64,000 nucleotides of DNA from Nostoc sp. 'Peltigera membranacea cyanobiont' 210A. Its GTDB lineage: Bacteria > Cyanobacteriota > Cyanobacteriia > Cyanobacteriales > Nostocaceae. The notes beneath the pieces were generated by a model. It did not search any database, had not been told where the DNA came from, and saw only the letters and a program-made list of their open reading frames with translations. Location: contig NZ_NOLJ01000002.1 in assembly GCF_002246015.1 (NCBI RefSeq), forward strand, positions 775,779-839,778, written 5' to 3'. The translations under genes were made by a program, and so were the position numbers. This document shows, piece by piece, positions 1-64,000 of the stretch; positions within the stretch are counted from its first letter, which is position 1, and every line of letters begins with the position of its first letter.

Positions 1-351
1 CCGTTGCGGGTTGACACTGGCGCTAATAGGGAGTTCCTATGATGAAACAGAGCCTAGAAAAGCGACTTAAAGCCCGGGCAGGGCGCAACGCAAAATCCCT
101 GACCCCACTGGAGATAATTCCCGCCGAACATTTAAGTCAGTAACGGCAAGAGTCAAGGGAATCCAGTAGTCGAAATGGCTACATCTAACGGAAAAATCAA
201 TCTCTCCGAGGGAACGAATAAAAACGAATTGTGGGTCAAGGGGCAGTCGAACCCCAAGTAGGCTAGACGAGAAGCGGAATTCCCACAATTCGGGTAGGAC
301 GAACCGTAATTGGTTCGAGGTGTTCAGAATACACTAACCAGAGAAGAGAAA

Positions 352-1935
352 ATGATTAGACACAGTTACAAAACTAGTGAATCTTGGAGAGCGTTACCGT
401 GGAAGAAATTCCGCCGTAACCTTTTCCGCCTTCAAAAGCGCGTGTATAAAGCTGTTCAAGTTGGAGACAAGCGGAAAGCTAGGTCACTACAAAAGCTTAT
501 TCTAAAATCCACCTCGGCTCGATTTCTTGCAATTAGACTTGTATCTCAGCTAAATGCTGGCAAAAAGACGGCTGGTATTGATGGGAAGAAATCCCTCTCA
601 TTCATGGAACGCTTCAACCTTGAAGAACTACTGAAAATGAACAGTGGAAATTGGAAGCATCAGGGACTACGGGAAATCCCCATCCCCAAAAAGGACGGGA
701 CTACCAGAATGCTTAAGATACCAACCATCGCGGACAGAGCTTGGCAATGCCTCGCAAAATATGCACTCGAACCAGCACACGAAGCCACCTTCCACGCCAG
801 GAGCTACGGGTTCAGAACTGGGCGCTCTGCCCACGATGCACAAACCCACATCTTTAATAACCTTCGCTCCCAATCCAATGGAACAGAAAAACGAGTCATC
901 GAACTCGATATCGAAAAATGCTTCGACAGGATTAACCACTCAGCAATAATGGACGAACTCATTGCCCCTAAAGGACTAAAACTCGGTATATTCCGATGCC
1001 TCAAGGCAGGGGTAAATCCAGAATTTCCTGAACAAGGAACCCCACAAGGGGGAGTGGTCAGCCCATTACTAGCAAATATTGCACTCAACGGGATTGAGAG
1101 TATACATAGATACCATATCGGATACAAATCCGGTGGAAGTATCACAGACAACACTCCAGAAAAGAGAATTGTCAAGCCATCAATCCGATACGCGGATGAC
1201 ATGGTTATTATACTCCGCCCCCAAGATGATGCGACAGAGATACTTGAAAGAATCAGCGAGTTCCTCCGCAAACGCGGAATGAATGTAAGCCAAAAGAAGA
1301 CCAAAGTCACCGCCGCGACAGATGGGTTTGATTTCCTCGGCTGGCACTTTAAAGTCCAGAAAAACGGAAAGTTTAGATGTATTCCCTCAGTAGATAACTT
1401 CAAAGCGTTCCGTAAGAAAGTAAAACACATCGTCAACAACTCGAATTATGGTGCTACCAAAAAGGCTGAAATATTAGCCCCGGTAGTTAGAGGTTGGAGA
1501 AATTACCATAAGTTCTGCAAGATGGACGGGTCTAGAAACTCGCTATACCACATCGAAACAAGAGCTTACAGGGTATTTAACAAGGAAACCAATCAAAATC
1601 GCTACTCTAGCAAGAAATTACTAGACAAAGCATTCCCAACGGTTCCCTACTCCGAAAATAAACACGTCATGGTCAAAGGAGTAAAATCCCCCTATGACGG
1701 AGATACAGCCTACTGGAGCGAACGCAAAAGTAAACTCTATGACGGCGGAACAACTTCTATTGCTCTTAAGAAGCAAAACCATAGATGTGCTTCCTGCGGT
1801 TTAAAATTCATCGATGAAGAACGGATTAATCTGCATCACATCGATGGAAATCACCCCAACTGGAAGAAAAATAATCTGGAAGCAATTCATGAGAGTTGCC
1901 ACGATTACAAACACATGAGCAAAAGCGCAAGCTGA
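352..1935 (+). CDS. ltrA: Group II intron reverse transcriptase/maturase with HNH endonuclease
   Basis: A multifunctional intron-encoded protein that aids splicing and retrohoming by target-primed reverse transcription. The RT domain fills roughly residues 70-330, with the catalytic motif RYADD near residue 284. A maturase (X) domain with GWRNYHKFCK follows. The C terminus is an HNH nuclease with paired CxxC/HH elements (CASCG, LHHIDGN, HESCHDYKH). An in-frame TTG at 310 would add 14 residues, but the ATG at 352 follows the purine-rich gagaagagaa and is the better start. The protein is about 527 residues, normal for the class, with no frameshift. The stop lies ten bases before domain V. Confidence 0.93.
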   Translation: MIRHSYKTSESWRALPWKKFRRNLFRLQKRVYKAVQVGDKRKARSLQKLILKSTSARFLAIRLVSQLNAGKKTAGIDGKKSLSFMERFNLEELLKMNSGNWKHQGLREIPIPKKDGTTRMLKIPTIADRAWQCLAKYALEPAHEATFHARSYGFRTGRSAHDAQTHIFNNLRSQSNGTEKRVIELDIEKCFDRINHSAIMDELIAPKGLKLGIFRCLKAGVNPEFPEQGTPQGGVVSPLLANIALNGIESIHRYHIGYKSGGSITDNTPEKRIVKPSIRYADDMVIILRPQDDATEILERISEFLRKRGMNVSQKKTKVTAATDGFDFLGWHFKVQKNGKFRCIPSVDNFKAFRKKVKHIVNNSNYGATKKAEILAPVVRGWRNYHKFCKMDGSRNSLYHIETRAYRVFNKETNQNRYSSKKLLDKAFPTVPYSENKHVMVKGVKSPYDGDTAYWSERKSKLYDGGTTSIALKKQNHRCASCGLKFIDEERINLHHIDGNHPNWKKNNLEAIHESCHDYKHMSKSAS

Positions 1936-1944
1936 GAACATCGG

Positions 1945-2018
1945 AAGCTGGGTGCGGTGAAAGTCGCACGCCCAGATTTAACTGAGAGGTGCAGGGAATA
2001 ATATCCCTCATCGACTCA
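1945..2018 (+). ncRNA. Group II intron domains V and VI
   Basis: Domain V is the hairpin at 1945-1978: it has the AGC triad near 1946, a gtgcggtgaaagtcgcac core and a matching cgcccag arm. Domain VI follows at 1981-2018, with paired gagaggtgcaggga and tccctcatcgactc arms that would carry the branch-point adenosine. These are the catalytic and branching elements of the intron. Confidence 0.85.
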
Positions 2019-2034
2019 ACCCAGCATCTGGACG

Positions 2035-2406
2035 TTAAGCACCAGATTCAGGGACTTGACAAAACTTTTTCGCCCCCAGTTTAAACACCAATATACTAAG
2101 TGCAGTGGCAGTACCCAAAGGAATACCTGTACTAACTGCCAATGGTTCTATAATTGGAGCAATTAATCCTGATTCTAAAAACTCTCTGACTTCCTCTTGA
2201 CAGAGGAATTGGCGACATCTTTCTAGCAAATCATTTAACGATCTATCTGCTTCCTGTGCAGTTTCCCGCATAACCAACAGTGGAACAGCATCATCTAAAT
2301 AGCCTTCACACTCTTCTATAGCATCCAAAGCCGCTAAAGCAGCCTCTGGACTATCGACCAACTGGTTGCGAAACTGAGTAATTTCCTCTGGTGTAACGGT
2401 AATCAT
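2035..2406 (-). CDS. Small acidic hypothetical protein
   Basis: A 123-residue protein I do not recognise. It is acidic and helical, with a hydrophobic stretch near the C terminus (residues ~80-110: IAPIIEPLAVSTGIPLGTAT...) that could be a buried helix or a weak membrane segment. It starts at ATG 2406 and ends 15 nt from the group II intron boundary on the opposite strand. The reading frame is intact, so the intron has not interrupted it. No functional motif is visible. Codon use resembles the surrounding cyanobacterial genes, so it is probably real. Confidence 0.6.
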   Translation of the reverse strand: MITVTPEEITQFRNQLVDSPEAALAALDAIEECEGYLDDAVPLLVMRETAQEADRSLNDLLERCRQFLCQEEVREFLESGLIAPIIEPLAVSTGIPLGTATALSILVFKLGAKKFCQVPESGA

Positions 2407-2478
2407 TTAATAGTTTTAACTCGTAAATAAATATATGAAGTATTCAGGGATTATACATCTAATCCCTAATCTAGAGAT

Positions 2479-2741
2479 ATGGCGATGTCTGCGACGGGCT
2501 ATTTGGCATCGCCGCTCATACCACATCAAAAGTAGGGACAATTTTGCGATGCGATGTCTACGACGGGCTACGCCTACGCGCATTTTCGACAACCAGAAAA
2601 ATTCACGCAATTTTGAGTTGATATGCGATCGCTCTTCGAGTGAAAGCCTCGAATTATTCCTCAAACTCAGTTTCACAGAAAGCTTTTAACAAACGGCAAT
2701 AATATTATCGGCACGATGTCTACGGCGGCAAGCTACGCACC
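2479..2741. repeat. Cluster of SDR-type palindromic repeats in a gene-free stretch
   Basis: Between 2407 and 2880 there is no convincing gene. The stretch holds at least three copies of the dispersed cyanobacterial repeat: 2551-2580 (gcgatgtctacgacgggct, then acgcctacgc), 2711-2741 (a cacgatgtctacggcgg variant) and a degenerate copy at 2479-2511. Short ORFs here are read through these repeats and are not supported. Confidence 0.75.
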
Positions 2742-2880
2742 AGACTTCTACATCCAGCGCCGCAAATCGTTGCATCAACAACTGGTTAATCTCAGTTTCT
2801 GCACACACCACTCGGAGAATGGTGCATGGCTAATTCTTCAATAATTTCAAATAAGCGATCGCAATCTCACATCAATTAGT

Positions 2881-3909
2881 TTAGTTTTTAACTGTTATAT
2901 GAGGAAATTGTGCATCGATAACCCGGACTGCTGACCTTTTTTGTTGACGCTTCAGCACTCCTACCGCACCAAAAGCACTAAGGGCTAAAATCCCCAAGTT
3001 TATCGAAGGTTCAGGAACAGACTTAGCCTCAATCGCCGCCAGTGCTGTATCTGCTATCACCTTATGAGCGTCAGTGGTAGGGTGGAAACCGTCCCAGACG
3101 AGAAACTTGTTGTCACCTGGCTTACATATATCTGGTCTAGATAGACAAGATTCGGTTACATTCGTAAAACCTAATGCACTTGCCTGATTAAATAAAGAAT
3201 AAGTATCAATAGAGATGATGTTGAGATTCGGGTTTTTATTCAAAGCGTTCACAGTTTGTGCTAAACCCAAGTTAAACTCACTAGTCGATTTACTGAGGGT
3301 TGTAGGGTTGCGACCGTTGATTTTAGCTGCTGGTAGCTGTCCCAAATCTGGCAAGTTAAACACCAAAATATTTTTTGCGCCGACTCCTACCAGAGTATTC
3401 AACGCCAGGGATATATTACTGATTGGCGTCTTCGAGTCTTCCGGGTTCAGAAAAAAGAAATCATTAGCACCTCCCCACAATGTGTAAAGTGCATCTGGGT
3501 CAGCAGTTTGATTATTTGCTTGCAGAGTTCCAGCAAAACCAAGGACTTGTTTGAGTACTCCCGGTAAATTTTGATTGGGAACGACAGCGTTATCTAAACC
3601 AGAGCTAGCACCACCGAAAGCGAAGTTTATCCCTTGAGTAGGAGGTGTGGAAGGAATAGTAGTCAATAAAGTGGGCTTTAATCCTAGCTGATCTCCGAGA
3701 TAATCTATCCAGATCGGCCCATCGGAAAAACGTCCATCAAAGTTAGGTGGGCTTGCAGGGTATGTTTTACCCGTAGCATTATATATATTACCTGTATCAG
3801 AAAGACTATCGCCAAATACATAAAGCCGATCAAAACTCACAGCCGAAGCTTTGGTCGGCAACATGAAAGAAAATAGAACAAATCCTGCTGCTACAGCTTG
3901 TTTTTTCAT
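2881..3909 (-). CDS. Secreted GDSL/SGNH-family esterase with PEP-CTERM signal
   Basis: A predicted exported lipase/esterase. A signal peptide covers about residues 1-23 (ends KASA). The SGNH signature is complete: nucleophile Ser35 in FGDSLSDTG, a GGANDFF block with the block-III Asn, and the C-terminal WDGFHPTTDAH giving the Asp/His pair. A PEP-CTERM-like motif (VPEPS plus a hydrophobic segment ending LKRQQKR) begins near residue 297, suggesting sorting or membrane retention before release. About 18 residues follow the basic stop-transfer, longer than usual. The 342-residue length is normal for cyanobacterial PEP-CTERM GDSL proteins. It is monocistronic; 3910-4225 upstream holds no gene. Substrate unknown. 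Confidence 0.85.
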   Translation of the reverse strand: MKKQAVAAGFVLFSFMLPTKASAVSFDRLYVFGDSLSDTGNIYNATGKTYPASPPNFDGRFSDGPIWIDYLGDQLGLKPTLLTTIPSTPPTQGINFAFGGASSGLDNAVVPNQNLPGVLKQVLGFAGTLQANNQTADPDALYTLWGGANDFFFLNPEDSKTPISNISLALNTLVGVGAKNILVFNLPDLGQLPAAKINGRNPTTLSKSTSEFNLGLAQTVNALNKNPNLNIISIDTYSLFNQASALGFTNVTESCLSRPDICKPGDNKFLVWDGFHPTTDAHKVIADTALAAIEAKSVPEPSINLGILALSAFGAVGVLKRQQKRSAVRVIDAQFPHITVKN

Positions 3910-4225
3910 ATTTGTGTTACCTGTGGTCTTTTTAATTGTTTAAAAGCAATGAAAGGGCGATACTCTGACAACTTACTCAATAGAGATACTTCAAAATTAA
4001 GTACGTCTATTGAGTTAATTTACGTTGTTTCACTTAACTATGCCTCAAAAATTTATGAAACACAGGTAAAAACGCTTAAAACACTTAGATTTACATTTTC
4101 TTGATGAAAAATAGGTATATTACAAAGAAATAGCAAAATTTTTGTACTAAAGGGCGGAATTGCCCACTTTTATGCTGAGACTGGACTAAGTGCAACTAAA
4201 TCAGGTACACGTCGTAGACATAGCT

Positions 4226-5620
4226 TTAACTTTGCTTTAATTTCAAAGCCTCAGTAGCCGATACACCCTCACCCTGACTACCGAAATACCACAAAGCCGT
4301 AGCAGCCTCAGCACGAGTTACTGATTTTTTGGGTTGAAACAGAGTCGTATAACCAAACACCCGCCGAATATTCGATTGTTCGCCATTCTGGTAATCAGCC
4401 AATACTGCTCTTAAAGCCTTCGGGTCAATTCGCGCTGCGTCTTGGAAACCCCAGGTTTGTTTGACCGCATCTAAGTTAGCAGAGGGTAAAGCTTGGCGAG
4501 TATCTAGGGGTAATTTCCACAGCAGCAACTGTTCCCGCGTTAGAGGTGTATCAGGACGAAACAAAACTACCGTAGAATCTCCAGACAAAGGACTGGGAAT
4601 TAATCCAGCTTCGGCTAATCCCTGAATTGCTGGAAAATCAGGGTCTTTTGCTGACACATCACTAAAAGCGGGTTGAGTACTTTCTGATGCCAAACGAATC
4701 TGTTTAGCCGGATTGTTGGCATACACAGCATTGTTAGCAGCAATTAGCCAACGGGCGTATTCCCGATGTGTAACGATTTTACCGGGTTCAAACTGATTAG
4801 TTGTGGTCGTAGAGTTGCTCTTAGTTGTCTTTGCTTCTATAGATAAAACACCTAATGCAGCCAAGTCTTGGATATGTTGCCGCCATTCTTGTGGTGCCTT
4901 ATTCAGATCGTTGAATACCTGAGATTTAGTCGTAACTGTAGCGATTGTTTGGTTATTCGCTGTGCTTGGTGGCTGTGTTGCTAAGTTTGTGGGTGGTACT
5001 GGGCCAATGAACTGTGAATTTCCCGGTTGAGGAACGGCGTTAGTAGTTTCGTTAGGATTTGTAGTTGAAGTAGGTTGTGCTGTTGCAGTACTATTCGGTA
5101 CGTAATCAATCAGTAATTCAGTGGCTGTTTGGGGTTGATTAGGTGTGGCGTTAGTAACTGATTTGGGCTGAATGGAAACCTTCAACAGCAAATCGTTGCG
5201 ACGTGCCTCAAAAGCGCCTCCCGCATCATCTGTCGGCTGTTGTAAAATCTGCCAGTTATTTGTTTGAAACTGGCTGCGATAAAAACTAGCAATAAAATTA
5301 CTGGGGTCAGAACTTAACCAACGAGTTGAGATTTTATTTTCTGAGCCGCTAGCAGGTGTAACTTCCTGTAGTTTGGCATTGGAATATAAAGGGATATCTT
5401 TAGGAAAATCAGATGGTAGCTGAACGGCTGATTCATTTTGCTGTGCTTGCGGTTGATTACCTTGAGATTCTCCAAAGACAACTGGATTGCTTTGCAGTTT
5501 CGGATCTGCCGCCAAAGATTCCTCAAGGTTTTTGGCAACTGGACTATTAGCACAGGCTGTTAACGAAGTGAGTATAACAGCCCAAATTAGAAATACAGCT
5601 GGACGTTTACAGGGAAGCAC
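4226..5620 (-). CDS. S-layer homology (SLH) domain lipoprotein
   Basis: A 464-residue envelope protein. The N terminus is a lipoprotein signal peptide with lipobox LTAC near residue 23, so it is probably lipidated and membrane-anchored. A Ser/Thr/Pro/Asn-rich low-complexity linker runs from about 175 to 225. The C-terminal half has SLH-type modules (REYARWLIAANNAVY; FSDVSAKDPDFPAIQGLAEAG; SVTRAEAATALWYFG), which bind peptidoglycan-linked polymers or envelope components. The ~60-170 region may be a small domain for envelope contact and is not recognised. Cyanobacteria carry many SLH proteins, and this one lacks a porin-like barrel. It is monocistronic. Confidence 0.82.
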   Translation of the reverse strand: MLPCKRPAVFLIWAVILTSLTACANSPVAKNLEESLAADPKLQSNPVVFGESQGNQPQAQQNESAVQLPSDFPKDIPLYSNAKLQEVTPASGSENKISTRWLSSDPSNFIASFYRSQFQTNNWQILQQPTDDAGGAFEARRNDLLLKVSIQPKSVTNATPNQPQTATELLIDYVPNSTATAQPTSTTNPNETTNAVPQPGNSQFIGPVPPTNLATQPPSTANNQTIATVTTKSQVFNDLNKAPQEWRQHIQDLAALGVLSIEAKTTKSNSTTTTNQFEPGKIVTHREYARWLIAANNAVYANNPAKQIRLASESTQPAFSDVSAKDPDFPAIQGLAEAGLIPSPLSGDSTVVLFRPDTPLTREQLLLWKLPLDTRQALPSANLDAVKQTWGFQDAARIDPKALRAVLADYQNGEQSNIRRVFGYTTLFQPKKSVTRAEAATALWYFGSQGEGVSATEALKLKQS

Positions 5621-6184
5621 AGGAAATCACAGATTGAGTTTCAATTCCTACCCTAGCGCAGACTGTCCATTAAATGGGAATGGGGCATGAGACATGGTTA
5701 TTCTCCTTTATTCCCCTGCTCTCCTCTGACTCTCTATAATAATCACCAAAAGACACTACCGACTTACTACGTCTTCTTCCTAAATGTCTATGTTGGTGAT
5801 GATATCTCCAAAAATGAGTAAACGGTAGCAAAAGCTACCGTATTGTCTTCGTTTTACAGCCATTAGGTTTTGATAATTCCTATGCTTATTTATAGAGTTC
5901 CCTAAAATTCTGAAAAACTAACATTTTTGAGAAAAAATATAAATAAATCTGAAATCCTTACTAGATAAGAGTTTGAGGAGTTGAAAGTTCGTAGTAAAAA
6001 ATTTAGTCTTTAGATGAGGAATCGAGCCACCGACTACAAACCGCTCGATACTTGATTGTGAACCAATTTTTCAGATAGTTACCTAAACATCCAAGTTGTA
6101 GAGCAGATAACTGATTGATAACTGGTCAAAAAACAGTTTAGCTAGCAAAAGCTGGAATCTACTTCCAGATGCACTAGTTGTAAT

Positions 6185-6214
6185 GGGATGCCTACGGCAG
6201 GCAAAGCCTACGCC
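6185..6214 (+). repeat. SDR dispersed repeat copy
   Basis: Matches the family core (gggatgcctacggcaggc followed by aaagcctacgcc), in an intergenic region. Confidence 0.7.
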
Positions 6215-6389
6215 AAATAACTGAAGTGATAGACTAGGAATAAAGCCCCCCTTAGCCTCACCCAAAGAGGGGAATAGATCGAGTAAACTAACACTGGCTG
6301 AAAATCGATTCTGGAAATTATTCATTTGACGATGGTAAGGTGAGTAAGGGAATCTCTGGAAAATGCCAGTGTTAAACAATTCCAGGAAA

Positions 6390-6573
6390 TTAGCGTAAGT
6401 TCGTTATTCTTGGCCACTGGGGTAAATAGGTAAAGCAGTCAAGAGTCGCAGCAGTTTCCCTAGTATTTCTAAATTGATTTTCTGGAGAAAGTGCCACTTG
6501 TGCTGTAGTCAAGGGTTTATTGACAGCCTCGAAAGCAGTGAGTGCTTCCTCTAAAAGTGCGCGATCGCCTCTA
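6390..6573 (-). pseudogene. Possible decayed gene remnant
   Basis: An open frame on the minus strand reads as a plausible C-terminal fragment (…RALLEEALTAFEAVNKPL…, LSPENQFRNTRET…) ending at TAA 6392-6390. It has no start: a stop codon lies just upstream in frame. The residue mix is gene-like, but I recognise no family. It is best seen as a truncated remnant or a chance frame. Confidence 0.25.
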
Positions 6574-6850
6574 TGTTATCCAAAACTTTCCCTCAATCAA
6601 CCCATCCTCTGTTATTCTAGGATAGGGCTGTGGTTCTTTTAGGAAAGCTGGAAGGTGCGCTTCGCAAGTTATAGAAGTAGTACATAGTTAGGTATGGCTG
6701 TTTTTCCCAATCCTAGTTAATGATTGGCTTGAGGCGAAAAAGACACTTCATCAAATGCACTGGCGGTTGAAAAAAACCTCTACAAACTTGGTCTGAACAG
6801 TTAACAGCTTCCTGATAGATTAGATACAATTAGCATCTGTGTTTTCTTGG

Positions 6851-6880
6851 GCGTAGGCGTAGCCCGTCGTAGACATCGCT
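6851..6880 (-). repeat. SDR dispersed repeat copy, inverted
   Basis: gcgtaggcgtagcccgtcgt followed by agacatcgct is the reverse complement of the copy at 2551-2580, nearly base for base. Confidence 0.75.
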
Positions 6881-7202
6881 TGCTTAAATTGACATGGTGC
6901 TGCACTAGCCGATTTGACATACCATTAAACCTTTCACCTCCTGGCTCTGGCGAAAATTTTTGATTCAGGGCAAATTAAGACTTATATTCAAGGGGCTTGG
7001 GTGTTTCTTGGAGATAAAGTTAACCAAACGGGAGCAAAAGGCTGAATAAGATATGTCTGATGTCAAAAACGCAGATCGGATAGGAGTATGAAAATCTAAA
7101 ATAGATATTAAGAAGAAAAAACAACGACCATCGACAACCGTCAGTCTTTTTTACTTTCTGTAAAGCGTCACCGGGTTGTTACCAGTGCTGAAACACGATT
7201 AC

Positions 7203-8390
7203 ATGCAAGTTTCCCAGGATCAGCCTATTTATTCTGAGGCTCCACTCCAGCTGTTACTGTTTGTCGATGGACGCCCCAAGTCCCGTCAACAGGTGCAGCG
7301 AATCCGTGCTTACTTAAAAGAATTGCAGGCTGAGTATAGTTTTGAACTTCAAACTATTGATGTTGGTCAACAACCTTACTTAGCAGAACACTTTAAATTG
7401 GTAGCAACGCCAGCTTTAATCAAAATTCACCCGGAACCACGACAGGTTTTGGCTGGGAGTAATATCATAGCGCAATTGAAAAACTGGTGGCCTCGCTGGC
7501 AAGCCGCTGTAGACGCCTATTTGAAATTACAAGAAGACTTACAAGAACGGATAGACGATACTGCTAGAGTAACATCACCCAAATCAACTATCCGTTCAGT
7601 TGCTGTTTCTGCCGAACTCATCCGACTCTCAGACGAAATTTTTCGCTTAAAACAAGAAAAAGATAACCTCCAAGAGCAGCTACAGTTTAAAGATCGGGTG
7701 ATTGCGATGCTGGCACACGATCTCCGCAATCCCCTAACTGCTGCCGCGATCGCCATCGAAACTCTCCAATCTAACTACAATTTAGAGACAGGACAATTTC
7801 AGCGCCTCAAACCATCCTTGACAGCGCATCTATTAAAACAAGCCCGGAATCAAACGAAGATCATCGATCGGATGATTACCGACCTTTTGCAGGTAGGTCG
7901 CGGCAAAGATACTGAGTTTCCAATTTTACCACAAAAGGTGCAACTAGGTAAAATGTGCTTAGATGTACTAGAAGAATTGTGCGATCGCTACACCGCCAAA
8001 TCCCAAGAGGTCGAAACAGATATTCCCAATGACTTACCTTATGTATATGCTGACCCAGAACGTATCCGGCAAGTGCTAGTGAATCTGTTGGATAATGCCA
8101 TCAAATACACCCCAGAAGGTGGCAAGATTAGCATCGCCGGATTGCACCGCACTACCCAAAAAGTTCAGTTTAGTATTGGCGATACTGGGCCTGGTATTCC
8201 TGTAGAGAATCGCGATCGCATCTTTGAAAACCACTTCCGCCTGCAACGGGATGAAGGTACAGAAGGTTACGGCATTGGCCTTTGTCTATGCCAACGCATC
8301 GTCCTGGCACATTATGGCCAAATTTGGGTGGATTCCGCCCCCAATAACGGAGCATGGTTTCACTTCACACTGCCAGTTTATCCTTCTTAA
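7203..8390 (+). CDS. sasA: Circadian clock output histidine kinase SasA
   Basis: SasA is a soluble kinase that binds KaiC through a KaiB-like thioredoxin-fold domain and phosphorylates the regulator RpaA, carrying clock output to transcription. The KaiB-like domain ([20 protein letters not shown]…[17 protein letters not shown]) covers about residues 16-100. A coiled-coil linker follows, then HisKA with His172 in MLAHDLRNP, then a HATPase with N box ([13 protein letters not shown]), G1 box (DTGPGIP) and G2 box (GYGIGL). A TTG at 7176 would add nine residues; the ATG at 7203 is chosen because the protein then begins [14 protein letters not shown], typical of the family. It is monocistronic and converges on the diguanylate cyclase gene downstream. 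Confidence 0.93.
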
Positions 8391-8421
8391 GTAATGGGTA
8401 TTGACAAATGACCAATGACAA

Positions 8422-9447
8422 TTAAGAACTTGAGATAAAGCGATCGCGTCCCCCAGCCTTTGCTTGATAGAGTGCTTTATCTGCCAGCACGATCAACTCT
8501 GAAGGTGAAGATTCCCAAGTCGGGACAACAGTTGCCACGCCCATACTGAGAGTGAGGTGCTGACTCACCGCAGAACCGTCATGAACAATTTGCAAATCTT
8601 TGATTCCGGCTTGGATTGCGGCGGCAACGTGAAGTGCGCCAGATGCAGGAGTGTATGGCATAATTACAGCAAATTCTTCGCCACCATAACGGGCTACTAA
8701 ATCCTGATGTTTTTGTGCTTTAAGGGTTAAGATAGCACCCACCTTTTGTAAACATACATCTCCAGCCGGATGACCATATTTATCATTATAAAATTTAAAA
8801 AAGTCGATATCACACAAAATCATTGACAAGGGAGATCCCTCTTGTGCGAGATTAATCCATTGAGTATTGAGATAATCGTCAAAGCGGCGACGATTAGCCA
8901 ACTCAGTTAACCCATCTACATTGGCAAGGTGATGCAAAGCTTCGTTTGCCGCCTCTAACTGTTTGTATACTTGTGCTTGCTGTAGCAGTCGGCGCAACCG
9001 CTGGCGTAATACAGGCCAGTGAATTGGCTTAGTGACATAATCAGTCGCTCCTGCTTCAAAAGCACGGTTTACAGATTCCTCATCGTCCAAGCAAGTGATC
9101 ATCAAGATGGGAGTACGCTCCCATATCTTGGAGATAACCGTATTGTTAAGAGTCGAGTCAGTATCAAAGGTGGCAAGGGCTGAAATTAAATTATTCCTGG
9201 CAATCTGGAGCAAGTGCTTACAGCAAGTAAAGCCATCCATCACAGGCATTACAGCATCTAGCAAAACTATATCCGGCTTGATAGTCTCGTAAGCATCTAA
9301 ACATTGCTTACCATCATTGACCTCGACCACTCGATAACCTTCTTGTTCCATTGCTTTACGCAACAATACCCGGATGGTCTTGTCATCATCAGCCACTAGA
9401 ATCAATGGTGGTTGCTTAGAAACAGTAAATGGGCTTATGCCTGACAT
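8422..9447 (-). CDS. Response regulator with GGDEF diguanylate cyclase domain (PleD-like)
   Basis: A phospho-regulated cyclic-di-GMP synthase. The N-terminal receiver domain has VADDDKT, the phospho-acceptor Asp in VLLDAVMP and the Lys in YVTKPIHW. A linker helix leads to a GGDEF domain with an intact GGEEF active site (LVARYGGEEFAVIMP), so cyclase activity is likely. The product-inhibition RxxD site is degenerate (KHQD). The reading frame is open to 9657, but the ATG at 9447 follows GGAAGG at good spacing and directly precedes the receiver domain; the extra 70 residues are not domain-like. About 341 residues result. Confidence 0.85.
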   Translation of the reverse strand: MSGISPFTVSKQPPLILVADDDKTIRVLLRKAMEQEGYRVVEVNDGKQCLDAYETIKPDIVLLDAVMPVMDGFTCCKHLLQIARNNLISALATFDTDSTLNNTVISKIWERTPILMITCLDDEESVNRAFEAGATDYVTKPIHWPVLRQRLRRLLQQAQVYKQLEAANEALHHLANVDGLTELANRRRFDDYLNTQWINLAQEGSPLSMILCDIDFFKFYNDKYGHPAGDVCLQKVGAILTLKAQKHQDLVARYGGEEFAVIMPYTPASGALHVAAAIQAGIKDLQIVHDGSAVSQHLTLSMGVATVVPTWESSPSELIVLADKALYQAKAGGRDRFISSS

Positions 9448-10092
9448 GAGTTGCCTTCCACTTGCGGGACTATCCTGAAAAAGGCTGTGCAACTCAATCG
9501 TATGGGGGCGATCGCTATTTTCATCAATGCCAGGATTTGCGGCAAAGGCGTGTCTGGCTTCACAATCAACTGTTTTTTGACAATGGACTGCCCAATGTTG
9601 TTGGGCCAAGCAAGCGGTAGATAAATAAGTTGCATAGACAATCTGTAATTGGAACACGAAGGCAATTGCTGCCTTTTTGTTCAGCGATGGTTATGGGAGA
9701 AAATGTTACTTTTATATTTCCCTATTGTTAAAGTCAAATTACGATTTTTTTGAGAATTACAAATACACACCCTAATTATTTAGTTATGTAGTTAGTTTAT
9801 AAACCTAGCGAGACAAGGAAAAGCAATTGCCAAAGTACCCTCAGAAGATAGCTAATACTAAATACTAATATCACCTGACTGAAATTTATTTAGTCTATCC
9901 GACAAGGCTTGCTGAGGTTTAGTATAATTACATAAGATTGAGATAAAACTTAGTGCAAAACTTTATTTTCAAGTGACTTCATAACCATTTCTTTCTAGCC
10001 ATAAACCATACAGAACTCAAGCTGATTACACAAACAAGCAAAAGTTCTTACAAAAATCATCCAAACCTATTGACATTCGCTAAATCTTTAAA

Positions 10093-10353
10093 ATGCCAGA
10101 CTCATTAATGTACCAGCAGGATCATTTTGTTGTTTTAGAAACAAATCAACCAGAACAATTTATGACACCATCAGAGCTATTAGAAAAGCTCAAAATAACT
10201 CTTCAACAACTCATAATTCAAGATTTACCGCCTGACTTGCAAAAGTTTGATACTGTGGAGACTCAAGCCCAATATTTAATTGACACTAGTTGCGAATTAG
10301 ATATTGGGCCTGGGAAATATTTACAGTGGTACGCAGTTCGTTTAGAAAAGTAA
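10093..10353 (+). CDS. CRR7-like protein (NDH-1 complex factor)
   Basis: An 86-residue protein resembling the CHLORORESPIRATORY REDUCTION 7 family. In plants CRR7 is needed for accumulation or assembly of the chloroplast NDH complex, and cyanobacteria carry short homologues of unproven role. The features I recognise are the FVVLETNQPEQFMTPSELLEKL opening, a DLP…LQKFDTVETQAQYLIDTSCEL middle and a GPGKYLQWYAVRLEK end. No signal peptide or membrane segment is present, so it should be soluble and peripheral. It is a single gene that converges on the next one. The family call is from memory of its pattern. Confidence 0.7.
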   Translation: MPDSLMYQQDHFVVLETNQPEQFMTPSELLEKLKITLQQLIIQDLPPDLQKFDTVETQAQYLIDTSCELDIGPGKYLQWYAVRLEK

Positions 10354-10386
10354 CTTTTTGGTAAATGCTTAAGATTTTGCTCTCAA

Positions 10387-10956
10387 CTACTGACTAGTGA
10401 CTAGTGATTCTTTTTGAATATTGATTAGCGCTAGCTCAATTGTATTTTCAGATGGCTGCGTTATTTTAATTTCCAATCCAGGACCAAAATAATTGGTCAT
10501 TTTTTCATGCTTTTTTTGCCACACATCAATTGGTATTAACGGTGAATCAAATTCTAAAATGAGGGCATAGCTCCCATCAACTTCTGTTTCTCGTAACCCT
10601 GTGACTGTTGGCCGTTCCTGATCGGTGGGACTCAAACCCAGAAAAGAAAGTGTTGTATCTAGATGAGCATCTTGACCGTAGCAATATCGGGTGATGTCTT
10701 TGCGAATTTTATTTTGCGTATCAGTTGCTTGCTGCTGGCGCAGTATCAATGCTGATGGTGACGTAGTTTGGGTAAATGGTACTGGCTTAAGTTCATTAGC
10801 TTTTAGTGCCAGCCCTCCCAATAATAGAGGAATCCCGTAAAAAAATCCGACAAGATTGAGTGTGGCATTATTATCAGCATAGGCGACGAAGCCAATGATG
10901 GTTAATATGCCACCGATAGTTAGACCGAGTGTTCCTAAAGAAATTTGGCGTAGCAT
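10387..10956 (-). CDS. DUF2854 family membrane protein
   Basis: A 189-residue protein with two adjacent N-terminal hydrophobic segments (GTLGLTIGGILTIIGFVAY and LVGFFYGIPLLLGGLAL) and a soluble C-terminal domain of about 130 residues. The pattern fits DUF2854, a family shared by cyanobacteria and plastids and of unknown function, probably thylakoid-associated. The C-terminal part holds the conserved-looking YCYGQDAHLDTTLSFLGLSP and LILEFDSPLIPID. It has its own start at ATG 10956. No operon partner is evident, as neighbours face other ways. Confidence 0.72.
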   Translation of the reverse strand: MLRQISLGTLGLTIGGILTIIGFVAYADNNATLNLVGFFYGIPLLLGGLALKANELKPVPFTQTTSPSALILRQQQATDTQNKIRKDITRYCYGQDAHLDTTLSFLGLSPTDQERPTVTGLRETEVDGSYALILEFDSPLIPIDVWQKKHEKMTNYFGPGLEIKITQPSENTIELALINIQKESLVTSQ

Positions 10957-11356
10957 GAGCTTAAATTAGTATAAAGTCTGAATACCTTGTTTTATTATCA
11001 TCGGCTATGAGCAACAAATTAGGAAAGAACATCGTCCCCAGGCGCTAGTATTCAACATTGCCATATTAAGGCGGTTAAACCGCACGGCAGTTGCTAAAGA
11101 GCCGGAAGGCAACACACCAAGAGCCAACAAGTCAGGCATTTTTGCCCAAAGCACTAGCTTCGTTTAAACGAGACTTTACCCACTTTTATCTTTGTGATTT
11201 TCAAACACTCAATTTTTCCTTAGTCTACTATTTGCGCAGCATCTCGTAGGCAAGGCAGGTAGCTCTAAGTTGACTACTAACGGCGTATAGTGTGCCAAAA
11301 TATTAGATTTTGAGTTAACTTTAAATTTAAAGGTAGTTAAAGATAGGAAAAAAATA

Positions 11357-11530
11357 ATGGATTTACAGACTATAAAAGAACGAATTGTCGCAGTTCAAAG
11401 TAAACGCGATTACCTATTAAGCTTACTGGAGCAACCAAACCTGGGAACTTTGAGAATAGATGTAAATCAGGCTTTGGAAGAACTGGATGAACTAATTGAT
11501 GAATTTACACGCACTATTCCGGTAGAGTAG
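11357..11530 (+). CDS. Small 57-residue protein
   Basis: Too short for many gene callers. ATG 11357 follows the purine-rich gataggaaaaaaata, and the frame runs 57 codons to TAG 11530. The product (begins MDLQTIKERIVAVQSKRDYL, ends RTIPVE) is acidic, charged and strongly helix-forming, with heptad-like Leu/Ile spacing that suggests a short coiled coil. No family is recognised. The wobble pattern and a putative RBS support a real gene. The 10957-11356 stretch before it holds only a short palindrome (gcggttaaaccgc near 11067). Confidence 0.5.
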   Translation: MDLQTIKERIVAVQSKRDYLLSLLEQPNLGTLRIDVNQALEELDELIDEFTRTIPVE

Positions 11531-11659
11531 AAGTTATCAAAAATTACGTCGGTTCAACCTCAACTTCAGGCTAGACCGACGTTCTTCAGTAGTATCATGT
11601 CTTCAAATCCCCAGAATTGAACTAAGCCTGAGTTGGCGAAGCAATAATCACTGCATCAT

Positions 11660-12076
11660 TTATCCTGCCACTGAACCATCTCCTGCACGCTGACCCAGCT
11701 GCCTAACTAAGGCAATAAGTTCGCTTGTAGGCACATCTTTCTTGCAAACGTCATCAAAGCTAGACATTGCCTTTGTCCCGTGAAAATTGACATCTTCCAC
11801 TGAGGAGTAAGCAAGTATCTGGGTGTTCGGAGATATAGCTTTAATGTGACTGGACGCACTCCAGCCATCCATGACTGGCATCTGTAAATCTAGAACAATT
11901 ACGTCAGGATGGCAACGTTTAACCATTTCTATAGCTTCTTCACCATTACTGGCTAAACCTACTACTTGAATATTTTCCTGGCAAGAAAAAACCAATTGTA
12001 AGGTTAAACGAGTCAGTTCGTGGTCATCAACTACTAAAACACGCAAGGTAGAAAGCTCGCAGGATAACATTAACAT
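11660..12076 (-). CDS. Single-domain response regulator (CheY-like)
   Basis: A receiver domain with no output domain. It shows the acidic pair in VVDDHELT, the phospho-acceptor Asp in VIVLDLQMPVMDGW, the Ser in AYSSVED and the Lys in VCKKDVP. The start of the domain resembles NarL-type regulators, so a lost DNA-binding domain is possible. The frame is open to a TTG at 12091, but ATG 12076 (or 12070) is closer to the domain. It probably acts through protein-protein contact or as a phosphate sink. It lies downstream of ppk on the same strand, with about 185 nt between. Confidence 0.75.
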   Translation of the reverse strand: MLMLSCELSTLRVLVVDDHELTRLTLQLVFSCQENIQVVGLASNGEEAIEMVKRCHPDVIVLDLQMPVMDGWSASSHIKAISPNTQILAYSSVEDVNFHGTKAMSSFDDVCKKDVPTSELIALVRQLGQRAGDGSVAG

Positions 12077-12275
12077 TGAGGGGAAAGACAAATTTATTCA
12101 GAATAGCCTCTCCAGTTTATGAGAACAAGTGCCAGCACTGACTCTATCCTATGGTTGAATAACTTGTGTGAACCTATGATAAACAACTTAGACAACTGCT
12201 CAAAAAATTCAATTTTTCCAAAAACAACTAAGTTGAGCTAGTTGTCAAGGTATAAGTAACTTATTTTTTTATCAA

Positions 12276-14447
12276 TCAGGTTGGGACTACACCGGTTGAG
12301 CGCAATGCCATGTTCATGAGAATTTTTTGTGAATTAGCTTCTGGAGAATCATCATAAGGACGCCGTTGAATGTAAGTACCATCAGCTTGTAATTCCCAAG
12401 CTTGGCGATTATCTGCGAGCATAATTCCCATAATTTCTTGCAAATCTTTAGCAATATCTGGGTCTTTTACTGGGGTAATTACTTCGACTCGGCGATCTAG
12501 GTTGCGACGCATCCAGTCAGCACTGCCGATATATATTTCCTCCTGTGTATTGTTATGAAAATAATAAATTCGAGAGTGTTCTAAAAAGCGACCGACAATG
12601 CTGATGATACGAATGTTTTCACTAATATCTTTGATTCCTGGGCGTAAACAACAAACACCCCTGATAATTAAGTCGATTTGCACTCCAGCGCGGGAAGCTT
12701 CATATAAAGTGGCGATAATTTCTGGATCGACTAGGGAATTCATTTTGGCGACAATCCGTCCAGAAAATCCATTTTGAACATTTTCGATTTCGCGGTGAAT
12801 TAGTGCCAAAAAGCGATCGCGCATATTCACAGGGGCAACCAGCAACTCTCGATAGGATTTTTGCAGGGAATATCCGGTTAAGAAATTAAATAAATCTGTA
12901 ATGTCAGCACCCAATTCTTCACGGCAACTAAACAATCCTAAATCTGTATACAGTCGTGCTGTTTTAGGGTTATAATTACCAGTGCCAATATGCACGTAGC
13001 GACGTATCCGGTCTTTTTCGCGCCGTACCACCATGACGGTTTTACTATGGGTTTTTAGCCCGACTAAACCATAGACGACATGAACTCCAACTCTTTCTAG
13101 TCGTTTTGCCCAATAAATATTATTCTCCTCATCAAATCGCGCCTTTAATTCCACCAGCACAGATACCTGCTTGCCATTTTCAGCAGCGGCAATTAAGGCG
13201 TTGACGATGGGTGAGTCACCAGAAGTCCGGTAAAGGGTCATCTTGATGGCTAACACATTTGAATCGTAGGCAGCATGGGTAATAAAACGGACTACTGTAG
13301 CCGAAAAGGATTGATAAGGATGGTGTACTAGTAAATCCTTTTCCCGAATTACAGCAAAAAAGTCTTTTCCTTCGTCCGTCTCCAGCGCATCTGGGTCTAA
13401 ACTCGGTTCTCTCAACCTTTGCAGGCGTAAGGGTACAACAGATTGGCGTGGTGGATCTTTGAGTTCCGGCAATGGCAAGGACATAAAGTACATTAAATCT
13501 CGCAGTCCTAAAAGACCATCTACCTCGTAAACATCACTTTCTGTTAATTCCAAATCTTGCAATAATCGCGATCGCACTATTTCAGGAGTCTGGGATTGAA
13601 TTTCTAGCCGGACTGGACTACCACCCAGACGCCGTTTTCGCAATTCCTGTTCGATCGCTAACAACAAATCATCTGCCTCATCTTCTTCTAAGACCAAATC
13701 GGCATCACGGGTAATGCGGAACGGATGATATTCTTGAATGTTCATCCCTGGAAATAGAGATTCCAAGTTATGAGCGATCGCCTGTTCTAAAGGTACTCCA
13801 GTCCAGTGGGCAGGTTTTTCGCTGTTCTGATCTCCCAACTCAGGCGGTATCGGTAAAAATCGTGGTAGAACACTAGGGACTTTGATTCTGGCAAAGAATT
13901 CCTCTTCGGTGTCTGGGTTCTTGACTACAACAGCCAGATTTAGACTGAGATTAGAAATAAAAGGAAAGGGATGACTGGGGTCAACAGCCAGGGGAGTCAA
14001 AACTGGAAAGACTTGTTCCTCAAAATAGCTGTTGAGATGAGTCCGCTGCTTTTGATTTAAATCTATGTAATTCAGAATATGAATGCCATGATTTACTAGT
14101 AGAGGACGAAGTACTTCCTCAAAATGTTGGTGCTGTTTGTTGACATGGGGAGTGAGGGTAGACCTAATATCGTCTAGCTGTTGTTGTGGTGTGCGACCAT
14201 CGGGAGTTAACAGGCTAACTTTTGCCTCTACTTGTTGCTTTAAGCCAGCAACGCGCACCATGAAAAACTCATCTAAATTAGAGTTAAATATTCCCAAAAA
14301 CTTAAGACGTTCCAGAAGTGGGGTGCGATCGTCACAGGCTTCATGTAATACCCTGGCATTAAATTCTAACCAGCTTAACTCTCGGTTAAGATAATATTGT
14401 GGATCGCTGAGATTGATGGGGGTAGCGCTTTTCTTAGATTTTGCCAT
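12276..14447 (-). CDS. ppk1: Polyphosphate kinase 1
   Basis: PPK1 makes inorganic polyphosphate reversibly from the ATP gamma-phosphate at the membrane periphery. The protein begins with the N domain (LNRELSWLEFNARVLHEA, LKFLGIFNSNLDEFFMVRVAG) and continues through the head domain to the two PLD-like catalytic domains. These include HHPYQSFSATVVRFI, IKMTLYRTSGDSPIV, VELKARFDEENNI and the catalytic histidine region GLKTHSKTVMVVR; the second PLD-like domain carries HIGTGNYNPKTARLYTDLGL and a later FHNNTQEEIYIGSADWM. The 723 residues are normal for the family. It is monocistronic. No Pho box was identified upstream. Confidence 0.95.
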   Translation of the reverse strand: MAKSKKSATPINLSDPQYYLNRELSWLEFNARVLHEACDDRTPLLERLKFLGIFNSNLDEFFMVRVAGLKQQVEAKVSLLTPDGRTPQQQLDDIRSTLTPHVNKQHQHFEEVLRPLLVNHGIHILNYIDLNQKQRTHLNSYFEEQVFPVLTPLAVDPSHPFPFISNLSLNLAVVVKNPDTEEEFFARIKVPSVLPRFLPIPPELGDQNSEKPAHWTGVPLEQAIAHNLESLFPGMNIQEYHPFRITRDADLVLEEDEADDLLLAIEQELRKRRLGGSPVRLEIQSQTPEIVRSRLLQDLELTESDVYEVDGLLGLRDLMYFMSLPLPELKDPPRQSVVPLRLQRLREPSLDPDALETDEGKDFFAVIREKDLLVHHPYQSFSATVVRFITHAAYDSNVLAIKMTLYRTSGDSPIVNALIAAAENGKQVSVLVELKARFDEENNIYWAKRLERVGVHVVYGLVGLKTHSKTVMVVRREKDRIRRYVHIGTGNYNPKTARLYTDLGLFSCREELGADITDLFNFLTGYSLQKSYRELLVAPVNMRDRFLALIHREIENVQNGFSGRIVAKMNSLVDPEIIATLYEASRAGVQIDLIIRGVCCLRPGIKDISENIRIISIVGRFLEHSRIYYFHNNTQEEIYIGSADWMRRNLDRRVEVITPVKDPDIAKDLQEIMGIMLADNRQAWELQADGTYIQRRPYDDSPEANSQKILMNMALRSTGVVPT

Positions 14448-15281
14448 AATGACCTAAAGGCAGGCAGATGTAGCCCATTCAACTGGGGGATAATAAATAT
14501 AGTAAGTTAAATGGTGCTTGAGGGTAACGCTGAGGCAATTTTTGGCTGTGCTTATTATCTACCTCACTACTGGTAAAGGACAGACATCAGACTTTTAAAA
14601 ATCTATTTGTATTTAAATAACTTTAGTCAAAGATTCAAAAATTAACTTGTGTAGACACGAAAGCCAACATTACTAAGAAATTTTTGGGCGCTTTGCGCGA
14701 TGCCTTGGGTATCTTCCAGATAATTACCCTACCCACCCAACCTATAACTAGATTTTATAACCGTTTTCAACTTTGTGGAATATGGTATTGGCGTATAGTT
14801 ATCTGCCCTTTCAAAATATTGTATCCATACAATAACTGCCATCAGCCTGAGGATTTAAATCGTTGCCCACAGCATATTAACCATAAAGATGCACTTAAGA
14901 TTTAGCAAAGATATGACGTAGCCATATCTGACAAGTTTTAACGAATTATTAAGCAGTGTTTACATAGATTGTGGTGTTGAAAGCAGTCTCAAGCCTTACC
15001 TCCAGTACTTTCTGGATTTAATTTTCTAAAATCCAAAGTTTGGTGATTATTGCCACAAATTTTATACAGGCAATGGTTATACATAAGCCTTGCTGCGACT
15101 CTATTTAGATGATGGTTTTGAAGCTTTTATTCAGATCCACGCCATTACTTCCATCTATTAGTTTTTTTTATTTCTGACCTCTGTAATTTATCTAAAATTC
15201 AGTATTGTTACTGGGATTTTTTTGGTAGGCAATGGTTATATTGAGAACGTAAAGAAAAACAACACGGGGAGTTTGTTAATC
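14448..15281. other. Intergenic region without recognisable gene
   Basis: About 830 nt between divergently read ppk and a small secreted-protein gene. An open frame at 14684-14905 codes for an unconvincing, Cys/Trp-rich product and is rejected. The stretch is AT-rich with no strong hairpin seen. It must carry the promoters of both flanking genes. Confidence 0.5.
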
Positions 15282-15698
15282 ATGAAAATTTCTGCAATTC
15301 TCAAAGGCAGCGTTTGTGTATTAGGTTTGGTTGGTGTTGGTAATTTCTTTGCAGCACCTGCAAATGCAGGAGACGCTGCTGCTCGTGGTGCGGTTACAAT
15401 TGTTAGACCATCAGGTTCTTCTGTCAGCGTCAGTGCTGAGTTAACTGCACCCACTTCTGCATATTTCACCGGACCAATGTTACTTGTTACACCTGCATAT
15501 AGCGGTACCGCGGGTGGAAATGACGAACTTGTAACTAGTTTAACAATAGATCCAGGTGCAGTTGTAAACCTAGTATCACCACCCAGTTCTACAATCGAAG
15601 CAGCTATTGCAGCCAAGATTGATGCCGGTACTGCTACATCAATTGAAGACCTAGCAGCCCTTGTCAGAGCAGCTAGTGTTAATGGCGGTCTAGAATAG
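15282..15698 (+). CDS. Small secreted protein, paralogue A
   Basis: A 138-residue exported protein I cannot assign. The start is ATG 15282, after the ggggag box; the upstream open frame is not signal-like. A classical signal peptide ends AAPANA (about residue 29). The mature part begins GDAAARGAVTIVRPSG, has no cysteine and is rich in Ala, Thr, Ser and Val, suggesting beta structure. It is homologous along its length to the gene at 16381: both share ARGA(V/I)xIVxPSG, a TSL(T/S) strand region and an acidic C-terminal helix ending in LE. Both sit head-on to a large predicted outer-membrane protein. A hairpin at 15734-15752 follows. Confidence 0.7.
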   Translation: MKISAILKGSVCVLGLVGVGNFFAAPANAGDAAARGAVTIVRPSGSSVSVSAELTAPTSAYFTGPMLLVTPAYSGTAGGNDELVTSLTIDPGAVVNLVSPPSSTIEAAIAAKIDAGTATSIEDLAALVRAASVNGGLE

Positions 15699-15733
15699 AC
15701 TGATTGTTAACTGACAGAAAATCAAGATAGTGT

Positions 15734-15752
15734 AAAAAGCGATCGGCTTTTA
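15734..15752 (+). terminator. Hairpin terminator-like element after secreted paralogue A
   Basis: aaaaagcgatcggctttta forms a six-pair stem (AAAAGC with GCTTTT) around a GATCG loop, 36 nt past the stop codon. The T-run on the 3' arm is short, so termination strength is uncertain. Confidence 0.5.
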
Positions 15753-15974
15753 GTCTATATGCTTTCACACCTTGCATTGATTTTCAATCTCTTTTTGGGT
15801 ATTGTTTGAAAAAATTTTGCCATCAGTTGAGACGAAACGTCTACGACTATCCCCATGCTGGGCATTTGCATCAAAGTATTTGGTAATACGCGAATCAATT
15901 TTTTGACTGACTCTTCTTTACTTGTATCCATAGTTTTCACAGAAGATAAAGTAGAGAGTGATTGAGATGTAAAA

Positions 15975-16052
15975 GATTGAAGAAAAAATACAGCCCCTTG
16001 AATGTAGTTGAGGGATTGAAGAAAAAATACAGCCCCTTGAATGTAGTTGAGG
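15975..16052. repeat. Perfect 39-bp tandem duplication
   Basis: Two identical 39-bp units (15975-16013 and 16014-16052), each starting gattgaagaaaaaatacagc. The unit ends in an arm that can fold (gccccttga with tugaggggc-type pairing); the full nine-pair stem forms only in the second copy. It lies in the intergenic region between the two secreted paralogues. Confidence 0.9.
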
Positions 16053-16088
16053 GGCGGTATTTCCAAACTTATCTACTATATTACCATA

Positions 16089-16118
16089 TAAACCCGGTTT
16101 CTTAAAGAAATCGGGCTT
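16089..16118. terminator. Hairpin (cccggtttctt / aagaaatcggg)
   Basis: An 11-pair stem (one mismatch) with an almost absent loop, followed by ctttt. It resembles a widespread cyanobacterial palindrome and could end transcription on either strand. Confidence 0.5.
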
Positions 16119-16380
16119 TTGATGTTGTTTAAATAGATACTTTACGAAATCTTTTAAATTAGCCAATAGGTAAAATACAAAAGGCAAAAGACGGAAGCTA
16201 GAAGGCAATAGGCACAAGACAATAACACAATAATTACTCTTGGTATTTGCCTATTGAACTTTGCCTTTATTTACTAAGTGTCAATTCTTATACCAAATTT
16301 TAGTAGTCTAGCAATCAAATTTTCTGAAAAGTTACCGCTATATTGCTCATGCCAATCAAAAAAAGCATGAGGGATAAGTT

Positions 16381-16824
16381 ATGTATAGCGTGTTTCGTCA
16401 ATTGCCTAGAACTATCAAAAGAACCATTTGCTTGCTGGGTTTTATCAGTATAGGCAATTTTATTGCAGTGCCAGCATATGCACAAGAAGCTGTGGCACGT
16501 GGGGCTATTTCTATAGTTTCGCCTTCCGGCGCTTATCAAAGTGTTAGTGGTGAACTCTCTTTACCTGTTAGTAATAATTTTTTAAATCCCGGCACAAATA
16601 CGACTCTAACAATAACGCCTACTTTGACAAATATTGGAGCAACTAATCAAAGAATAACTTCTTTATCTCTGACAGTAGGCACAGCCAATGAAATAATCAC
16701 AAATAATAACAATTCGTTTTTGAATCCAACTTTACAAACAGTCAATAATCAAACATTAATTCCCGATACAGCCTCTCTCATTCAGACAATCAACAGTAAT
16801 AATGCCTTAGGAGCTTTAGAATAG
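16381..16824 (+). CDS. Small secreted protein, paralogue B
   Basis: A 147-residue exported protein, homologous to the gene at 15282. The signal peptide has a basic start (FRQLPRTIKR), a hydrophobic core (TICLLGFISIGNFIAV) and cleavage after AYA. The mature part begins QEAVARGAISIVSPSG, then SVSGELSLPVS, an Asn/Thr-rich strand region and an acidic end (…LIQTINSNNALGALE). No cysteines, metal site or lipid anchor. ATG 16381 follows tgagggataagtt. The product is richer in Asn than paralogue A, so the pair has diverged considerably. It converges on the outer-membrane-like gene ending at 17061. Function unknown. Confidence 0.72.
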   Translation: MYSVFRQLPRTIKRTICLLGFISIGNFIAVPAYAQEAVARGAISIVSPSGAYQSVSGELSLPVSNNFLNPGTNTTLTITPTLTNIGATNQRITSLSLTVGTANEIITNNNNSFLNPTLQTVNNQTLIPDTASLIQTINSNNALGALE

Positions 16825-17060
16825 TTGCAAAAACTATATTAAATTTATTGCTGCATCTACGATATTTGATAATTCTTAGGCAAGAGGTAAAGAGCAAAAG
16901 GCAATAGGAAAAAGCCAAGATATCAAGGGAAAGAAGCCTCCTTGGATTGTAATCATTGTTTTTACATACTAAAATAGTACTCGCCTATATTGTTATATTG
17001 TTTAATTAAATAATCCAGAGTAAATCTTTCTAGTTTTAGCTTGCTTATTTACTTTTTTAT

Positions 17061-20000
17061 TTAAAATCGATAACCACCTTGAATTTGCATATCAAGTCCA
17101 TTTTCTCCCGTACCAATTTTAGATTCTATAAAAATATTATTATCTGTAAAATTATATCTAAAAATAGCTCCGTAGTTTAGACCAGACAATCGGGTATTTA
17201 AGCCCACATTCTTGGTAGAATAATTTTTAATGTAAGCACCAACAGAGAAATTTCTACCAACTTTTTGTAAACCTTGTAACTCATAAAAAAGGCTTTTACC
17301 TAACTCTAGGTTCGTATTAATGTTTAAACCTGTGCTAGTGCTAAGATCACCACTAAACAGTGTTAAAAACTCACCATTGCTATTATCTTGAATAAAAGCT
17401 ATTGCAGGCGCTAAAGAAAAACTGATATTTTTTTCTTGATGATTAAAATAATAGCTGAATACAGTGGAAAAAGGATTATTGTTATTTGATGCACTATTCC
17501 AGTCAATTTTTAATGATGGTATGTGAGTGTTGACAGCTACAGGTTTTTTATTTGAGTTTAACTGGACATGAGTTTTAATATAGTTAGCCAGAATACTGGC
17601 ATATATACCCACAGATGGTTCTGCTAACCCTAAATTATTATTAGAAACTCCAGGCGCTGAGTTGGCATTTATATTAAACCAAGTTCCTAAGCTAGCGCTA
17701 TAGTTTAAATTCCCAGAAGAACCAGCAGCTAATAATTCGACTGAAGGTAAAGATAGATAACCATCAAAGCTTTTAAAACTCACACCTATGCGATCGACTC
17801 TGGTGAGTTCAAAATAATCGAATGCCAAATCAAATGTGCGGACTGGAATTGGTACTATAGTGTTATCTTCCGAATTAAATCGTTGTACAAATTGTCGTCC
17901 TTGGGAGTTAGTCAAAATAACTTCAGCACCGCTAGATTCGTTAATAGGATTAATATCAGTATTAGTCAAAGGCATTTGATTTCCTATGAAAGTCAGAGGG
18001 CCAAATCTTTCATTAGAAAGTCTGAGGGTTGAAAAGAACGTATTTCCTGGATCTAAAAGTTCAACATCTCTTTGTAAAAATTGGACTGTGCGTTTGTGAT
18101 TTCCTGTTCTCAGTTCCAAAATATTAGAATTATTAGGAGTGATTTTACTTTGAAGTGTGATACTTCCAGAGACTTGTTCTAGGTCGCTAGTTGCATTAGA
18201 ATAAGCTAAAGTACGATTTAGTCTGTTGTTAATTTGTCTTCTTTGATTCGGTGTAGACTTTGTATTTAATTCAACAAAACTTTCTCCGTTTTTAAAGCTT
18301 TCTCGTGCTTCTGCTAAACTTTCATTAATATTATCTATTTTAATGAATTCAAAGATTCCACCTAATGCCAATCCTAAAGTAGAGTTAGCTGTTTGTATAC
18401 TATCAATACTAAAGTCACTTAAATTAGCTGTAATAGACAATCCTGGGCTAGAAAAAATATTAGAATAACTAGCACTAATTTTTTCTTTATCATATTGAAC
18501 AACAGTACGATTATGAGGATAGTTAACATATAATCTGTGCCAATTAGAAGTTTTTTGTGTCTCAGATAAAGTTTTAAATATGGGGTCTCTTTTGCCGAAA
18601 GATACCCATAATAAAGAATTTAAATAAGACAAGTCTCTCTCAAGTGGCGTCAAGTAAGGATTAACTGCTATATTTAATAAATCAAAATTATCAAATTCGC
18701 CTCTCTGGGCAATCTTAACACCTGGTAACGAAGAGACAGGAGCAGTAAAACCAAAACCTTCACCCGTTAAGATATTTCCCCATAAAATACCAGTCGCTTC
18801 TAGAACACGATCGGGAATAATTTCGCCTAGCTTGAGTTGAACGCTTCCGCCATTTAGTAAAGGCTTTAAATTCGTGGTAGGAAAGGCTTGTAAAATTTTA
18901 GGTGTATTAGTAGCATCTAATAAATCAAATAAAGATCCGCCACCATCATTACTAAAAGTGGAACCGCTTCCAATAATTGGTGTAGTATTTGCCAAAACTG
19001 TGACATTAGGATCGTTAAGATTAATCCCGCTATTAATTATTACTTTACCAGCAGGTATCCCTTCAGGATTAATTAGTTCTCCTGCTAGAGAAAGTATAGA
19101 AAAATCTTGAATTTTAGCTCCGCCGACTAATTCATCAAAATTCACAGGTAAAGTAGTAATATTTTGCAATCCCCAAAATCCTTGGGTTGATGTCATATTT
19201 TGGGTAATGTAAGTTTCAGAAGCTCTACCTTGGGCAAGAATACCTGCTTGTGTACCTTTAGTCTCAATTACTAATCTATTGTTATCGAGAACCCAGTAAA
19301 ACTGGTCATCTTTGGGAAATTTAGCATAAGTAAATTTATCAACAAACTGATTGTCTCCAGAAAATTTGATATTTAAATCTGTATCTATATAATTTTCGTC
19401 TTCATTTGGTTTAAATAATTGAGGTTTAAAAGTCAGGTTATCTGTTGGATTAACAATCCAAGAATACCGATTGGAACTTGCAGTCAGAGCGTCAATAATT
19501 ATTTTCTTTTGGATTACTTGTTGTTGTTTTTTTGTTCGACGTAGTTTTTCTATGAGTATTTGCTGCTGGGGTGTGTATGGTTTTAATGGATTTGAATTTG
19601 ATGGTTGAATTGTATTTGGTTGAGGCTTTTCTTCATCTTCTTCAGGTAGCTTGGGAGGTTTGTCTTTGTATTCTTCAATTGGGATAACGTCAGCAATGGT
19701 GAATTTGCGTAGCTGTTTTGGTTTCTCTAGGTTAGAGTTAGACTTTCTTAAAGCCTGTTTTAACAGTTCTTGGCTTTGGAAGTTATTTATTTTTTGATTT
19801 GAATTGATTAATAAATTGTTATGATTAGCGATTAAATCAATGTTGTTTTGCCTGTTTATGCTTAGAGCGATCGCAGGTAATTTAATAAATACAATTTTGT
19901 ATAGTATTGTTGAATACAATAAACAAATCCCAAGAATTTTTACATTTTTTTTGAATCTCATTAGGGAGATATTGATACCTTTTCGATTTGGATTTTTCAA
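17061..20000 (-). CDS. Large putative outer-membrane beta-barrel protein, unknown function
   Basis: A 979-residue protein with an N-terminal hydrophobic segment (ILGICLLYSTILYKIVF) acting as signal sequence or anchor, then a Pro/Glu/Gln-rich spacer (about 100-160), a central soluble region and a C-terminal third of alternating beta strands. It ends in Gly-Tyr-Arg-Phe, a terminal aromatic typical of outer-membrane barrels recognised by BAM. I know no family for it. The gene is visibly AT-rich with many Asn/Ile/Lys codons, unlike ychF or lysS, which may point to transfer or to fast evolution. It faces the two small secreted paralogues. A secretion, adhesin or transport role is guesswork. Confidence 0.65.
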   Translation of the reverse strand: MKNPNRKGINISLMRFKKNVKILGICLLYSTILYKIVFIKLPAIALSINRQNNIDLIANHNNLLINSNQKINNFQSQELLKQALRKSNSNLEKPKQLRKFTIADVIPIEEYKDKPPKLPEEDEEKPQPNTIQPSNSNPLKPYTPQQQILIEKLRRTKKQQQVIQKKIIIDALTASSNRYSWIVNPTDNLTFKPQLFKPNEDENYIDTDLNIKFSGDNQFVDKFTYAKFPKDDQFYWVLDNNRLVIETKGTQAGILAQGRASETYITQNMTSTQGFWGLQNITTLPVNFDELVGGAKIQDFSILSLAGELINPEGIPAGKVIINSGINLNDPNVTVLANTTPIIGSGSTFSNDGGGSLFDLLDATNTPKILQAFPTTNLKPLLNGGSVQLKLGEIIPDRVLEATGILWGNILTGEGFGFTAPVSSLPGVKIAQRGEFDNFDLLNIAVNPYLTPLERDLSYLNSLLWVSFGKRDPIFKTLSETQKTSNWHRLYVNYPHNRTVVQYDKEKISASYSNIFSSPGLSITANLSDFSIDSIQTANSTLGLALGGIFEFIKIDNINESLAEARESFKNGESFVELNTKSTPNQRRQINNRLNRTLAYSNATSDLEQVSGSITLQSKITPNNSNILELRTGNHKRTVQFLQRDVELLDPGNTFFSTLRLSNERFGPLTFIGNQMPLTNTDINPINESSGAEVILTNSQGRQFVQRFNSEDNTIVPIPVRTFDLAFDYFELTRVDRIGVSFKSFDGYLSLPSVELLAAGSSGNLNYSASLGTWFNINANSAPGVSNNNLGLAEPSVGIYASILANYIKTHVQLNSNKKPVAVNTHIPSLKIDWNSASNNNNPFSTVFSYYFNHQEKNISFSLAPAIAFIQDNSNGEFLTLFSGDLSTSTGLNINTNLELGKSLFYELQGLQKVGRNFSVGAYIKNYSTKNVGLNTRLSGLNYGAIFRYNFTDNNIFIESKIGTGENGLDMQIQGGYRF

Positions 20001-20709
20001 TGTTTTCAGAATAAAATTTTTGGCGATTCAAACTATTGAGCATTGGCTAATGTCGAAAATTAACCATTATTTAATACTTGGTCTTTGAATTGATTATTGA
20101 TTTATTTGATTCGATGGATTCAACAGTGTTTCAGTAAATATAGATAGTCAAAAAAGTTTGATGTCTTATCCTGGCGCAAAGAATAAAATATGATTAAGCA
20201 GATTTACTGCAACAAGAGTGTAATTCTTGAGCAAAAATTCAACCTCAGCAAAATCACCCCAACTCAAAAATTGAGCCATGATTTAGCCGTATAAATACGT
20301 AATTCCAGACTGTTAACTTAAAAAATCAAGTAAAAAATATACTTCAGACTAGTCGCTTCTGTCTGATAATTTGATACACTTCGGTGACTGTCATATTACT
20401 ACTGCTGTTTGCTAGCGGAGTTTATTTATACATCCGCGCAGTACACTGATTGAGCGAATTAAGGATACTCTTAGTCATGTAGTGGAAATACTAGAGTTTT
20501 AGGCAAAGGGGGCTGGGAGAGTTAGGTTTCTAAGGCTTAGATGTTACGAAAAATACTTTTCAAACATCCTTTAAGAATCGCTTTTAACAGACTTTCCTGA
20601 ACAGCCAAAGGTGAGGAAAGGGCTAACAATTATTAAAAAACGTTAAGCTATTTTTAAGATAATCACGCTGATGACTCGATATCACATTTAGATTTATTAA
20701 AAAAAGTTA
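20001..20709. other. Intergenic region upstream of the sensor-kinase operon
   Basis: About 700 nt between divergent genes. No convincing ORF, tRNA or repeat was seen. It is AT-rich and must contain the promoter of the kinase operon starting at 20710, whose RBS is weak (aaaaaaagtta). Confidence 0.5.
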
Positions 20710-23295
20710 ATGAAACCTAGACATATTGATACAGAAGTAGCGAGGTTAGAAGCCCTCCGCCAGTATCAAATTCTTGACACGGAACCCGAAGAAGCCTATG
20801 ACAATCTTGCTCAGTTAGCGGCCTTTATTTGTGGCACTCCCATATCATTGGTAAATTTTATTGATGAAAACCGTCAATGGTTTAAGGCAAAAATAGGTTT
20901 AGATGTATCAGAAATGCCCCGTAGTGTTGGATTATCTTATCTTTGCCAAGAGCAGCGTAATGTTGTGGTGGTTCCTGATACCCTAGCTGATGAGAAGTTG
21001 GCTAGTAATCCGGTAGTAACTGGCTATCCATATATACGGTTTTATGCAGGTGTACCCTTAATTACTCCGCAGGGAGATATGTTGGGAACTCTGTGTGCAA
21101 TTGACCAAGTTCCACGACAACTAAGCCAAAAACAAATAGAGGCGTTTGTGGGTTTGAGTCGCCTGGTAATCGACCAACTCGAACTCAGGCGTCATGTAAA
21201 TGAGGTATCTAAAGTTACTGAAAAACTAGTGGCGCACGAGCAAGCAGCCCGCGCCCAGTCTGAAGCCGCCAAAACCCGCATCACCAATCTTCTCGAAAGT
21301 ATCACTGATGGTTTTTTTGCCCTGGATCAAAAGTGGCAATTTACTTATATTAATGGTCAAGCAGAACGGCTGTTGCAAAAAACTCACAATGAGCTTTTGG
21401 GTAAAAACATCTGGGAGGTGTTTCCAGAAATTATCGGCACAACATTTGATTGTGAATATCGCAGGGCAATCTTAGAACAGGTGAGCGTCGAATTTGAGGA
21501 GTTGTATCTGCCACAGCAACAGTGGCTTAAAGTCCATGCCTATCCGGCAAAAGACGGCTTGTCTGTTTATTTTCAAAACGTTACTGAACGACGGAAAACA
21601 GCAGAAGCACTACGAGAAAGTGAAGAACGTTGGCAACTAGCATTACATGGTAATAATGATGGTATTTGGGATTGGAACCTCAAGACTAATGAAGTGTTCT
21701 TCTCAACTCAATGGAAGGAAATGCTCGGCTATAAAGACTACGAAGTTTCCAACCGTTGGAATGAATGGACAAAACGAATCCATCCCGATGAGCGAGATTG
21801 GGTACTTCAGGCTTTCCAAGACCACTTTGCCAAGAAAACACCGTTTTACGTCTGTGAATATCGAGTCCAGTGTCAAGACGGCAGCTATAAATGGATTCTA
21901 GATCGAGGGCAGGCACTTTGGGACGCATTGGGTGATATAGTACGGATGGTTGGTTCTTATACTGATATCACAGATGTCTACGACGAGCTTCGCTTACGCA
22001 AGCGGGCAAATGAAGAATTAAAGCGGCAAAATCTGCGATCGCAACTATTTGCCGAAATCACCCTAAAAATTCGAGACTCTTTACAAATAGATGAAATTCT
22101 TCAAACCACTGTCACAGAGGTACAAAAATTACTGCAAGCCGATCGGGTGTTAATTTTTCGACTGGAAAGTGACGGTTCGGGAACAGTGGTACAAGAAGCA
22201 GTCCTGCCTGGTTGGCCAGTAATTCTAGGAGAAAATATTTTTGACCCCTGTTTTAAAGAAGAATATATAGAGAGATATCGTCAGGGAAGAGTAAGTGCCC
22301 TTGAAGACATTGAAGTTGCTCATATCCAACCATGCCATCAAGAATTTCTTCAGCAGTTTGCTGTCAGGGCTAATCTGGTAGTGCCGATTCTTGTCAGGGA
22401 CGATATTTGGGGCTTATTGCTAGCTCATCAGTGTAGCGCACCTCGACAGTGGAATCAGTTTGAGATGGATTTGTTACAGCAATTAGCGAACCAAATTGGG
22501 ATTGCTTTATCTCAGGCACAACTATTAGAAAAAGAAACCCAGCAAAGTCAGGAACTTAGTCGTTCTAATGCAGAATTAGAACAGTTTGCCTACGTGGCTT
22601 CTCATGATTTGCAAGAGCCGTTGCGGATGGTGACTAGTTATTTACAACTGCTGGAGCGGAGATACAAAAACCAACTGGATGCCAATGCCGATCAGTTTAT
22701 TGCCTATGCAGTAGATGGGGCCAGGCGGATGCAGACCCTAATCAACGATTTGTTAAACTATTCCCGCGTCAGCACCCGTGGACAGCCTTTTGTGCCAGCT
22801 GATTGTAGTGTTGTCTTAGAACAGGTGCTTGCTAATCTTCAAGTTGCGATCGCAGATCGAAAGGCAGTTGTCACCTACGATACTCTACCTCAAGTGATGG
22901 CTGATGCTACCCAATTGACACAAGTATTTCAAAACCTGATTGCCAACGCGATCAAATTTTGCGATCGTCAACAGCCATTAATTCACATTAGAGTAAGTAA
23001 AAGAGATGCAGATATATTAGATGGAAAGAATTTAAATTTTACCCCCTCGGAGGATGAATGGTTGTTCTCAGTGCGTGATAATGGAATTGGTTTAGAATCC
23101 CAATATACTGAGCGTATTTTTATAATTTTTCAGCGCTTGCACGGTAGAGATAAGTATCCAGGTACTGGAATTGGTCTGGCAATTTGTAAGAAAATTATCG
23201 AACGCCACAGCGGGCGCATCTGGGTTGAGTCGAAACCGGGTCAAGGCTCGACTTTCTACTTCACAATTCCAGATAGAGTAGGTAAGCAATGGTAA
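20710..23295 (+). CDS. Multi-sensor histidine kinase (GAF-PAS-PAS-GAF-HisKA-HATPase)
   Basis: An 861-residue cytoplasmic sensor kinase with no membrane segment. An N-terminal GAF-type domain ([37 protein letters not shown]) is followed by two PAS domains ([38 protein letters not shown]) and a second GAF (about 455-615). The kinase core has His632 in [12 protein letters not shown], an N box ([15 protein letters not shown]), DNGIGL and GTGIGLAI. The second GAF has Cys542-His543 in [11 protein letters not shown], placed like a bilin-binding Cys-His pair, so a cyanobacteriochrome-like photosensor is possible. The linker near residue 422 is encoded by an SDR repeat. It overlaps the next gene by seven bases and heads a three-gene operon. 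Confidence 0.88.
21973..22000 (+). repeat. SDR repeat embedded in a coding sequence
   Basis: gatgtctacgacgagcttcg followed by cttacgca matches the dispersed-repeat copy at 2551-2580 in about 25 of 28 positions. It is read in frame as part of the linker [11 protein letters not shown] of the sensor kinase. Confidence 0.6.
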
Positions 23296-23738
23296 ACACC
23301 ATAACAGCGATTATGCCTATTGAGGTTTTGTTAGTAGAAGATAATCCTGGCGATGTCCAACTTACACGAATCGCCCTGGAAGATAGCAAAATCTCGATTC
23401 ACTTGAACGTAGTCGAAGATGGTGTAGAGGCAATGGCTTTCTTGCGAAAACAGGGAAAATATGCTAAAGTACCCCATCCAGATATTGTACTGCTCGATTT
23501 TAATCTCCCTAGAAAAGACGGACGAGAGGTATTAGCAGAAATTAAAGGAGATGAAAACCTCAAACGAATTCCTGTAGTGGTTTTGACGACTTCCCAAGCT
23601 GAAGAAGACATCCTCAAAGCTTATAATCTTTCTGCCAACTGTTATATAACTAAGCCAGTAGATTTCGATCAATTCGTTAAAATTGTCCAATCAATAGAAA
23701 ATTTTTGGTTTGCGATTGTAAAACTGCCACCGGAGTAG
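23289..23738 (+). CDS. Rcp1-like response regulator
   Basis: A 149-residue single receiver domain of the Rcp1 type (partners of phytochrome-like kinases). It has [16 protein letters not shown] with the acidic pair, the phospho-acceptor Asp in [24 protein letters not shown] and [12 protein letters not shown]. The gene starts inside the last codons of the preceding kinase gene, so translation is probably coupled and it is likely the kinase's direct phosphate acceptor. It ends five bases before the start of the next gene. No output domain. Confidence 0.88.
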
Positions 23739-23743
23739 TGGAA

Positions 23744-26044
23744 ATGGCAGGTGAAAATATTAAAGTCTTATTAGTAGAAGACAACCCTGGTGATGTCTTG
23801 TTGTTACAGGAGTTATTCAAGGAAGTTACCACAGTTGTAGTTGATCTGATGCCCGTTGAGGGGCTTTATGAAGCACTCAACTACCTAAAAAACGAAATTT
23901 TTGATGTGATTTTGTTAGACCTCTCGCTGCCAGATAGCCAGGGATTACAAACTTTTGTCATTGCTCATAATCAGGCAAAAGGAACTCCAATCATTGTGTT
24001 GACGGGTATAAATGATGAAACCCTGGCAACTAGGGCAATGCAAAAAGGAGCGCAAGATTATTTAGTGAAAGGGCAAGTAACTGGTGACTTGCTGGTGCGA
24101 TCTATGCGTTATGCCATCGAACGCCAACAGGCAGACAACGCACTGCGGCAGAGTGAGGAGCGATTTCGGGTTGCTCTCAAAAATTCTCCAATTTTTGTCT
24201 ACAACCAGGATAGAGATTTGCGGTACACCTGGGTTTACAATCCCCCATCTGGATTAACAGTTGAGAAGATATTGGGTAAACAAGACTTAGATATCATCCC
24301 AATAGAAGATGCTCAACGTCTGATTACAATTAAACGTGGAGTGCTGACGACAGGTGTAGGAACGCGCGAGGAAGTATCAATTACCATCAAAGATACAACC
24401 CGATATTACGATTTAACTGTCGAACCATTGCGGAATGAAACCCAAGAAATTGTCGGGGTGACATGCGCCAGTATAGATATTAGCGAACGACAGGCTGCGT
24501 TACGCGAACGGCAAGCCGCGCTATGCGATCGCAAGCTAGCTGAAGAAAAAATCCGCGAACAAGCAGCGTTACTAGACGTGACGACAGATGCCATTTGCGT
24601 GCGAGATTTAAACAATCAAATTCTCTTCTGGAACAAAGGTGCAGAAACACTTTATGGCTGGCAAGCTACAGAGGCTTGGGGTAAAAATGCTAGCGAACTT
24701 TTGTATGACGAACCTTCGCCGGAAATTGAAGCGGCTCTATTGCAAGCTATTAGTAAAGGTAAGTGGCAGGGCGAATTAACAAAACTTACTAAAATGAACA
24801 AAGAAGTCCTTGTGGCTAGTCGCTGGACTCTGGTATACGATGAACAAGGAAAACCCAAATCAATTCTCACCGTTGACACAGATATTACCGAGAAAAAGCA
24901 CCTAGAAGCCCAATTATTTCGCGCTCAACGCCTGGAAAGTATTGGCACTTTAGCTAGTGGTATTGCTCACGACCTCAACAACATCCTGACACCGATTTTG
25001 GCAGGAGCGCAACTGCTACCGCTAAAATTTCCTAATGCAGATGAGCGGACTCGTCATCTACTGGAAATTTTAGAAATTAACGCTAGACGCGGTGCTGATT
25101 TAGTCAAACAGGTGCTGTCCTTTGCGCGGGGTGTAGAAGGGAAGCACATCACTTTGCAACTCAGACATATAATTGTGGAAATTGCCAAGATTCTTAAAGA
25201 GACATTTCCCAAATCGATAGAAATTAGCACTAATGTACCGCCAGGTTTGTGGATGGTTTCTGGAGATAGTACCCAACTGCATCAAGTGCTGATGAACCTC
25301 TGCGTTAACGCCCGTGATGCTATGTCCAATGGCGGTACTTTGAGTATCTCTGCTGAAAATATGTTGATTGACGCAAATTATGCCCGCATGAACCTAGAAG
25401 CCAAAGAGGGGCCTTACATAGTGATTACTGTCTCCGATACCGGAGTTGGGATTCCTAAAGAAATGCTAGATAGAATTTTCGAGCCATTCTTTACTACAAA
25501 AGATGTCGGACAGGGCACGGGTTTAGGACTTTCCACAGTATTGGGAATCGTTAAAAGTCACGGAGGTTTTGTGAACGTGTATAGTGAACTGGAAAGTGGC
25601 ACTAGCTTTAAGGTTTACTTGCCAGCAGTGGGGGGAATAGAAACACGCAGCCCCGAAAATTTGCCACCACAGACAGGACATGGAGAATTGATTTTGGTTG
25701 TCGATGATGAAGCCGCCATTCAAGAGATTACGACAACATCATTAGAAGCTCACAACTACAAAATCTTAGTTGCCAGTGATGGCATTGAGGCGATCGCGCT
25801 ATACGCTCAAAATAGAGATAAAATTAGTGCCGTCCTCATGGATATTATGCTGCCCTCGCTGGATGGTTTAACAGCCATGCGTACCTTGCAAAAAATCAAC
25901 CCCCAAGTCAAAATTATCGCCAGCAGTGGACTCATGTCTGACAATAAGCTCAGTGCAGTCGCAGCTATTGGTGTCAATACATTTTTGTCGAAGCCCTATA
26001 CTGTCAACGAATTATTGCTTTGTTTACAGAAAGTACTATCGTGA
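23744..26044 (+). CDS. Hybrid sensor kinase (REC-PAS-PAS-HisKA-HATPase-REC)
   Basis: A 766-residue hybrid kinase. Order: an N-terminal receiver ([32 protein letters not shown]), two PAS domains (SEERFRVALKNSPIFVYNQD; DVTTDAICVRDLNNQILFWN), HisKA with His409 in GIAHDLNNILTPIL, a HATPase (VLMNLCVNARDAM, DTGVGIP, GTGLGLSTVLG), and a C-terminal receiver (VVDDEAAIQEI, VLMDIMLPSLDG, FLSKPYTV). The frame is open from 23705, but ATG 23744 with upstream GGAG is preferred. This is the NtrB-like 'AHDLNN' class. Receivers at both ends suggest it takes phosphate from the upstream kinase and passes it on within one operon. Confidence 0.88.
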   Translation: MAGENIKVLLVEDNPGDVLLLQELFKEVTTVVVDLMPVEGLYEALNYLKNEIFDVILLDLSLPDSQGLQTFVIAHNQAKGTPIIVLTGINDETLATRAMQKGAQDYLVKGQVTGDLLVRSMRYAIERQQADNALRQSEERFRVALKNSPIFVYNQDRDLRYTWVYNPPSGLTVEKILGKQDLDIIPIEDAQRLITIKRGVLTTGVGTREEVSITIKDTTRYYDLTVEPLRNETQEIVGVTCASIDISERQAALRERQAALCDRKLAEEKIREQAALLDVTTDAICVRDLNNQILFWNKGAETLYGWQATEAWGKNASELLYDEPSPEIEAALLQAISKGKWQGELTKLTKMNKEVLVASRWTLVYDEQGKPKSILTVDTDITEKKHLEAQLFRAQRLESIGTLASGIAHDLNNILTPILAGAQLLPLKFPNADERTRHLLEILEINARRGADLVKQVLSFARGVEGKHITLQLRHIIVEIAKILKETFPKSIEISTNVPPGLWMVSGDSTQLHQVLMNLCVNARDAMSNGGTLSISAENMLIDANYARMNLEAKEGPYIVITVSDTGVGIPKEMLDRIFEPFFTTKDVGQGTGLGLSTVLGIVKSHGGFVNVYSELESGTSFKVYLPAVGGIETRSPENLPPQTGHGELILVVDDEAAIQEITTTSLEAHNYKILVASDGIEAIALYAQNRDKISAVLMDIMLPSLDGLTAMRTLQKINPQVKIIASSGLMSDNKLSAVAAIGVNTFLSKPYTVNELLLCLQKVLS

Positions 26045-26185
26045 GTCAACTAATTACGTAAGTATACTGGTATTTGTGAGTACAAAAAGCTGCTTTATGG
26101 ATGTGGGTGCAAATTGCTTGGATTTGATATGATTCATCCGTTAACACACTCCTTTTACCAATACTCACAACTTGGCTAAATCAAT

Positions 26186-26272
26186 ATGCCTCGGTTTCTT
26201 AGGTTAATTATCAATATAGTAGTCTTAGGTGCAGTGTTACTCATATCTCAGAAAGCTTGGGCGCAAGATTAA
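26186..26272 (+). pseudogene. Isolated signal-peptide ORF, probable truncated gene
   Basis: ATG 26186 opens a 28-codon frame, MPRFLRLIINIVVLGAVL... ending KAWAQD then TAA at 26270. It is a near-perfect signal peptide with an AWA/QD cleavage site and a stop two residues later. The same frame stays open for about 30 codons after the stop (RPVRGGIPFGISGIALIEQQ…), as if an export gene had acquired a nonsense mutation. A genuine secreted micropeptide cannot be excluded. Confidence 0.4.
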
Positions 26273-26443
26273 CGTCCAGTTCGCGGTGGCATCCCTTTCG
26301 GTATAAGTGGTATAGCTTTGATAGAGCAACAAAGCTATACACTCGATTTTATGAGAGCTACTTGATTTTGAGGATTGCTGGTTTATTTGCGATCGCCTTG
26401 CATATCTTGAAGCACATTATAGGATATTTGTCAATTTATTTGG

Positions 26444-26474
26444 TGCGATGCCTACGGCGGGCAAAGCCTACGCA
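26444..26474 (+). repeat. SDR dispersed repeat copy
   Basis: tgcgatgcctacggcgggca followed by aagcctacgca; intergenic, between the hybrid kinase operon and ychF. Confidence 0.75.
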
Positions 26475-26528
26475 ACTTCGTGTAGGTTGACCATTATCTC
26501 AAAGATAACGGCCACTGATTAATTACCC

Positions 26529-27620
26529 CTACACATTAAATCGGAACAACATTACATCTCCTTCCTGCACAACATACTCTTTACCTTCACTGCGAACCAA
26601 CCCTTTTTCCTTCGCAGCATTCATCGAACCAGTTGTTACTAAATCTTTATAAGCAACAGTTTCGGCGCGAATAAATCCCCGCTCAAAATCACTATGGATT
26701 ACACCAGCAGCTTGAGGTGCAGACATTCCCGCATTAATTGTCCAAGCGCGGGTTTCTTTAGGGCCACAAGTGAAATATGTCCGCAAGCCTAGAAGCGTGT
26801 AAGTTGCCCGAATCAATGATTTCAAACCGCCTTCTTCCACACCTAAAGACTCAAGAAAATCAGCTTTATCTTCTTCTGGTAATTCTACTAATTCAGCTTC
26901 AACCTGAGCCGAAACTATCACAACTTGGGCATTTTCTGTTGCTGCGATTTGCCGCACTGTTTCCACAAAATGATTACCCGTTGCCAACTCATCCTCAGAT
27001 ACATTCGCAGCGTAGATAATCGGTTTATAAGTGAGCAGTTCTAATCCTTTAATAATTTCTGTTTCTTCTTCATTCAAACTCACCTGACGTACCGATTTAC
27101 CTTCATTTAAAGCCGCAGCTAATTTTTCTAAAACTGAGACTTCAAACTGTGCATCTTTGCTGGTACGAGCTAGTTTACGAGTACGATCAATTCGCCGCTC
27201 AATTTGTGCTAAATCTGATAAACCCAACTCTATATTAATGATTTCAATATCTCGCGCTGGGTCGACAGAACCAGCAACATGGATAATATCGTCATTCTCA
27301 AAACAACGTACCACATGGACGATCGCATCAACTTCCCGGATGTGGGACAGGAATTGATTCCCTAGTCCCTCACCCTGACTTGCACCTTTAACTAAACCCG
27401 CAATATCCACAAACTCCACCCGTGCCGGGATGATTTGTGCCGAACTGGCAATTTTAGCAAGAACATTTAACCGTTCATCCGGTACTGCGACAACGCCGAC
27501 ATTCGGTTCAATCGTGCAAAAAGGGAAGTTAGCTGCTTCTGCTTTGGCATTAGCAACTACAGCATTAAATAAAGTAGATTTTCCGACGTTGGGAAGTCCG
27601 ACAATTCCGGCTCTTAGCAT
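26529..27620 (-). CDS. ychF: Ribosome-binding ATPase YchF (Obg-like)
   Basis: A universally conserved P-loop protein of the Obg/HAS group that prefers ATP and associates with ribosomes. Visible motifs: G1 [14 protein letters not shown] at residues 7-20, the [17 protein letters not shown] switch, [21 protein letters not shown] (G3), and an NVSE motif ([10 protein letters not shown]) in place of NKxD, which explains ATP preference. A coiled-coil insert follows, and a C-terminal TGS domain ([32 protein letters not shown]) closes it. 363 residues, full length. Monocistronic. Confidence 0.96.
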
Positions 27621-27665
27621 TTTGGATTTTAGATTTGAGATTTTGGATTACATTACCAAGGTAAT

Positions 27666-27863
27666 CTAAACAGGTTCCGGTATGGTTTGGGGAATTGGCC
27701 CTGGAACCGTCTGAGGAATGGGAGCAGGTACTGGTTCTGGTACAGGCCCCGGTAACGGTTGAGGAATCGCTGGTCCCGGTACAGGTTCGGGACTAGGTAG
27801 TGGACTCGGACCAGGAGTAGGAATTTGTGGTTCGGGTATAGAAATCGCAGTAGGATTAATCAT
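27666..27863 (-). CDS. Proline-rich repeat ORF
   Basis: A 65-residue ORF that is almost all Pro, Pro-Glu and Pro-Gly dipeptides in degenerate five-to-six-residue repeats ([14 protein letters not shown] type). It lies just upstream of ychF on the same strand with 45 nt between. The RBS is weak. It may be a genuine small proline-rich protein or a chance frame in a repetitive DNA stretch; the ATG and the non-repetitive start [13 protein letters not shown] slightly favour a gene. Confidence 0.4.
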
Positions 27864-28062
27864 CGTAAGTCCAAATTAAATTATTCAACCCTCCCACGCT
27901 AGATGACAACCTCAGCTGTTGACATCTCCCCAAATAGCTATACCCACGAACACATCCTTTAATAATCTACCCCTCTTCTCATTCTCTGCGTCCCTCCGCG
28001 CTTCCCTTTGCGCCCCTCTGCGTTTAAACTCCAATCCTCAATTCGCCACCATTTACACAAAA

Positions 28063-28299
28063 CTACTCCTCCTTCACCTTTTCCACCAGCTCTGGCACTG
28101 GATCGTAACCACCTGGATGAAACGGATGACAGCACAAAATCCGCCGAGTTGCCATCCAGCTACCACGCAACACTCCAAATCGTTCAATAGCTTCAATAGC
28201 ATACATCGAACAAGTTGGTTGAAAGCGACAAGTCGGGAGAAACAACGGCGAGATAAACATTCGGTAGCCCCGAATCAGCCAAATAAATAATAATTTCAT
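28063..28299 (-). CDS. yidD: Membrane protein insertion efficiency factor YidD
   Basis: A 78-residue protein thought to help YidC-dependent membrane protein insertion at the inner membrane. The amphipathic N terminus ([18 protein letters not shown]) and the conserved block [20 protein letters not shown] with its cysteines identify the family, as does [13 protein letters not shown]. It is not next to rnpA/yidC here, which is common in cyanobacteria. Starts at ATG 28299. Confidence 0.95.
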
Positions 28300-28360
28300 T
28301 GCAGCTACCCAAATCTTATAAATTAGTAACAGGGGTAAAAATTTTCATTTTGTCGCATCT

Positions 28361-29065
28361 TTGTTAATTACATTTTCTGACTTAACCTCAATTCCGGTTT
28401 TCTGGCTGCAAATTGCGTCGGCTGCAATTTGGGTGTTACTCATCCTCCTGATTGCAGGGGTGGTAAACCGCTTTGCCGACAAGCCAGAAATCGTGCGGAA
28501 GATAGTTCACATTGGCACTGGTAATGTGATTTTAATCGCTTGGTGGCTAGATATTCCCGCCAGCGTAGGGATTACAGCTTCTATTTTAGCGAGTGCAATC
28601 ACCTTATTATCCTACCGATTGCCCATTCTTCCTGGTATTAATAGCGTTGGACGGCAAAGCTTAGGGACGTTTTTTTACTCCGTCAGTTTCGGTATTTTAG
28701 TTGCCTGGTTCTGGTATTTACAACAACCCCAGTACGCAGCGCTCGGAATTTTAGTAATGACTTGGGGAGATGGATTAGCAGCCTTAATTGGGCAACGCTT
28801 TGGTACACATAAGTATAAAGTTTTTGGGACAGAAAAAAGTTGGGAAGGCTCCCTAACTATGATGCTCGTTAGCTATCTTGTCAGTAGTTTGATTTTAGTT
28901 GGAACTCAAGGAAACAGTTGGCAAACTTGGGCGATATCGCTGATAGTGGCAGTTATAGCTACTGCTTTAGAAGCTGTTTCATTTTTAGGTATTGACAATT
29001 TAACAGTTCCTTTGGGTAGTGCAGCCCTTGCTTTCTTTTTAAGTCAGTTAGTTCTTAGTTACTAA
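28361..29065 (+). CDS. Phytol kinase-like / dolichol kinase family membrane protein
   Basis: A 234-residue polytopic protein with six or seven hydrophobic segments. The family core is visible: RKIVHIGTGN near residue 50, GDGLAALIGQRFGTHKYKVFGTEKSWEGS near 140-165, and ATALEAVSFLGIDNLTVPL near the end. These match the CTP-dependent polyprenol/phytol kinase (VTE5) family that salvages phytol for tocopherol. The start is a TTG at 28361, chosen for lack of an earlier ATG, so the N terminus is uncertain. It is divergent from yidD with about 60 nt between. Substrate specificity cannot be read from sequence. Confidence 0.8.
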   Translation: MLITFSDLTSIPVFWLQIASAAIWVLLILLIAGVVNRFADKPEIVRKIVHIGTGNVILIAWWLDIPASVGITASILASAITLLSYRLPILPGINSVGRQSLGTFFYSVSFGILVAWFWYLQQPQYAALGILVMTWGDGLAALIGQRFGTHKYKVFGTEKSWEGSLTMMLVSYLVSSLILVGTQGNSWQTWAISLIVAVIATALEAVSFLGIDNLTVPLGSAALAFFLSQLVLSY

Positions 29066-29135
29066 TCTTTTTGAGTGCTATTCCTAATTGATTAAATTAA
29101 GAGATAGTGCCAAAAATTCATTGTAAGTTAATAAT

Positions 29136-29606
29136 ATGAATGCTCAGGAGTTTTTGAGACATTATGCTGCTGGGGAGAGAGATTTTCAGAGCCTCATTTT
29201 GGAGTACGCTGACTTGAGTGGGGTTGAACTGCAATTTCTCAATATTAGAGGTGCTAAATTTCGCTATGTCAACTTGAGCAGTATCAATTTGAGAAGTTGC
29301 AATTTGATTGGATCTGAATTCTGTTACTGTAACTTGAGCAATGGCAACATCGAGTCTTGTAACTTGGAATGTACCCGATTTTTTGACTGTGATTTGGGAG
29401 GGATCAACACCAGGATATGTGATATGACCAGTACTCGTTTCATCAGAGTTAACCTTCGAGATGCCAAGTTGAGCGGTTCTGGAGAAGAACCGTGTGAGTT
29501 CTGGGACGTTATTCGACCGGACGGAGAGTTCATCCCCGGTTTTACTTATGTAATTTATCCGGCCCCTTCCCCGGACAAAGTTAATGGGGAGGACATTCCT
29601 TTCTAA
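29136..29606 (+). CDS. Degenerate pentapeptide-repeat protein
   Basis: A 156-residue protein. Residues 20-120 form right-handed-beta-helix-type pentapeptide repeats, irregular (ANLSG-like positions replaced, e.g. CNLIGSEFCYCNLSNGNIESCNL) and unusually Cys-rich. The C-terminal tail is rich in Pro and acidic residues. The start (MNAQEFLRHYAAGERDFQSLIL) resembles that of the pentapeptide protein at 31354 (AWEITTEELLKKYTSGKRNF), so the two are related. No toxin or kinase domain; function unknown. It opens the accessory patch that includes the toxin-antitoxin pair. Confidence 0.78.
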   Translation: MNAQEFLRHYAAGERDFQSLILEYADLSGVELQFLNIRGAKFRYVNLSSINLRSCNLIGSEFCYCNLSNGNIESCNLECTRFFDCDLGGINTRICDMTSTRFIRVNLRDAKLSGSGEEPCEFWDVIRPDGEFIPGFTYVIYPAPSPDKVNGEDIPF

Positions 29607-29764
29607 TAAATACTGTGAAGATGTTACAGGGTATACCTCTGCCAAAAAAGAAGCAGATGGTTCAGATGGAGGAGAATATATACCTTGTGTTTTAAGAGCT
29701 TGCTTCGAGTTTCTTACCGCGATCGCTCTCCGACTAATTATCTCTAAAGTTGTCCAACAACTTT

Positions 29765-29890
29765 GACGTAGAGAAATAAACATAAAAAAATCGCCAGGCT
29801 TAAGATGCTAGAGAATAGGTGCATTAGGGTCGTAAACCGATTTACATTTACTGGTTTAGCAGTCCGATCGCCATTTCAAGGTGCATCTTA
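29765..29890 (-). pseudogene. Truncated duplicate of the SAP-like gene 3' end (direct repeat copy A)
   Basis: About 126 bp closely matching 30465-30584, with a six-base insertion. It carries, on the minus strand, the final codons (KMHLEMAIGLLNQ, stop) of a paralogue of the 30542-30919 gene plus its downstream flank. The rest of that gene is missing: the toxin gene begins a few bases beyond. It forms a direct repeat flanking the toxin-antitoxin module. Confidence 0.85.
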
Positions 29891-29906
29891 CTTTGACTGA
29901 CTTGTG

Positions 29907-30173
29907 CTAACTTCCATCTTTATAAATCTCGCTACGATGTCCTATTTTAATTACAGTCACTATCAAAACATCGTCATTTAGTTCATAAATAACTCGATAA
30001 TCTCCGACTCGAACACGATATGAATTATCATCACCTTGTAATTTTTTAACCCCGTTTGGACGTGGTTCTATTGCCAAGTCGTTGATTTTAGTTTGTATGC
30101 GCTCTTGTATGTCTAGAGGTAGTTTCCTAAACTGCTTTTTTGCACCCTTTGAAAATTTAACTTCGTACCTCAC
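29907..30173 (-). CDS. RelE/ParE-type toxin
   Basis: An 88-residue protein of the RelE/ParE fold. In the family these are mRNA interferases or gyrase inhibitors. Visible: KFSKGAKKQFRKLPLDIQERIQTKI, IEPRPNGVKKLQGDDNSYRVRVGDYRVIYEL and ITVIKIGHRSEIYKD, including the typical C-terminal GHR…YK. It overlaps the antitoxin gene by four bases (stop of the upstream gene in its start), so it is translated as one unit. Whether it is a ribosome-dependent endonuclease or a gyrase poison cannot be read. Confidence 0.9.
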   Translation of the reverse strand: MRYEVKFSKGAKKQFRKLPLDIQERIQTKINDLAIEPRPNGVKKLQGDDNSYRVRVGDYRVIYELNDDVLIVTVIKIGHRSEIYKDGS

Positions 30174-30418
30174 GCAACATCCTTGTTTATTTCGTTTCTT
30201 ATTTCGTTTTGAATTTCATCCCAAGACACTGTGCCATTAATGCGTATATCTTCCCTAGCTTCTTTAATGGCTTTTAAGTCTTCTTCGTCGTCTAGATCGT
30301 CGATTCTTTTTAAGAGTGCGTGAATTTCATCTAAAGTACTGTCATAAGCTTGATGTAGCAGTACGTTGATATCTTTAATTAACTGTTCTCTTTCGTGGGC
30401 TGGTTTCATTTTAATCAT
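30170..30418 (-). CDS. Antitoxin of the RelE-type pair
   Basis: An 82-residue, strongly acidic protein (LDDEEDLKAIKEAREDI) in the antitoxin position, overlapping the toxin start. It is predicted helical; the N terminus (REQLIKDINVLLHQAYDSTLDEIHALLKRI) is probably the dimerisation part. No clear DNA-binding motif is visible, which is unusual if it represses its own operon. M1 at 30418 and M4 at 30409 are both possible starts. Confidence 0.82.
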   Translation of the reverse strand: MIKMKPAHEREQLIKDINVLLHQAYDSTLDEIHALLKRIDDLDDEEDLKAIKEAREDIRINGTVSWDEIQNEIRNEINKDVA

Positions 30419-30464
30419 CTGAGCGTGGTTTGACTTTTTCTGCCACCGTCTCTAGTTTCGCGTA

Positions 30465-30584
30465 GACGTAGAGAAATAAACATAAAAAAATCCCCAGGCT
30501 TAGGATGCTGGGAACTAGGTGCGTTAAAGTCGTAAACTGATTTACTGGTTTAGCAGTCCGATCGCCATTTCAAGATACATCTTA
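30465..30584. repeat. Direct repeat copy B flanking the toxin-antitoxin pair
   Basis: The second copy of the ~120-bp repeat at 29765-29890, lying on the other side of the toxin-antitoxin pair and overlapping the end of the SAP-like gene. Shared tracts include gagaaataaacataaaaaaa and gcagtccgatcgccatttca. The arrangement suggests duplication of a gene end with insertion of the pair. Confidence 0.85.
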
Positions 30585-30919
30585 GCCTTGTGCAAGTTAA
30601 GCAAGCTCTCTTGATCGTATCTGTCAGGGTAGCTCATAGCTTTGCCTTCCATCGTCAGCTTGATCAGTGCTGCTTGCTCATCTGTGGGTGAATTCATCTC
30701 ATCTACCACCCCTTCAAGGAATTGAATAACGCTAAAGCCTGGAGACTTCAACCCTCTTCCTTGTCTTAGTTGAGCGAGTGCTATCTGTGGGAATGCCATC
30801 AAGGTAACAATCCAACTGGTCTTGTAGCCTCCATTCCCAGTAGGCTTCAATCCGTAACGCCTACATAAGTCTCTCAACTCAGCAGTGGTTTTAATTTCAA
30901 GTTCTGACCTTGTAAACAT
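30542..30919 (-). CDS. SAP-like domain protein, unknown function
   Basis: A 125-residue protein. The N-terminal 45 residues (LEIKTTAELRDLCRRYGLKPTGNGGYKTSWIVTLM) look like a SAP helix-extension-helix DNA-binding motif. The remainder is helical with no known domain. The C-terminal sequence is repeated as a remnant 650 bp away, so the locus has duplicated. It is divergent from the ribbon-helix-helix-like gene at 31050, with an 11-bp inverted repeat (30950-30992) between them. Confidence 0.7.
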   Translation of the reverse strand: MFTRSELEIKTTAELRDLCRRYGLKPTGNGGYKTSWIVTLMAFPQIALAQLRQGRGLKSPGFSVIQFLEGVVDEMNSPTDEQAALIKLTMEGKAMSYPDRYDQESLLNLHKAKMYLEMAIGLLNQ

Positions 30920-30949
30920 AAAATAGAGTTACCCATTTGTAAAAGTGGT

Positions 30950-30992
30950 ATCGGTGGTGAACTTGTTTTGTAGACTGGGTATCACCACCGAT
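30950..30992. promoter_or_regulatory. Inverted repeat between divergent genes, candidate operator
   Basis: atcggtggtga (30950-30960) and tcaccaccgat (30982-30992) are perfect 11-bp reverse complements with 21 nt between. They lie 31-73 nt upstream of the SAP-like gene start and in the leader of the ribbon-helix-helix-like gene. A dimeric repressor site or an RNA hairpin would fit. Confidence 0.5.
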
Positions 30993-31049
30993 CTAAAACT
31001 TTATTCTAATGGTTTCGTTAGTATTAAGCTATATTTACATCTCTCAACA

Positions 31050-31238
31050 ATGCCTAATCCTAAAGGGAACCCTCAAAATTTTGAACCAGCGCAAGCAAAG
31101 GGAGATAAGCCATTAACTGACCAATTGAGTTTTAGAGTCTCTAAGGAAATGAAGGAAGAGGTAAAGGCTAAAGACGATCCTCCTGAGTTTTGTCGCCAAG
31201 CTATCCAAAAAGCACTAGATGAAGATAGGGAGAAATAG
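31050..31238 (+). CDS. Small ribbon-helix-helix-like protein
   Basis: A 62-residue protein starting at ATG 31050 (the open frame from 30945 has no family-like N-terminal extension). It begins with a Lys/Pro/Asn tail, then DQLSFRVSKEMKEEV, a strand plus helix compatible with a ribbon-helix-helix DNA-binding fold, then FCRQAIQKALDEDREK. Such proteins are often antitoxins or repressors. No partner toxin is adjacent, so a regulator of the divergent SAP-like gene is plausible. Confidence 0.6.
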   Translation: MPNPKGNPQNFEPAQAKGDKPLTDQLSFRVSKEMKEEVKAKDDPPEFCRQAIQKALDEDREK

Positions 31239-31353
31239 TTAAAAGTTTTTGGACTAATACAATACTTCAAGAACTATAAGAAAGTCCTTCTGAACCTCTT
31301 AGAGAGGGAGTAGTACTATATTTGAGATTAGAAAAGAAATTGGATTTTAAATT

Positions 31354-31893
31354 ATGGCTTGGGAAATTACCACTGAAGAGTTGTTGAAAAAGTACACTTC
31401 TGGTAAACGAAACTTCGCTGGGGCTGTGGTAATTAGAGAAAGAGGATATGGGCGCAACTATATTGACCTTAAAGGTGCTGTCTTGCGGGATATCAACTTG
31501 CGTGGAGCCGATTTGAGTTTCGCTGATTTGAGAGGAGCCGATTTGAGTGAAGCCGATCTCTTTGGTGCTTCTCTGATTGAAGCTCGGTTGGATAATGCGA
31601 TTATCAGAGATGCTAACTTGGAATGTGTCAATTTGTATCAGTGTAATTTGACCAATGCCGATTTGACTGGAACTGTCTTGACTTATATGAATGCTGTTGA
31701 TGCCATTTTTCGTGGGGCACAGCTCACTCCTTTTGAACACGCTATTTTGATTGGTGCTGATTTTCGAGGTGCTACCCCTGCCCTCCACGACATGATCTGT
31801 CGTGGCATGAATGTAATCTGGGATACTATTATGTTCGATGGCACTATTGAACATGGGCCTTACTTTGGAGAGTGGAAATCCATCAGCAAGTAA
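31354..31893 (+). CDS. Pentapeptide-repeat protein
   Basis: A 179-residue protein whose middle (about 38-135) is a clean pentapeptide-repeat array with A(D/N)LxG units (NLRGADLSFADLRGADLSEA). The array predicts a quadrilateral beta helix. The first 35 residues (MAWEITTEELLKKYTSGKRNF) resemble those of the protein at 29136. The last 45 residues are not repetitive. Cyanobacteria carry many such genes, and most have no known role. ATG 31354 is the natural start. Confidence 0.85.
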   Translation: MAWEITTEELLKKYTSGKRNFAGAVVIRERGYGRNYIDLKGAVLRDINLRGADLSFADLRGADLSEADLFGASLIEARLDNAIIRDANLECVNLYQCNLTNADLTGTVLTYMNAVDAIFRGAQLTPFEHAILIGADFRGATPALHDMICRGMNVIWDTIMFDGTIEHGPYFGEWKSISK

Positions 31894-32123
31894 AGGAGCA
31901 GGTTCAATAATAGACTTGATAGCATTGAGTTTTTCTATAATTCCCTCAATAGATCGTTCTTAAATTTTTTCCTGAACTTCTGTAGGAATATTAGCGAAAA
32001 AATCATATTTGTACAAAAAAAGTGGTAGAAAGTCAATTTTTCATATCGGCTCAATCAACAAAAAATAAATCTTTTTGATTATATTCAATACCACCCATTA
32101 GGTGAAAATTGAACCCTTGTCTA

Positions 32124-33023
32124 TTACCGCGATCGCTCCAAAATCCAATCAAGTAAAATCGGATTGACTAACTCCGGCGCTTCATCCTGCGGACAATGCC
32201 CCACTCCTTCTAAAGGAATAAACTTTTGTACTTGGGGAAAGTTAGCTAATTCTCTACCTAACTTAATTGGTTCCCACGGATCGGCTGTTCCCCACAAGAT
32301 AATCGCAGGACACTGTAACAGTGGTAAAAGGTCTTCTGGTAGTGGCCCTGTAGAATAAGAAGTAAAAGCTAGAAACACAGCCCCAGCCCCCGGATCGCCT
32401 GCTGGGGAAGTGAGAATATCTACCAACTCATCTGTCACCATCTCAGCATTCGCATAAGCTTGCAGGAGAATTTTCCGCACTGTTTTCGGTTTGGCGAGTT
32501 GATTGAAAAAGAAATCGCCAACTGGTTTGATAGATAACAGGCGTTGCAGTAGAGGCGCTCCGTAACGACGAGATAAAGGTAAAGTTACCCGTTTGCGATC
32601 GTGCAACAGCCGTAAAGAACAGTTGAGCAAAGCAACTCCCAAGGCAATATCTGGGTTGCTTACTGCTGCTTGCATAGCGACAATACAGCCAATGGAATTT
32701 CCGACTAAAAAAGCTGGCTCACCGACAACTTCACGGCAAAAATCTGCTACTTGTTGTCCCCAGGTTTCTAGTGTGTAGTTAATTTTTTCACCAGGTTGAG
32801 GTTTTGCGGAAGCGCCAAAACCAATCAAATCAATAGCATAAACACGGCAATTTTGTGCTAGTACAGGAATATTTTTTCGCCAGTGCCACCAAGAAGCGCC
32901 AAATCCATGCACCAGGACAACAGCTGGCCCAGTAGTCCCTTGGGTTTGATAGCAGATCGGAAAATCTTGCCAAATCCAGGTTTTTGTAGAGTTAAGTGCT
33001 GTTTTTGAACTTGAGGTTGTCAT
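32124..33023 (-). CDS. Alpha/beta hydrolase
   Basis: A soluble hydrolase of about 299 residues from ATG 33023. Family marks: VVLVHGFGASWWHWR (oxyanion HG), nucleophile Ser in LVGNSIGCIVAMQAA, acid in LWGTADPWEP, and His in GVGHCPQDEAPELV. The nearest relatives I know are cyanobacterial/plastid esterases and haloperoxidase-like enzymes; the substrate is not readable. An upstream open frame adds 17 residues that look like leader DNA. Monocistronic. Confidence 0.88.
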   Translation of the reverse strand: MTTSSSKTALNSTKTWIWQDFPICYQTQGTTGPAVVLVHGFGASWWHWRKNIPVLAQNCRVYAIDLIGFGASAKPQPGEKINYTLETWGQQVADFCREVVGEPAFLVGNSIGCIVAMQAAVSNPDIALGVALLNCSLRLLHDRKRVTLPLSRRYGAPLLQRLLSIKPVGDFFFNQLAKPKTVRKILLQAYANAEMVTDELVDILTSPAGDPGAGAVFLAFTSYSTGPLPEDLLPLLQCPAIILWGTADPWEPIKLGRELANFPQVQKFIPLEGVGHCPQDEAPELVNPILLDWILERSR

Positions 33024-33470
33024 GGAAAATTTGATGATAACAAGGGTATAAAGGCTTTCAACAGCAAGGCACAAGTAAAATTGTTTTTAATTTGGATAAA
33101 ATTTATCAGATTTTCAAAATAAATCTTTTGCTCTAGTGATAGCCTATACATATACCACGAAAGCTTCTAAGGTGATAGTTTTATCCAGTATAGAGTTTTC
33201 ATCTTGTTGATAGAGGTAATTTACTCACAACTGAGATTATGTCAGTAGTTGAAATCATAACTTTTTTAATGTGAGTAATATTTTGGCTATTTTTTAGATG
33301 TGAGAGAATTACCATCAGTGCTAGATTCAGTAGTTTCACAATTTACGATCGCAAATTTGGTCTATAAGATTGGCGAATATGAGGCATCGGCTAAGGGGTG
33401 GTTTGCAACTGGAAACTGACGCTGAATTTAATAATATTTTTCTTGTTCCTAGTTCTGCGGGCCAGAAATC
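33024..33470. other. Intergenic region, no gene seen
   Basis: About 450 nt between divergent genes. It is AT-rich and carries a small inverted repeat (ttactcaca / tgtgagtaa, near 33222 and 33272). No ORF, tRNA or SDR copy was found. Promoters of both flanking genes lie here. Confidence 0.4.
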
Positions 33471-34025
33471 ATGAATCTACTAGAAACAATTGATACTCCC
33501 GTTGGGAGCTACGCACCGGATTTTGAACTGCCAGGAATTGATGGTCAAGTACACCATCTCAGGCGTTATCTTGAGAAGTTCCGAGCAGTGGGCGTTATTT
33601 CCATGTGTAACCACTGTCCTTACGTAGAGTGGTATTTAGGCAGGCTAAAAAACATTCAAGCCGAATTTGCTCCAAAAGGGTTCACACTAATTGGACTCAA
33701 TGGTAGTAATGTTGACTACGACACTAGGTCAAGCTTTGAAAATATGAAAGCTTTTGCCCTGCGTCACCAGTTGAATTTTCCCTACCTGTGGGACTCAACT
33801 CAAGATGTGACCGGTAGTTTCGGGGCAACCAAAACACCAACAGCCTTTTTAATAGATAGTAATGGTATAGTACGCTACAAAGGTAAAATTGATAATCATC
33901 CCCAAGAACCATTATCAGTGGGAGAGGATTATTTGAGAACTGCGATCGCCTCTCTGTTTAAAGGTGAAGAAATAGCCATACCACAAACAGAACCAGTAGG
34001 TACTACATTGATTTGGCGTAACTAG
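33471..34025 (+). CDS. Thioredoxin-like (AhpC/TSA family) redox protein
   Basis: A 184-residue thioredoxin-fold protein. It begins with the peroxiredoxin-type [22 protein letters not shown], then a CNHCPY motif near residue 46, an unusual CxxC for this family that makes a disulfide/reductase role more likely than a peroxidase. A cis-proline region ([10 protein letters not shown]) follows. Cyanobacteria carry it as an 'AhpC/TSA' or 'thioredoxin family' gene. No signal peptide, so it is cytoplasmic. It lies just upstream of pyrH on the same strand. Confidence 0.82.
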
Positions 34026-34096
34026 ACATAGATAGTCCCTGTAACTGTTATCTTAAATTGGAGGCAATTGCAACTTTTTTGATAAAGCGTAACTTC

Positions 34097-34825
34097 ATGG
34101 GAACGAATTACCGACGGGTTTTACTCAAACTGAGCGGTGAAGCCTTAATGGGCAACATGGGCTATGGCATTGATCCCGAAGTGGTCAAAGGAATAGCACA
34201 AGAATTAGCAGAGGTGATAGCCACTGGTACTCAAATCGCCATAGTTGTTGGCGGCGGCAATATTTTTCGTGGCGTCAAAGCAGCGTCGGCGGGGATGGAC
34301 AGGGCAACCGCTGACTATATCGGGATGATTGCCACGGTAATGAATGCCATGACGCTGCAAGATTCGCTAGAACGCATAGGAGTACAGACGCGAGTACAAA
34401 CCGCGATCGCTATGCAAGAATTAGCAGAACCATATATCCGTCGTCGTGCCATCCGTCATCTTGAAAAAGGACGGGTGGTAATTTTTGGTGCTGGTTCTGG
34501 AAATCCCTTTTTTACTACAGATACTACTGCGGCATTAAGAGCAGCAGAAATCGATGCTGAGGTGATTTTTAAAGCCACCAAAGTAGATGGAGTATATGAT
34601 GCCGATCCTCATATTTATCCTGACGCCAAGCGTTACAATAGCTTAACCTACGCGCACGTTTTAGCCCAAGATTTGCGGGTGATGGATAGTACTGCGATCG
34701 CCTTGTGTAAAGAAAATAATATCCCAATTCTGGTATTTGACCTAACGGTGCGAGGAAATATCCACCGAGCAGTCTTGGGAGAATCCATCGGCACCCTTGT
34801 GGGAGGTTCTTGTGAAATTAGCTGA
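34097..34825 (+). CDS. pyrH: UMP kinase
   Basis: Hexameric bacterial UMP kinase, converting UMP to UDP in pyrimidine synthesis. The amino-acid-kinase fold is clear: [58 protein letters not shown] and [16 protein letters not shown] frame open from 34058 adds 13 residues, but MGTNYRRV at 34097 is the usual family start. It overlaps frr by 14 bases, giving the conserved pyrH-frr operon. Confidence 0.95.
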
Positions 34826-35360
34826 AGCTGAAAGTACGATGCAAAAAACCGTTGAGGCGACTCAACGATCTTTTAACTCGATTCGCACTGGTCGCGCCAA
34901 TGCGAGTCTATTAGATAAGGTATTGGTGGATTATTACGGTTCGCCCACTTCCTTGAAATCACTGGCGAACATTAGCACGCCGGATGCCACGACAATCTTA
35001 ATTCAACCCTACGAGCGCAACACCCTAAACATCATTGAGAAAGCTATTTCCCTCTCAGATGTGGGTTTAACACCCAGTAACGACGGTTCTGTAATCCGGT
35101 TGAATATTCCGCCCTTAACCAGCGAACGCCGTAAAGAATTCGTCAAAATGGCATCCAAATATGCTGAAGAGGGTCGTGTTGCTATTCGCAACATTCGCCG
35201 CGATGCCATAGACGCCATTCGCAAACAGGAGAAAGCCTCCGAAATCTCCAAAGATGAATCAAAAGACCAACAAGACAACTTGCAAAAACTAACAAACGAG
35301 TACACTGCCAAAATAGACTCACTGTTGGCAGAAAAAGAAAAAGACATTACGACTGTTTAA
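34812..35360 (+). CDS. frr: Ribosome recycling factor
   Basis: RRF releases the post-termination ribosome with EF-G. The 182-residue protein starts with GTG 34812 (reads [12 protein letters not shown]), preceded by gggagg at 34801-34806. Family marks include [47 protein letters not shown] and [13 protein letters not shown]. The start overlaps the last codons of pyrH, implying coupled translation. A strong hairpin follows at 35377-35417. Confidence 0.95.
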
Positions 35361-35376
35361 AGTCTCAAGTCTGAGT

Positions 35377-35417
35377 ATAAAGGCTGAAGAATGATGGATA
35401 AATTCTTCAGCCTTTAT
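35377..35417 (+). terminator. Strong hairpin after frr
   Basis: A 16-bp perfect stem (ataaaggctgaagaat at 35377-35392 with attcttcagcctttat at 35402-35417) around a nine-base loop, followed by catttatta. Probably the end of the pyrH-frr transcript. Confidence 0.8.
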
Positions 35418-35496
35418 CATTTATTAGGTATTTAACAAAAATTGATTGAGTATCTCAATAGAAAATAAACTAATTCTGGAGCAAAAATTCAGCCTT

Positions 35497-36618
35497 ATGT
35501 ACGACTGTATCATTGTCGGCGCTGGCCCAGCTGGTGGAACAGCCGCATATCATTTAGCCAAACAAGGTCGCTCAGTATTAGTGTTAGAAAAAGAATCCCT
35601 GCCAAGATATAAACCTTGTGGTGGTGGTGTATCTCCAGCAATCGCTCAATGGTTTGACTTTGATTTTAGCCCAGTAATTTCTGTAAAAGCCGACTCCCTT
35701 CGCTTTACCTGGAATTTGGGCGACCCTGTGGAGGCAAAAATAGCCACCAAAGAACCAGTCTGGATGGTGCGACGAGATATTTTTGACCATTTCTTAGTGC
35801 AGCAAGGACAGAAGCAAGGGGCTGAACTACGAGATAATACGGAAGTAACGGGTATTGAATTTAAAAGCGACTATTGGCAAGTTAACACAACTAATGGCCC
35901 AGTTACAAGTCGCTACTTAATTGCGGCTGATGGTGCTAAAGGGCCAATGGCAAAATGGCTCGGCTTCAAAGACCGTAAACGGCGTTTAGCAGCAGCTTTG
36001 GAAGCAGAAATTCCCGCAACTGTCAAGGACAAATCTACAATTCACTTCGAGTTTGGCTTAGTAAAAAATGGCTACATTTGGAACTTCCCGAAGGCAGACG
36101 GTTATTCCATTGGTGTTGGTACGTTTATTGGTGGTCAACCCCAGGACTTTAAGAAAATTTTAGATGAGTACGCGCGATCGTTTAATGTAGATATCAAAAC
36201 TGGTAAGCAGTATGGTTATCCCCTTTGCTTGTGGGATGGCAACCAAAAGTTACATACCCAAAATGCGGTTTTAGCTGGGGAAGCTGCTTGTGTAGTCGAT
36301 CCGATGACAGCAGAAGGCATTCGTCCGTCAATTTTTAGCGGTTTGATTGCAGCAGGAGCCATTAATGAGGCTCTTTCGGGTGATACTAACGCTTTAGAAA
36401 AATATAGCGAAACGATTAATGAAGAATGGGGTACTGAGATGGCTTGGGCGCAAAAATTAGGTGGAGCATTCTATCGTTTTCCTGGCATTGGCTACAAAGT
36501 TGGTGTTAAGCGTCCCTCCGGTGCGAAAATCATGGGTAAGATTCTGTGTGGAGAACTTCGCTATGGCGATGTTGCCGGTCGCGCCCTCAAGCGTTTAATT
36601 CCTGGTTTTGGAGGTTAA
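35497..36618 (+). CDS. Geranylgeranyl reductase-family FAD oxidoreductase
   Basis: A 373-residue flavoprotein with an N-terminal Rossmann motif DCIIVGAGPAGGTAAYHLAKQG and YKPCGGGVSPA, AADGAKGPMA, and LAGEAACVVDPMTAEGIRPS, the FAD-binding family signature of geranylgeranyl/digeranylgeranyl reductases. It is not the usual ChlP gene, whose N terminus differs, so it is a paralogue that may reduce another isoprenoid or a lipid double bond. A TTG at 35446 is possible; ATG 35497, directly before the Rossmann strand, is preferred. Confidence 0.85.
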   Translation: MYDCIIVGAGPAGGTAAYHLAKQGRSVLVLEKESLPRYKPCGGGVSPAIAQWFDFDFSPVISVKADSLRFTWNLGDPVEAKIATKEPVWMVRRDIFDHFLVQQGQKQGAELRDNTEVTGIEFKSDYWQVNTTNGPVTSRYLIAADGAKGPMAKWLGFKDRKRRLAAALEAEIPATVKDKSTIHFEFGLVKNGYIWNFPKADGYSIGVGTFIGGQPQDFKKILDEYARSFNVDIKTGKQYGYPLCLWDGNQKLHTQNAVLAGEAACVVDPMTAEGIRPSIFSGLIAAGAINEALSGDTNALEKYSETINEEWGTEMAWAQKLGGAFYRFPGIGYKVGVKRPSGAKIMGKILCGELRYGDVAGRALKRLIPGFGG

Positions 36619-36625
36619 TTAACCA

Positions 36626-36649
36626 AACAAGTTGCTTGAGCAACTTGTT
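36626..36649. terminator. Ten-pair hairpin after the FAD reductase gene
   Basis: aacaagttgc, a ttga loop, then gcaacttgtt: a perfect stem eight bases past the stop. No T-run follows, so it may instead be a processing or stabilising stem. Confidence 0.55.
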
Positions 36650-36694
36650 AAAGGTGGGGAAACTTCCACCACAGTGTAATAGGCATTTCTCAAT

Positions 36695-37120
36695 ATGGCA
36701 ATTTACTTGACAAAACGGCTATCTGTGTTCGCTAATATTCTTGCTCTTGTCCTGTTCATACCGGGAATTGCCTTAGCTGCACCCCTTCAAATCAATACTA
36801 CTTCTGGTGTTATTTTCGCCCAAACTACCAAAACTGCAAGCTACTCCACCTCGTCGGAGATTAACCTGACTCCCTTACAACGCCAAGAACTTCAGGCTGT
36901 GCGTCAGAGAAGAAACAGGGAAATTGAGACAGTGTTAAACTCAGCCCAGCGTGCCCAACTTAATCATCATCTTCGGGCTGGTAATAATATCAAGCAAGCC
37001 CTAGAAAAACTAAATTTGCAACCAGAACAGCAAGATTTTGTAAAGGCGATCGTGCAATTTACTAACTTGAAAATGAAGGCTATTTCATCTAGGCATTTAC
37101 TGACAAGAGGAGAGAAATAA
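36695..37120 (+). CDS. Secreted Spy/CpxP-like small protein
   Basis: A 141-residue periplasmic candidate. The signal peptide (VFANILALVLFIPGIALA, cleaved after ALA) is followed by a Ser/Thr-rich stretch and then a helical basic domain with an LTPLQRQELQAVRQRRNREIETVL pattern, close to the LTxxQ helix pair of Spy-like periplasmic chaperones. The family call is tentative, since the sequence is short. ATG 36695 is the start, and it lies 76 nt after the FAD reductase gene on the same strand. Confidence 0.6.
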   Translation: MAIYLTKRLSVFANILALVLFIPGIALAAPLQINTTSGVIFAQTTKTASYSTSSEINLTPLQRQELQAVRQRRNREIETVLNSAQRAQLNHHLRAGNNIKQALEKLNLQPEQQDFVKAIVQFTNLKMKAISSRHLLTRGEK

Positions 37121-37138
37121 AAGTTTGATTTGTAGAAC

Positions 37139-37378
37139 TTATGGAAACATTTGACTAATCTGGACTTCAATTTCTGGAAAGGGAATCAAGGATAACGTTG
37201 CATCCTCCTGCACAATAAATTCAAGATTGTAACCTTCCAAACCCGGTTCGCAGAAAACATAAACCTGACGCTGATTCACATCCAAAATCCAGTAGTCAGC
37301 AATCCCTGCCATAGCATAAAGAGGCACTTTTTGTTTGCGATCTGTCTCTAGTGTTGAATAGTCAAAACCATTAACCAA
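37139..37378 (-). pseudogene. Uma2-family (DUF820) endonuclease, C-terminal remnant
   Basis: A 79-codon frame with the clear Uma2 C-terminal block STLETDRKQKVPLYAMAGI and ADYWILDVNQRQVYVF. A complete protein has about 190 residues, and the N-terminal half with the first acidic catalytic residue is absent. The start codon shown is only the frame's first possible initiator. A different N-terminal Uma2 piece lies at 38033-38182. Confidence 0.75.
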
Positions 37379-37559
37379 TCGAAAACCCTCTGAGAGGTGG
37401 CTACAGAGTCGATGGTAGGTTATTACTAGCTATCATATCGGATAGCAAAGTGTCACTAAGGGGCCAATAAAGGCAAATCCCTCAATAGTTGCCTAGAGAG
37501 GGATTTTGTGTGGGCTAGAGAGAGATTTTGGGGTGAGTGTGGCGTTGATTTTTTGACTG

Positions 37560-37793
37560 CTAGTTTAAATTATTTGCTTTCTCAACTGCTTCCTTTAACT
37601 CTTCAAAGGTAATACTACCGTCTTTGTCTGAATCATACTGTACTAGTAACTCCTGGGGACTAGTGGTATTTGTTTCTGATGAGATGATTGCACTTAAGCC
37701 AGGACTTAGAAAAAGATCATTAATGGAGATTTTGCCGTCTCGATCGCCATCTAAGCTATTAAAAAGAGATTGAAGCTCTTGCTCGGTTGTCAT
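37560..37793 (-). CDS. CSE-like calcium sensor EF-hand protein
   Basis: A 77-residue cytosolic protein with two canonical EF-hands: DGDRDGKISIND (about residues 15-26) and DSDKDGSITFEE (about 53-64). Both loops have the full oxygen-ligand set (positions 1, 3, 5, 12), so calcium binding is likely. Size and layout match CSE (calcium sensor EF-hand) of filamentous cyanobacteria, linked in Anabaena to photosynthesis and filament behaviour. It is a single gene between the Uma2 remnants and stays in frame, so it is unaffected by their decay. Confidence 0.85.
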   Translation of the reverse strand: MTTEQELQSLFNSLDGDRDGKISINDLFLSPGLSAIISSETNTTSPQELLVQYDSDKDGSITFEELKEAVEKANNLN

Positions 37794-37837
37794 AAGTTTC
37801 TATCCGAATTGATTTTTCAATTTAATATCTCAAAATC

Positions 37838-38281
37838 TTGACAAATACGCAAGAACAGTTAATAAAAAGATTTTATTGGGTGCGGGATGGCGATCGATAT
37901 ACTTTCGCTAATCGATGCGGACAACAGCGATATCTGGCTCAGGTTCGGAGTATTGGCTCAACTGAATGGGATTTTGCACCCGAACTAAGGCAACTTCTAC
38001 TAGCGATGCCTGCGGCGGGCTGCGCCAACGCTTCAGATAGTCAGATGCACAAAGTCGTTGGCGCTCATCGGGATAACTTGCCCTTAAATCAGTTCCACCC
38101 GTTCATCCGGTGCAATAATACCCGTCTTCAGCATCAGGTGATATTCGTTTACAGTCCACAGGCGCACTCTAGTTTGTGTCATTGTATTTCCTTTAGCGAT
38201 ACCTGTGGCGGGCTACGTCTAACGCACATCACTTTTAGGCGATTATCTCTTACTCTCAACTTTGGCAGCATCTATAATTAA
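37838..38281 (+). CDS. Doubtful ORF (TTG start) running through a repeat and a Uma2 remnant
   Basis: The first ~50 codons (RFYWVRDGDRYTFANRCGQQ…) look gene-like, but the rest runs through an SDR repeat and antisense to a Uma2 fragment. It is most likely a truncated gene or a chance frame; no family is recognised. Confidence 0.25.
   Translation: MTNTQEQLIKRFYWVRDGDRYTFANRCGQQRYLAQVRSIGSTEWDFAPELRQLLLAMPAAGCANASDSQMHKVVGAHRDNLPLNQFHPFIRCNNTRLQHQVIFVYSPQAHSSLCHCISFSDTCGGLRLTHITFRRLSLTLNFGSIYN
38003..38031 (+). repeat. SDR dispersed repeat copy
   Basis: gcgatgcctgcggcgggctg then cgccaacgc, directly next to the Uma2 N-terminal remnant. Confidence 0.65.
38033..38182 (-). pseudogene. Uma2-family (DUF820) endonuclease, N-terminal remnant
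   Basis: On the minus strand ATG 38182 opens MTQTRVRLWTVNEYHLMLKT then GIIAPDERVELI, the typical Uma2 start. The next codon, normally Glu, is TAA (38086-38084); the frame then continues as GQVIPMSANDF. It is a nonsense-mutated N-terminal fragment flanked by SDR copies at 38003-38031 and 38195-38226. Confidence 0.7.
38195..38226 (+). repeat. SDR dispersed repeat copy
   Basis: gcgatacctgtggcgggcta then cgtctaacgca, on the other side of the Uma2 remnant, same orientation as the copy at 38003. Confidence 0.65.
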
Positions 38282-38305
38282 TCTTGCCCTATTTAGTTCG
38301 TTACC

Positions 38306-39829
38306 ATGTCGGAAGAAGATATCCGAGCCGCGAGGCTGGAGAAAGTACAACAGCTCAAGCAGCTAGGGACTAATCCCTATGCCTATCGTTGGGAATCTAC
38401 CCATCACGCAGCGCTGTTGCAAGAACAGTTTGCCGATTTATCTAGTGGTGAAGAAGTTGATTTGGAAGTTGCCATAGCCGGACGCATTATGGCGCGTCGC
38501 GTTTTCGGTAAATTGGCTTTCTTCACCTTGCAAGATGAAACCGGTACAATTCAGCTTTATCTAGATAAAAATCGTATCCAAGAAGGTATGGCAGATATTG
38601 ATGCCGATGCCTTCAATCACCTGAAGCAACTTACAGATGCAGGTGACATATTAGGAGCCAAAGGTACTATTAAACGGACTGAAAAGGGCGAGTTATCTGT
38701 CTACGTTAAACAATATACTATCCTCACTAAATCTCTGCTGCCCCTACCCGACAAGTGGCATGGATTAACGGATGTTGCCAAGCGCTACCGTCAGCGCTAC
38801 GTTGACTTGATTGTTAACCCGGAAGTGCGGCAAACTTTCCGCCGTCGCGCTCAAATTACTGCTGGTATTCGCCGTTATTTAGAACAGCGGGATTTTCTGG
38901 AAATTGAAACACCAGTTTTGCAAAGTGAGACTGGGGGTGCAGATGCACGTCCATTTATCACCTATCACAACACTTTAGAAATGGAGTTGTATCTGCGAAT
39001 TGCCACAGAACTCCATCTCAAGCGGTTGATTGTGGGTGGTTTTGAAAAGGTGTTTGAATTGGGGCGAGTTTTCCGCAATGAGGGAATTTCGACTCGACAC
39101 AATCCTGAATTTACGACGATTGAAGTTTACCAAGCCTACGCCGACTACAACGATATGATGGCGCTGACAGAAGGAATTATTACCACTGTCGCCCAAGAGG
39201 TACTCGGCACATTGGAAATTACCTACCAAGGGGAACCTATAAATTTAACACCACCTTGGCGGCGGGTAACAATGCACGATTTAGTTAAAGAATTTACGGG
39301 CTTGGATTTTAATTCGTTCCAGAGTTTGGAAGAAGCAAAAACAGCAAGTAAAAATGCTGCTATTCCTGGTATAGATGAAGCCCAATCAATTGGTAAGTTA
39401 TTAAATTTAGCCTTTGAAGAGAAGGTAGAAGCCAATTTAATTCAACCTACCTTTGTAATTGATTACCCTGTAGAAATTTCGCCCCTAGCAAAACCTCACC
39501 GTTCTCAACCTGGTTTGGTGGAAAGATTTGAGTTATTTATAGTCGGGCGAGAAACTGGGAATAGCTTCTCAGAACTTACCGATCCTATCGATCAAAGAGA
39601 ACGTCTTGAAGCACAAGCGGCACGGAAAGCTGCCGGTGACTTAGAAGCCCAAGGTGTAGATGAAGACTTTCTCACCGCTTTGGAATATGGGATGCCGCCT
39701 ACTGGTGGTTTAGGGATTGGGATTGATCGATTGGTGATGTTATTAACTGATTGTGCCAGTATTCGGGATGCGATCGCTTTCCCCTTACTCAAGCCAGAAA
39801 AATCAGAATCATCCCCAGAAGAATCCTAA
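38306..39829 (+). CDS. lysS: Lysyl-tRNA synthetase, class II
   Basis: A 507-residue cytosolic enzyme. The N-terminal OB anticodon-binding domain ([26 protein letters not shown]) is followed by the class II catalytic core: motif 1 near [23 protein letters not shown], motif 2 [20 protein letters not shown], and motif 3 [15 protein letters not shown]. Length is standard. ATG 38306 starts [13 protein letters not shown]. It is monocistronic with a hairpin downstream. Confidence 0.97.
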
Positions 39830-39851
39830 TCTTTCACCCCATTCCTTAATC

Positions 39852-39873
39852 CCCTCCCCGCAAGCGGGGAGGG
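39852..39873. terminator. GC-rich hairpin after lysS
   Basis: ctccccgc (39854-39861) pairs with gcggggag (39864-39871), and neighbours extend the stem. The surrounding tract (cccctctggggattagggg) resembles a dispersed repeat. It lies between convergent lysS and purF and could stop both. Confidence 0.6.
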
Positions 39874-39946
39874 TGGGGCCCCCTCTGGGGATTAGGGGCA
39901 GGGAGACAAAGCGTAGGGCGGGGTGGGGTTCTTTTGTTTGAAGCCC

Positions 39947-41446
39947 CTACATCACTACTTTTTCTAAGATCAGCTTAGAACGCTTCACTTGCTCAGGAAT
40001 CGTCACGGGATAATCTCCAGTAAAGCAGGCAGAACAGAAACTATTGGTGTCCTCCCGTGTCGCTTCTAGCATTCCCTCCCAACTCAGATAGGCGAGACTG
40101 TCTACTTCCAGTTGCTTGGCAATTTCCGCTACTGACTTGGTAGCAGCAATCAGCTGATCCTGAGAATCGGTATCGATACCATAGAAGCAGGGATGAGTTA
40201 CAGGTGGAGACGAAATTCGCATATGTACCTCTACTGCACCTGCATCACGTAAGGTTTTGACTAGTTTACGGCTGGTAGTACCCCGTACAATCGAGTCGTC
40301 TACAATAATTACTCGTTTACCTACTAGCACATCTTTGAGGGGGTTGAGTTTCATCCGCAAACCCGATTCCCGCATGGTTTGGGTTGGTTGAATGAAGGTT
40401 CGCCCAACATAGCGATTTTTAATCAGTCCTTCGCCGTAAGCGACACCAGACGCTTGGGAAAATCCGATCGCAGCAGGTATACCAGAATCAGGAACACCAA
40501 AGACAATATCGGCATCTACAAAAGATTCTTTAGCTAGCTGGTGTCCTAACCGCATTCGATAGCTGTACAAACTCTCGTTGTGCATGACGCTATCAGGGCG
40601 GGCAAAGTAAATCATCTCGAAGATACACAATTTCCGCTCAGATTTTTGACTCCAATGATAAGAAGCTAAACCTTCTTCAGTAATCCAAACTAATTCACCT
40701 GGTTCTACGTCTCGCAGATATTCGGCTCCAATAATGTCTAAACCACAAGTCTCAGAAGCCAAAACGTAACGGACTGGATTACCAGCCAAAGTGCCGATTA
40801 CTAAGGGGCGGATTCCATTAGGGTCACGGACACCCATAACGCCGACGGGAGTGCCAATAACTAAACTAAAGGCTCCTTGGCAACGGTGAAATGCCTTAAT
40901 TGCACCTTCTAGCCAATCAGCGCCCGTATCTATGGCTTCTGCGATCGCAAAAGCGATCATTTCTGAGTCTGTTGTTGTGACTAAGTTACATTTATTTTCA
41001 AGCAACTCTTGACGTAGTTGCACAGTATTGACTAAATTACCATTGTGTGCAAGTGCTAATGAACCTAAACGGGTTTCTAGTACTGCGGGTTGAGCATTAA
41101 CTTTGCGGCTAGAACCTGTGGTGGAATAACGAGTGTGACCAACAGCAAGACTACCGGGCAATTGATCCAAGACAGATTCATTGAAAACTTGAGACACCAA
41201 GCCCATATCCTTGTGGAGATGTACTTGTGTACCCTCAAAGGTGGCAATACCAGCTGATTCTTGACCCCGATGCTGGAGGGCATACAATCCAAAGTAGGTC
41301 AGTTTAGCAACGTTTTCTCCTGGGGCGTAGATGCCAAAAACACCACAAGCTTCTTCGGGCTTGTCAGGCTGATTTTCATGACTATTGATTGGGTTGTTGG
41401 TTGGGTCGGGGTATTCATCCGAAGTGACAGAATGAATAGAAATCAT
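39947..41446 (-). CDS. purF: Amidophosphoribosyltransferase
   Basis: First committed step of purine synthesis: PRPP + glutamine to phosphoribosylamine. A 33-residue propeptide precedes the catalytic Cys34 (EEACGVFGIYAPGENVAKL), and the Ntn-glutaminase domain contains LQHRGQESAGIA and GHTRYSTTGSS. The PRTase domain has the PRPP motif VIIVDDSIVRGTTS. Length (499) fits the Bacillus-type enzyme with cleaved propeptide. C-terminal cysteines (FCSACFTGDYP) suggest the Fe-S type. It lies downstream of purL on the same strand, so they probably form a purLF unit. Confidence 0.96.
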   Translation of the reverse strand: MISIHSVTSDEYPDPTNNPINSHENQPDKPEEACGVFGIYAPGENVAKLTYFGLYALQHRGQESAGIATFEGTQVHLHKDMGLVSQVFNESVLDQLPGSLAVGHTRYSTTGSSRKVNAQPAVLETRLGSLALAHNGNLVNTVQLRQELLENKCNLVTTTDSEMIAFAIAEAIDTGADWLEGAIKAFHRCQGAFSLVIGTPVGVMGVRDPNGIRPLVIGTLAGNPVRYVLASETCGLDIIGAEYLRDVEPGELVWITEEGLASYHWSQKSERKLCIFEMIYFARPDSVMHNESLYSYRMRLGHQLAKESFVDADIVFGVPDSGIPAAIGFSQASGVAYGEGLIKNRYVGRTFIQPTQTMRESGLRMKLNPLKDVLVGKRVIIVDDSIVRGTTSRKLVKTLRDAGAVEVHMRISSPPVTHPCFYGIDTDSQDQLIAATKSVAEIAKQLEVDSLAYLSWEGMLEATREDTNSFCSACFTGDYPVTIPEQVKRSKLILEKVVM

Positions 41447-41779
41447 GCTAGCTTTGCTCCTGGTGGGGGGGAGTCAATCAATTTTGGATTTTAGATTGAC
41501 GATTTTGGATTGATCGCACCGTAGTAAGGATGCGGCTTGGGATTTGAGAACGGCTATTTTAGATTTTTGTGCCCAGTAAGAGCAAGATATGAACTAGAAG
41601 CAACGCCGCTAGTCTAAAATCTCAAATTCAAAATCTAAAATCGGTAGTCAAGTTACTGGGATTATATAAATGGTTGAGGATTTCTTAACAAATCTTTAAC
41701 CATCCATTAAAACAGTACCGTAATTTTGCTCAGAGACGTTAATAAAAGAGTGAGGAATTAGGAGTTATGCTTTTTATTC
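41447..41779. repeat. Gap between purL and purF with repeated tttagatttt tracts
   Basis: About 330 nt with no gene. It carries forward copies of attttggattttagat (41480-41512) and reverse copies (aaaatctcaaattcaaaatc, 41612-41640), forming an inverted pair. An ggagttatgctttttattcc-type inverted tract lies at 41752-41795 by the purL stop. Similar tracts occur near 27625. These look like dispersed repeats. Confidence 0.55.
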
Positions 41780-44242
41780 CTAACTCCTAACTTCTTCAGG
41801 GGTAGTAGTAGTATGGATGGCGAGACGTTTAGCGATCGCATGGAAGTAGCGATCGCTCATATCTTCGATACTAACTTTGATTAAGGTTTGGTTATCAGTG
41901 GTGAAAACCCCCAAACCCGTCTCAAAATTTCCAACCGTACCCAATTTTTGCCACTCTTGGCCTAAATGTTCCTGTAAATATGATTCCCAAATTCCTTGCT
42001 GTGCTGATGCTACAGAAACTAAAATTCTGGCACCACCTTCGGCAAATAGCACCTCATCCAAGCGGTTTAACTGTGTTGGTGCTATTTCTAAATTGATTTC
42101 GGCACCAAGATTGCCAGCAAGACAACATTCGGCTATGGCGATCGCCACTCCTCCCTCAGCAGAATCGTGGGCTGAACGTACCCAACCATTACGAATTCCT
42201 TCACGACAAACTTTCTGGACGCGGCGTTCCAAGTCAAAATCTACCCGTGGCGGTTTTCCGGCAACAGTTCCGTGGATAGTGGCTAAATATTCAGATGCTC
42301 CCAAACTGAGTTTAGATGCCAAAGGCAATCCGAGAAGATAAATCACATCGCCGGATGCTTGCCAACCTTGACCACAAATTTTGGTTATATCAGGAATTAA
42401 GCCCACCATACCGACAACAGGAGTGGGATAAATGGGTTGTGGGATGCCTTGAGAATCAAGAGTTTCGTTGTATAAAGAGACGTTTCCGCCCGTAACTGGT
42501 GTCGCCAATTCTCGGCAACCTTCTGCCAAACCGCGACAAGCTTCTGCCAATTGCCAGTAACCAATGGGTTTTTCTGGAGAGCCAAAATTCAGATTATCTG
42601 TCACCGCCAGAGGTTCAGCACCCACACAGCTAAGATTTCGGGCTGCTTCTGCCACCACTGCCTTAGCTCCTTCGTAGGGGTCAAGATAAACATAACGAGG
42701 ATTGCAATCTACCGTTGCCGCAACACCGCGTTGGGCATTGAGGGTTTCTTTGTCTCCTTGTCCTCCTTGTCCTCCTTGTCCTCCTTGTCCTCCTTGTCCT
42801 CCTTGTCCTCCTTGTCCTCCTTGTCCCCTTGTCCCCTTGTCCTCTTTCAGGGGGCGTAAACGGATAACAGCGGCATCTGCACCACCTGGCAGTGTTACTG
42901 TATTATTTTGTACTTGATGGTCATACTGACGATATACCCAATTTTTAGAAGCGATCGTGGGTGTATCGAGCAAAGTTAAGAGAATATCATTCCAACTTTG
43001 CAGTCCTCCTTGAAGTTCTATTCCAGCAGTTGTGGAAGGAGGTAGGGAATCAGGAGTCCATTCCCAAGCTTTACGCGCATATTCTGGTGCTTCTGCCAAT
43101 AACTCCCGGTTATACAGTGGGGTATTCTCCGCCAAAGCCTCAGCGGGAATTTCTGCTGCTACTTCACCCTGAAAGAGAATCCGCACAATAGGTTCAGCGA
43201 TGACTGTCCCTGCGACAACGGCTTGAAGTCCCCACCGATGGAAAATATCAATTAATTCTTGCTCACGTCCCTTGTGTGCAACAAACAGCATTCGTTCTTG
43301 TGATTCCGAAAGCAGATATTCATAAGGAACCATCCCCATTTCTCTGACGGGAATCTTATCTAAATCTAGTTCAATTCCCACACCGCCTTTTGCTGCCATT
43401 TCTGAGGTAGAACAGGTGATCCCGGCTGCTCCCATATCTTGGGCGGCGACAACTGCACCCGTCTTAAATGCCTCCAGACAAGCTTCAATCAACGACTTTT
43501 CCAAAAAGGGATCGCCCACTTGCACAGCAGGGCGATCGTCTATGGATTGCTCGCTCAATTCTGCACTAGCAAAACTCGCGCCTCCCATGCCGTCGCGCCC
43601 AGTGGTGGAACCAACATACAGCACGGGGTTGCCTAAGCCAGATGCTCCAGATTTGACGATTTCTGAGGTTTCCATCAACCCCAGTGCCATAACGTTCACC
43701 AGAGGATTACCAGAGTAAGCAGAGTCAAAGTAAACTTCGCCGCCAACGGTGGGTACTCCCACACAGTTACCATAATGAGAGATTCCTGCCACCACACCAG
43801 TGAATAGCCGTTGGGTTTTGGGATCTTCTAAGGAACCAAAGCGTAACGAGTTTAATAGGGCAATGGGACGCGCACCCATTGTAAAAATATCTCTGAGAAT
43901 ACCTCCGACTCCCGTCGCAGCTCCTTGAAAGGGTTCGACTGCTGAGGGATGGTTGTGAGATTCAATCTTAAAAGCTAGTTGGAGTCCATCACCCAAGTCT
44001 ACAACACCAGCATTTTCACCAGGCCCCACCAGGATGCGGGGGCCCTCGGTGGGAAATTGTTTGAGTAGAGGTCGAGAATTTTTGTAACAACAATGCTCTG
44101 ACCACATCACGCCAAACATTCCCAGTTCAGCTTTGTTGGGATGACGGCCTAGCCGATGGACAATTTCTGCGTATTCTTCTGGTTTAAGACCAACAGCCGC
44201 AATTTCTTGGGGGGAAAAGGCTGGTTTTGAGGTTGCAGTCAT
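41780..44242 (-). CDS. purL: Phosphoribosylformylglycinamidine synthase subunit PurL
   Basis: The large synthetase subunit that turns FGAR to FGAM with ATP and ammonia from PurQ. Clear PurL features: [82 protein letters not shown]-type [10 protein letters not shown], and the second half with [25 protein letters not shown]. 820 residues is about 30-40 longer than usual, and the extra length is a Gly-Gln-Gly repeat tract near residue 475-500 encoded by a 9-bp array. It starts 37-45 nt from the Fic gene's 3' end, on the same strand. Confidence 0.96.
42758..42820 (+). repeat. 9-bp tandem array inside purL
   Basis: Seven perfect ttgtcctcc units, flanked by variants ttgtctcc and ttgtcccc. On the coding strand each unit reads GlyGlnGly, giving about eight GQG repeats in a loop of PurL. 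Because the unit is a multiple of three, copy-number change keeps the frame. Confidence 0.95.
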
Positions 44243-44285
44243 GGAAGTAATGCACTCTGGGGGGACAGAGCATTATTCTATCGAT

Positions 44286-44678
44286 TTACTTGCCCTGTAA
44301 GTACAGTTCCAGAAATGCAGATAATTCTTCTTTGGATATTTCTTTCTGAACTACTTGAATCACCAAGTTGTAAGCTTGCTCTTGAGATAAATTGAGAGTG
44401 TAGCCATTTAAGGTTATGAAGGTATCCATAACCGCAAATGCAGTGCGCTTGTTGCCATCAATAAACGGATGGTTCATTGTTAAATGGTAGAGGTACGCTG
44501 CTGCTTGCTGGTGAATTGTTGGATGGAGAAGTTTACCGCCAAAAGTAGCTTGAGGTTGTGCCAGTGCTGAATCTAGCAAACCTTTGTCTCTTACACCTGA
44601 TGTTCCACCAAAGCTGTTTATCTCATCTTGGTGAATGTCTAGGACTTGAGAAATAGAAATAAATCTAGGAGTCTGCAA
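44286..44678 (-). CDS. Doc-type Fic-family toxin
   Basis: A 130-residue Fic-fold protein. The Doc-type active site HPFIDGNKRTAF is complete (Doc uses this to phosphorylate EF-Tu). It begins QVLDIHQDEINSFGGTSGVRDKGLLDSALAQP, also typical of Doc. It overlaps the upstream antitoxin gene by 14 bases, so they are co-translated. No inhibitory-helix motif of full-length Fic proteins is needed for this class. It sits immediately upstream of purL and may be cotranscribed by read-through. Confidence 0.9.
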   Translation of the reverse strand: MQTPRFISISQVLDIHQDEINSFGGTSGVRDKGLLDSALAQPQATFGGKLLHPTIHQQAAAYLYHLTMNHPFIDGNKRTAFAVMDTFITLNGYTLNLSQEQAYNLVIQVVQKEISKEELSAFLELYLQGK

Positions 44679-44979
44679 GGCGACGATAAACCTCCTGCCA
44701 TTTCTGTTTAGAAGTTAAATAAGCCTGCCATACCTCTTCATCTGAGGCAATCTGATTTGAGGCCGTATTTTCTAATTTGTCTTCATTTTGTTCAATTTCA
44801 CGGAAATATTCGGCAAAATCAGGAATATTTAATAATATTTTTTCAGTAGCTTCACTTTCTTCTATTTTTTGTAGATAAGCAATAATTGCAACTGCTACTC
44901 GCAACTTCTCAGGAGAAAGTTGACGCAAACGGCTTTCGGCTTCTGATAAATAATTGCTGTGCTTTTGTTCTGTTGCCAT
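44665..44979 (-). CDS. Antitoxin of the Doc-type pair
   Basis: A 104-residue acidic, helical protein in the antitoxin position. The C terminus (EVWQAYLTSKQKWQEVYRRLADS) overlaps the toxin start and would be the toxin-binding end. The middle is strongly acidic (IEQNEDKLEN). No recognised DNA-binding domain is visible, and it is not the classical Phd sequence. Starts ATG 44979. Confidence 0.78.
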   Translation of the reverse strand: MATEQKHSNYLSEAESRLRQLSPEKLRVAVAIIAYLQKIEESEATEKILLNIPDFAEYFREIEQNEDKLENTASNQIASDEEVWQAYLTSKQKWQEVYRRLADS

Positions 44980-45199
44980 CGTTACCCAAGCTAGGTTTTT
45001 TACCAGTTGTGAATCACTTCTGCTGCTAACTCTAGCTTATCGCGCTATTGTGATTTACTCAATTAAGGCAACTGCAAAAATACGTAAGGAGCAATGCTTA
45101 ATACAATTGCTGCAACCACCGCATCATTTCAATTAGTAGCTGAATTGGTTAATGGCGTTAAAAGTATTTTAGGATGCTAATTAATTTATGTTGCAAAAC

Positions 45200-45227
45200 A
45201 CGATGCCTACGGCGGCAAGCTACGCAC
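45200..45227 (+). repeat. SDR dispersed repeat copy
   Basis: cacgatgcctacggcggcaa then gctacgca; same variant as the copy at 2711-2741. Confidence 0.7.
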
Positions 45228-45634
45228 TTTTACTTTCCTGTAGATTAAAGCGCGATCGCTCTTCAATTAAACTTTAACTAAATACCTGTATTTTCATCTT
45301 GGTAAATATTGGCAGTAGATGCCTGTGCAGCCTTTATTACAAGCAAACTTGTTTCTTGGATGGAGGGGTAGTAAAACCCCAGAATGCACTCAACAGGATT
45401 ATTCCGACCATGAACTAGACAAGATGAAGATCATTAGCACACCAAATGCTTTAGTGTTTAAAGATAACTTTATTTTTTAATGTTGGTGAAATTTCTAGCT
45501 CCTTTACTTACGTGAGTCTAGTGTCACTCAGAGATTATTCGGGTATATGCAGTTTAGATGTAACAATCAAGTGACGAGAATCACACATATCGATGATTAG
45601 GATCGTCTCCTTCATCTCGCTAACTAGGCATAAT

Positions 45635-45718
45635 TAATGACAACTGAACTCTAGCCGAGTCATTAATAGGGAACACACTTAATAGCCGACAGCCTTAATC
45701 AAGGACTGTCGGTTTTTT
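45635..45718 (+). ncRNA. Candidate small RNA with intrinsic terminator
   Basis: A -10-like cataat (45629-45634) precedes a hairpin (taatgac 45635-45641 with gtcatta 45659-45665), an unpaired purine tract agggaacacact, then a strong terminator: ccgacag…ctgtcgg stem with inner cctt/aagg (45686-45712) and a T6 run. No ORF of note. The unit resembles a ~80-nt cyanobacterial sRNA, though no known sRNA sequence is recognised. Confidence 0.45.
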
Positions 45719-45770
45719 GTATTTGTCATTTGTCATTAGTCATCACTTAAATGCCCAATGCCCACTTGCC

Positions 45771-45831
45771 CTGAGCGTACCCCTGCGGGGAAGCAAGCTA
45801 CGCGTAGCGTCTCGTAGAGAAGCCGAACGCA
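45771..45831 (-). repeat. Dispersed repeat of a second type
   Basis: tgagcgtacccctgcgggga then agcaagctacgcgtagcgtctcgtagagaagccgaacgcaagt. The cgtagcgtctcgtagaga core is common in Nostoc-type genomes. Intergenic. Confidence 0.6.
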
Positions 45832-46021
45832 AGTGCCCCATGCCCATATCCATAAAATTTCCCCACAACTGGTTGGTAACTTGACAGAGATTTTGCCACA
45901 GCCACTACCAAATGTGGGGAGGGTATGATGAAATTGGGGATCTTATGCCTATCGAGTGCTAATATCTTGCACTCACTCTAGTAGACCGGAAGTAACTTCT
46001 AGAACCAGCACACACCTTGTA

Positions 46022-46507
46022 TTAAGACATCGCTTGAATGATGTAATCAAAGTAAGGTGCTGCTTCAGCAGCGTCTTCTGCACTCAGTAAGCTAAGGGAA
46101 GCTGTTTTGAGGGAATTAATCGCTTCTACCATTCCAGGCACGGGAACGCCCAATGAATTGTACATTTCCCGGACACCAATCAAACCAATTTTTTCAATTG
46201 GCTCTTTGTCACCGGCAAGTACACCATAAGTAATTAGGCGTAAGTACCAGCCAAAATCACGGATACATAGAGAGCGTTGGCGTTCACCGTAAGCATTACC
46301 TCCAGGGGAGATAAAGTCAGGACGCTTCTGCCAAAGTTGTTTGGTTGCTTCTTGAACTATCTTCTTTTCGTTTTCGGCTAAGGTAGCCGCAATCCGCGTC
46401 CGTTGTACGCCGGTTTGCAAAAAGTCTTTGATATTTTTAAGTTCGCCACTGCTGGGATAACGCAGTTCGTCGTCGGCTTTGAGAATAACTTGGCTAATTA
46501 CAGTCAT
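46022..46507 (-). CDS. apcD: Allophycocyanin-B alpha subunit (ApcD)
   Basis: A phycobilisome core subunit that passes excitation to chlorophyll as a terminal emitter. The 161-residue protein starts [20 protein letters not shown] (ATG 46507; a five-residue upstream extension is possible) and keeps the globin-like fold with the phycocyanobilin Cys in [17 protein letters not shown]. Residue pattern is that of ApcD rather than ApcA (ARYLSPGEL is absent, LTYPxSGELK-like start present). It is a lone gene, as apcD usually is in cyanobacteria. Confidence 0.9.
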
Positions 46508-46609
46508 GATTATTGAAATCACCTGAAATATTATCTGTTAGTTTAGCGAGTTGGAGGTACACAAGTGAAGGGATCGGAGTTACTTATGTATTGAATTTAT
46601 CTGTTTGGG

Positions 46610-46718
46610 GAGAGTGGGGACTGGGGACTGGGGATTGGGAACGAAGAAAGTGTTTTCCCAATGACCAATAACCAATGACTAATGACCAATGACTAATGAC
46701 CAACGACCAATGACAAAT
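46610..46718. repeat. STRR-type heptamer repeats
   Basis: Two families of heptamer-like units: gggactggggactggggatt (46617-46637) and aatgacc/aataacc/aatgact units from about 46659 up to the start codon of rlmD. Typical of short tandemly repeated repetitive sequences in heterocystous cyanobacteria. Confidence 0.75.
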
Positions 46719-48123
46719 GACTAAAATAATTTGGCAACAGGGTGCATTAATTGAAGTGACGATCGCTAACCTGAGTGATACAGGCGATGGTGTGGGGCGT
46801 GCTGATGAGCGTGTAGTGTTTGTCCCAGATACTGTTCCAGGCGATCGCGCCATTGTCCGTTTAGTTCATGTTAAACCCAAATACGCCCACGGTAAGCTCC
46901 AGCAGCTATTAGAACCATCCCCCCACCGTATCCGACCCAGTTGTATTGTGGCTGACAAGTGCGGTGGTTGCCAGTGGCAGCATATTAATTATGATTACCA
47001 GCTAGTAGCCAAGCAAAATCAAGTTATCCAAGCAATGGAGCGCATTGGCGGTTTTATCCAACCACCAGTAGATCCGGTACTTGCTGCCCCTTCTGCTTTG
47101 GGCTACCGTAATAAATCTACATATCCTTTAGGCATATCGGCAACGGGACAGGTACAAGCTGGTTACTACCAAAAAGGTAGTCACCAATTAATTAATTTAA
47201 ATCAATGTCCAGTCCAAGATGCGCGATTAAATCCCTTACTTGCCGAAGTTAAGCAGGATATCCAACAACAGGGTTGGCAAATTTATGACGAACAGCGCCA
47301 CCAAGGAAAAATTCGCCATCTCGGTTTACGCATTGGCCGACACACTGGAGAAATGTTGCTGACTTTGGTAGTAAAGGACTGGAATTTATCAGGAATTGAA
47401 ACCCAAGCCCAGGAATGGTTAAAGCGCTATCCGCAGTTAGTGGGAGTGTCGCTCAATCGCAATAGCGATCGCACAAATGCTATCTTTGGATCAGAAACCC
47501 GTTGCATCGCTGGAGTACCCCACCTGCGTGAAAATTTTGCTGGACTGGAATTTCAAGTACGCCCAGATACATTTTTCCAAGTGTATACCGAAACAGCAGA
47601 GGCACTATTGCAGGTAATTCAATCAGAACTCAATCTTCAAGGGCATGAGTTGCTAGTTGATGCCTACTGTGGTATTGGGACTTTAACTTTACCCCTCGCC
47701 AAAAAAGTACGTATTGCTACAGGATTAGAAGTGCAAGCAGCAGCAGTAGAACAAGCAATTTTGAATGCCCACCGCAACGGAATTGATAATGTGACTTTCC
47801 TTGTCGGGGCAGTAGAGAAATTGCTTCCCAAAATGGGCACAATACCAGAAGTAGTAATACTCGATCCGCCACGTAAGGGGTGCGATCGCGCAGTCATAGA
47901 TACTTTACGGCAATTGAAACCATCTCGGATCGTTTACGTCAGCTGTAAAGTAGCTACCCTCGCCCGCGACCTGAAATTGCTTTGTCAAGATGGGCAGTAT
48001 ACCATCACACGGGTACAACCTGCTGATTTTTTTCCTCAAACTGCTCATGTTGAAACTGCCGCCTTTCTTGTGCTATCACATTTTGACAAGGGTAGTAATT
48101 CCTTCAAAAAAACTGAAATTTGA
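46717..48123 (+). CDS. rlmD: 23S rRNA (uracil-C5)-methyltransferase, RlmD-like (RumA)
   Basis: A SAM-dependent enzyme that makes m5U in 23S rRNA. An N-terminal TRAM domain (IEVTIANLSDTGDGVGRADERVVFV) is followed by the [4Fe-4S] cysteine cluster (CIVADKCGGCQW and a later Cys in NQCPVQ). The Rossmann core has DAYCGIGTLTLPLAK, the motif DPPRKGCD, and the nucleophile Cys in YVSCKVATLARDL. 468 residues is normal. The start ATG sits inside the last unit of an STRR repeat array, so the 5' leader is repetitive. The residue 3' to the catalytic Cys reads KVAT rather than NPAT, a minor variant. Confidence 0.9.
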   Translation: MTKIIWQQGALIEVTIANLSDTGDGVGRADERVVFVPDTVPGDRAIVRLVHVKPKYAHGKLQQLLEPSPHRIRPSCIVADKCGGCQWQHINYDYQLVAKQNQVIQAMERIGGFIQPPVDPVLAAPSALGYRNKSTYPLGISATGQVQAGYYQKGSHQLINLNQCPVQDARLNPLLAEVKQDIQQQGWQIYDEQRHQGKIRHLGLRIGRHTGEMLLTLVVKDWNLSGIETQAQEWLKRYPQLVGVSLNRNSDRTNAIFGSETRCIAGVPHLRENFAGLEFQVRPDTFFQVYTETAEALLQVIQSELNLQGHELLVDAYCGIGTLTLPLAKKVRIATGLEVQAAAVEQAILNAHRNGIDNVTFLVGAVEKLLPKMGTIPEVVILDPPRKGCDRAVIDTLRQLKPSRIVYVSCKVATLARDLKLLCQDGQYTITRVQPADFFPQTAHVETAAFLVLSHFDKGSNSFKKTEI

Positions 48124-48514
48124 AAATTTTAGTCTAGTGCATACTAAAGATGCTAAAATTGAATTAAGCCAAAAATAAAAATTCATTTTGTTTAAATAAA
48201 TTCAAGTTGCATGGGTTCTTAAAAACATGAAGAAGATTGTGTAAATTATAAATCGGCAACTAACTAGAGTATCCCAATACTCTCTAAAATTAACAGCATA
48301 TTCTTAATTTGCTGACTTCATTATCAAAATTATTTCAGCCGATATATACCTAAACAATCCCAATTCATAGTTATAGAGCCAATGCTCCCTAGCATTTTCA
48401 AAATTTAGTTTTAAAGACGCAAGTTTGAAGGCAGCATGACCACCTCAAGTTTTATCAGGGTGACTGTAATAGCAAACTGATGTCTAGCTAACTGAAAGCT
48501 ATGGGGTTTCTCTT
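48124..48514. other. Intergenic region without gene
   Basis: About 390 nt, AT-rich. Nothing recognisable, no strong hairpin. It must hold the promoter of the gene at 48515. Confidence 0.4.
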
Positions 48515-48964
48515 GTGATTACTATTTCACTCCGTCCAGTTGGACGTTATTGGGGCACTATTAGTTTTGCCTCAACCCTCTACCTTTGTCCCATATTAGA
48601 CTTATTGTTGGCAGAAATTCCAGCAAGATTACAAGCAGAACTGCGGCTAGGACTTCAAGAAGCCCTAGTCAACGCAGCCAAACATGGCAATAATCTCGAT
48701 CCGAGTAAAACAGTTGTAGTTCGTTTTTCCGTAATAGATAATCAATATTGGTGGATAATATCAGACCAAGGTAGTGGCTTTACTCCTTCATCTACTAGTA
48801 ATGAAGAACCAACAGACTATCTTCCACCAGATGAGTCAGAAAATGGTCGTGGTTTATGTCTTCTACATCAAATTTTTGATCAGGTAGAGTGGAACCGCAA
48901 AGGCACAGAATTGAGGCTTTGCAAACAAATGGAAAATCGCCGGGGATTATCTCTGCGGCGGTAG
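48515..48964 (+). CDS. Anti-sigma factor-like ATP-binding protein (HATPase)
   Basis: A 149-residue RsbW/SpoIIAB-type GHKL ATPase, cytoplasmic. The N box is LGLQEALVNAAKHGNN, the G1 box is SDQGSGF, and the G2-like GRGLCLLHQIFD follows. Such proteins are serine kinases of anti-anti-sigma factors in the partner-switching systems. Starts with GTG 48515, for which no ATG alternative exists, and RBS-like ggggttt lies upstream. No anti-anti-sigma partner is adjacent. Confidence 0.85.
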   Translation: MITISLRPVGRYWGTISFASTLYLCPILDLLLAEIPARLQAELRLGLQEALVNAAKHGNNLDPSKTVVVRFSVIDNQYWWIISDQGSGFTPSSTSNEEPTDYLPPDESENGRGLCLLHQIFDQVEWNRKGTELRLCKQMENRRGLSLRR

Positions 48965-48965
48965 A

Positions 48966-49030
48966 GGAGTTAGGAGTTAGGAGTTAAGAATTTAAAACTT
49001 TTAACTCATCACTCCTAACTTCTAACTTTT
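48966..49030. repeat. Inverted taggagt repeat hairpin
   Basis: Repeated ttaggagt units followed by complementary actcctaa units can form a long stem between convergent genes. Similar elements lie at 41752-41795 and 55448-55510. They may act as bidirectional terminators. Confidence 0.6.
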
Positions 49031-49300
49031 TCCGTGAGTCGGACAGGGAGGGGCAGAAATAGAGCGATCTAACCAACCAATTGCCTGTTCTAATCTCGCT
49101 TGAGCTTCTTGTGGCTGATTCTTTAAAAGATACACAATAGCTGCTGCCACTTGTTCATTAGCGCGGGAATTGCGGTTAGACTTGAGGCGATGCCAATCGT
49201 TAGGGGAAATGCTCAGTCTTTCCATCAGGGCTTGAGCTAGTTCCAAAGTACTAAGTTCATTCAGTTGACTGGTTTTCGGCAGCTGGGTAGATTGAGACAT
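49022..49300 (-). CDS. Conserved hypothetical protein (DUF6439-like)
   Basis: A 92-residue helical protein without transmembrane segments. The centre (ELAQALMERLSISPNDWHRLKSNRNSRANEQVAAAIVYLL) looks like a small cyanobacterial family I recall as DUF6439, but I am not sure of the number. It ends in a short His/Cys tail (PPCPTHGKS). ATG 49300 is the start. Converges with the anti-sigma-like gene, with the taggagt hairpin at its 3' end. Confidence 0.6.
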   Translation of the reverse strand: MSQSTQLPKTSQLNELSTLELAQALMERLSISPNDWHRLKSNRNSRANEQVAAAIVYLLKNQPQEAQARLEQAIGWLDRSISAPPCPTHGKS

Positions 49301-49429
49301 AATTATCAGTGCTGAGTGCTGTTAGCGATAGCGGGGCGTTTAGCCTGTATTGAGTGCTGAGTCAAAAACTCATAGTTTTAATTTTGACTATTGGCAGACT
49401 CGCCTTTAATTTTAGTTTACTACTTGTAC

Positions 49430-49792
49430 ATGAAGCCGTCTAAACAATCACAACCGCCAGGGGAAACTCCAGAACCGGATTTTGAACAAGAATTAGAGGA
49501 AGTAGAGCGATCGCTCTTATCCTTAAGAGAACGTTACGATCAAGTGCAACGCGATCGCCAACAACAGGCACAATGGCAACAGCGTCGGGATCAACTAAAG
49601 CACAATAAATCTCAGACACCAGAAATCAAAGCAGAATTAAGGCAAATTCAACGACAGTTGGAAATGCTAGAACTAAACTTAGAAAGCCAGTTATTTTCTT
49701 GGCGTAGCCTCAAAAAACCTTTCTGGCAAGTAGTCCGCTTTGGTGGAATGGGCGTTATCATAGGCTGGATATTAAAGTCTTATGCTGGGTAA
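49430..49792 (+). CDS. Small coiled-coil protein with C-terminal membrane segment
   Basis: A 120-residue protein from ATG 49430. A charged Gln/Arg/Glu-rich coiled coil covers about 20-95 ([20 protein letters not shown]), then a C-terminal hydrophobic helix ([18 protein letters not shown]) anchors it. No known family. It lies two bases before asnS, so it is probably in the same transcript. Confidence 0.65.
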
Positions 49793-49794
49793 AT

Positions 49795-51186
49795 ATGGTA
49801 AATCGACGGATTGCAGAAATATTGCGAAGTGGCCAACCTGATGAGTCCCTGCAAGTTCAAGGCTGGGTGCGGACGAAGCGCGAGTCCAAAGGGTTTGCTT
49901 TTATTGAAGTCAATGACGGCTCATCACTAGCTAATTTGCAAGTCGTCATCAATCAAGATTTGCCAGATTACGAAGCTATCTTGAAAAAATTGAATACGGG
50001 TGCGGCTGTGGAAGCGACAGGGGTACTAGTGGCTTCTCTTGGTAAAGGACAGCGAATTGAATTGAAAGCCGAGTCTGTAAAAGTTTACGGGGAAGCTGAT
50101 CCCGATACATATCCCCTGCAAAAGAAACGCCATTCCTTTGAGTTTCTGCGAACCATTGGACATTTGCGATCGCGGACTAATTCTTTTGGTGCAGTTTTCC
50201 GTGTCAGAAATGCTTGTTCGGCTGCAATTCACCAATTTTTCCAAGAAAGAGGCTTTTTGTGGGTACACACACCCATCATCACTGCTAGCGACTGCGAAGG
50301 CGCAGGTGAACTATTTAGCGTTACCAGTTTAGATTTAAAGAATATCCCCCGCACAGAAAACCAAGCAGTAGATTACAGCCAAGATTTTTTTGCTAAACCC
50401 ACATATTTAACAGTTAGCGGCCAGTTGGAAGCAGAAGTTATGGCGATGGCGTTTAGTAACGTCTACACCTTCGGCCCTACCTTCCGTGCAGAAAATTCCA
50501 ACACTTCCCGCCACCTAGCAGAATTTTGGATGGTTGAGCCAGAAATGGCTTTTTGTGACTTAGAAGGCGATATGGATTTAGCTGAGGCGTTTCTCAAACA
50601 CATTTTTAAATATGTGTTGGAAACTTGCCCCGAAGATATGGAATTTTTTAATGAACGCATTGATAAATCTGTGTTGGCAACAGCCGAAAATATTATTAAT
50701 AATCAGTTTGAACGCTTAACTTATACAGAAGCGATCAAACTTTTAGAAAAAGCTGATGTTAAATTTGAATATCCAGTAAGTTGGGGTTTAGATTTACAAT
50801 CAGAACACGAACGTTACTTGGCTGAACAACTATTTAAAAAGCCTGCGATCGTTACAGATTATCCAGCGCAAATCAAAGCTTTTTATATGCGTTTGAACGA
50901 TGATGAAAAAACCGTCCGCGCAATGGATATTCTCGCACCTAAAATTGGCGAAATTGTCGGCGGTTCCCAGCGCGAAGAACGTTTAGAAGTATTAGAACGC
51001 CGCGTGTTAGCGCAAGGGTTAAACCCAGAAGATTTATGGTGGTATCTTGATTTGCGTCGTTATGGTACTGTTCCCCACGCTGGTTTTGGGTTAGGCTTTG
51101 AAAGACTAGTGCAATTTATGACGGGTATGGGAAATATTCGTGATGTGATTCCGTTTCCGCGTACACCACAAAGTGCTGAGTTTTAG
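49795..51186 (+). CDS. asnS: Asparaginyl-tRNA synthetase
   Basis: A 463-residue class IIb enzyme that charges tRNA-Asn. The OB anticodon domain ([25 protein letters not shown]) is followed by motif 1 ([39 protein letters not shown]), motif 2 ([21 protein letters not shown]) and motif 3 ([27 protein letters not shown]). It starts ATG 49795, two bases after the upstream gene. A hairpin at 51195-51213 and another at 51262-51280 follow the stop. Confidence 0.97.
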
Positions 51187-51194
51187 AGAAAATC

Positions 51195-51280
51195 AGGCGA
51201 TTTCAAATCGCCTCTACACAGACTGACTAAATTAGTTTGGTCGAACTAATAAAAACTTTGAAAACCGCGAATGCGGGTTT
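51195..51280. terminator. Two hairpins after asnS
   Basis: aggcgatttcaaatcgcct (51195-51213) is a nine-pair stem with one base loop. A second, aaaccgcgaatgcgggttt (51262-51280), is followed by tacttttatt. They separate convergent asnS and the Rpn-type gene. Confidence 0.6.
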
Positions 51281-51321
51281 TACTTTTATTGCTGCGTATT
51301 TTATCAAGCGATTAGTTAAAA

Positions 51322-52107
51322 TTAAGATTTTTGCATTTCCTCTTGTAAAACTTGAATTTGCTCAATAGATAATTCAGTAACTTGAGCAATTTGCTCTAAA
51401 CTCATTCCAATTCGCAACAAATTTAAAGCCAACTTTCTTGTTGTTTCTGCTTTGCCTTTGGCTTCACCTTTGGCTTCGCCTTCTTCTAGGATTTGTTGAT
51501 AAATGACTGATTCGCGCATAATCTCACTCCTTAAAATCTTGCTAATTACATCTTTATTTAATACCAGACCTGCTAAAATGCCACTGGCAGCAGCTATATT
51601 TCTTTGTAGTTGGCGATCGCTAATTGCTTCAACTGCTTTGGCTACTTGGGTTAATACCATTGTAGGATCGTTTGTCTGACTTAGCACGGCAAAGGGTAAT
51701 AACCCTGGAATGCTCATAAACCTGTCTGTCGGTTGTTCCCACAGGCGTATTACCTCAAACTGATGGTAAGTGTTATTTAATCTAAAACTGTTTTCATGGA
51801 CTAATTCTGAACTTGTTTTTCTCAAATAGATTACTATTTGGCGCATTTCTTTGTTAGGAAAGCGGCGATAAACCCTAACCCGATAATCTAACATCCGAAA
51901 GGGAATATCTTCATCAGGATCGGTTTGAAATTCGGTATGTAGAACTAAATCATCAGATTGCAATAAAATTAATGAATCGGCGCGAATTGGTTCGCTTGAT
52001 AATTCAGTCGGGCTAAGTTCTGTTAATTTAATCGGTGAACCTAGTAACCATGTTGCTAAATCATCTTTAAAGTTTTCGGCAATGAATTTACATATATTGT
52101 CATACAT
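51322..52107 (-). CDS. Rpn-family PD-(D/E)XK nuclease-fold protein
   Basis: A 261-residue protein of the Rpn (recombination-promoting nuclease) type, linked in E. coli to RecA-independent recombination and phage defence. It starts MYDNICKFIAENFKDDLATWLLG, and the nuclease-fold core has RADSLILLQ…HTEFQTDPDEDIPFRMLDYRVRVYRR. A C-terminal EGEAKGEAKGKAETTRKLALNLLR region leads to LSIEQIQVLQEEM. It is homologous to the protein at 59411. Catalytic strength is uncertain. Confidence 0.85.
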   Translation of the reverse strand: MYDNICKFIAENFKDDLATWLLGSPIKLTELSPTELSSEPIRADSLILLQSDDLVLHTEFQTDPDEDIPFRMLDYRVRVYRRFPNKEMRQIVIYLRKTSSELVHENSFRLNNTYHQFEVIRLWEQPTDRFMSIPGLLPFAVLSQTNDPTMVLTQVAKAVEAISDRQLQRNIAAASGILAGLVLNKDVISKILRSEIMRESVIYQQILEEGEAKGEAKGKAETTRKLALNLLRIGMSLEQIAQVTELSIEQIQVLQEEMQKS

Positions 52108-52221
52108 GGCAGCCTTAAAGAAAGGGTATCAGGTATTGTTTATTAAAAGTAAATTTGTTAGTGTTGGGTTGACGCAAGGAAACCCAACCTAATGTTACTA
52201 CATCACTGTTTTAAACACTAC

Positions 52222-52986
52222 CTAATTACCAAGTATTTCTTGTCTACGCCGCTCCTGTTCCTGCTCTTGAATGTCTTGGCGTACTTCCCAATATTTTTTT
52301 ACGGCTGCCTTAGATTCACTGATTATTGCTAATCTCAATTTACTAGCTTCATCGCCATCTCCTAAAAGAGAAATCAATTCTCTTCGTTGTGTTTTTTCAA
52401 GTGTAAGAAACCATTGAACAAAAGCTTTAAAGATTTCTTTTTTTGAACCTAATAACTCATCATGGGCAACAACGCAAGAAGGACAAACGTTAACAGTATA
52501 ATGATAAAACCATTCCCCTCTAAAAGCAGTTCCGTTAGCAATAAAAGTTGCAACTAAAGGGCATTTTTCACTTGATAAATTTTGATTGGCAATACAATCT
52601 AAAATAGAAGTTGTATGATAAATACCCTCAAAGTAATTTGCTAGAGATCCAACAAGAACAGAACCAGGATATCCAGGGAGTATTTCTCCTGTTGAATCAA
52701 GCCAAGCATATTTAGTCATTACTAAGGAGTAATGGTATCGAGAACTGATACAATCTGTGATTGCTCGCTCTTGATTATAGGAATTTCTCAGATATTGATT
52801 AATACTATTTGTATCAAATCCCATTCGCTTGTAATAGTTAGAAGAAAACATATCTTCTTGGCAGCTTTTCGCCACCTGAGCTAGTCTAGTCATATTTACC
52901 TGTGCATCACTTTTCATTGGTGTTAACAACAAAGCCGAGCTAGTTATTAGCAAAGTTATTAAGCTTTTAACTGTGAAATTTCTCAT
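52222..52986 (-). CDS. Secreted cysteine-containing protein, unknown function
   Basis: A 254-residue exported protein. A signal peptide (SLITLLITSSALLLTPMKSDA) is cleaved near residue 28. The mature part has six Cys, including a CPSC pair (VNVCPSCVVAHDE), and is otherwise mostly helical; the tail is charged (EQEQERRRQEILGN). I know no family. Its start overlaps the end of the upstream serine/threonine kinase gene by four bases (ATGA), so the two are cotranslated and probably act together. Confidence 0.7.
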   Translation of the reverse strand: MRNFTVKSLITLLITSSALLLTPMKSDAQVNMTRLAQVAKSCQEDMFSSNYYKRMGFDTNSINQYLRNSYNQERAITDCISSRYHYSLVMTKYAWLDSTGEILPGYPGSVLVGSLANYFEGIYHTTSILDCIANQNLSSEKCPLVATFIANGTAFRGEWFYHYTVNVCPSCVVAHDELLGSKKEIFKAFVQWFLTLEKTQRRELISLLGDGDEASKLRLAIISESKAAVKKYWEVRQDIQEQEQERRRQEILGN

Positions 52987-54731
52987 TGATTTCCCTCTCT
53001 TATTACTTGTTCTAATTCATCAGAAGTTTTAGGAATTGGATATGTAGATTCCCAAGGATTAGGGATATTAGCCCCATCATTATTTGTATTTACTGCATTG
53101 TTTGGCCGTTCTGTTGTAACTTTTTGCTTAGGCGGTACTTGCCGTTTATTTGAGGTTGTTATAGTTGTTTTTGGTTGAGCCTTAATTTGCAAATAAACTT
53201 GTTTAGCTTTTTCAAGGCTAATTTTTGTCTGTTGCTGTTTATCGGCTTGTTGCCTTTTTTGTGTTATTAAAGCCCTTGCCCTTATATCAGCATTTAACTG
53301 CTCTCTTCTTTTCCTCATCTCTCTTTTTTCCCTTATCACAGCTTCTAACTGCTCTCTTGCTGTTCTAACAGCAGCTTCTTTTCTAATAGCTGCTTGTCTC
53401 TCTTCCTCCGTTTTTAAAGCAGCTTGAAGTTTTTGTTTTTCTATCTCCTCTATTTGAGCTTGTTCGGTTTCTACTTTGTCAGATGTAGGCAAAGTTAAAG
53501 GACTTATTGTAGGTTGAGATTTAACAGTTAATGGGATTTCAGGAATTTGGGTAACTGGACTAGGAATAGCTACCGGAACATTTTCTACAGGAGAAACAGA
53601 AACCGGATTTTTGGCGTTTGGTTGATTAATAGCCGCAATAGCAACAGCAAAACATCCCAGCCCTAAACCGATGAGAACTTGCCAAAGTTTTTGGTTTTTC
53701 TGAGTCTGGCTAGAAGACGCATTGACTGATTTAGCTCTACCGACTGATACAGTAGCAACAGAACTAGATGACGCAACAGATTTAAACCCATTGCTTGATT
53801 GAATTGCCGTTTTTTGCCATAGTATTCTAGGCATTTGTAACGCTTTTTCAATTTCGCTCAATTTCTGCAAAATCACTTGTGTATTTTGAGGACGCTGATT
53901 TGCAGTAGGAGCCATCAAATGGTCGATTAAATCTGCCAAAAGTGGAGAAATATTGAGTGCAGATTTTCGCCAATGCAACTCATTAGTCAGAGGGTCATAA
54001 ATTTCTTTATCCTGGGGTTCCTTACCTGTAAGCAGAAAAATAAAAGTCCGTCCCAATGCAAAAAAATCTGACTGCTGTACCGAATAACCGTTTTGTTGCT
54101 CTGGCGGTGAATAGCCTTGTGAAATAATTCTGGTATGGGAATTTCCCGCCAAAATGGTTGTCGTGACTTGTCGAACTGCACCAAAATCAATTAAGACAAG
54201 CTGGCCACTTGGTCGCAGCATGATATTCTGAGGCTTAATATCACGATGAAAATATTGATGAGCGTGTACTAAAGCGAGAATTTCTACAAGTTGTTTAAGC
54301 CAATTGAGAGCTTGAGTTTCAGAAATACGTTGATAATTACGAAATTCCATCCACTGCTCTAAATTTACGCCTTCAATTTTCTCCATTGCTAAACAGTGCA
54401 ATGGTAGAGAGCTATTTTTAGGTAAAACAGTAAAATAACCATCTGGTTCTACCTTGGGAATACCCGCACTGTTTAGCTGACTCAAAACCCTTGCTTCCTG
54501 CTGAAACAGTTCAATGGCTTTTGGGTTATTATCAGTCAGCACTTTTAAAACTTTAGTTTTCCCACGCTCGTCAACTTCAAAAGTGTTACCAAAGCCACCT
54601 TGTCCTAGTTGTTTGATTACCCGATAGCAACCTTGCAACAGTATTTCTGACCCACAGTTACGGCAAATAAGGTTGTTTGCATTAACTGGGTCAACAGGTT
54701 TTGGACAATGGGGATTTATACAATAGGTCAT
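52983..54731 (-). CDS. Zinc-ribbon serine/threonine protein kinase
   Basis: A 582-residue kinase. It opens with a short zinc ribbon (Cys4, Cys9, Cys23, Cys26: CINPHCPKP…ICRNCGSE). The Hanks-type kinase domain (about 33-300) has the glycine loop GQGGFGNTFEV, Lys in KVLKVL, HRDIKPQNIML and DFGAVRQ, and SPPEQQNG for substrate binding. A TM helix (LWQVLIGLGLGCFAVAIAAI) near 350 is followed by a Pro-rich and then a long charged coiled coil (about 420-500), predicted extracytoplasmic. It is typical of cyanobacterial serine/threonine kinases, here cotranslated with a secreted partner. Confidence 0.9.
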   Translation of the reverse strand: MTYCINPHCPKPVDPVNANNLICRNCGSEILLQGCYRVIKQLGQGGFGNTFEVDERGKTKVLKVLTDNNPKAIELFQQEARVLSQLNSAGIPKVEPDGYFTVLPKNSSLPLHCLAMEKIEGVNLEQWMEFRNYQRISETQALNWLKQLVEILALVHAHQYFHRDIKPQNIMLRPSGQLVLIDFGAVRQVTTTILAGNSHTRIISQGYSPPEQQNGYSVQQSDFFALGRTFIFLLTGKEPQDKEIYDPLTNELHWRKSALNISPLLADLIDHLMAPTANQRPQNTQVILQKLSEIEKALQMPRILWQKTAIQSSNGFKSVASSSSVATVSVGRAKSVNASSSQTQKNQKLWQVLIGLGLGCFAVAIAAINQPNAKNPVSVSPVENVPVAIPSPVTQIPEIPLTVKSQPTISPLTLPTSDKVETEQAQIEEIEKQKLQAALKTEEERQAAIRKEAAVRTAREQLEAVIREKREMRKRREQLNADIRARALITQKRQQADKQQQTKISLEKAKQVYLQIKAQPKTTITTSNKRQVPPKQKVTTERPNNAVNTNNDGANIPNPWESTYPIPKTSDELEQVIREGNQ

Positions 54732-54886
54732 TACACAGAAGTAAATATCCTAAAGAATCGATTTTTCTTGATATCTAAACAGAGGGTTAAACCTATAAGG
54801 TTCTATTAATAGAGTTCCCTAAAACTTTGACCAAGTAACATATATAGCAGTTCTAACTTCAGTATTAAATTTCATACACAATAAAT

Positions 54887-54914
54887 TAGGGTTACAACAA
54901 TTGTTGTAACCCTA
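54887..54914. promoter_or_regulatory. Perfect 28-bp palindrome
   Basis: tagggttacaacaa (54887-54900) followed directly by ttgttgtaaccctatype right half (ttgttgtaacccta, 54901-54914): no loop, no mismatch. It lies upstream of the kinase gene and of the divergent NIL gene, so it could be a regulator-binding site or a transposon remnant. Confidence 0.75.
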
Positions 54915-55133
54915 GAGATTGGCTATATTAAATCTGCTTGAAAATCACTATAGGATAACAATTAACCTCATAACTACCGAATTATGAGCAATTCTTCACA
55001 TTTACTACATCTAGATTAATGGTTTGCAAAGGCAAATACTTTCTTGCTTGCCTGCGTGGGATAAGTGACGCTAGTGTTAAAAGAATTGTGCAAAGCGAAA
55101 CCCCCCATCCCAGAAGTCGAGTAGGAAGCTAGA

Positions 55134-55442
55134 ATGGTAATTCCAAATAAAGAAGTAAAATCTAATACTGATATTTTAGATAATAGACGCACCCAAACTC
55201 GTATCCAAGTTCGCATTCCTAAAGACTTACATGAGGAACCAGTCATTTCACGACTGGTTTCTCACTATGGGGTCATAGTCATTATTGCTGATGCTCAGGT
55301 AAGCGCAAACGTGCCACAATATAGCTGCTTCGATCTGGAACTGCGAGGTACTGTTTCTCAGATTGAAAGCGCCCTAACTTACCTGGATGAACTGGATTTA
55401 GAAGTTTTGCACCAATCCAGCCCTGAAGAAGATGGGTGGTAA
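55134..55442 (+). CDS. NIL domain protein
   Basis: A 102-residue protein dominated by a NIL domain (RIQVRIPKDLHEEPVISRLVSHYGVIVIIADAQVS…), the fold found in MetN-type ABC ATPases and in ferredoxin-linked proteins. The family members bind small molecules or metals; this lone form is common in cyanobacteria. It starts ATG 55134 after an AT-rich leader and is followed by a taggagt hairpin (55448-55510). No membrane segment. Confidence 0.85.
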   Translation: MVIPNKEVKSNTDILDNRRTQTRIQVRIPKDLHEEPVISRLVSHYGVIVIIADAQVSANVPQYSCFDLELRGTVSQIESALTYLDELDLEVLHQSSPEEDGW

Positions 55443-55447
55443 ATCTT

Positions 55448-55510
55448 AGTTAGGAGTTAGGAGTTAGAAGTTAAAAAATTCATAATTCGTAACTCCTAAC
55501 TTTTAACTCT
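55448..55510. repeat. Inverted taggagt repeat hairpin
   Basis: ttaggagttaggagttagaa then complementary ttcgtaactcctaactttta forms a hairpin between the convergent NIL and Rre1-type genes. Confidence 0.6.
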
Positions 55511-55519
55511 TAACTTTGT

Positions 55520-56152
55520 TTAAGCCATTTGATTTTCAATCGCCCACCGCGCTAGTTCAGTGCGGTTGTGGAGATTGGTTTTGCCCAACATATTGGACAC
55601 ATGGCTTTCAACTGTGCGCTGACTAACATTTAGTTCTTCAGCAATTTCCCGGTTAGCTAAACCCCTAGCGACAAACTGGACTACTTTCAGTTCGGTTGGG
55701 GTTAATTGCACATCGAAGGGAACCTGGATGCGGGAACCGTTTTCTCCTCCTTTAGCTTGGTGTTCTTTCCAACGGATAGTTTGTTTCAGCGAGGATTCAA
55801 CTTGCGCTACGAGTTCTTCTGGTTCAAAGGGTTTGACCATATAAACATCAGCACCTTTATTCAGACCCTTAACTCGGTCTGCACTTTGTCCCTTAGCTGA
55901 AAGGAAAAGAACCGGAATCCAACTGGTGCGTTCGTTTTGCCGGACTTGTTCTACAAAAGTATATCCGTCCATTTCCGGCATCATCACGTCGCAGATAATC
56001 ATGTCTGGAACATCTTGCTCTAAAATTTCCAGAGCTTCACGTCCATTTTCGGCGGTGATGACTTCGTATCCCCGGAATTCTAAGTAATCCTTCACCAGCA
56101 AGATGAGGTTAGGGTCATCATCAATCAATAGAAGTCGTTTGTGATCTTTCAT
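55520..56152 (-). CDS. NarL-type response regulator, Rre1/Ycf29-like
   Basis: A 211-residue two-domain regulator. The receiver has LLIDDDPNLILLV, the phospho-acceptor Asp in MIICDVMMPEMDGY, and Lys in YMVKPFEPEELV. A C-terminal LuxR-type HTH (LTPTELKVVQFVARGLANREIAEELNVSQRTVESHV) binds DNA. The pattern matches Rre1 (slr1783)/Ycf29, which controls heat-shock and other stress genes in Synechocystis. Upstream in-frame ATGs exist; ATG 56152 (MKDHKRLLLID) is preferred. It sits about 1.1 kb from groESL, so co-regulation is plausible. The family name is from memory of its sequence. Confidence 0.75.
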   Translation of the reverse strand: MKDHKRLLLIDDDPNLILLVKDYLEFRGYEVITAENGREALEILEQDVPDMIICDVMMPEMDGYTFVEQVRQNERTSWIPVLFLSAKGQSADRVKGLNKGADVYMVKPFEPEELVAQVESSLKQTIRWKEHQAKGGENGSRIQVPFDVQLTPTELKVVQFVARGLANREIAEELNVSQRTVESHVSNMLGKTNLHNRTELARWAIENQMA

Positions 56153-56525
56153 GCTGGGCTCTTTCATAGCAGTGGCACTTGTCGCGCTTCGGTCCATCAA
56201 AGTCTTGAATATTTATCCTCTATGGTGGGTTATTCGAGATGTTGTCCTTTTTCCTACTTAACTTGCCTTTACTGTCTCGAAGTCTCAAAAATGCCGAGCA
56301 CTTTCAATAGACTAGTAGCTCGATAGCAAAAGTCCAGCAAGGATACGTATAGCAGTAGTATCTATAATGCGCTATTATATATCGCTTTGAAAGGGGCGGG
56401 GTAAAAAACACTGATTAAATAATAATCTTTCGGACTCACAAGTAAGTATTGGCTTAAAGATGACCCTACCTCAAAACCAACCCGCACTTTCTTAAAGCTT
56501 ACTGCTATACCATATCCTTTAGTTG

Positions 56526-56994
56526 TTAAGCCTCTATGAGGTGTTCACAAGAAACTAGGGAAGTTTCTGGCAAAAGATGGATTGAAAACGCATATTCTTC
56601 TACCACCTTATTGCCGATTCAGTGTTCTCGGATGATCCGCAGGGTAACTTCCGGGTTTGCTTGGCGATACCAGACACCATCAGGGTATACCACCATTATC
56701 GGTCTAGAACAAGAAACACGCAAGCAGTTGGCTTTAGTTTTATAGACGCAAATAGGATAACTTTCTTGCGGTTTATTGAGTTTTAACTCTTTAAGTCGCT
56801 TTTTTTAAGTAATCCCAGAATTCCAGACTAGCTCGTTTTGGGCAGCAATTGCCTGGTCAGCGCAAATAAAAATGTATTGCTGAATTTTTGTAAGTCCTAA
56901 GCTTTCTACACAATTACTCAGGGTCTTATGTTCCAGAGACTTAGTAGCTTTGGGGATTTGATGGCTGGACTGGATCGCTGTCACTGTATTGTTA
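56526..56994 (-). pseudogene. Decayed 2Fe-2S ferredoxin-like gene
   Basis: Reading the minus strand from GTG 56994 gives SHQIPKATKSLEHKTLSNCV, then VESLGLTKIQQYIFICADQ. A frameshift then brings in NCCPKRASLEFWDYLKK, and a second restores KRLKELKLNKPQES…CVYKTKANCLRV…VVYPDGVWYRQANPE. In-frame stops (…IREH-stop-IGNKVVEEYAF) follow. This is the cyanobacterial (2Fe-2S) ferredoxin-domain protein, broken by two frameshifts and a nonsense codon. It ends at TAA 56526. Confidence 0.75.
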
Positions 56995-57206
56995 CTTATC
57001 GAGTGGCTCCCTGATTACAGTTCTATAACAATTTGCAAGCTTTGCAAATAAAGTTGACTGGGGAGTGGAGAAGAATTCTCATACCTCCCTACTCCCTACT
57101 CTCTTCGTAACTTACGGAACAAAACCCGCAAAGTAGAAATAATTAAGCATTTATACTTAAGTACATCTATGACCCTCTAGTTCGGGAACCCGTACTCAAG
57201 GGATTC

Positions 57207-57236
57207 TTGCCATTAGACGCCACTTTTCGGTAAATT
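57207..57236 (+). promoter_or_regulatory. Predicted groESL promoter
   Basis: A TTGCCA (57207-57212) and a TAAATT (57231-57236) with 18 nt between fit a primary-sigma promoter. The -10 abuts the CIRCE element, as expected for HrcA-repressed genes. Confidence 0.6.
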
Positions 57237-57261
57237 AGCACTCAGGAGTTGAGAGTGCTAA
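57235..57261 (+). promoter_or_regulatory. CIRCE operator (HrcA site)
   Basis: TTAGCACTC, nine spacer bases, GAGTGCTAA: the exact CIRCE consensus inverted repeat, 16 nt before the groES start codon. HrcA represses through this site and is released on heat shock. Confidence 0.96.
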
Positions 57262-57277
57262 ACTGGAGAAAATAATT

Positions 57278-57589
57278 ATGGCAGCTTTATCTCTAAGCGT
57301 TTCTACAGTTAAACCTTTAGGCGATCGCGTTTTCGTAAAAGTGAGCGCCTCTGAGGAAAAGACCGCAGGTGGTCTGTATTTGCCCGATACCGCCAAGGAA
57401 AAGCCCCAAGTAGGGGAAGTAGTGGCCCTTGGTCCTGGCAAGCGTAATGACGATGGAAACCGTCAGGAATTGGAAATTAAAGTCGGCGATAAGGTGCTGT
57501 ACTCTAAGTACGCTGGTACTGACATCAAGCTCGGCACTGAAGAATATGTACTGCTTTCTGAAAAAGATATTTTAGCAGTTGTTATCTAG
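57278..57589 (+). CDS. groES: Co-chaperonin GroES
   Basis: The 103-residue heptameric lid of the chaperonin. Marks: [47 protein letters not shown] (including the mobile loop) and [22 protein letters not shown]. It starts ATG 57278 behind ggagaaaataatt and a CIRCE operator. groEL follows after a repeat-filled 100-nt gap. Confidence 0.97.
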
Positions 57590-57591
57590 TA

Positions 57592-57680
57592 GTCATTAGT
57601 CATTGGTCATTAGTCATTAGCCAATGACAAAGGACAAATGACAAATGACGAAGAACAAAAGACAAATGACAAAGGACAAC
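57592..57680. repeat. STRR-type repeats in the groES-groEL gap
   Basis: gtcattagtcattggtcatt units followed by complementary-strand units (aatgacaaaggacaaatgac). The gap between the two chaperonin genes is filled by these heptamer-like repeats. Confidence 0.75.
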
Positions 57681-57683
57681 TAA

Positions 57684-59327
<1,644 letters not shown>

Positions 59328-59353
59328 TACTTTGTAGTTACATAGTTTGTACA

Positions 59354-59388
59354 ACAGCTGCTTCCCTTGTGGAGGCGGCTGTTTTTTT
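59354..59388 (+). terminator. Rho-independent terminator of groESL
   Basis: acagctgcttcc pairs with ggaggcggctgt around a cttgt loop, then a run of seven Ts. It lies 27 nt past the groEL stop. Confidence 0.88.
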
Positions 59389-59410
59389 GTGTCAAAAGAA
59401 GAGGAAGACG

Positions 59411-60223
59411 GTGAGTTACGACAACGCTTGTAAATATTTAGCTGAACAGTACCCAGCCGAGTTTGTGCGTTGGTTACTTGGGATAGAGGTGCAAGAAATT
59501 GAAGTCTTAAAAACGGAACTCACGCTTGAACCAATTCGCGCGGATTCTGTGACATTTTTGCAAGCAGCTAACCAAATTTTGCACATTGAATTTCAAACTT
59601 TGGCGAAATCTAATCCGGCGCTTAATTTCCGAATGCTCGATTATTCTGTGAGGTTGAAGCGCCAATATCGTTGTCCTGTAGTGCAAATACTAATATTTTT
59701 GCAGGAAACTACTAACGAAATGGCTTTTACTGAAGAATATCGGGACAACACGACGATTCACCAATATCAGGTTGTTCGTCTTTGGGAGCAAGATTCAACA
59801 CTATTTTTAGTTAATCCGGCGCTGTTACCTTTAGCAAGTTTGACGCGAACTGACTCGCCGCAAACTTTACTGGCACAAGTGGCTGAACAAGTCGCTACAA
59901 TTCCAGATAGGGAGGAGCGACAAAATATCGCGGGTTGTGTAGAAATTCTGGCGGGTTTGCGGTTTGATAAGGATTTGGTTCGGCAATTTTTGCGGGAGGA
60001 TATTATGAAAGAATCTGTAATTTATCAAGATATCGTTCAAAAGGAAGCATTTAAATTGATTAGTCGTCAGCTTAAACGGCGCTTTGGTGATATTGATGGA
60101 TCATTAGTTGAGCAGGTTCGGAATTTATCTGCTGAACAGTTAGAAAATTTGGGAGAGGAACTGCTTGATTTTTCCAAAGTTGCTGATTTGGTAGTTTGGT
60201 TAGAGCAGCAGGAGAGGAACTAA
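59411..60223 (+). CDS. Rpn-family nuclease-fold protein with DUF4351 C terminus
   Basis: A 270-residue relative of the protein at 51322. It starts GTG 59411 (SYDNACKYLAEQYPAEFVRWLLG) with gaggaag upstream. The nuclease-fold core has RADSVTFLQ and LHIEFQTLAKSNPALNFRMLDYSVRLKRQ. The C-terminal DUF4351-type module (MKESVIYQDIVQKEAFKLIS…LEQQERN, ~71 residues) is duplicated immediately downstream as a separate small ORF. Role by family: mobile-element-related nuclease, function in cyanobacteria unknown. Confidence 0.85.
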   Translation: MSYDNACKYLAEQYPAEFVRWLLGIEVQEIEVLKTELTLEPIRADSVTFLQAANQILHIEFQTLAKSNPALNFRMLDYSVRLKRQYRCPVVQILIFLQETTNEMAFTEEYRDNTTIHQYQVVRLWEQDSTLFLVNPALLPLASLTRTDSPQTLLAQVAEQVATIPDREERQNIAGCVEILAGLRFDKDLVRQFLREDIMKESVIYQDIVQKEAFKLISRQLKRRFGDIDGSLVEQVRNLSAEQLENLGEELLDFSKVADLVVWLEQQERN

Positions 60224-60239
60224 AATTTTTGCAGATAAT

Positions 60240-60461
60240 ATGAAAGAGTCTGTAATTTATCAAGATATCGTTCAAAAGGAAGCGTTTAAATTAATAAGTC
60301 GTCTAATTAAACGGCGTTTTGGTGATATTGATGAATCATTAGTTGAGCAGATTCGGAATTTATCTGCTGAACAGTTAGAGAAGTTGGGAGAAGAGTTGCT
60401 TGATTTTTCCGAAATTGCTGATTTGGTAGCTTGGGTAGAGCAGCAGAAAGAAGAAAAATAA
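60240..60461 (+). CDS. Duplicated DUF4351 module as a stand-alone ORF
   Basis: A 73-residue ORF nearly identical to the last module of the preceding gene (about 60 of 70 residues match). It starts at ATG 60240, which corresponds to an internal Met of the parent, and it has lost the nuclease domain. A local tandem duplication of about 235 bp explains it. It may be translated on its own because the duplicated upstream sequence contains a weak RBS, or it may be silent. Confidence 0.7.
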   Translation: MKESVIYQDIVQKEAFKLISRLIKRRFGDIDESLVEQIRNLSAEQLEKLGEELLDFSEIADLVAWVEQQKEEK

Positions 60462-60476
60462 GATAGGTATTAAACT

Positions 60477-62456
60477 ATGGCTTTAATGGTTCCCGAATCT
60501 ATATCATCATCTGCTAGTCAAGGCGAACAAATTTTATATAAAATACTTCGTGAAAAATTGCCAGATGACTTTTTAGTTTGGTATAAGCAAGTCGTTGAAA
60601 GTAATTATATTGATTTCCTGATTATTGCACCTAATTTTGGACTATTGATAATTCAAGTTATTACTTGGTATCCATCGCAAATTAACGCTACTGATATTAA
60701 CAAAATTAAATTACTTAATTCTCCAGAAAAAAATAAAAAAATAGAATTAAAAAATTCTCCGTCATACCTAGATATTTCGGGAAGACGAACCCGTAAGCGT
60801 TCTATAGAGATAAACGAGGAACAGGATACTTTGTCAGTATGGACAAATCCATATCAAGAGTTGATAGATAAATTATTAGTGAAATTACAAAAATATCACA
60901 TACTCACTCACCTTAATGGAGATAATCAACAGAAATTAGCATTCCCTTGTAACTATAATCTATTTTTTTCTAATATTACCGCAGAGCAAGCACAGGCGAA
61001 AAATATTGATAAATTATTATCTCCATCACAAATTATATACCGTAATGAATTATCTTATAGTCAGAGTATTAGTAGTAGTGATGAATTAGTAAATAGATTA
61101 ATAAAAATATTTACCAATACTTTTACTTTCCCTCGTCTTACCCATGAGCAAATTGACACTATAAAAGCTATTATTTTTCCAGAAATAGCTATTAAGCTTG
61201 TACCAGCATCTCTCCACACTGTTCCTAATTGCATTGAATTAAAAAATGAAATTTATGTATTTAAAACGTTAGATCATCGTCAAGAATGTATAGTTAGAGC
61301 TATTGGTGATGGACATAGAATAATTTATGGTGTAGCTGGATCAGGAAAAACTTTAATACTTCTATCTCATGCAAAATTACTAGTTAAACAAAATCCTCAT
61401 CAAAAAATCTTAATTCTTTGTTTCAACAGAAGTCTTGCTGCTTCTCTCAAGTCTTTAATGTATGAATATTCCAATCAATACAATTCCACTAGCAAAATAG
61501 GGGTGTTTACATTTTATGGTTTGGTAAGTTCGCTTGTAAGAAAAATCCCAGCACCTTTAGGTTTTACTACAGAATATTATGATGGGATTTTAGGTGAAAT
61601 ACTACTAAAGCAACTTGAAAATACTCCGATAAAACATAAATATGACGCAGTTTTAGTTGATGAAGGACAAACATTTCATCCTATGTGGTTTAAATGTTGT
61701 GTGGCTGCGTTAAAAGACCCAGAACATGGCAATCTCATGATTGTGGCAGATGCTCGTCAATCCGTTTATAAACGTAATAATTTTACTTGGAATTCTGTGG
61801 GAGTCAAAGCAGTTGGACGGACAAGTAACAAAAAATTAAACCTTGACAAAAACTATAGAAATACTCAGGAAATATTAGCAGCAGCCTGGAGTTTATTTAG
61901 TAACGTTATTGATGAAGAAAATTTAACATTCGATATTGTTAAGCCTACAGACGCTGTACGTCATGGTGTAAATCCAATTCTACATATTAAAACATCAGAG
62001 ATTTATGAAGTAGAATCTGTCATTAATGAAGTTAAAGATTTAGCAAGACTAGGTTATGTACTAAATGATATTGCTATTTTATATAGAATGGCAGATGATC
62101 AAAAAAAGGCATTATTAAAATCTCTAATTCAAAAATTGCAAAATTTAGGAATTGAAACAGATTGGGTTAGTGAAAATAGAGAGTCTGAGAAAAAATATAA
62201 TATTAAAAATTCTGGTATTAAAATTATTAATACGCTTGGTGCGTTGGGTTTAGAATTTAAAGTCGTTTTAATACTCTGGGTTCAAGACTGGGAGTTTAGT
62301 ATACCTCCACATTCAGAAAGTGATATTTTGACTTGTAGAAGACTCTATGTTGCTATGACTCGTGCCCAAGATGTACTATATATTTTTGGTTCTGGAAACT
62401 CCAAGTTACTTCAACAATTGCAGTGCAGTGGTAATTTTACAGTTAAACAAGCATGA
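60477..62456 (+). CDS. NERD-like / UvrD-type superfamily 1 helicase
   Basis: A 659-residue protein. The first ~200 residues (EQILYKILREKLPDDFLVWYKQVVESNYIDFLIIAPNFGLLIIQV) look like a NERD nuclease-related domain. A superfamily 1 helicase follows: Walker A YGVAGSGKTLILLSHAKLL near 285, Walker B VDEGQTFHPMW, DARQSVYKRNN, NYRNTQEIL, and motif VI RRLYVAMTRAQDVLYIFG. AT-rich and Asn/Lys-rich compared with its neighbours, suggesting transfer. It follows the Rpn/DUF4351 pair by 16 nt on the same strand. Defence or repair are both possible. Confidence 0.85.
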   Translation: MALMVPESISSSASQGEQILYKILREKLPDDFLVWYKQVVESNYIDFLIIAPNFGLLIIQVITWYPSQINATDINKIKLLNSPEKNKKIELKNSPSYLDISGRRTRKRSIEINEEQDTLSVWTNPYQELIDKLLVKLQKYHILTHLNGDNQQKLAFPCNYNLFFSNITAEQAQAKNIDKLLSPSQIIYRNELSYSQSISSSDELVNRLIKIFTNTFTFPRLTHEQIDTIKAIIFPEIAIKLVPASLHTVPNCIELKNEIYVFKTLDHRQECIVRAIGDGHRIIYGVAGSGKTLILLSHAKLLVKQNPHQKILILCFNRSLAASLKSLMYEYSNQYNSTSKIGVFTFYGLVSSLVRKIPAPLGFTTEYYDGILGEILLKQLENTPIKHKYDAVLVDEGQTFHPMWFKCCVAALKDPEHGNLMIVADARQSVYKRNNFTWNSVGVKAVGRTSNKKLNLDKNYRNTQEILAAAWSLFSNVIDEENLTFDIVKPTDAVRHGVNPILHIKTSEIYEVESVINEVKDLARLGYVLNDIAILYRMADDQKKALLKSLIQKLQNLGIETDWVSENRESEKKYNIKNSGIKIINTLGALGLEFKVVLILWVQDWEFSIPPHSESDILTCRRLYVAMTRAQDVLYIFGSGNSKLLQQLQCSGNFTVKQA

Positions 62457-62488
62457 GCCTTCAGCTAGAATCAGAAAATTCTACTAGT

Positions 62489-62557
62489 TGACATGGCAAA
62501 CTTAACTTAGTATCTGCTGATCGCCAAAATTTCACCCAGGTAATTTACAATCACCAT
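62489..62557 (+). pseudogene. Decayed 5' fragment of ureD
   Basis: Reading from 62492, the sequence gives HGKLNLVSADRQNFTQVIYN then HH, a close match to the ureD start at 63645 (HGKLNLVYADRHDKTQLIYN). The preceding codon TGG (Trp) is TGA here. It is an old copy of the ureD 5' end, not part of a gene now, and overlaps the 3' end of the HicB-like ORF. Confidence 0.7.
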
Positions 62558-62714
62558 ACTGTAATTCCATTAATTTAATCGCTACATCACTAGCAATTTC
62601 TAAAGTTTCAGCAACAGTCCATCCTTGAGCTACTAAACCTTGAAGCTCATCAGATGTTGCTAAATAAACGCCTTCAGGTAATTTCTCAATGTGGATGTTT
62701 AGCAATCTTTCCAT
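62532..62714 (-). CDS. HicB-like / DUF1902 small protein
   Basis: A 60-residue protein resembling the HicB-type partial RNase H fold (LNIHIEKLPEGVYLATSDELQGLVAQG-style, then TVAETLEIASDVAIKLMEL). In type II systems HicB neutralises the HicA toxin; no hicA is adjacent, so it is an orphan or a DUF1902 protein. Its last codons are read antisense through a ureD remnant, so the C terminus is probably new. Confidence 0.65.
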   Translation of the reverse strand: MERLLNIHIEKLPEGVYLATSDELQGLVAQGWTVAETLEIASDVAIKLMELQYGDCKLPG

Positions 62715-62780
62715 TATTGTATGTAGATGTTACTATTTGGAGCGATTTAATTCTTATCGTATCGCTTTTTTTAACTACAG

Positions 62781-62810
62781 TGATATCTACGACGGGCTAC
62801 GCCTACGCAC
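62781..62810 (+). repeat. SDR dispersed repeat copy
   Basis: tgatatctacgacgggctac then gcctacgcac, 23 nt before the methyltransferase start; intergenic. Confidence 0.7.
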
Positions 62811-62832
62811 TTCTACTTTTACATAAAAACCC

Positions 62833-63615
62833 ATGAGCCAAATTAATCCTGAAACAACCCCCTTACATACCTTAAACCCACTCAACCGATTTTCTGACAG
62901 AGCAGATGATTATGTGAAATATCGACCAAGCTACCCCGCAGATGCAATTGATATTATCTTGGAAGGATTAAGTGAAAATTCACAACTCGTAGCAGCAGAT
63001 ATTGGTGCAGGTACAGGAATTGCTTCAAGACTTTTAGCTGAACACGGAGTTAATGTCATAGCCATAGAACCAAATGCAGCGATGCGAGAAGCTGCTAAAC
63101 CACATCCTTTGATAGAGTTTCGTGATGGAACAGCAGAAGTTACCCAACTACCTGATAATTCAGTTGATTTAGTTACTTGTTTTCAAGCTTTCCACTGGTT
63201 CAATCCCGAACCAACTTTATTGGAATTCCACCGCATTTTAAAACCATCAGCACGTTTGGCTGTGGTGTGGAATAACCGCGATCAAGAAGATGCATTCACT
63301 ACAGAATATAGCCGCATAGTCCGCGAAGCATCTAATAATCACCCAGCAGAATCTAGAATGCAGTCAGTAGAGCCACTGTTAGCAACTCCCCATTTTATCA
63401 ACATCCGCGAATATACTTTTACTTATAGACAACAGTTAGATTTAACTGGACTGATTGGTAGAGCAACAAGTGTTTCTTATCTACCTAATGAAGGCTTGGC
63501 ATACAAAAAACTTCTTGATAGTTTTCAGGAATTATATCAGCGCTTTCGTGATGAAAGTGGTTTTGTGTACCTAGTTTATTCCACTAGCGTACATCTTGGT
63601 GAAGCAATTAATTAA
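62833..63615 (+). CDS. Class I SAM-dependent methyltransferase
   Basis: A 260-residue methyltransferase. The Rossmann core has VAADIGAGTGIASRLLAEHG (SAM motif I), VIAIEPNAAMREAAKPH and GTAEVTQLPDNSVDLVTCFQAFHWF, followed by FHRILKPSARLAVVWNNRDQEDAF. The layout is Methyltransf_11-like. Substrate unknown. Its stop TAA directly abuts the ureD ATG (no gap), so it is translated with the urease-accessory gene but does not belong to the usual urease set. Confidence 0.85.
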   Translation: MSQINPETTPLHTLNPLNRFSDRADDYVKYRPSYPADAIDIILEGLSENSQLVAADIGAGTGIASRLLAEHGVNVIAIEPNAAMREAAKPHPLIEFRDGTAEVTQLPDNSVDLVTCFQAFHWFNPEPTLLEFHRILKPSARLAVVWNNRDQEDAFTTEYSRIVREASNNHPAESRMQSVEPLLATPHFINIREYTFTYRQQLDLTGLIGRATSVSYLPNEGLAYKKLLDSFQELYQRFRDESGFVYLVYSTSVHLGEAIN

Positions 63616-64000
63616 ATGATCTCCAACTCACAAGCAGTAGAAGGTTGGCATGGCAAACTTAATTTAGTCTATGCCGATCGCCACGATAAAACCCAATTAA
63701 TTTACAATCACCAACAAGCGCCCCTGAAGGTACAACGCCCATTCTATCCAGAAGGGGAAAAGGTTTGTCATAGCGTCATTTTACATACAGCTGGGGGAAT
63801 GGTGGGAGGCGATCGCTTATCCTCTAACATCCACCTCCAACCCCAAACCCAAGCCTTAATCACTACAGCTGCTGCAAGCAAGATATACCGCAGCAATGGC
63901 TTACAAGCTAGACAAATCATCCAAATGCAAGTTGACGCTGGTGCTTGTTTAGAATGGTTGCCGCAAGAGACAATTTTATTTAACGACGCGATTTATCGGC
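63616..64000 (+). CDS. ureD: Urease accessory protein UreD, partial
   Basis: The first 128 codons of a UreD protein, a urease maturation factor that loads nickel with UreF/UreG. It begins ISNSQAVEGWHGKLNLVYAD and holds QAPLKVQRPFYPEG, HTAGGMVGGDRLS, TTAAASKIYRSNG and CLEWLPQETILFNDA, all typical of UreD. The gene runs off the window. The urease structural genes would be expected downstream. ATG 63616 directly follows the methyltransferase stop. Confidence 0.93.
   Translation, partial: MISNSQAVEGWHGKLNLVYADRHDKTQLIYNHQQAPLKVQRPFYPEGEKVCHSVILHTAGGMVGGDRLSSNIHLQPQTQALITTAAASKIYRSNGLQARQIIQMQVDAGACLEWLPQETILFNDAIYR

Follow-up and report, generated by a model that had tools for sequence, protein, structure and literature searches.

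The 64,000-nucleotide stretch of the genome of Nostoc sp. 'Peltigera membranacea cyanobiont' 210A analysed here (the window) encodes two small exported proteins, distant relatives of the subunit of an extracellular tube from Microcystis, next to a large protein that is predicted to form an outer-membrane barrel. We think it rather probable that the small proteins serve as tube pilins and that their secretion or assembly takes place at the barrel as an outer-membrane platform, a reading for which there are no interaction data. An earlier note on this DNA had proposed a unit for export or surface display, with the small proteins handled or held by the barrel; co-occurrence, the predicted barrel and the tube homology speak for such a unit, whereas physical export or holding is still an inference.

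The first small protein (P0001, 138 aa) is encoded on the plus strand from an ATG at 15282 to 15698 and the second (P0002, 147 aa), whose gene is the closer of the two to the barrel gene, from an ATG at 16381 to 16824 on the same strand; both genes converge with that of the 979-aa large protein (P0003; 17061..20000, minus strand), confirming the tail-to-tail layout and all three reading frames of the earlier note. Both small proteins start with a signal peptide, read by eye, which ends ..APANA|GDAAARG in P0001 (15282..15368, plus strand) and ..VPAYA|QEAVARG in P0002 (16381..16482, plus strand). The common motifs pointed out before, ARGAVTIVRPSG and ARGAISIVSPSG, are present in both, as is the C-terminal LE, which is part of GGLE in P0001 (15684..15695, plus strand) and of GALE in P0002 (16810..16821, plus strand). 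The statement that they lack cysteines holds for the mature parts and fails for the signal peptides, each of which contains one Cys. At 34% identity (E 2.8e-17), P0001 and P0002 are paralogues, and a search of their own genome with P0001 at E up to 10 returns these two proteins only; one of them may be the major subunit and the other a minor or alternative one. None of the three proteins scores above a Pfam or NCBIfam cut-off, and scans for promoters and terminators stayed near the level of shuffled sequence. Named relatives at 96% point to Nostoc as the genus of the window.

The small family and the barrel occur together across the phylum. A sample of 292 cyanobacterial genomes contains 22 in which the barrel was detected; 20 of these 22, and none of the other 270, show the small family (Fisher p 5e-29). 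Small genes that are widespread without the large gene would have refuted the proposed unit, and none was found in the 270 sampled genomes without the barrel. Some small genes may have been missed in this survey, as at most three barrel and at most 13 small candidates were scored per genome. In 99 relatives, the barrel was detected in 35 and the small family in 33 or 34, with P0001 or P0002 as the query, respectively. At 49 of 59 named loci the barrel gene has a small gene nearby, in three arrangements and with a median gap of 128 nt; the remaining 10 loci belong to nine genomes, seven of which carry a small gene elsewhere. No small gene was found in the genome behind L083, where the barrel is present, the genome behind L106 has one only as a broken copy, and the candidate in genome G168 is very weak (8.7 bits). 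The sets of 292 genomes, 99 genomes and 59 loci overlap and are not independent. We set aside a further correspondence as support, namely the mirror-tree correlation between the barrel and the nearest small protein (0.88, Spearman 0.74, 48 loci, reached by 0/2000 permutations; loci that lack a small gene or have a barrel ORF <700 aa omitted), since shared species history alone could produce it.

Because it accompanies the tube proteins across cyanobacteria, the barrel is a good candidate for the unknown tube export machine. All of the linkage evidence, however, suits a holder equally well: the barrel could be a surface anchor or receptor that holds or caps tubes exported by another route, its pore could be shut by inserts that look plug-like in the predicted structure, and a separate exporter could sit elsewhere in the genome. 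Its surroundings argue against this: in 27 diverse loci, two of which (L037 and L109) come from the same stretch, a single signalling cluster is the only other gene family to accompany the pair more than five times, in a comparison that did not extend to export functions of the neighbours. The cluster is found at 13 of the 27 loci, its longest representative being a PAS/histidine-kinase protein in L085, and we took it for a chance neighbourhood rather than a conserved third partner. On balance we consider a mere anchor unlikely, without dismissing it.

The reading of the small proteins as tube pilins starts from a single structure. A profile of the small family (A3, 66 rows: 64 of 87 small ORFs, P0001 and P0002) has only one match below E 1 among PDB sequences, chain A, 'pilin', of 9BTQ (E 1.1e-7), an entry with the title 'Cryo-EM structure of extracellular tube from Microcystis Aeruginosa pcc 7806SL'. 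An Aphanizomenon member of the family matches 9BTQ on its own (E 1.3e-17). With the two Aphanizomenon rows and the signal peptides removed, six members of that branch (from L107, L127 and L119) still score 17.0-36.6 bits versus 7.0-14.3 bits for the best of 500 shuffles of each, the weakest margin being that of one L119 pilin (17.0 versus 14.3 bits). For the 9BTQ stretch itself, removal of the bridging rows and the signal peptide leaves a score of just 15.4 bits (E 0.18 on the PDB scale), compared with 9.5 bits for the highest-scoring of 2000 shuffles. The link between the window proteins and 9BTQ requires the profile and the bridging members, because neither P0001 nor P0002 alone finds 9BTQ by phmmer. 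The low-confidence predicted structure of P0002 (mean pLDDT 64.9, pTM 0.37) shows four main strands and, at the C-terminus, two helices, and VIA-align places 9BTQ first among 810 chains (Z 4.5, rmsd 4.2, 70 aligned residues), perhaps for a common arrangement, while Foldseek returned nothing at E 0.001. Judged by sequence profiles, it is well supported that the small proteins are distant relatives of the 9BTQ subunit; that the window's own proteins form tubes is inferred.

Two loci with close relatives of 9BTQ bring tube subunit and barrel together. In L119, a pilin, a second pilin, two Glyco_transf_41 genes, a secreted protein and a barrel homologue follow each other on one strand within 15 kb, and L120 has the same gene order with the pilin in pieces; this one-strand order of pilin, SPINDLY-type glycosyltransferase and barrel is operon-like. 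Identity to the 9BTQ stretch is 79 and 76% for the two pilins of L119 and 85 and 50% for the two pieces in L120, from which we infer that both loci come from Microcystis or its family. P0003 aligns with the L119 barrel homologue over 875 aa at 34% identity (E 4e-133). The evidence that 9BTQ-like pilin genes are linked to a large-barrel homologue comes from L119 and L120, without data from the PCC 7806SL locus itself. No SPINDLY O-glycosyltransferase gene lies beside the small genes of the window, the six PF13844 matches of this genome being on contigs C1 and C23 and the window on C12. The secreted proteins of L119, L120 and L121, which look unrelated, also have the type of C-terminus seen in the small family, ending in VLD or TLD.

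Within the small family, 84 of 89 proteins end in [LM][ED], versus 2 of 671 background ORFs, the background consisting of mechanically called ORFs of at least 200 aa, some of them spurious, from loci that are partly repetitive. This strongly conserved end is the most plausible candidate for a recognition or docking signal, an inference that would make it a possible short C-terminal export tag. The larger members of the family contain three or four domain copies (ORFs of 363-544 aa). Both features bear on the possibility that the small proteins of the window are exported matrix or adhesion proteins, tube-pilin relatives that do not form tubes. Such a role would be compatible with their merely distant relation to 9BTQ and with a model of too low confidence to settle the mature fold; yet the C-terminal signature and the linkage to the barrel are the same here and in L119 and L120, and members with three or four domains are what one would expect if the units packed end to end. 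We regard a matrix role without tubes as rather improbable.

For the large protein, the earlier note had claimed a barrel protein that ends in Phe after a β-rich region and would have been refuted by a prediction without a barrel. AlphaFold2 does predict a barrel for residues 45-979 (55-row alignment; mean pLDDT 79.8, pTM 0.66), and the last residue is indeed Phe, so that the model and the C-terminus together meet the criterion of a closed transmembrane barrel with an aromatic C-terminal residue. All listed strands lie within model residues 158-934, where most ten-residue blocks score above 85; the barrel region with its plug-like and helical inserts (model residues 158-935) corresponds to P0003 residues 202-979 (17064..19397, minus strand). 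It is preceded by a disordered Pro-rich N-terminal tail (residues 45-139, model residues 1-95, pLDDT <50; 19584..19868, minus strand), the counterpart of which is lengthened by repeats in some relatives. The true start of P0003 is uncertain, because the ORF opens with a TTG at 20000 and has an in-frame ATG at codon 14. The C-terminal Phe is invariant in 15 rows and conserved in at least 90% of the 55 rows of the family alignment (A2: 54 of 57 barrel ORFs >700 aa from L053-L111, three long ones being excluded, plus the window), with a few relatives ending otherwise, such as in Leu in L069, L100 and L108.

What the barrel does cannot be read from its fold. The structural matches of the model, covering model residues 127-935, are generic outer-membrane barrels, and Foldseek and VIA-align list porins, VDAC, TonB receptors, LptD and ushers without preference; since unrelated barrel classes match alike, a translocon cannot be deduced from the fold by itself. 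Searches of PDB sequences yielded two phmmer matches with P0003 (E 1.2 and 1.3) and two chance matches with the barrel profile (E 0.05 and 0.89). POTRA, TonB-receptor plug and LptA-like Pfam domains have no match in P0003 or the barrel relatives scanned. When 15 relatives of the barrel and 66 of the small proteins were scanned, each Pfam family that matched did so in one or two members, and we judged these matches to be chance, including DUF5316 in one relative (E 0.0004). The resemblance to porins, VDAC and TonB receptors, together with the word tube in the 9BTQ title, invites the view that the tube serves as a conduit on a porin-like base formed by the barrel, the two together importing or exporting solutes, DNA or electrons, with assembly left to another factor or to the tube itself; that no transport domain of Pfam, for instance POTRA or the TonB-receptor plug, matches the barrel speaks against it, and we give this view little credence. 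A divergent chaperone-usher pilus system would also combine small exported subunits with a large barrel, and Foldseek lists FimD and PapC (ranks 17, 21 and 30), but ushers rank no higher than LptD or TonB receptors and neither PF00577 (usher) nor PF00345 (PapD-like chaperone) has a match in this genome, with positive E. coli controls for both, which makes it very improbable. P0003 itself matches no Pfam family, PF00577 included, even at E up to 10, and with neither usher nor chaperone found in the genome we reject a classical usher system.

The platform role that we prefer for P0003 is inferred from linkage and the predicted fold. The small proteins would cross the inner membrane by Sec, as suggested by their signal peptides, and would be held or captured in the periplasm by the large outer-membrane protein, whose Pro-rich tail is expected on that side. 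The [LM][ED] end would be recognized by, or dock to, the barrel, the subunits would pass through or at the large C-terminal barrel, and, once on the cell surface side, they would polymerize to a hollow tube of the Microcystis kind. Taken to its full extent, this would amount to a new outer-membrane assembly pathway for tubes, lacking an usher-type chaperone, in which one very large barrel recognizes [LM][ED], secretes the pilins and nucleates the tube; we offer this fuller scheme tentatively, as it could well turn out otherwise. We found no text that names an export route for the Microcystis tube, although the paper on 9BTQ itself may say more. If the proposal is true, the barrel would be the exporter so far missing for the MrpC-type tubes of bloom-forming Microcystis, and such tubes would extend to Nostoc and several other cyanobacterial lineages, which would connect cell-cell contact in bloom-formers (MrpC) with a surface structure in Nostoc. 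Moreover, with a predicted large barrel as their almost invariable genetic partner, the small genes point to a single concrete gene to delete.

Among known systems, chaperone-usher pili resemble the proposed one in having Sec-exported subunits and a large outer-membrane barrel. Ushers carry C-terminal domains beyond the barrel, whereas the P0003 barrel stops at its last strand. Cyanobacterial chaperone-usher clusters with SCPU subunits have been described, according to the part of the source available to us (PMC4390875). Barrels of the LptD and FhaC/TamA type are likewise large outer-membrane proteins among the structural neighbours of P0003, but there is no PDB profile match, no specific ranking and no POTRA or LptA-like Pfam match. 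MrpC of M. aeruginosa PCC 7806 is presented, in the accessible portions of two papers, as a filamentous surface glycoprotein and potential target of a SPINDLY-family O-glycosyltransferase (PMC2442094, PMC11748430). This is reminiscent of the Glyco_transf_41 genes that follow the 9BTQ-like pilin genes, and we infer, without a comparison to the MrpC sequence, that 9BTQ is MrpC or a paralogue of it; the window locus differs from this type in lacking these glycosyltransferase genes. The 9BTQ pilin belongs to this comparison as well: the small proteins of the window are not detected pairwise and have no SPINDLY gene nearby, but they are homologous to it at the profile level, and its close relatives in L119 and L120 share a strand with a homologue of P0003.

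The locus at 15282-20000 comprises two small genes on the + strand, with products of 138 aa (P0001) and 147 aa (P0002), and a convergent large ORF of 979 residues on the - strand (P0003), which could begin at either the TTG at 20000 or the ATG at codon 14. As the earlier note had described, the small products are paralogues with signal peptides (by inspection), a common ARGA(V/I)xIVxPSG motif and LE at each C-terminus. They face a protein that runs from a signal-like N-terminus through a Pro-rich tail into a C-terminal region rich in beta structure, with Phe as its last residue; the note's remark that the small proteins lack cysteines is kept here for their mature parts only. Searching the 8.3 Mb genome with P0001 returned just these two small proteins. 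Between their genes, a 39-nt unit is present in two perfect tandem copies (15975-16052). The three proteins gave a single Pfam match (P0001, E 1.3, far below the family cut-off), none in NCBIfam, and only weak PHROGs matches, all to families of unknown function. When 15 barrel and 66 small relatives were scanned against Pfam, any given family matched just one or two members.

What the small proteins resemble is the subunit of an extracellular tube. A profile of the 66 small-family proteins had one match below E 1 among PDB sequences, chain A, 'pilin', of 9BTQ (E 1.1e-7), an entry titled 'Cryo-EM structure of extracellular tube from Microcystis Aeruginosa pcc 7806SL'; an Aphanizomenon small protein as single query reached it at E 1.3e-17. 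VIA-align of the predicted P0002 model against 810 chains also ranked 9BTQ first (Z 4.5, rmsd 4.2 over 70 residues). The weak point is bridging by the Aphanizomenon branch, and as a control its two rows and the signal peptides were removed from the profile. Against this reduced profile, the 9BTQ stretch scored 15.4 bits (E 0.18 on the PDB scale), 2000 shuffles of it reaching 9.5 at most, and six branch proteins (L107 from Aphanizomenon, L127 and L119) scored 17.0-36.6 bits (best of 500 shuffles, 7.0-14.3). Because these scores stay above those of the shuffles, the inferred homology chain holds, its weakest link being 17.0 versus 14.3; it is not shown by the window's proteins alone, and neither P0001 nor P0002 as sole query matched 9BTQ. 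Judged by sequence, the small proteins can be added to the tube-pilin kind as new and distant members. Larger members also occur, as ORFs of 363-544 aa with three or four domain copies (L043:7660-9261; L126:11577-13211; L128:10440-12029; L121:1578-2669), and 4/4 end in LE or LD.

P0003, for which no family was found among those searched, is predicted from its fold to be a large outer-membrane barrel; the earlier note had already called it a barrel protein. The AlphaFold2 model (55 sequences; mean pLDDT 79.8, pTM 0.66; pLDDT >=90 at 438/935 residues) has a 95-residue disordered tail, helices at 100-139 and then, from 158 to the C-terminal end, strands interrupted by a plug-like insert (289-416) and a helical one (490-560). 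Its closest structural neighbours are generic barrels, namely the SAM-Mdm10 complex, VDAC, Occ porins, LptD, TonB receptors and ushers; since none stands out, the fold says nothing finer. In some relatives, repeats extend the N-terminal tail, giving totals of 1,107-1,473 aa in the ones read (L066, L070, L075, L119, L043). In six loci of a paralogous barrel subclade, one reading frame holds the signal-peptide/linker part and another the barrel part; the two frames join at an A9 or A10 run, whose position is shared by all of them (L080:9980, L081:9980, L084:10029, L082:10020, L099:10020, L036:6063). The upstream frame is open for at least about 50 codons ahead of the run in 6/6; differences by codon position are 263/125/480 in the barrel part, strongly third-position, and 231/257/327 in the linker, where this bias is weak. 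Either a programmed event (slippage or frameshifting) or a phase-variable switch could explain the break.

The two gene families travel together. Across 99 related genomes, the barrel occurs in 35 and the small family in 33 (P0001 query) or 34 (P0002 query); within the window's genus (53 genomes), the same 30 carry barrel and P0001 matches. The earlier note's proposal that the barrel handles or holds the small proteins would have been refuted had small genes been widespread without it, and they were found in no sampled genome lacking a barrel: profile searches of 292 genomes sampled evenly over the phylum detected the barrel in 22, and the 20 with the small family all belong to these 22 (Fisher p 5e-29). 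At most three barrel and 13 small-family candidates were scored per genome, and misses are possible. In one of the two leftover barrel genomes, the small gene is 9BTQ-like but fragmented; the other has a secreted convergent neighbour scoring just 8.7 bits to the profile, which was not counted. The 9BTQ-like pilin is patchy too, as the small family is in the window's genus, being found in 3 of 50 genomes of what we take to be the Microcystis family and 2 of 12 of that genus.

A scan of named genomes gave 59 barrel loci, all cyanobacterial as far as titles show (Nostoc, Desmonostoc, Komarekiella, Fischerella, Pseudanabaena, Oculatella, Geminocystis, Aphanizomenon and others). The fetched DNA (<=10 kb either side) contains a small gene at 49 of these loci, the nearest being convergent downstream in 40, same-strand upstream in eight and divergent in one, at a median gap of 128 nt (maximum 4,942, L104). 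That the pair is kept together although its arrangement varies argues for a functional link. The other ten loci represent nine genomes, seven with a small gene elsewhere, one with a broken small gene beside the barrel (L106) and one in which the genome search found none (L083). Broken small genes adjoin barrel genes at L106:8830-9523 (a Dolichospermum) and L124:7251-7636, where the barrel match stops early too, as if the system were being lost.

We favour a route in which the small proteins would be exported by Sec, captured in the periplasm and passed through the barrel, with the tube growing outside the cell. Our most specific mechanistic idea, a guess, is that the barrel recognises a short signal at the C-terminus, for docking or export. 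It rests on how constant the ends of the small proteins are and on their recurrence in unrelated-looking secreted proteins: [LM][ED] closes 84/89 small proteins and [LM][EDFL] 88/89, against 2/671 other ORFs (>=200 aa) for [LM][ED], while in L119 and L120 the unrelated-looking, Pro-rich secreted proteins end in VLD (..PPVLD, ..APVLD), as do the L119 pilins, and that of L121 ends in ..RTLD. That the barrel is an anchor rather than an exporter is not excluded, nor is a conduit role, nor that tube formation has been lost in the window's organism. A classical chaperone-usher system is disfavoured, because searches of the genome for PF00577 and PF00345 gave no match although the E. coli control was positive.

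Two operon-like loci join 9BTQ-like pilins and the barrel. L119, whose genome we infer from pilin similarity to be that of a Microcystis relative, encodes two pilins, proteins of 1271, 1257 and 269 aa and the barrel, in that order, all on the + strand within 15 kb; L120 shares this gene order, but its pilin is fragmented. In L119, pilin identity to the 9BTQ stretch is 79 and 76%, and the barrel matches P0003 at 34% identity over 875 aa (E 4e-133). Both large middle proteins, which have relatives in L120, contain Glyco_transf_41, the SPINDLY/OGT family, and one also has an FkbM methyltransferase domain. A TPR protein matching Glyco_transf_41 recurs in five loci with four small genes, always <1 kb past the last of these (L065:16945-19704, L069:17259-20000 and L091:17035-19893 by phmmer; L067:17054-19873 and L072:19736-22432 by Pfam). 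Gene content suggests that glycosylation of small-family proteins recurs.

Literature text searches found nothing on 9BTQ or any exporter of such tubes, and a 9BTQ paper may exist outside the texts searched. MrpC of M. aeruginosa PCC 7806 is described as a surface protein, a potential SPINDLY O-glycosyltransferase target involved in cellular interactions (PMC2442094), and as a 'filamentous glycoprotein' (PMC11748430). We infer that 9BTQ is MrpC, which, as a surface protein and potential SPINDLY target, fits an L119-type locus combining pilin and Glyco_transf_41 genes.
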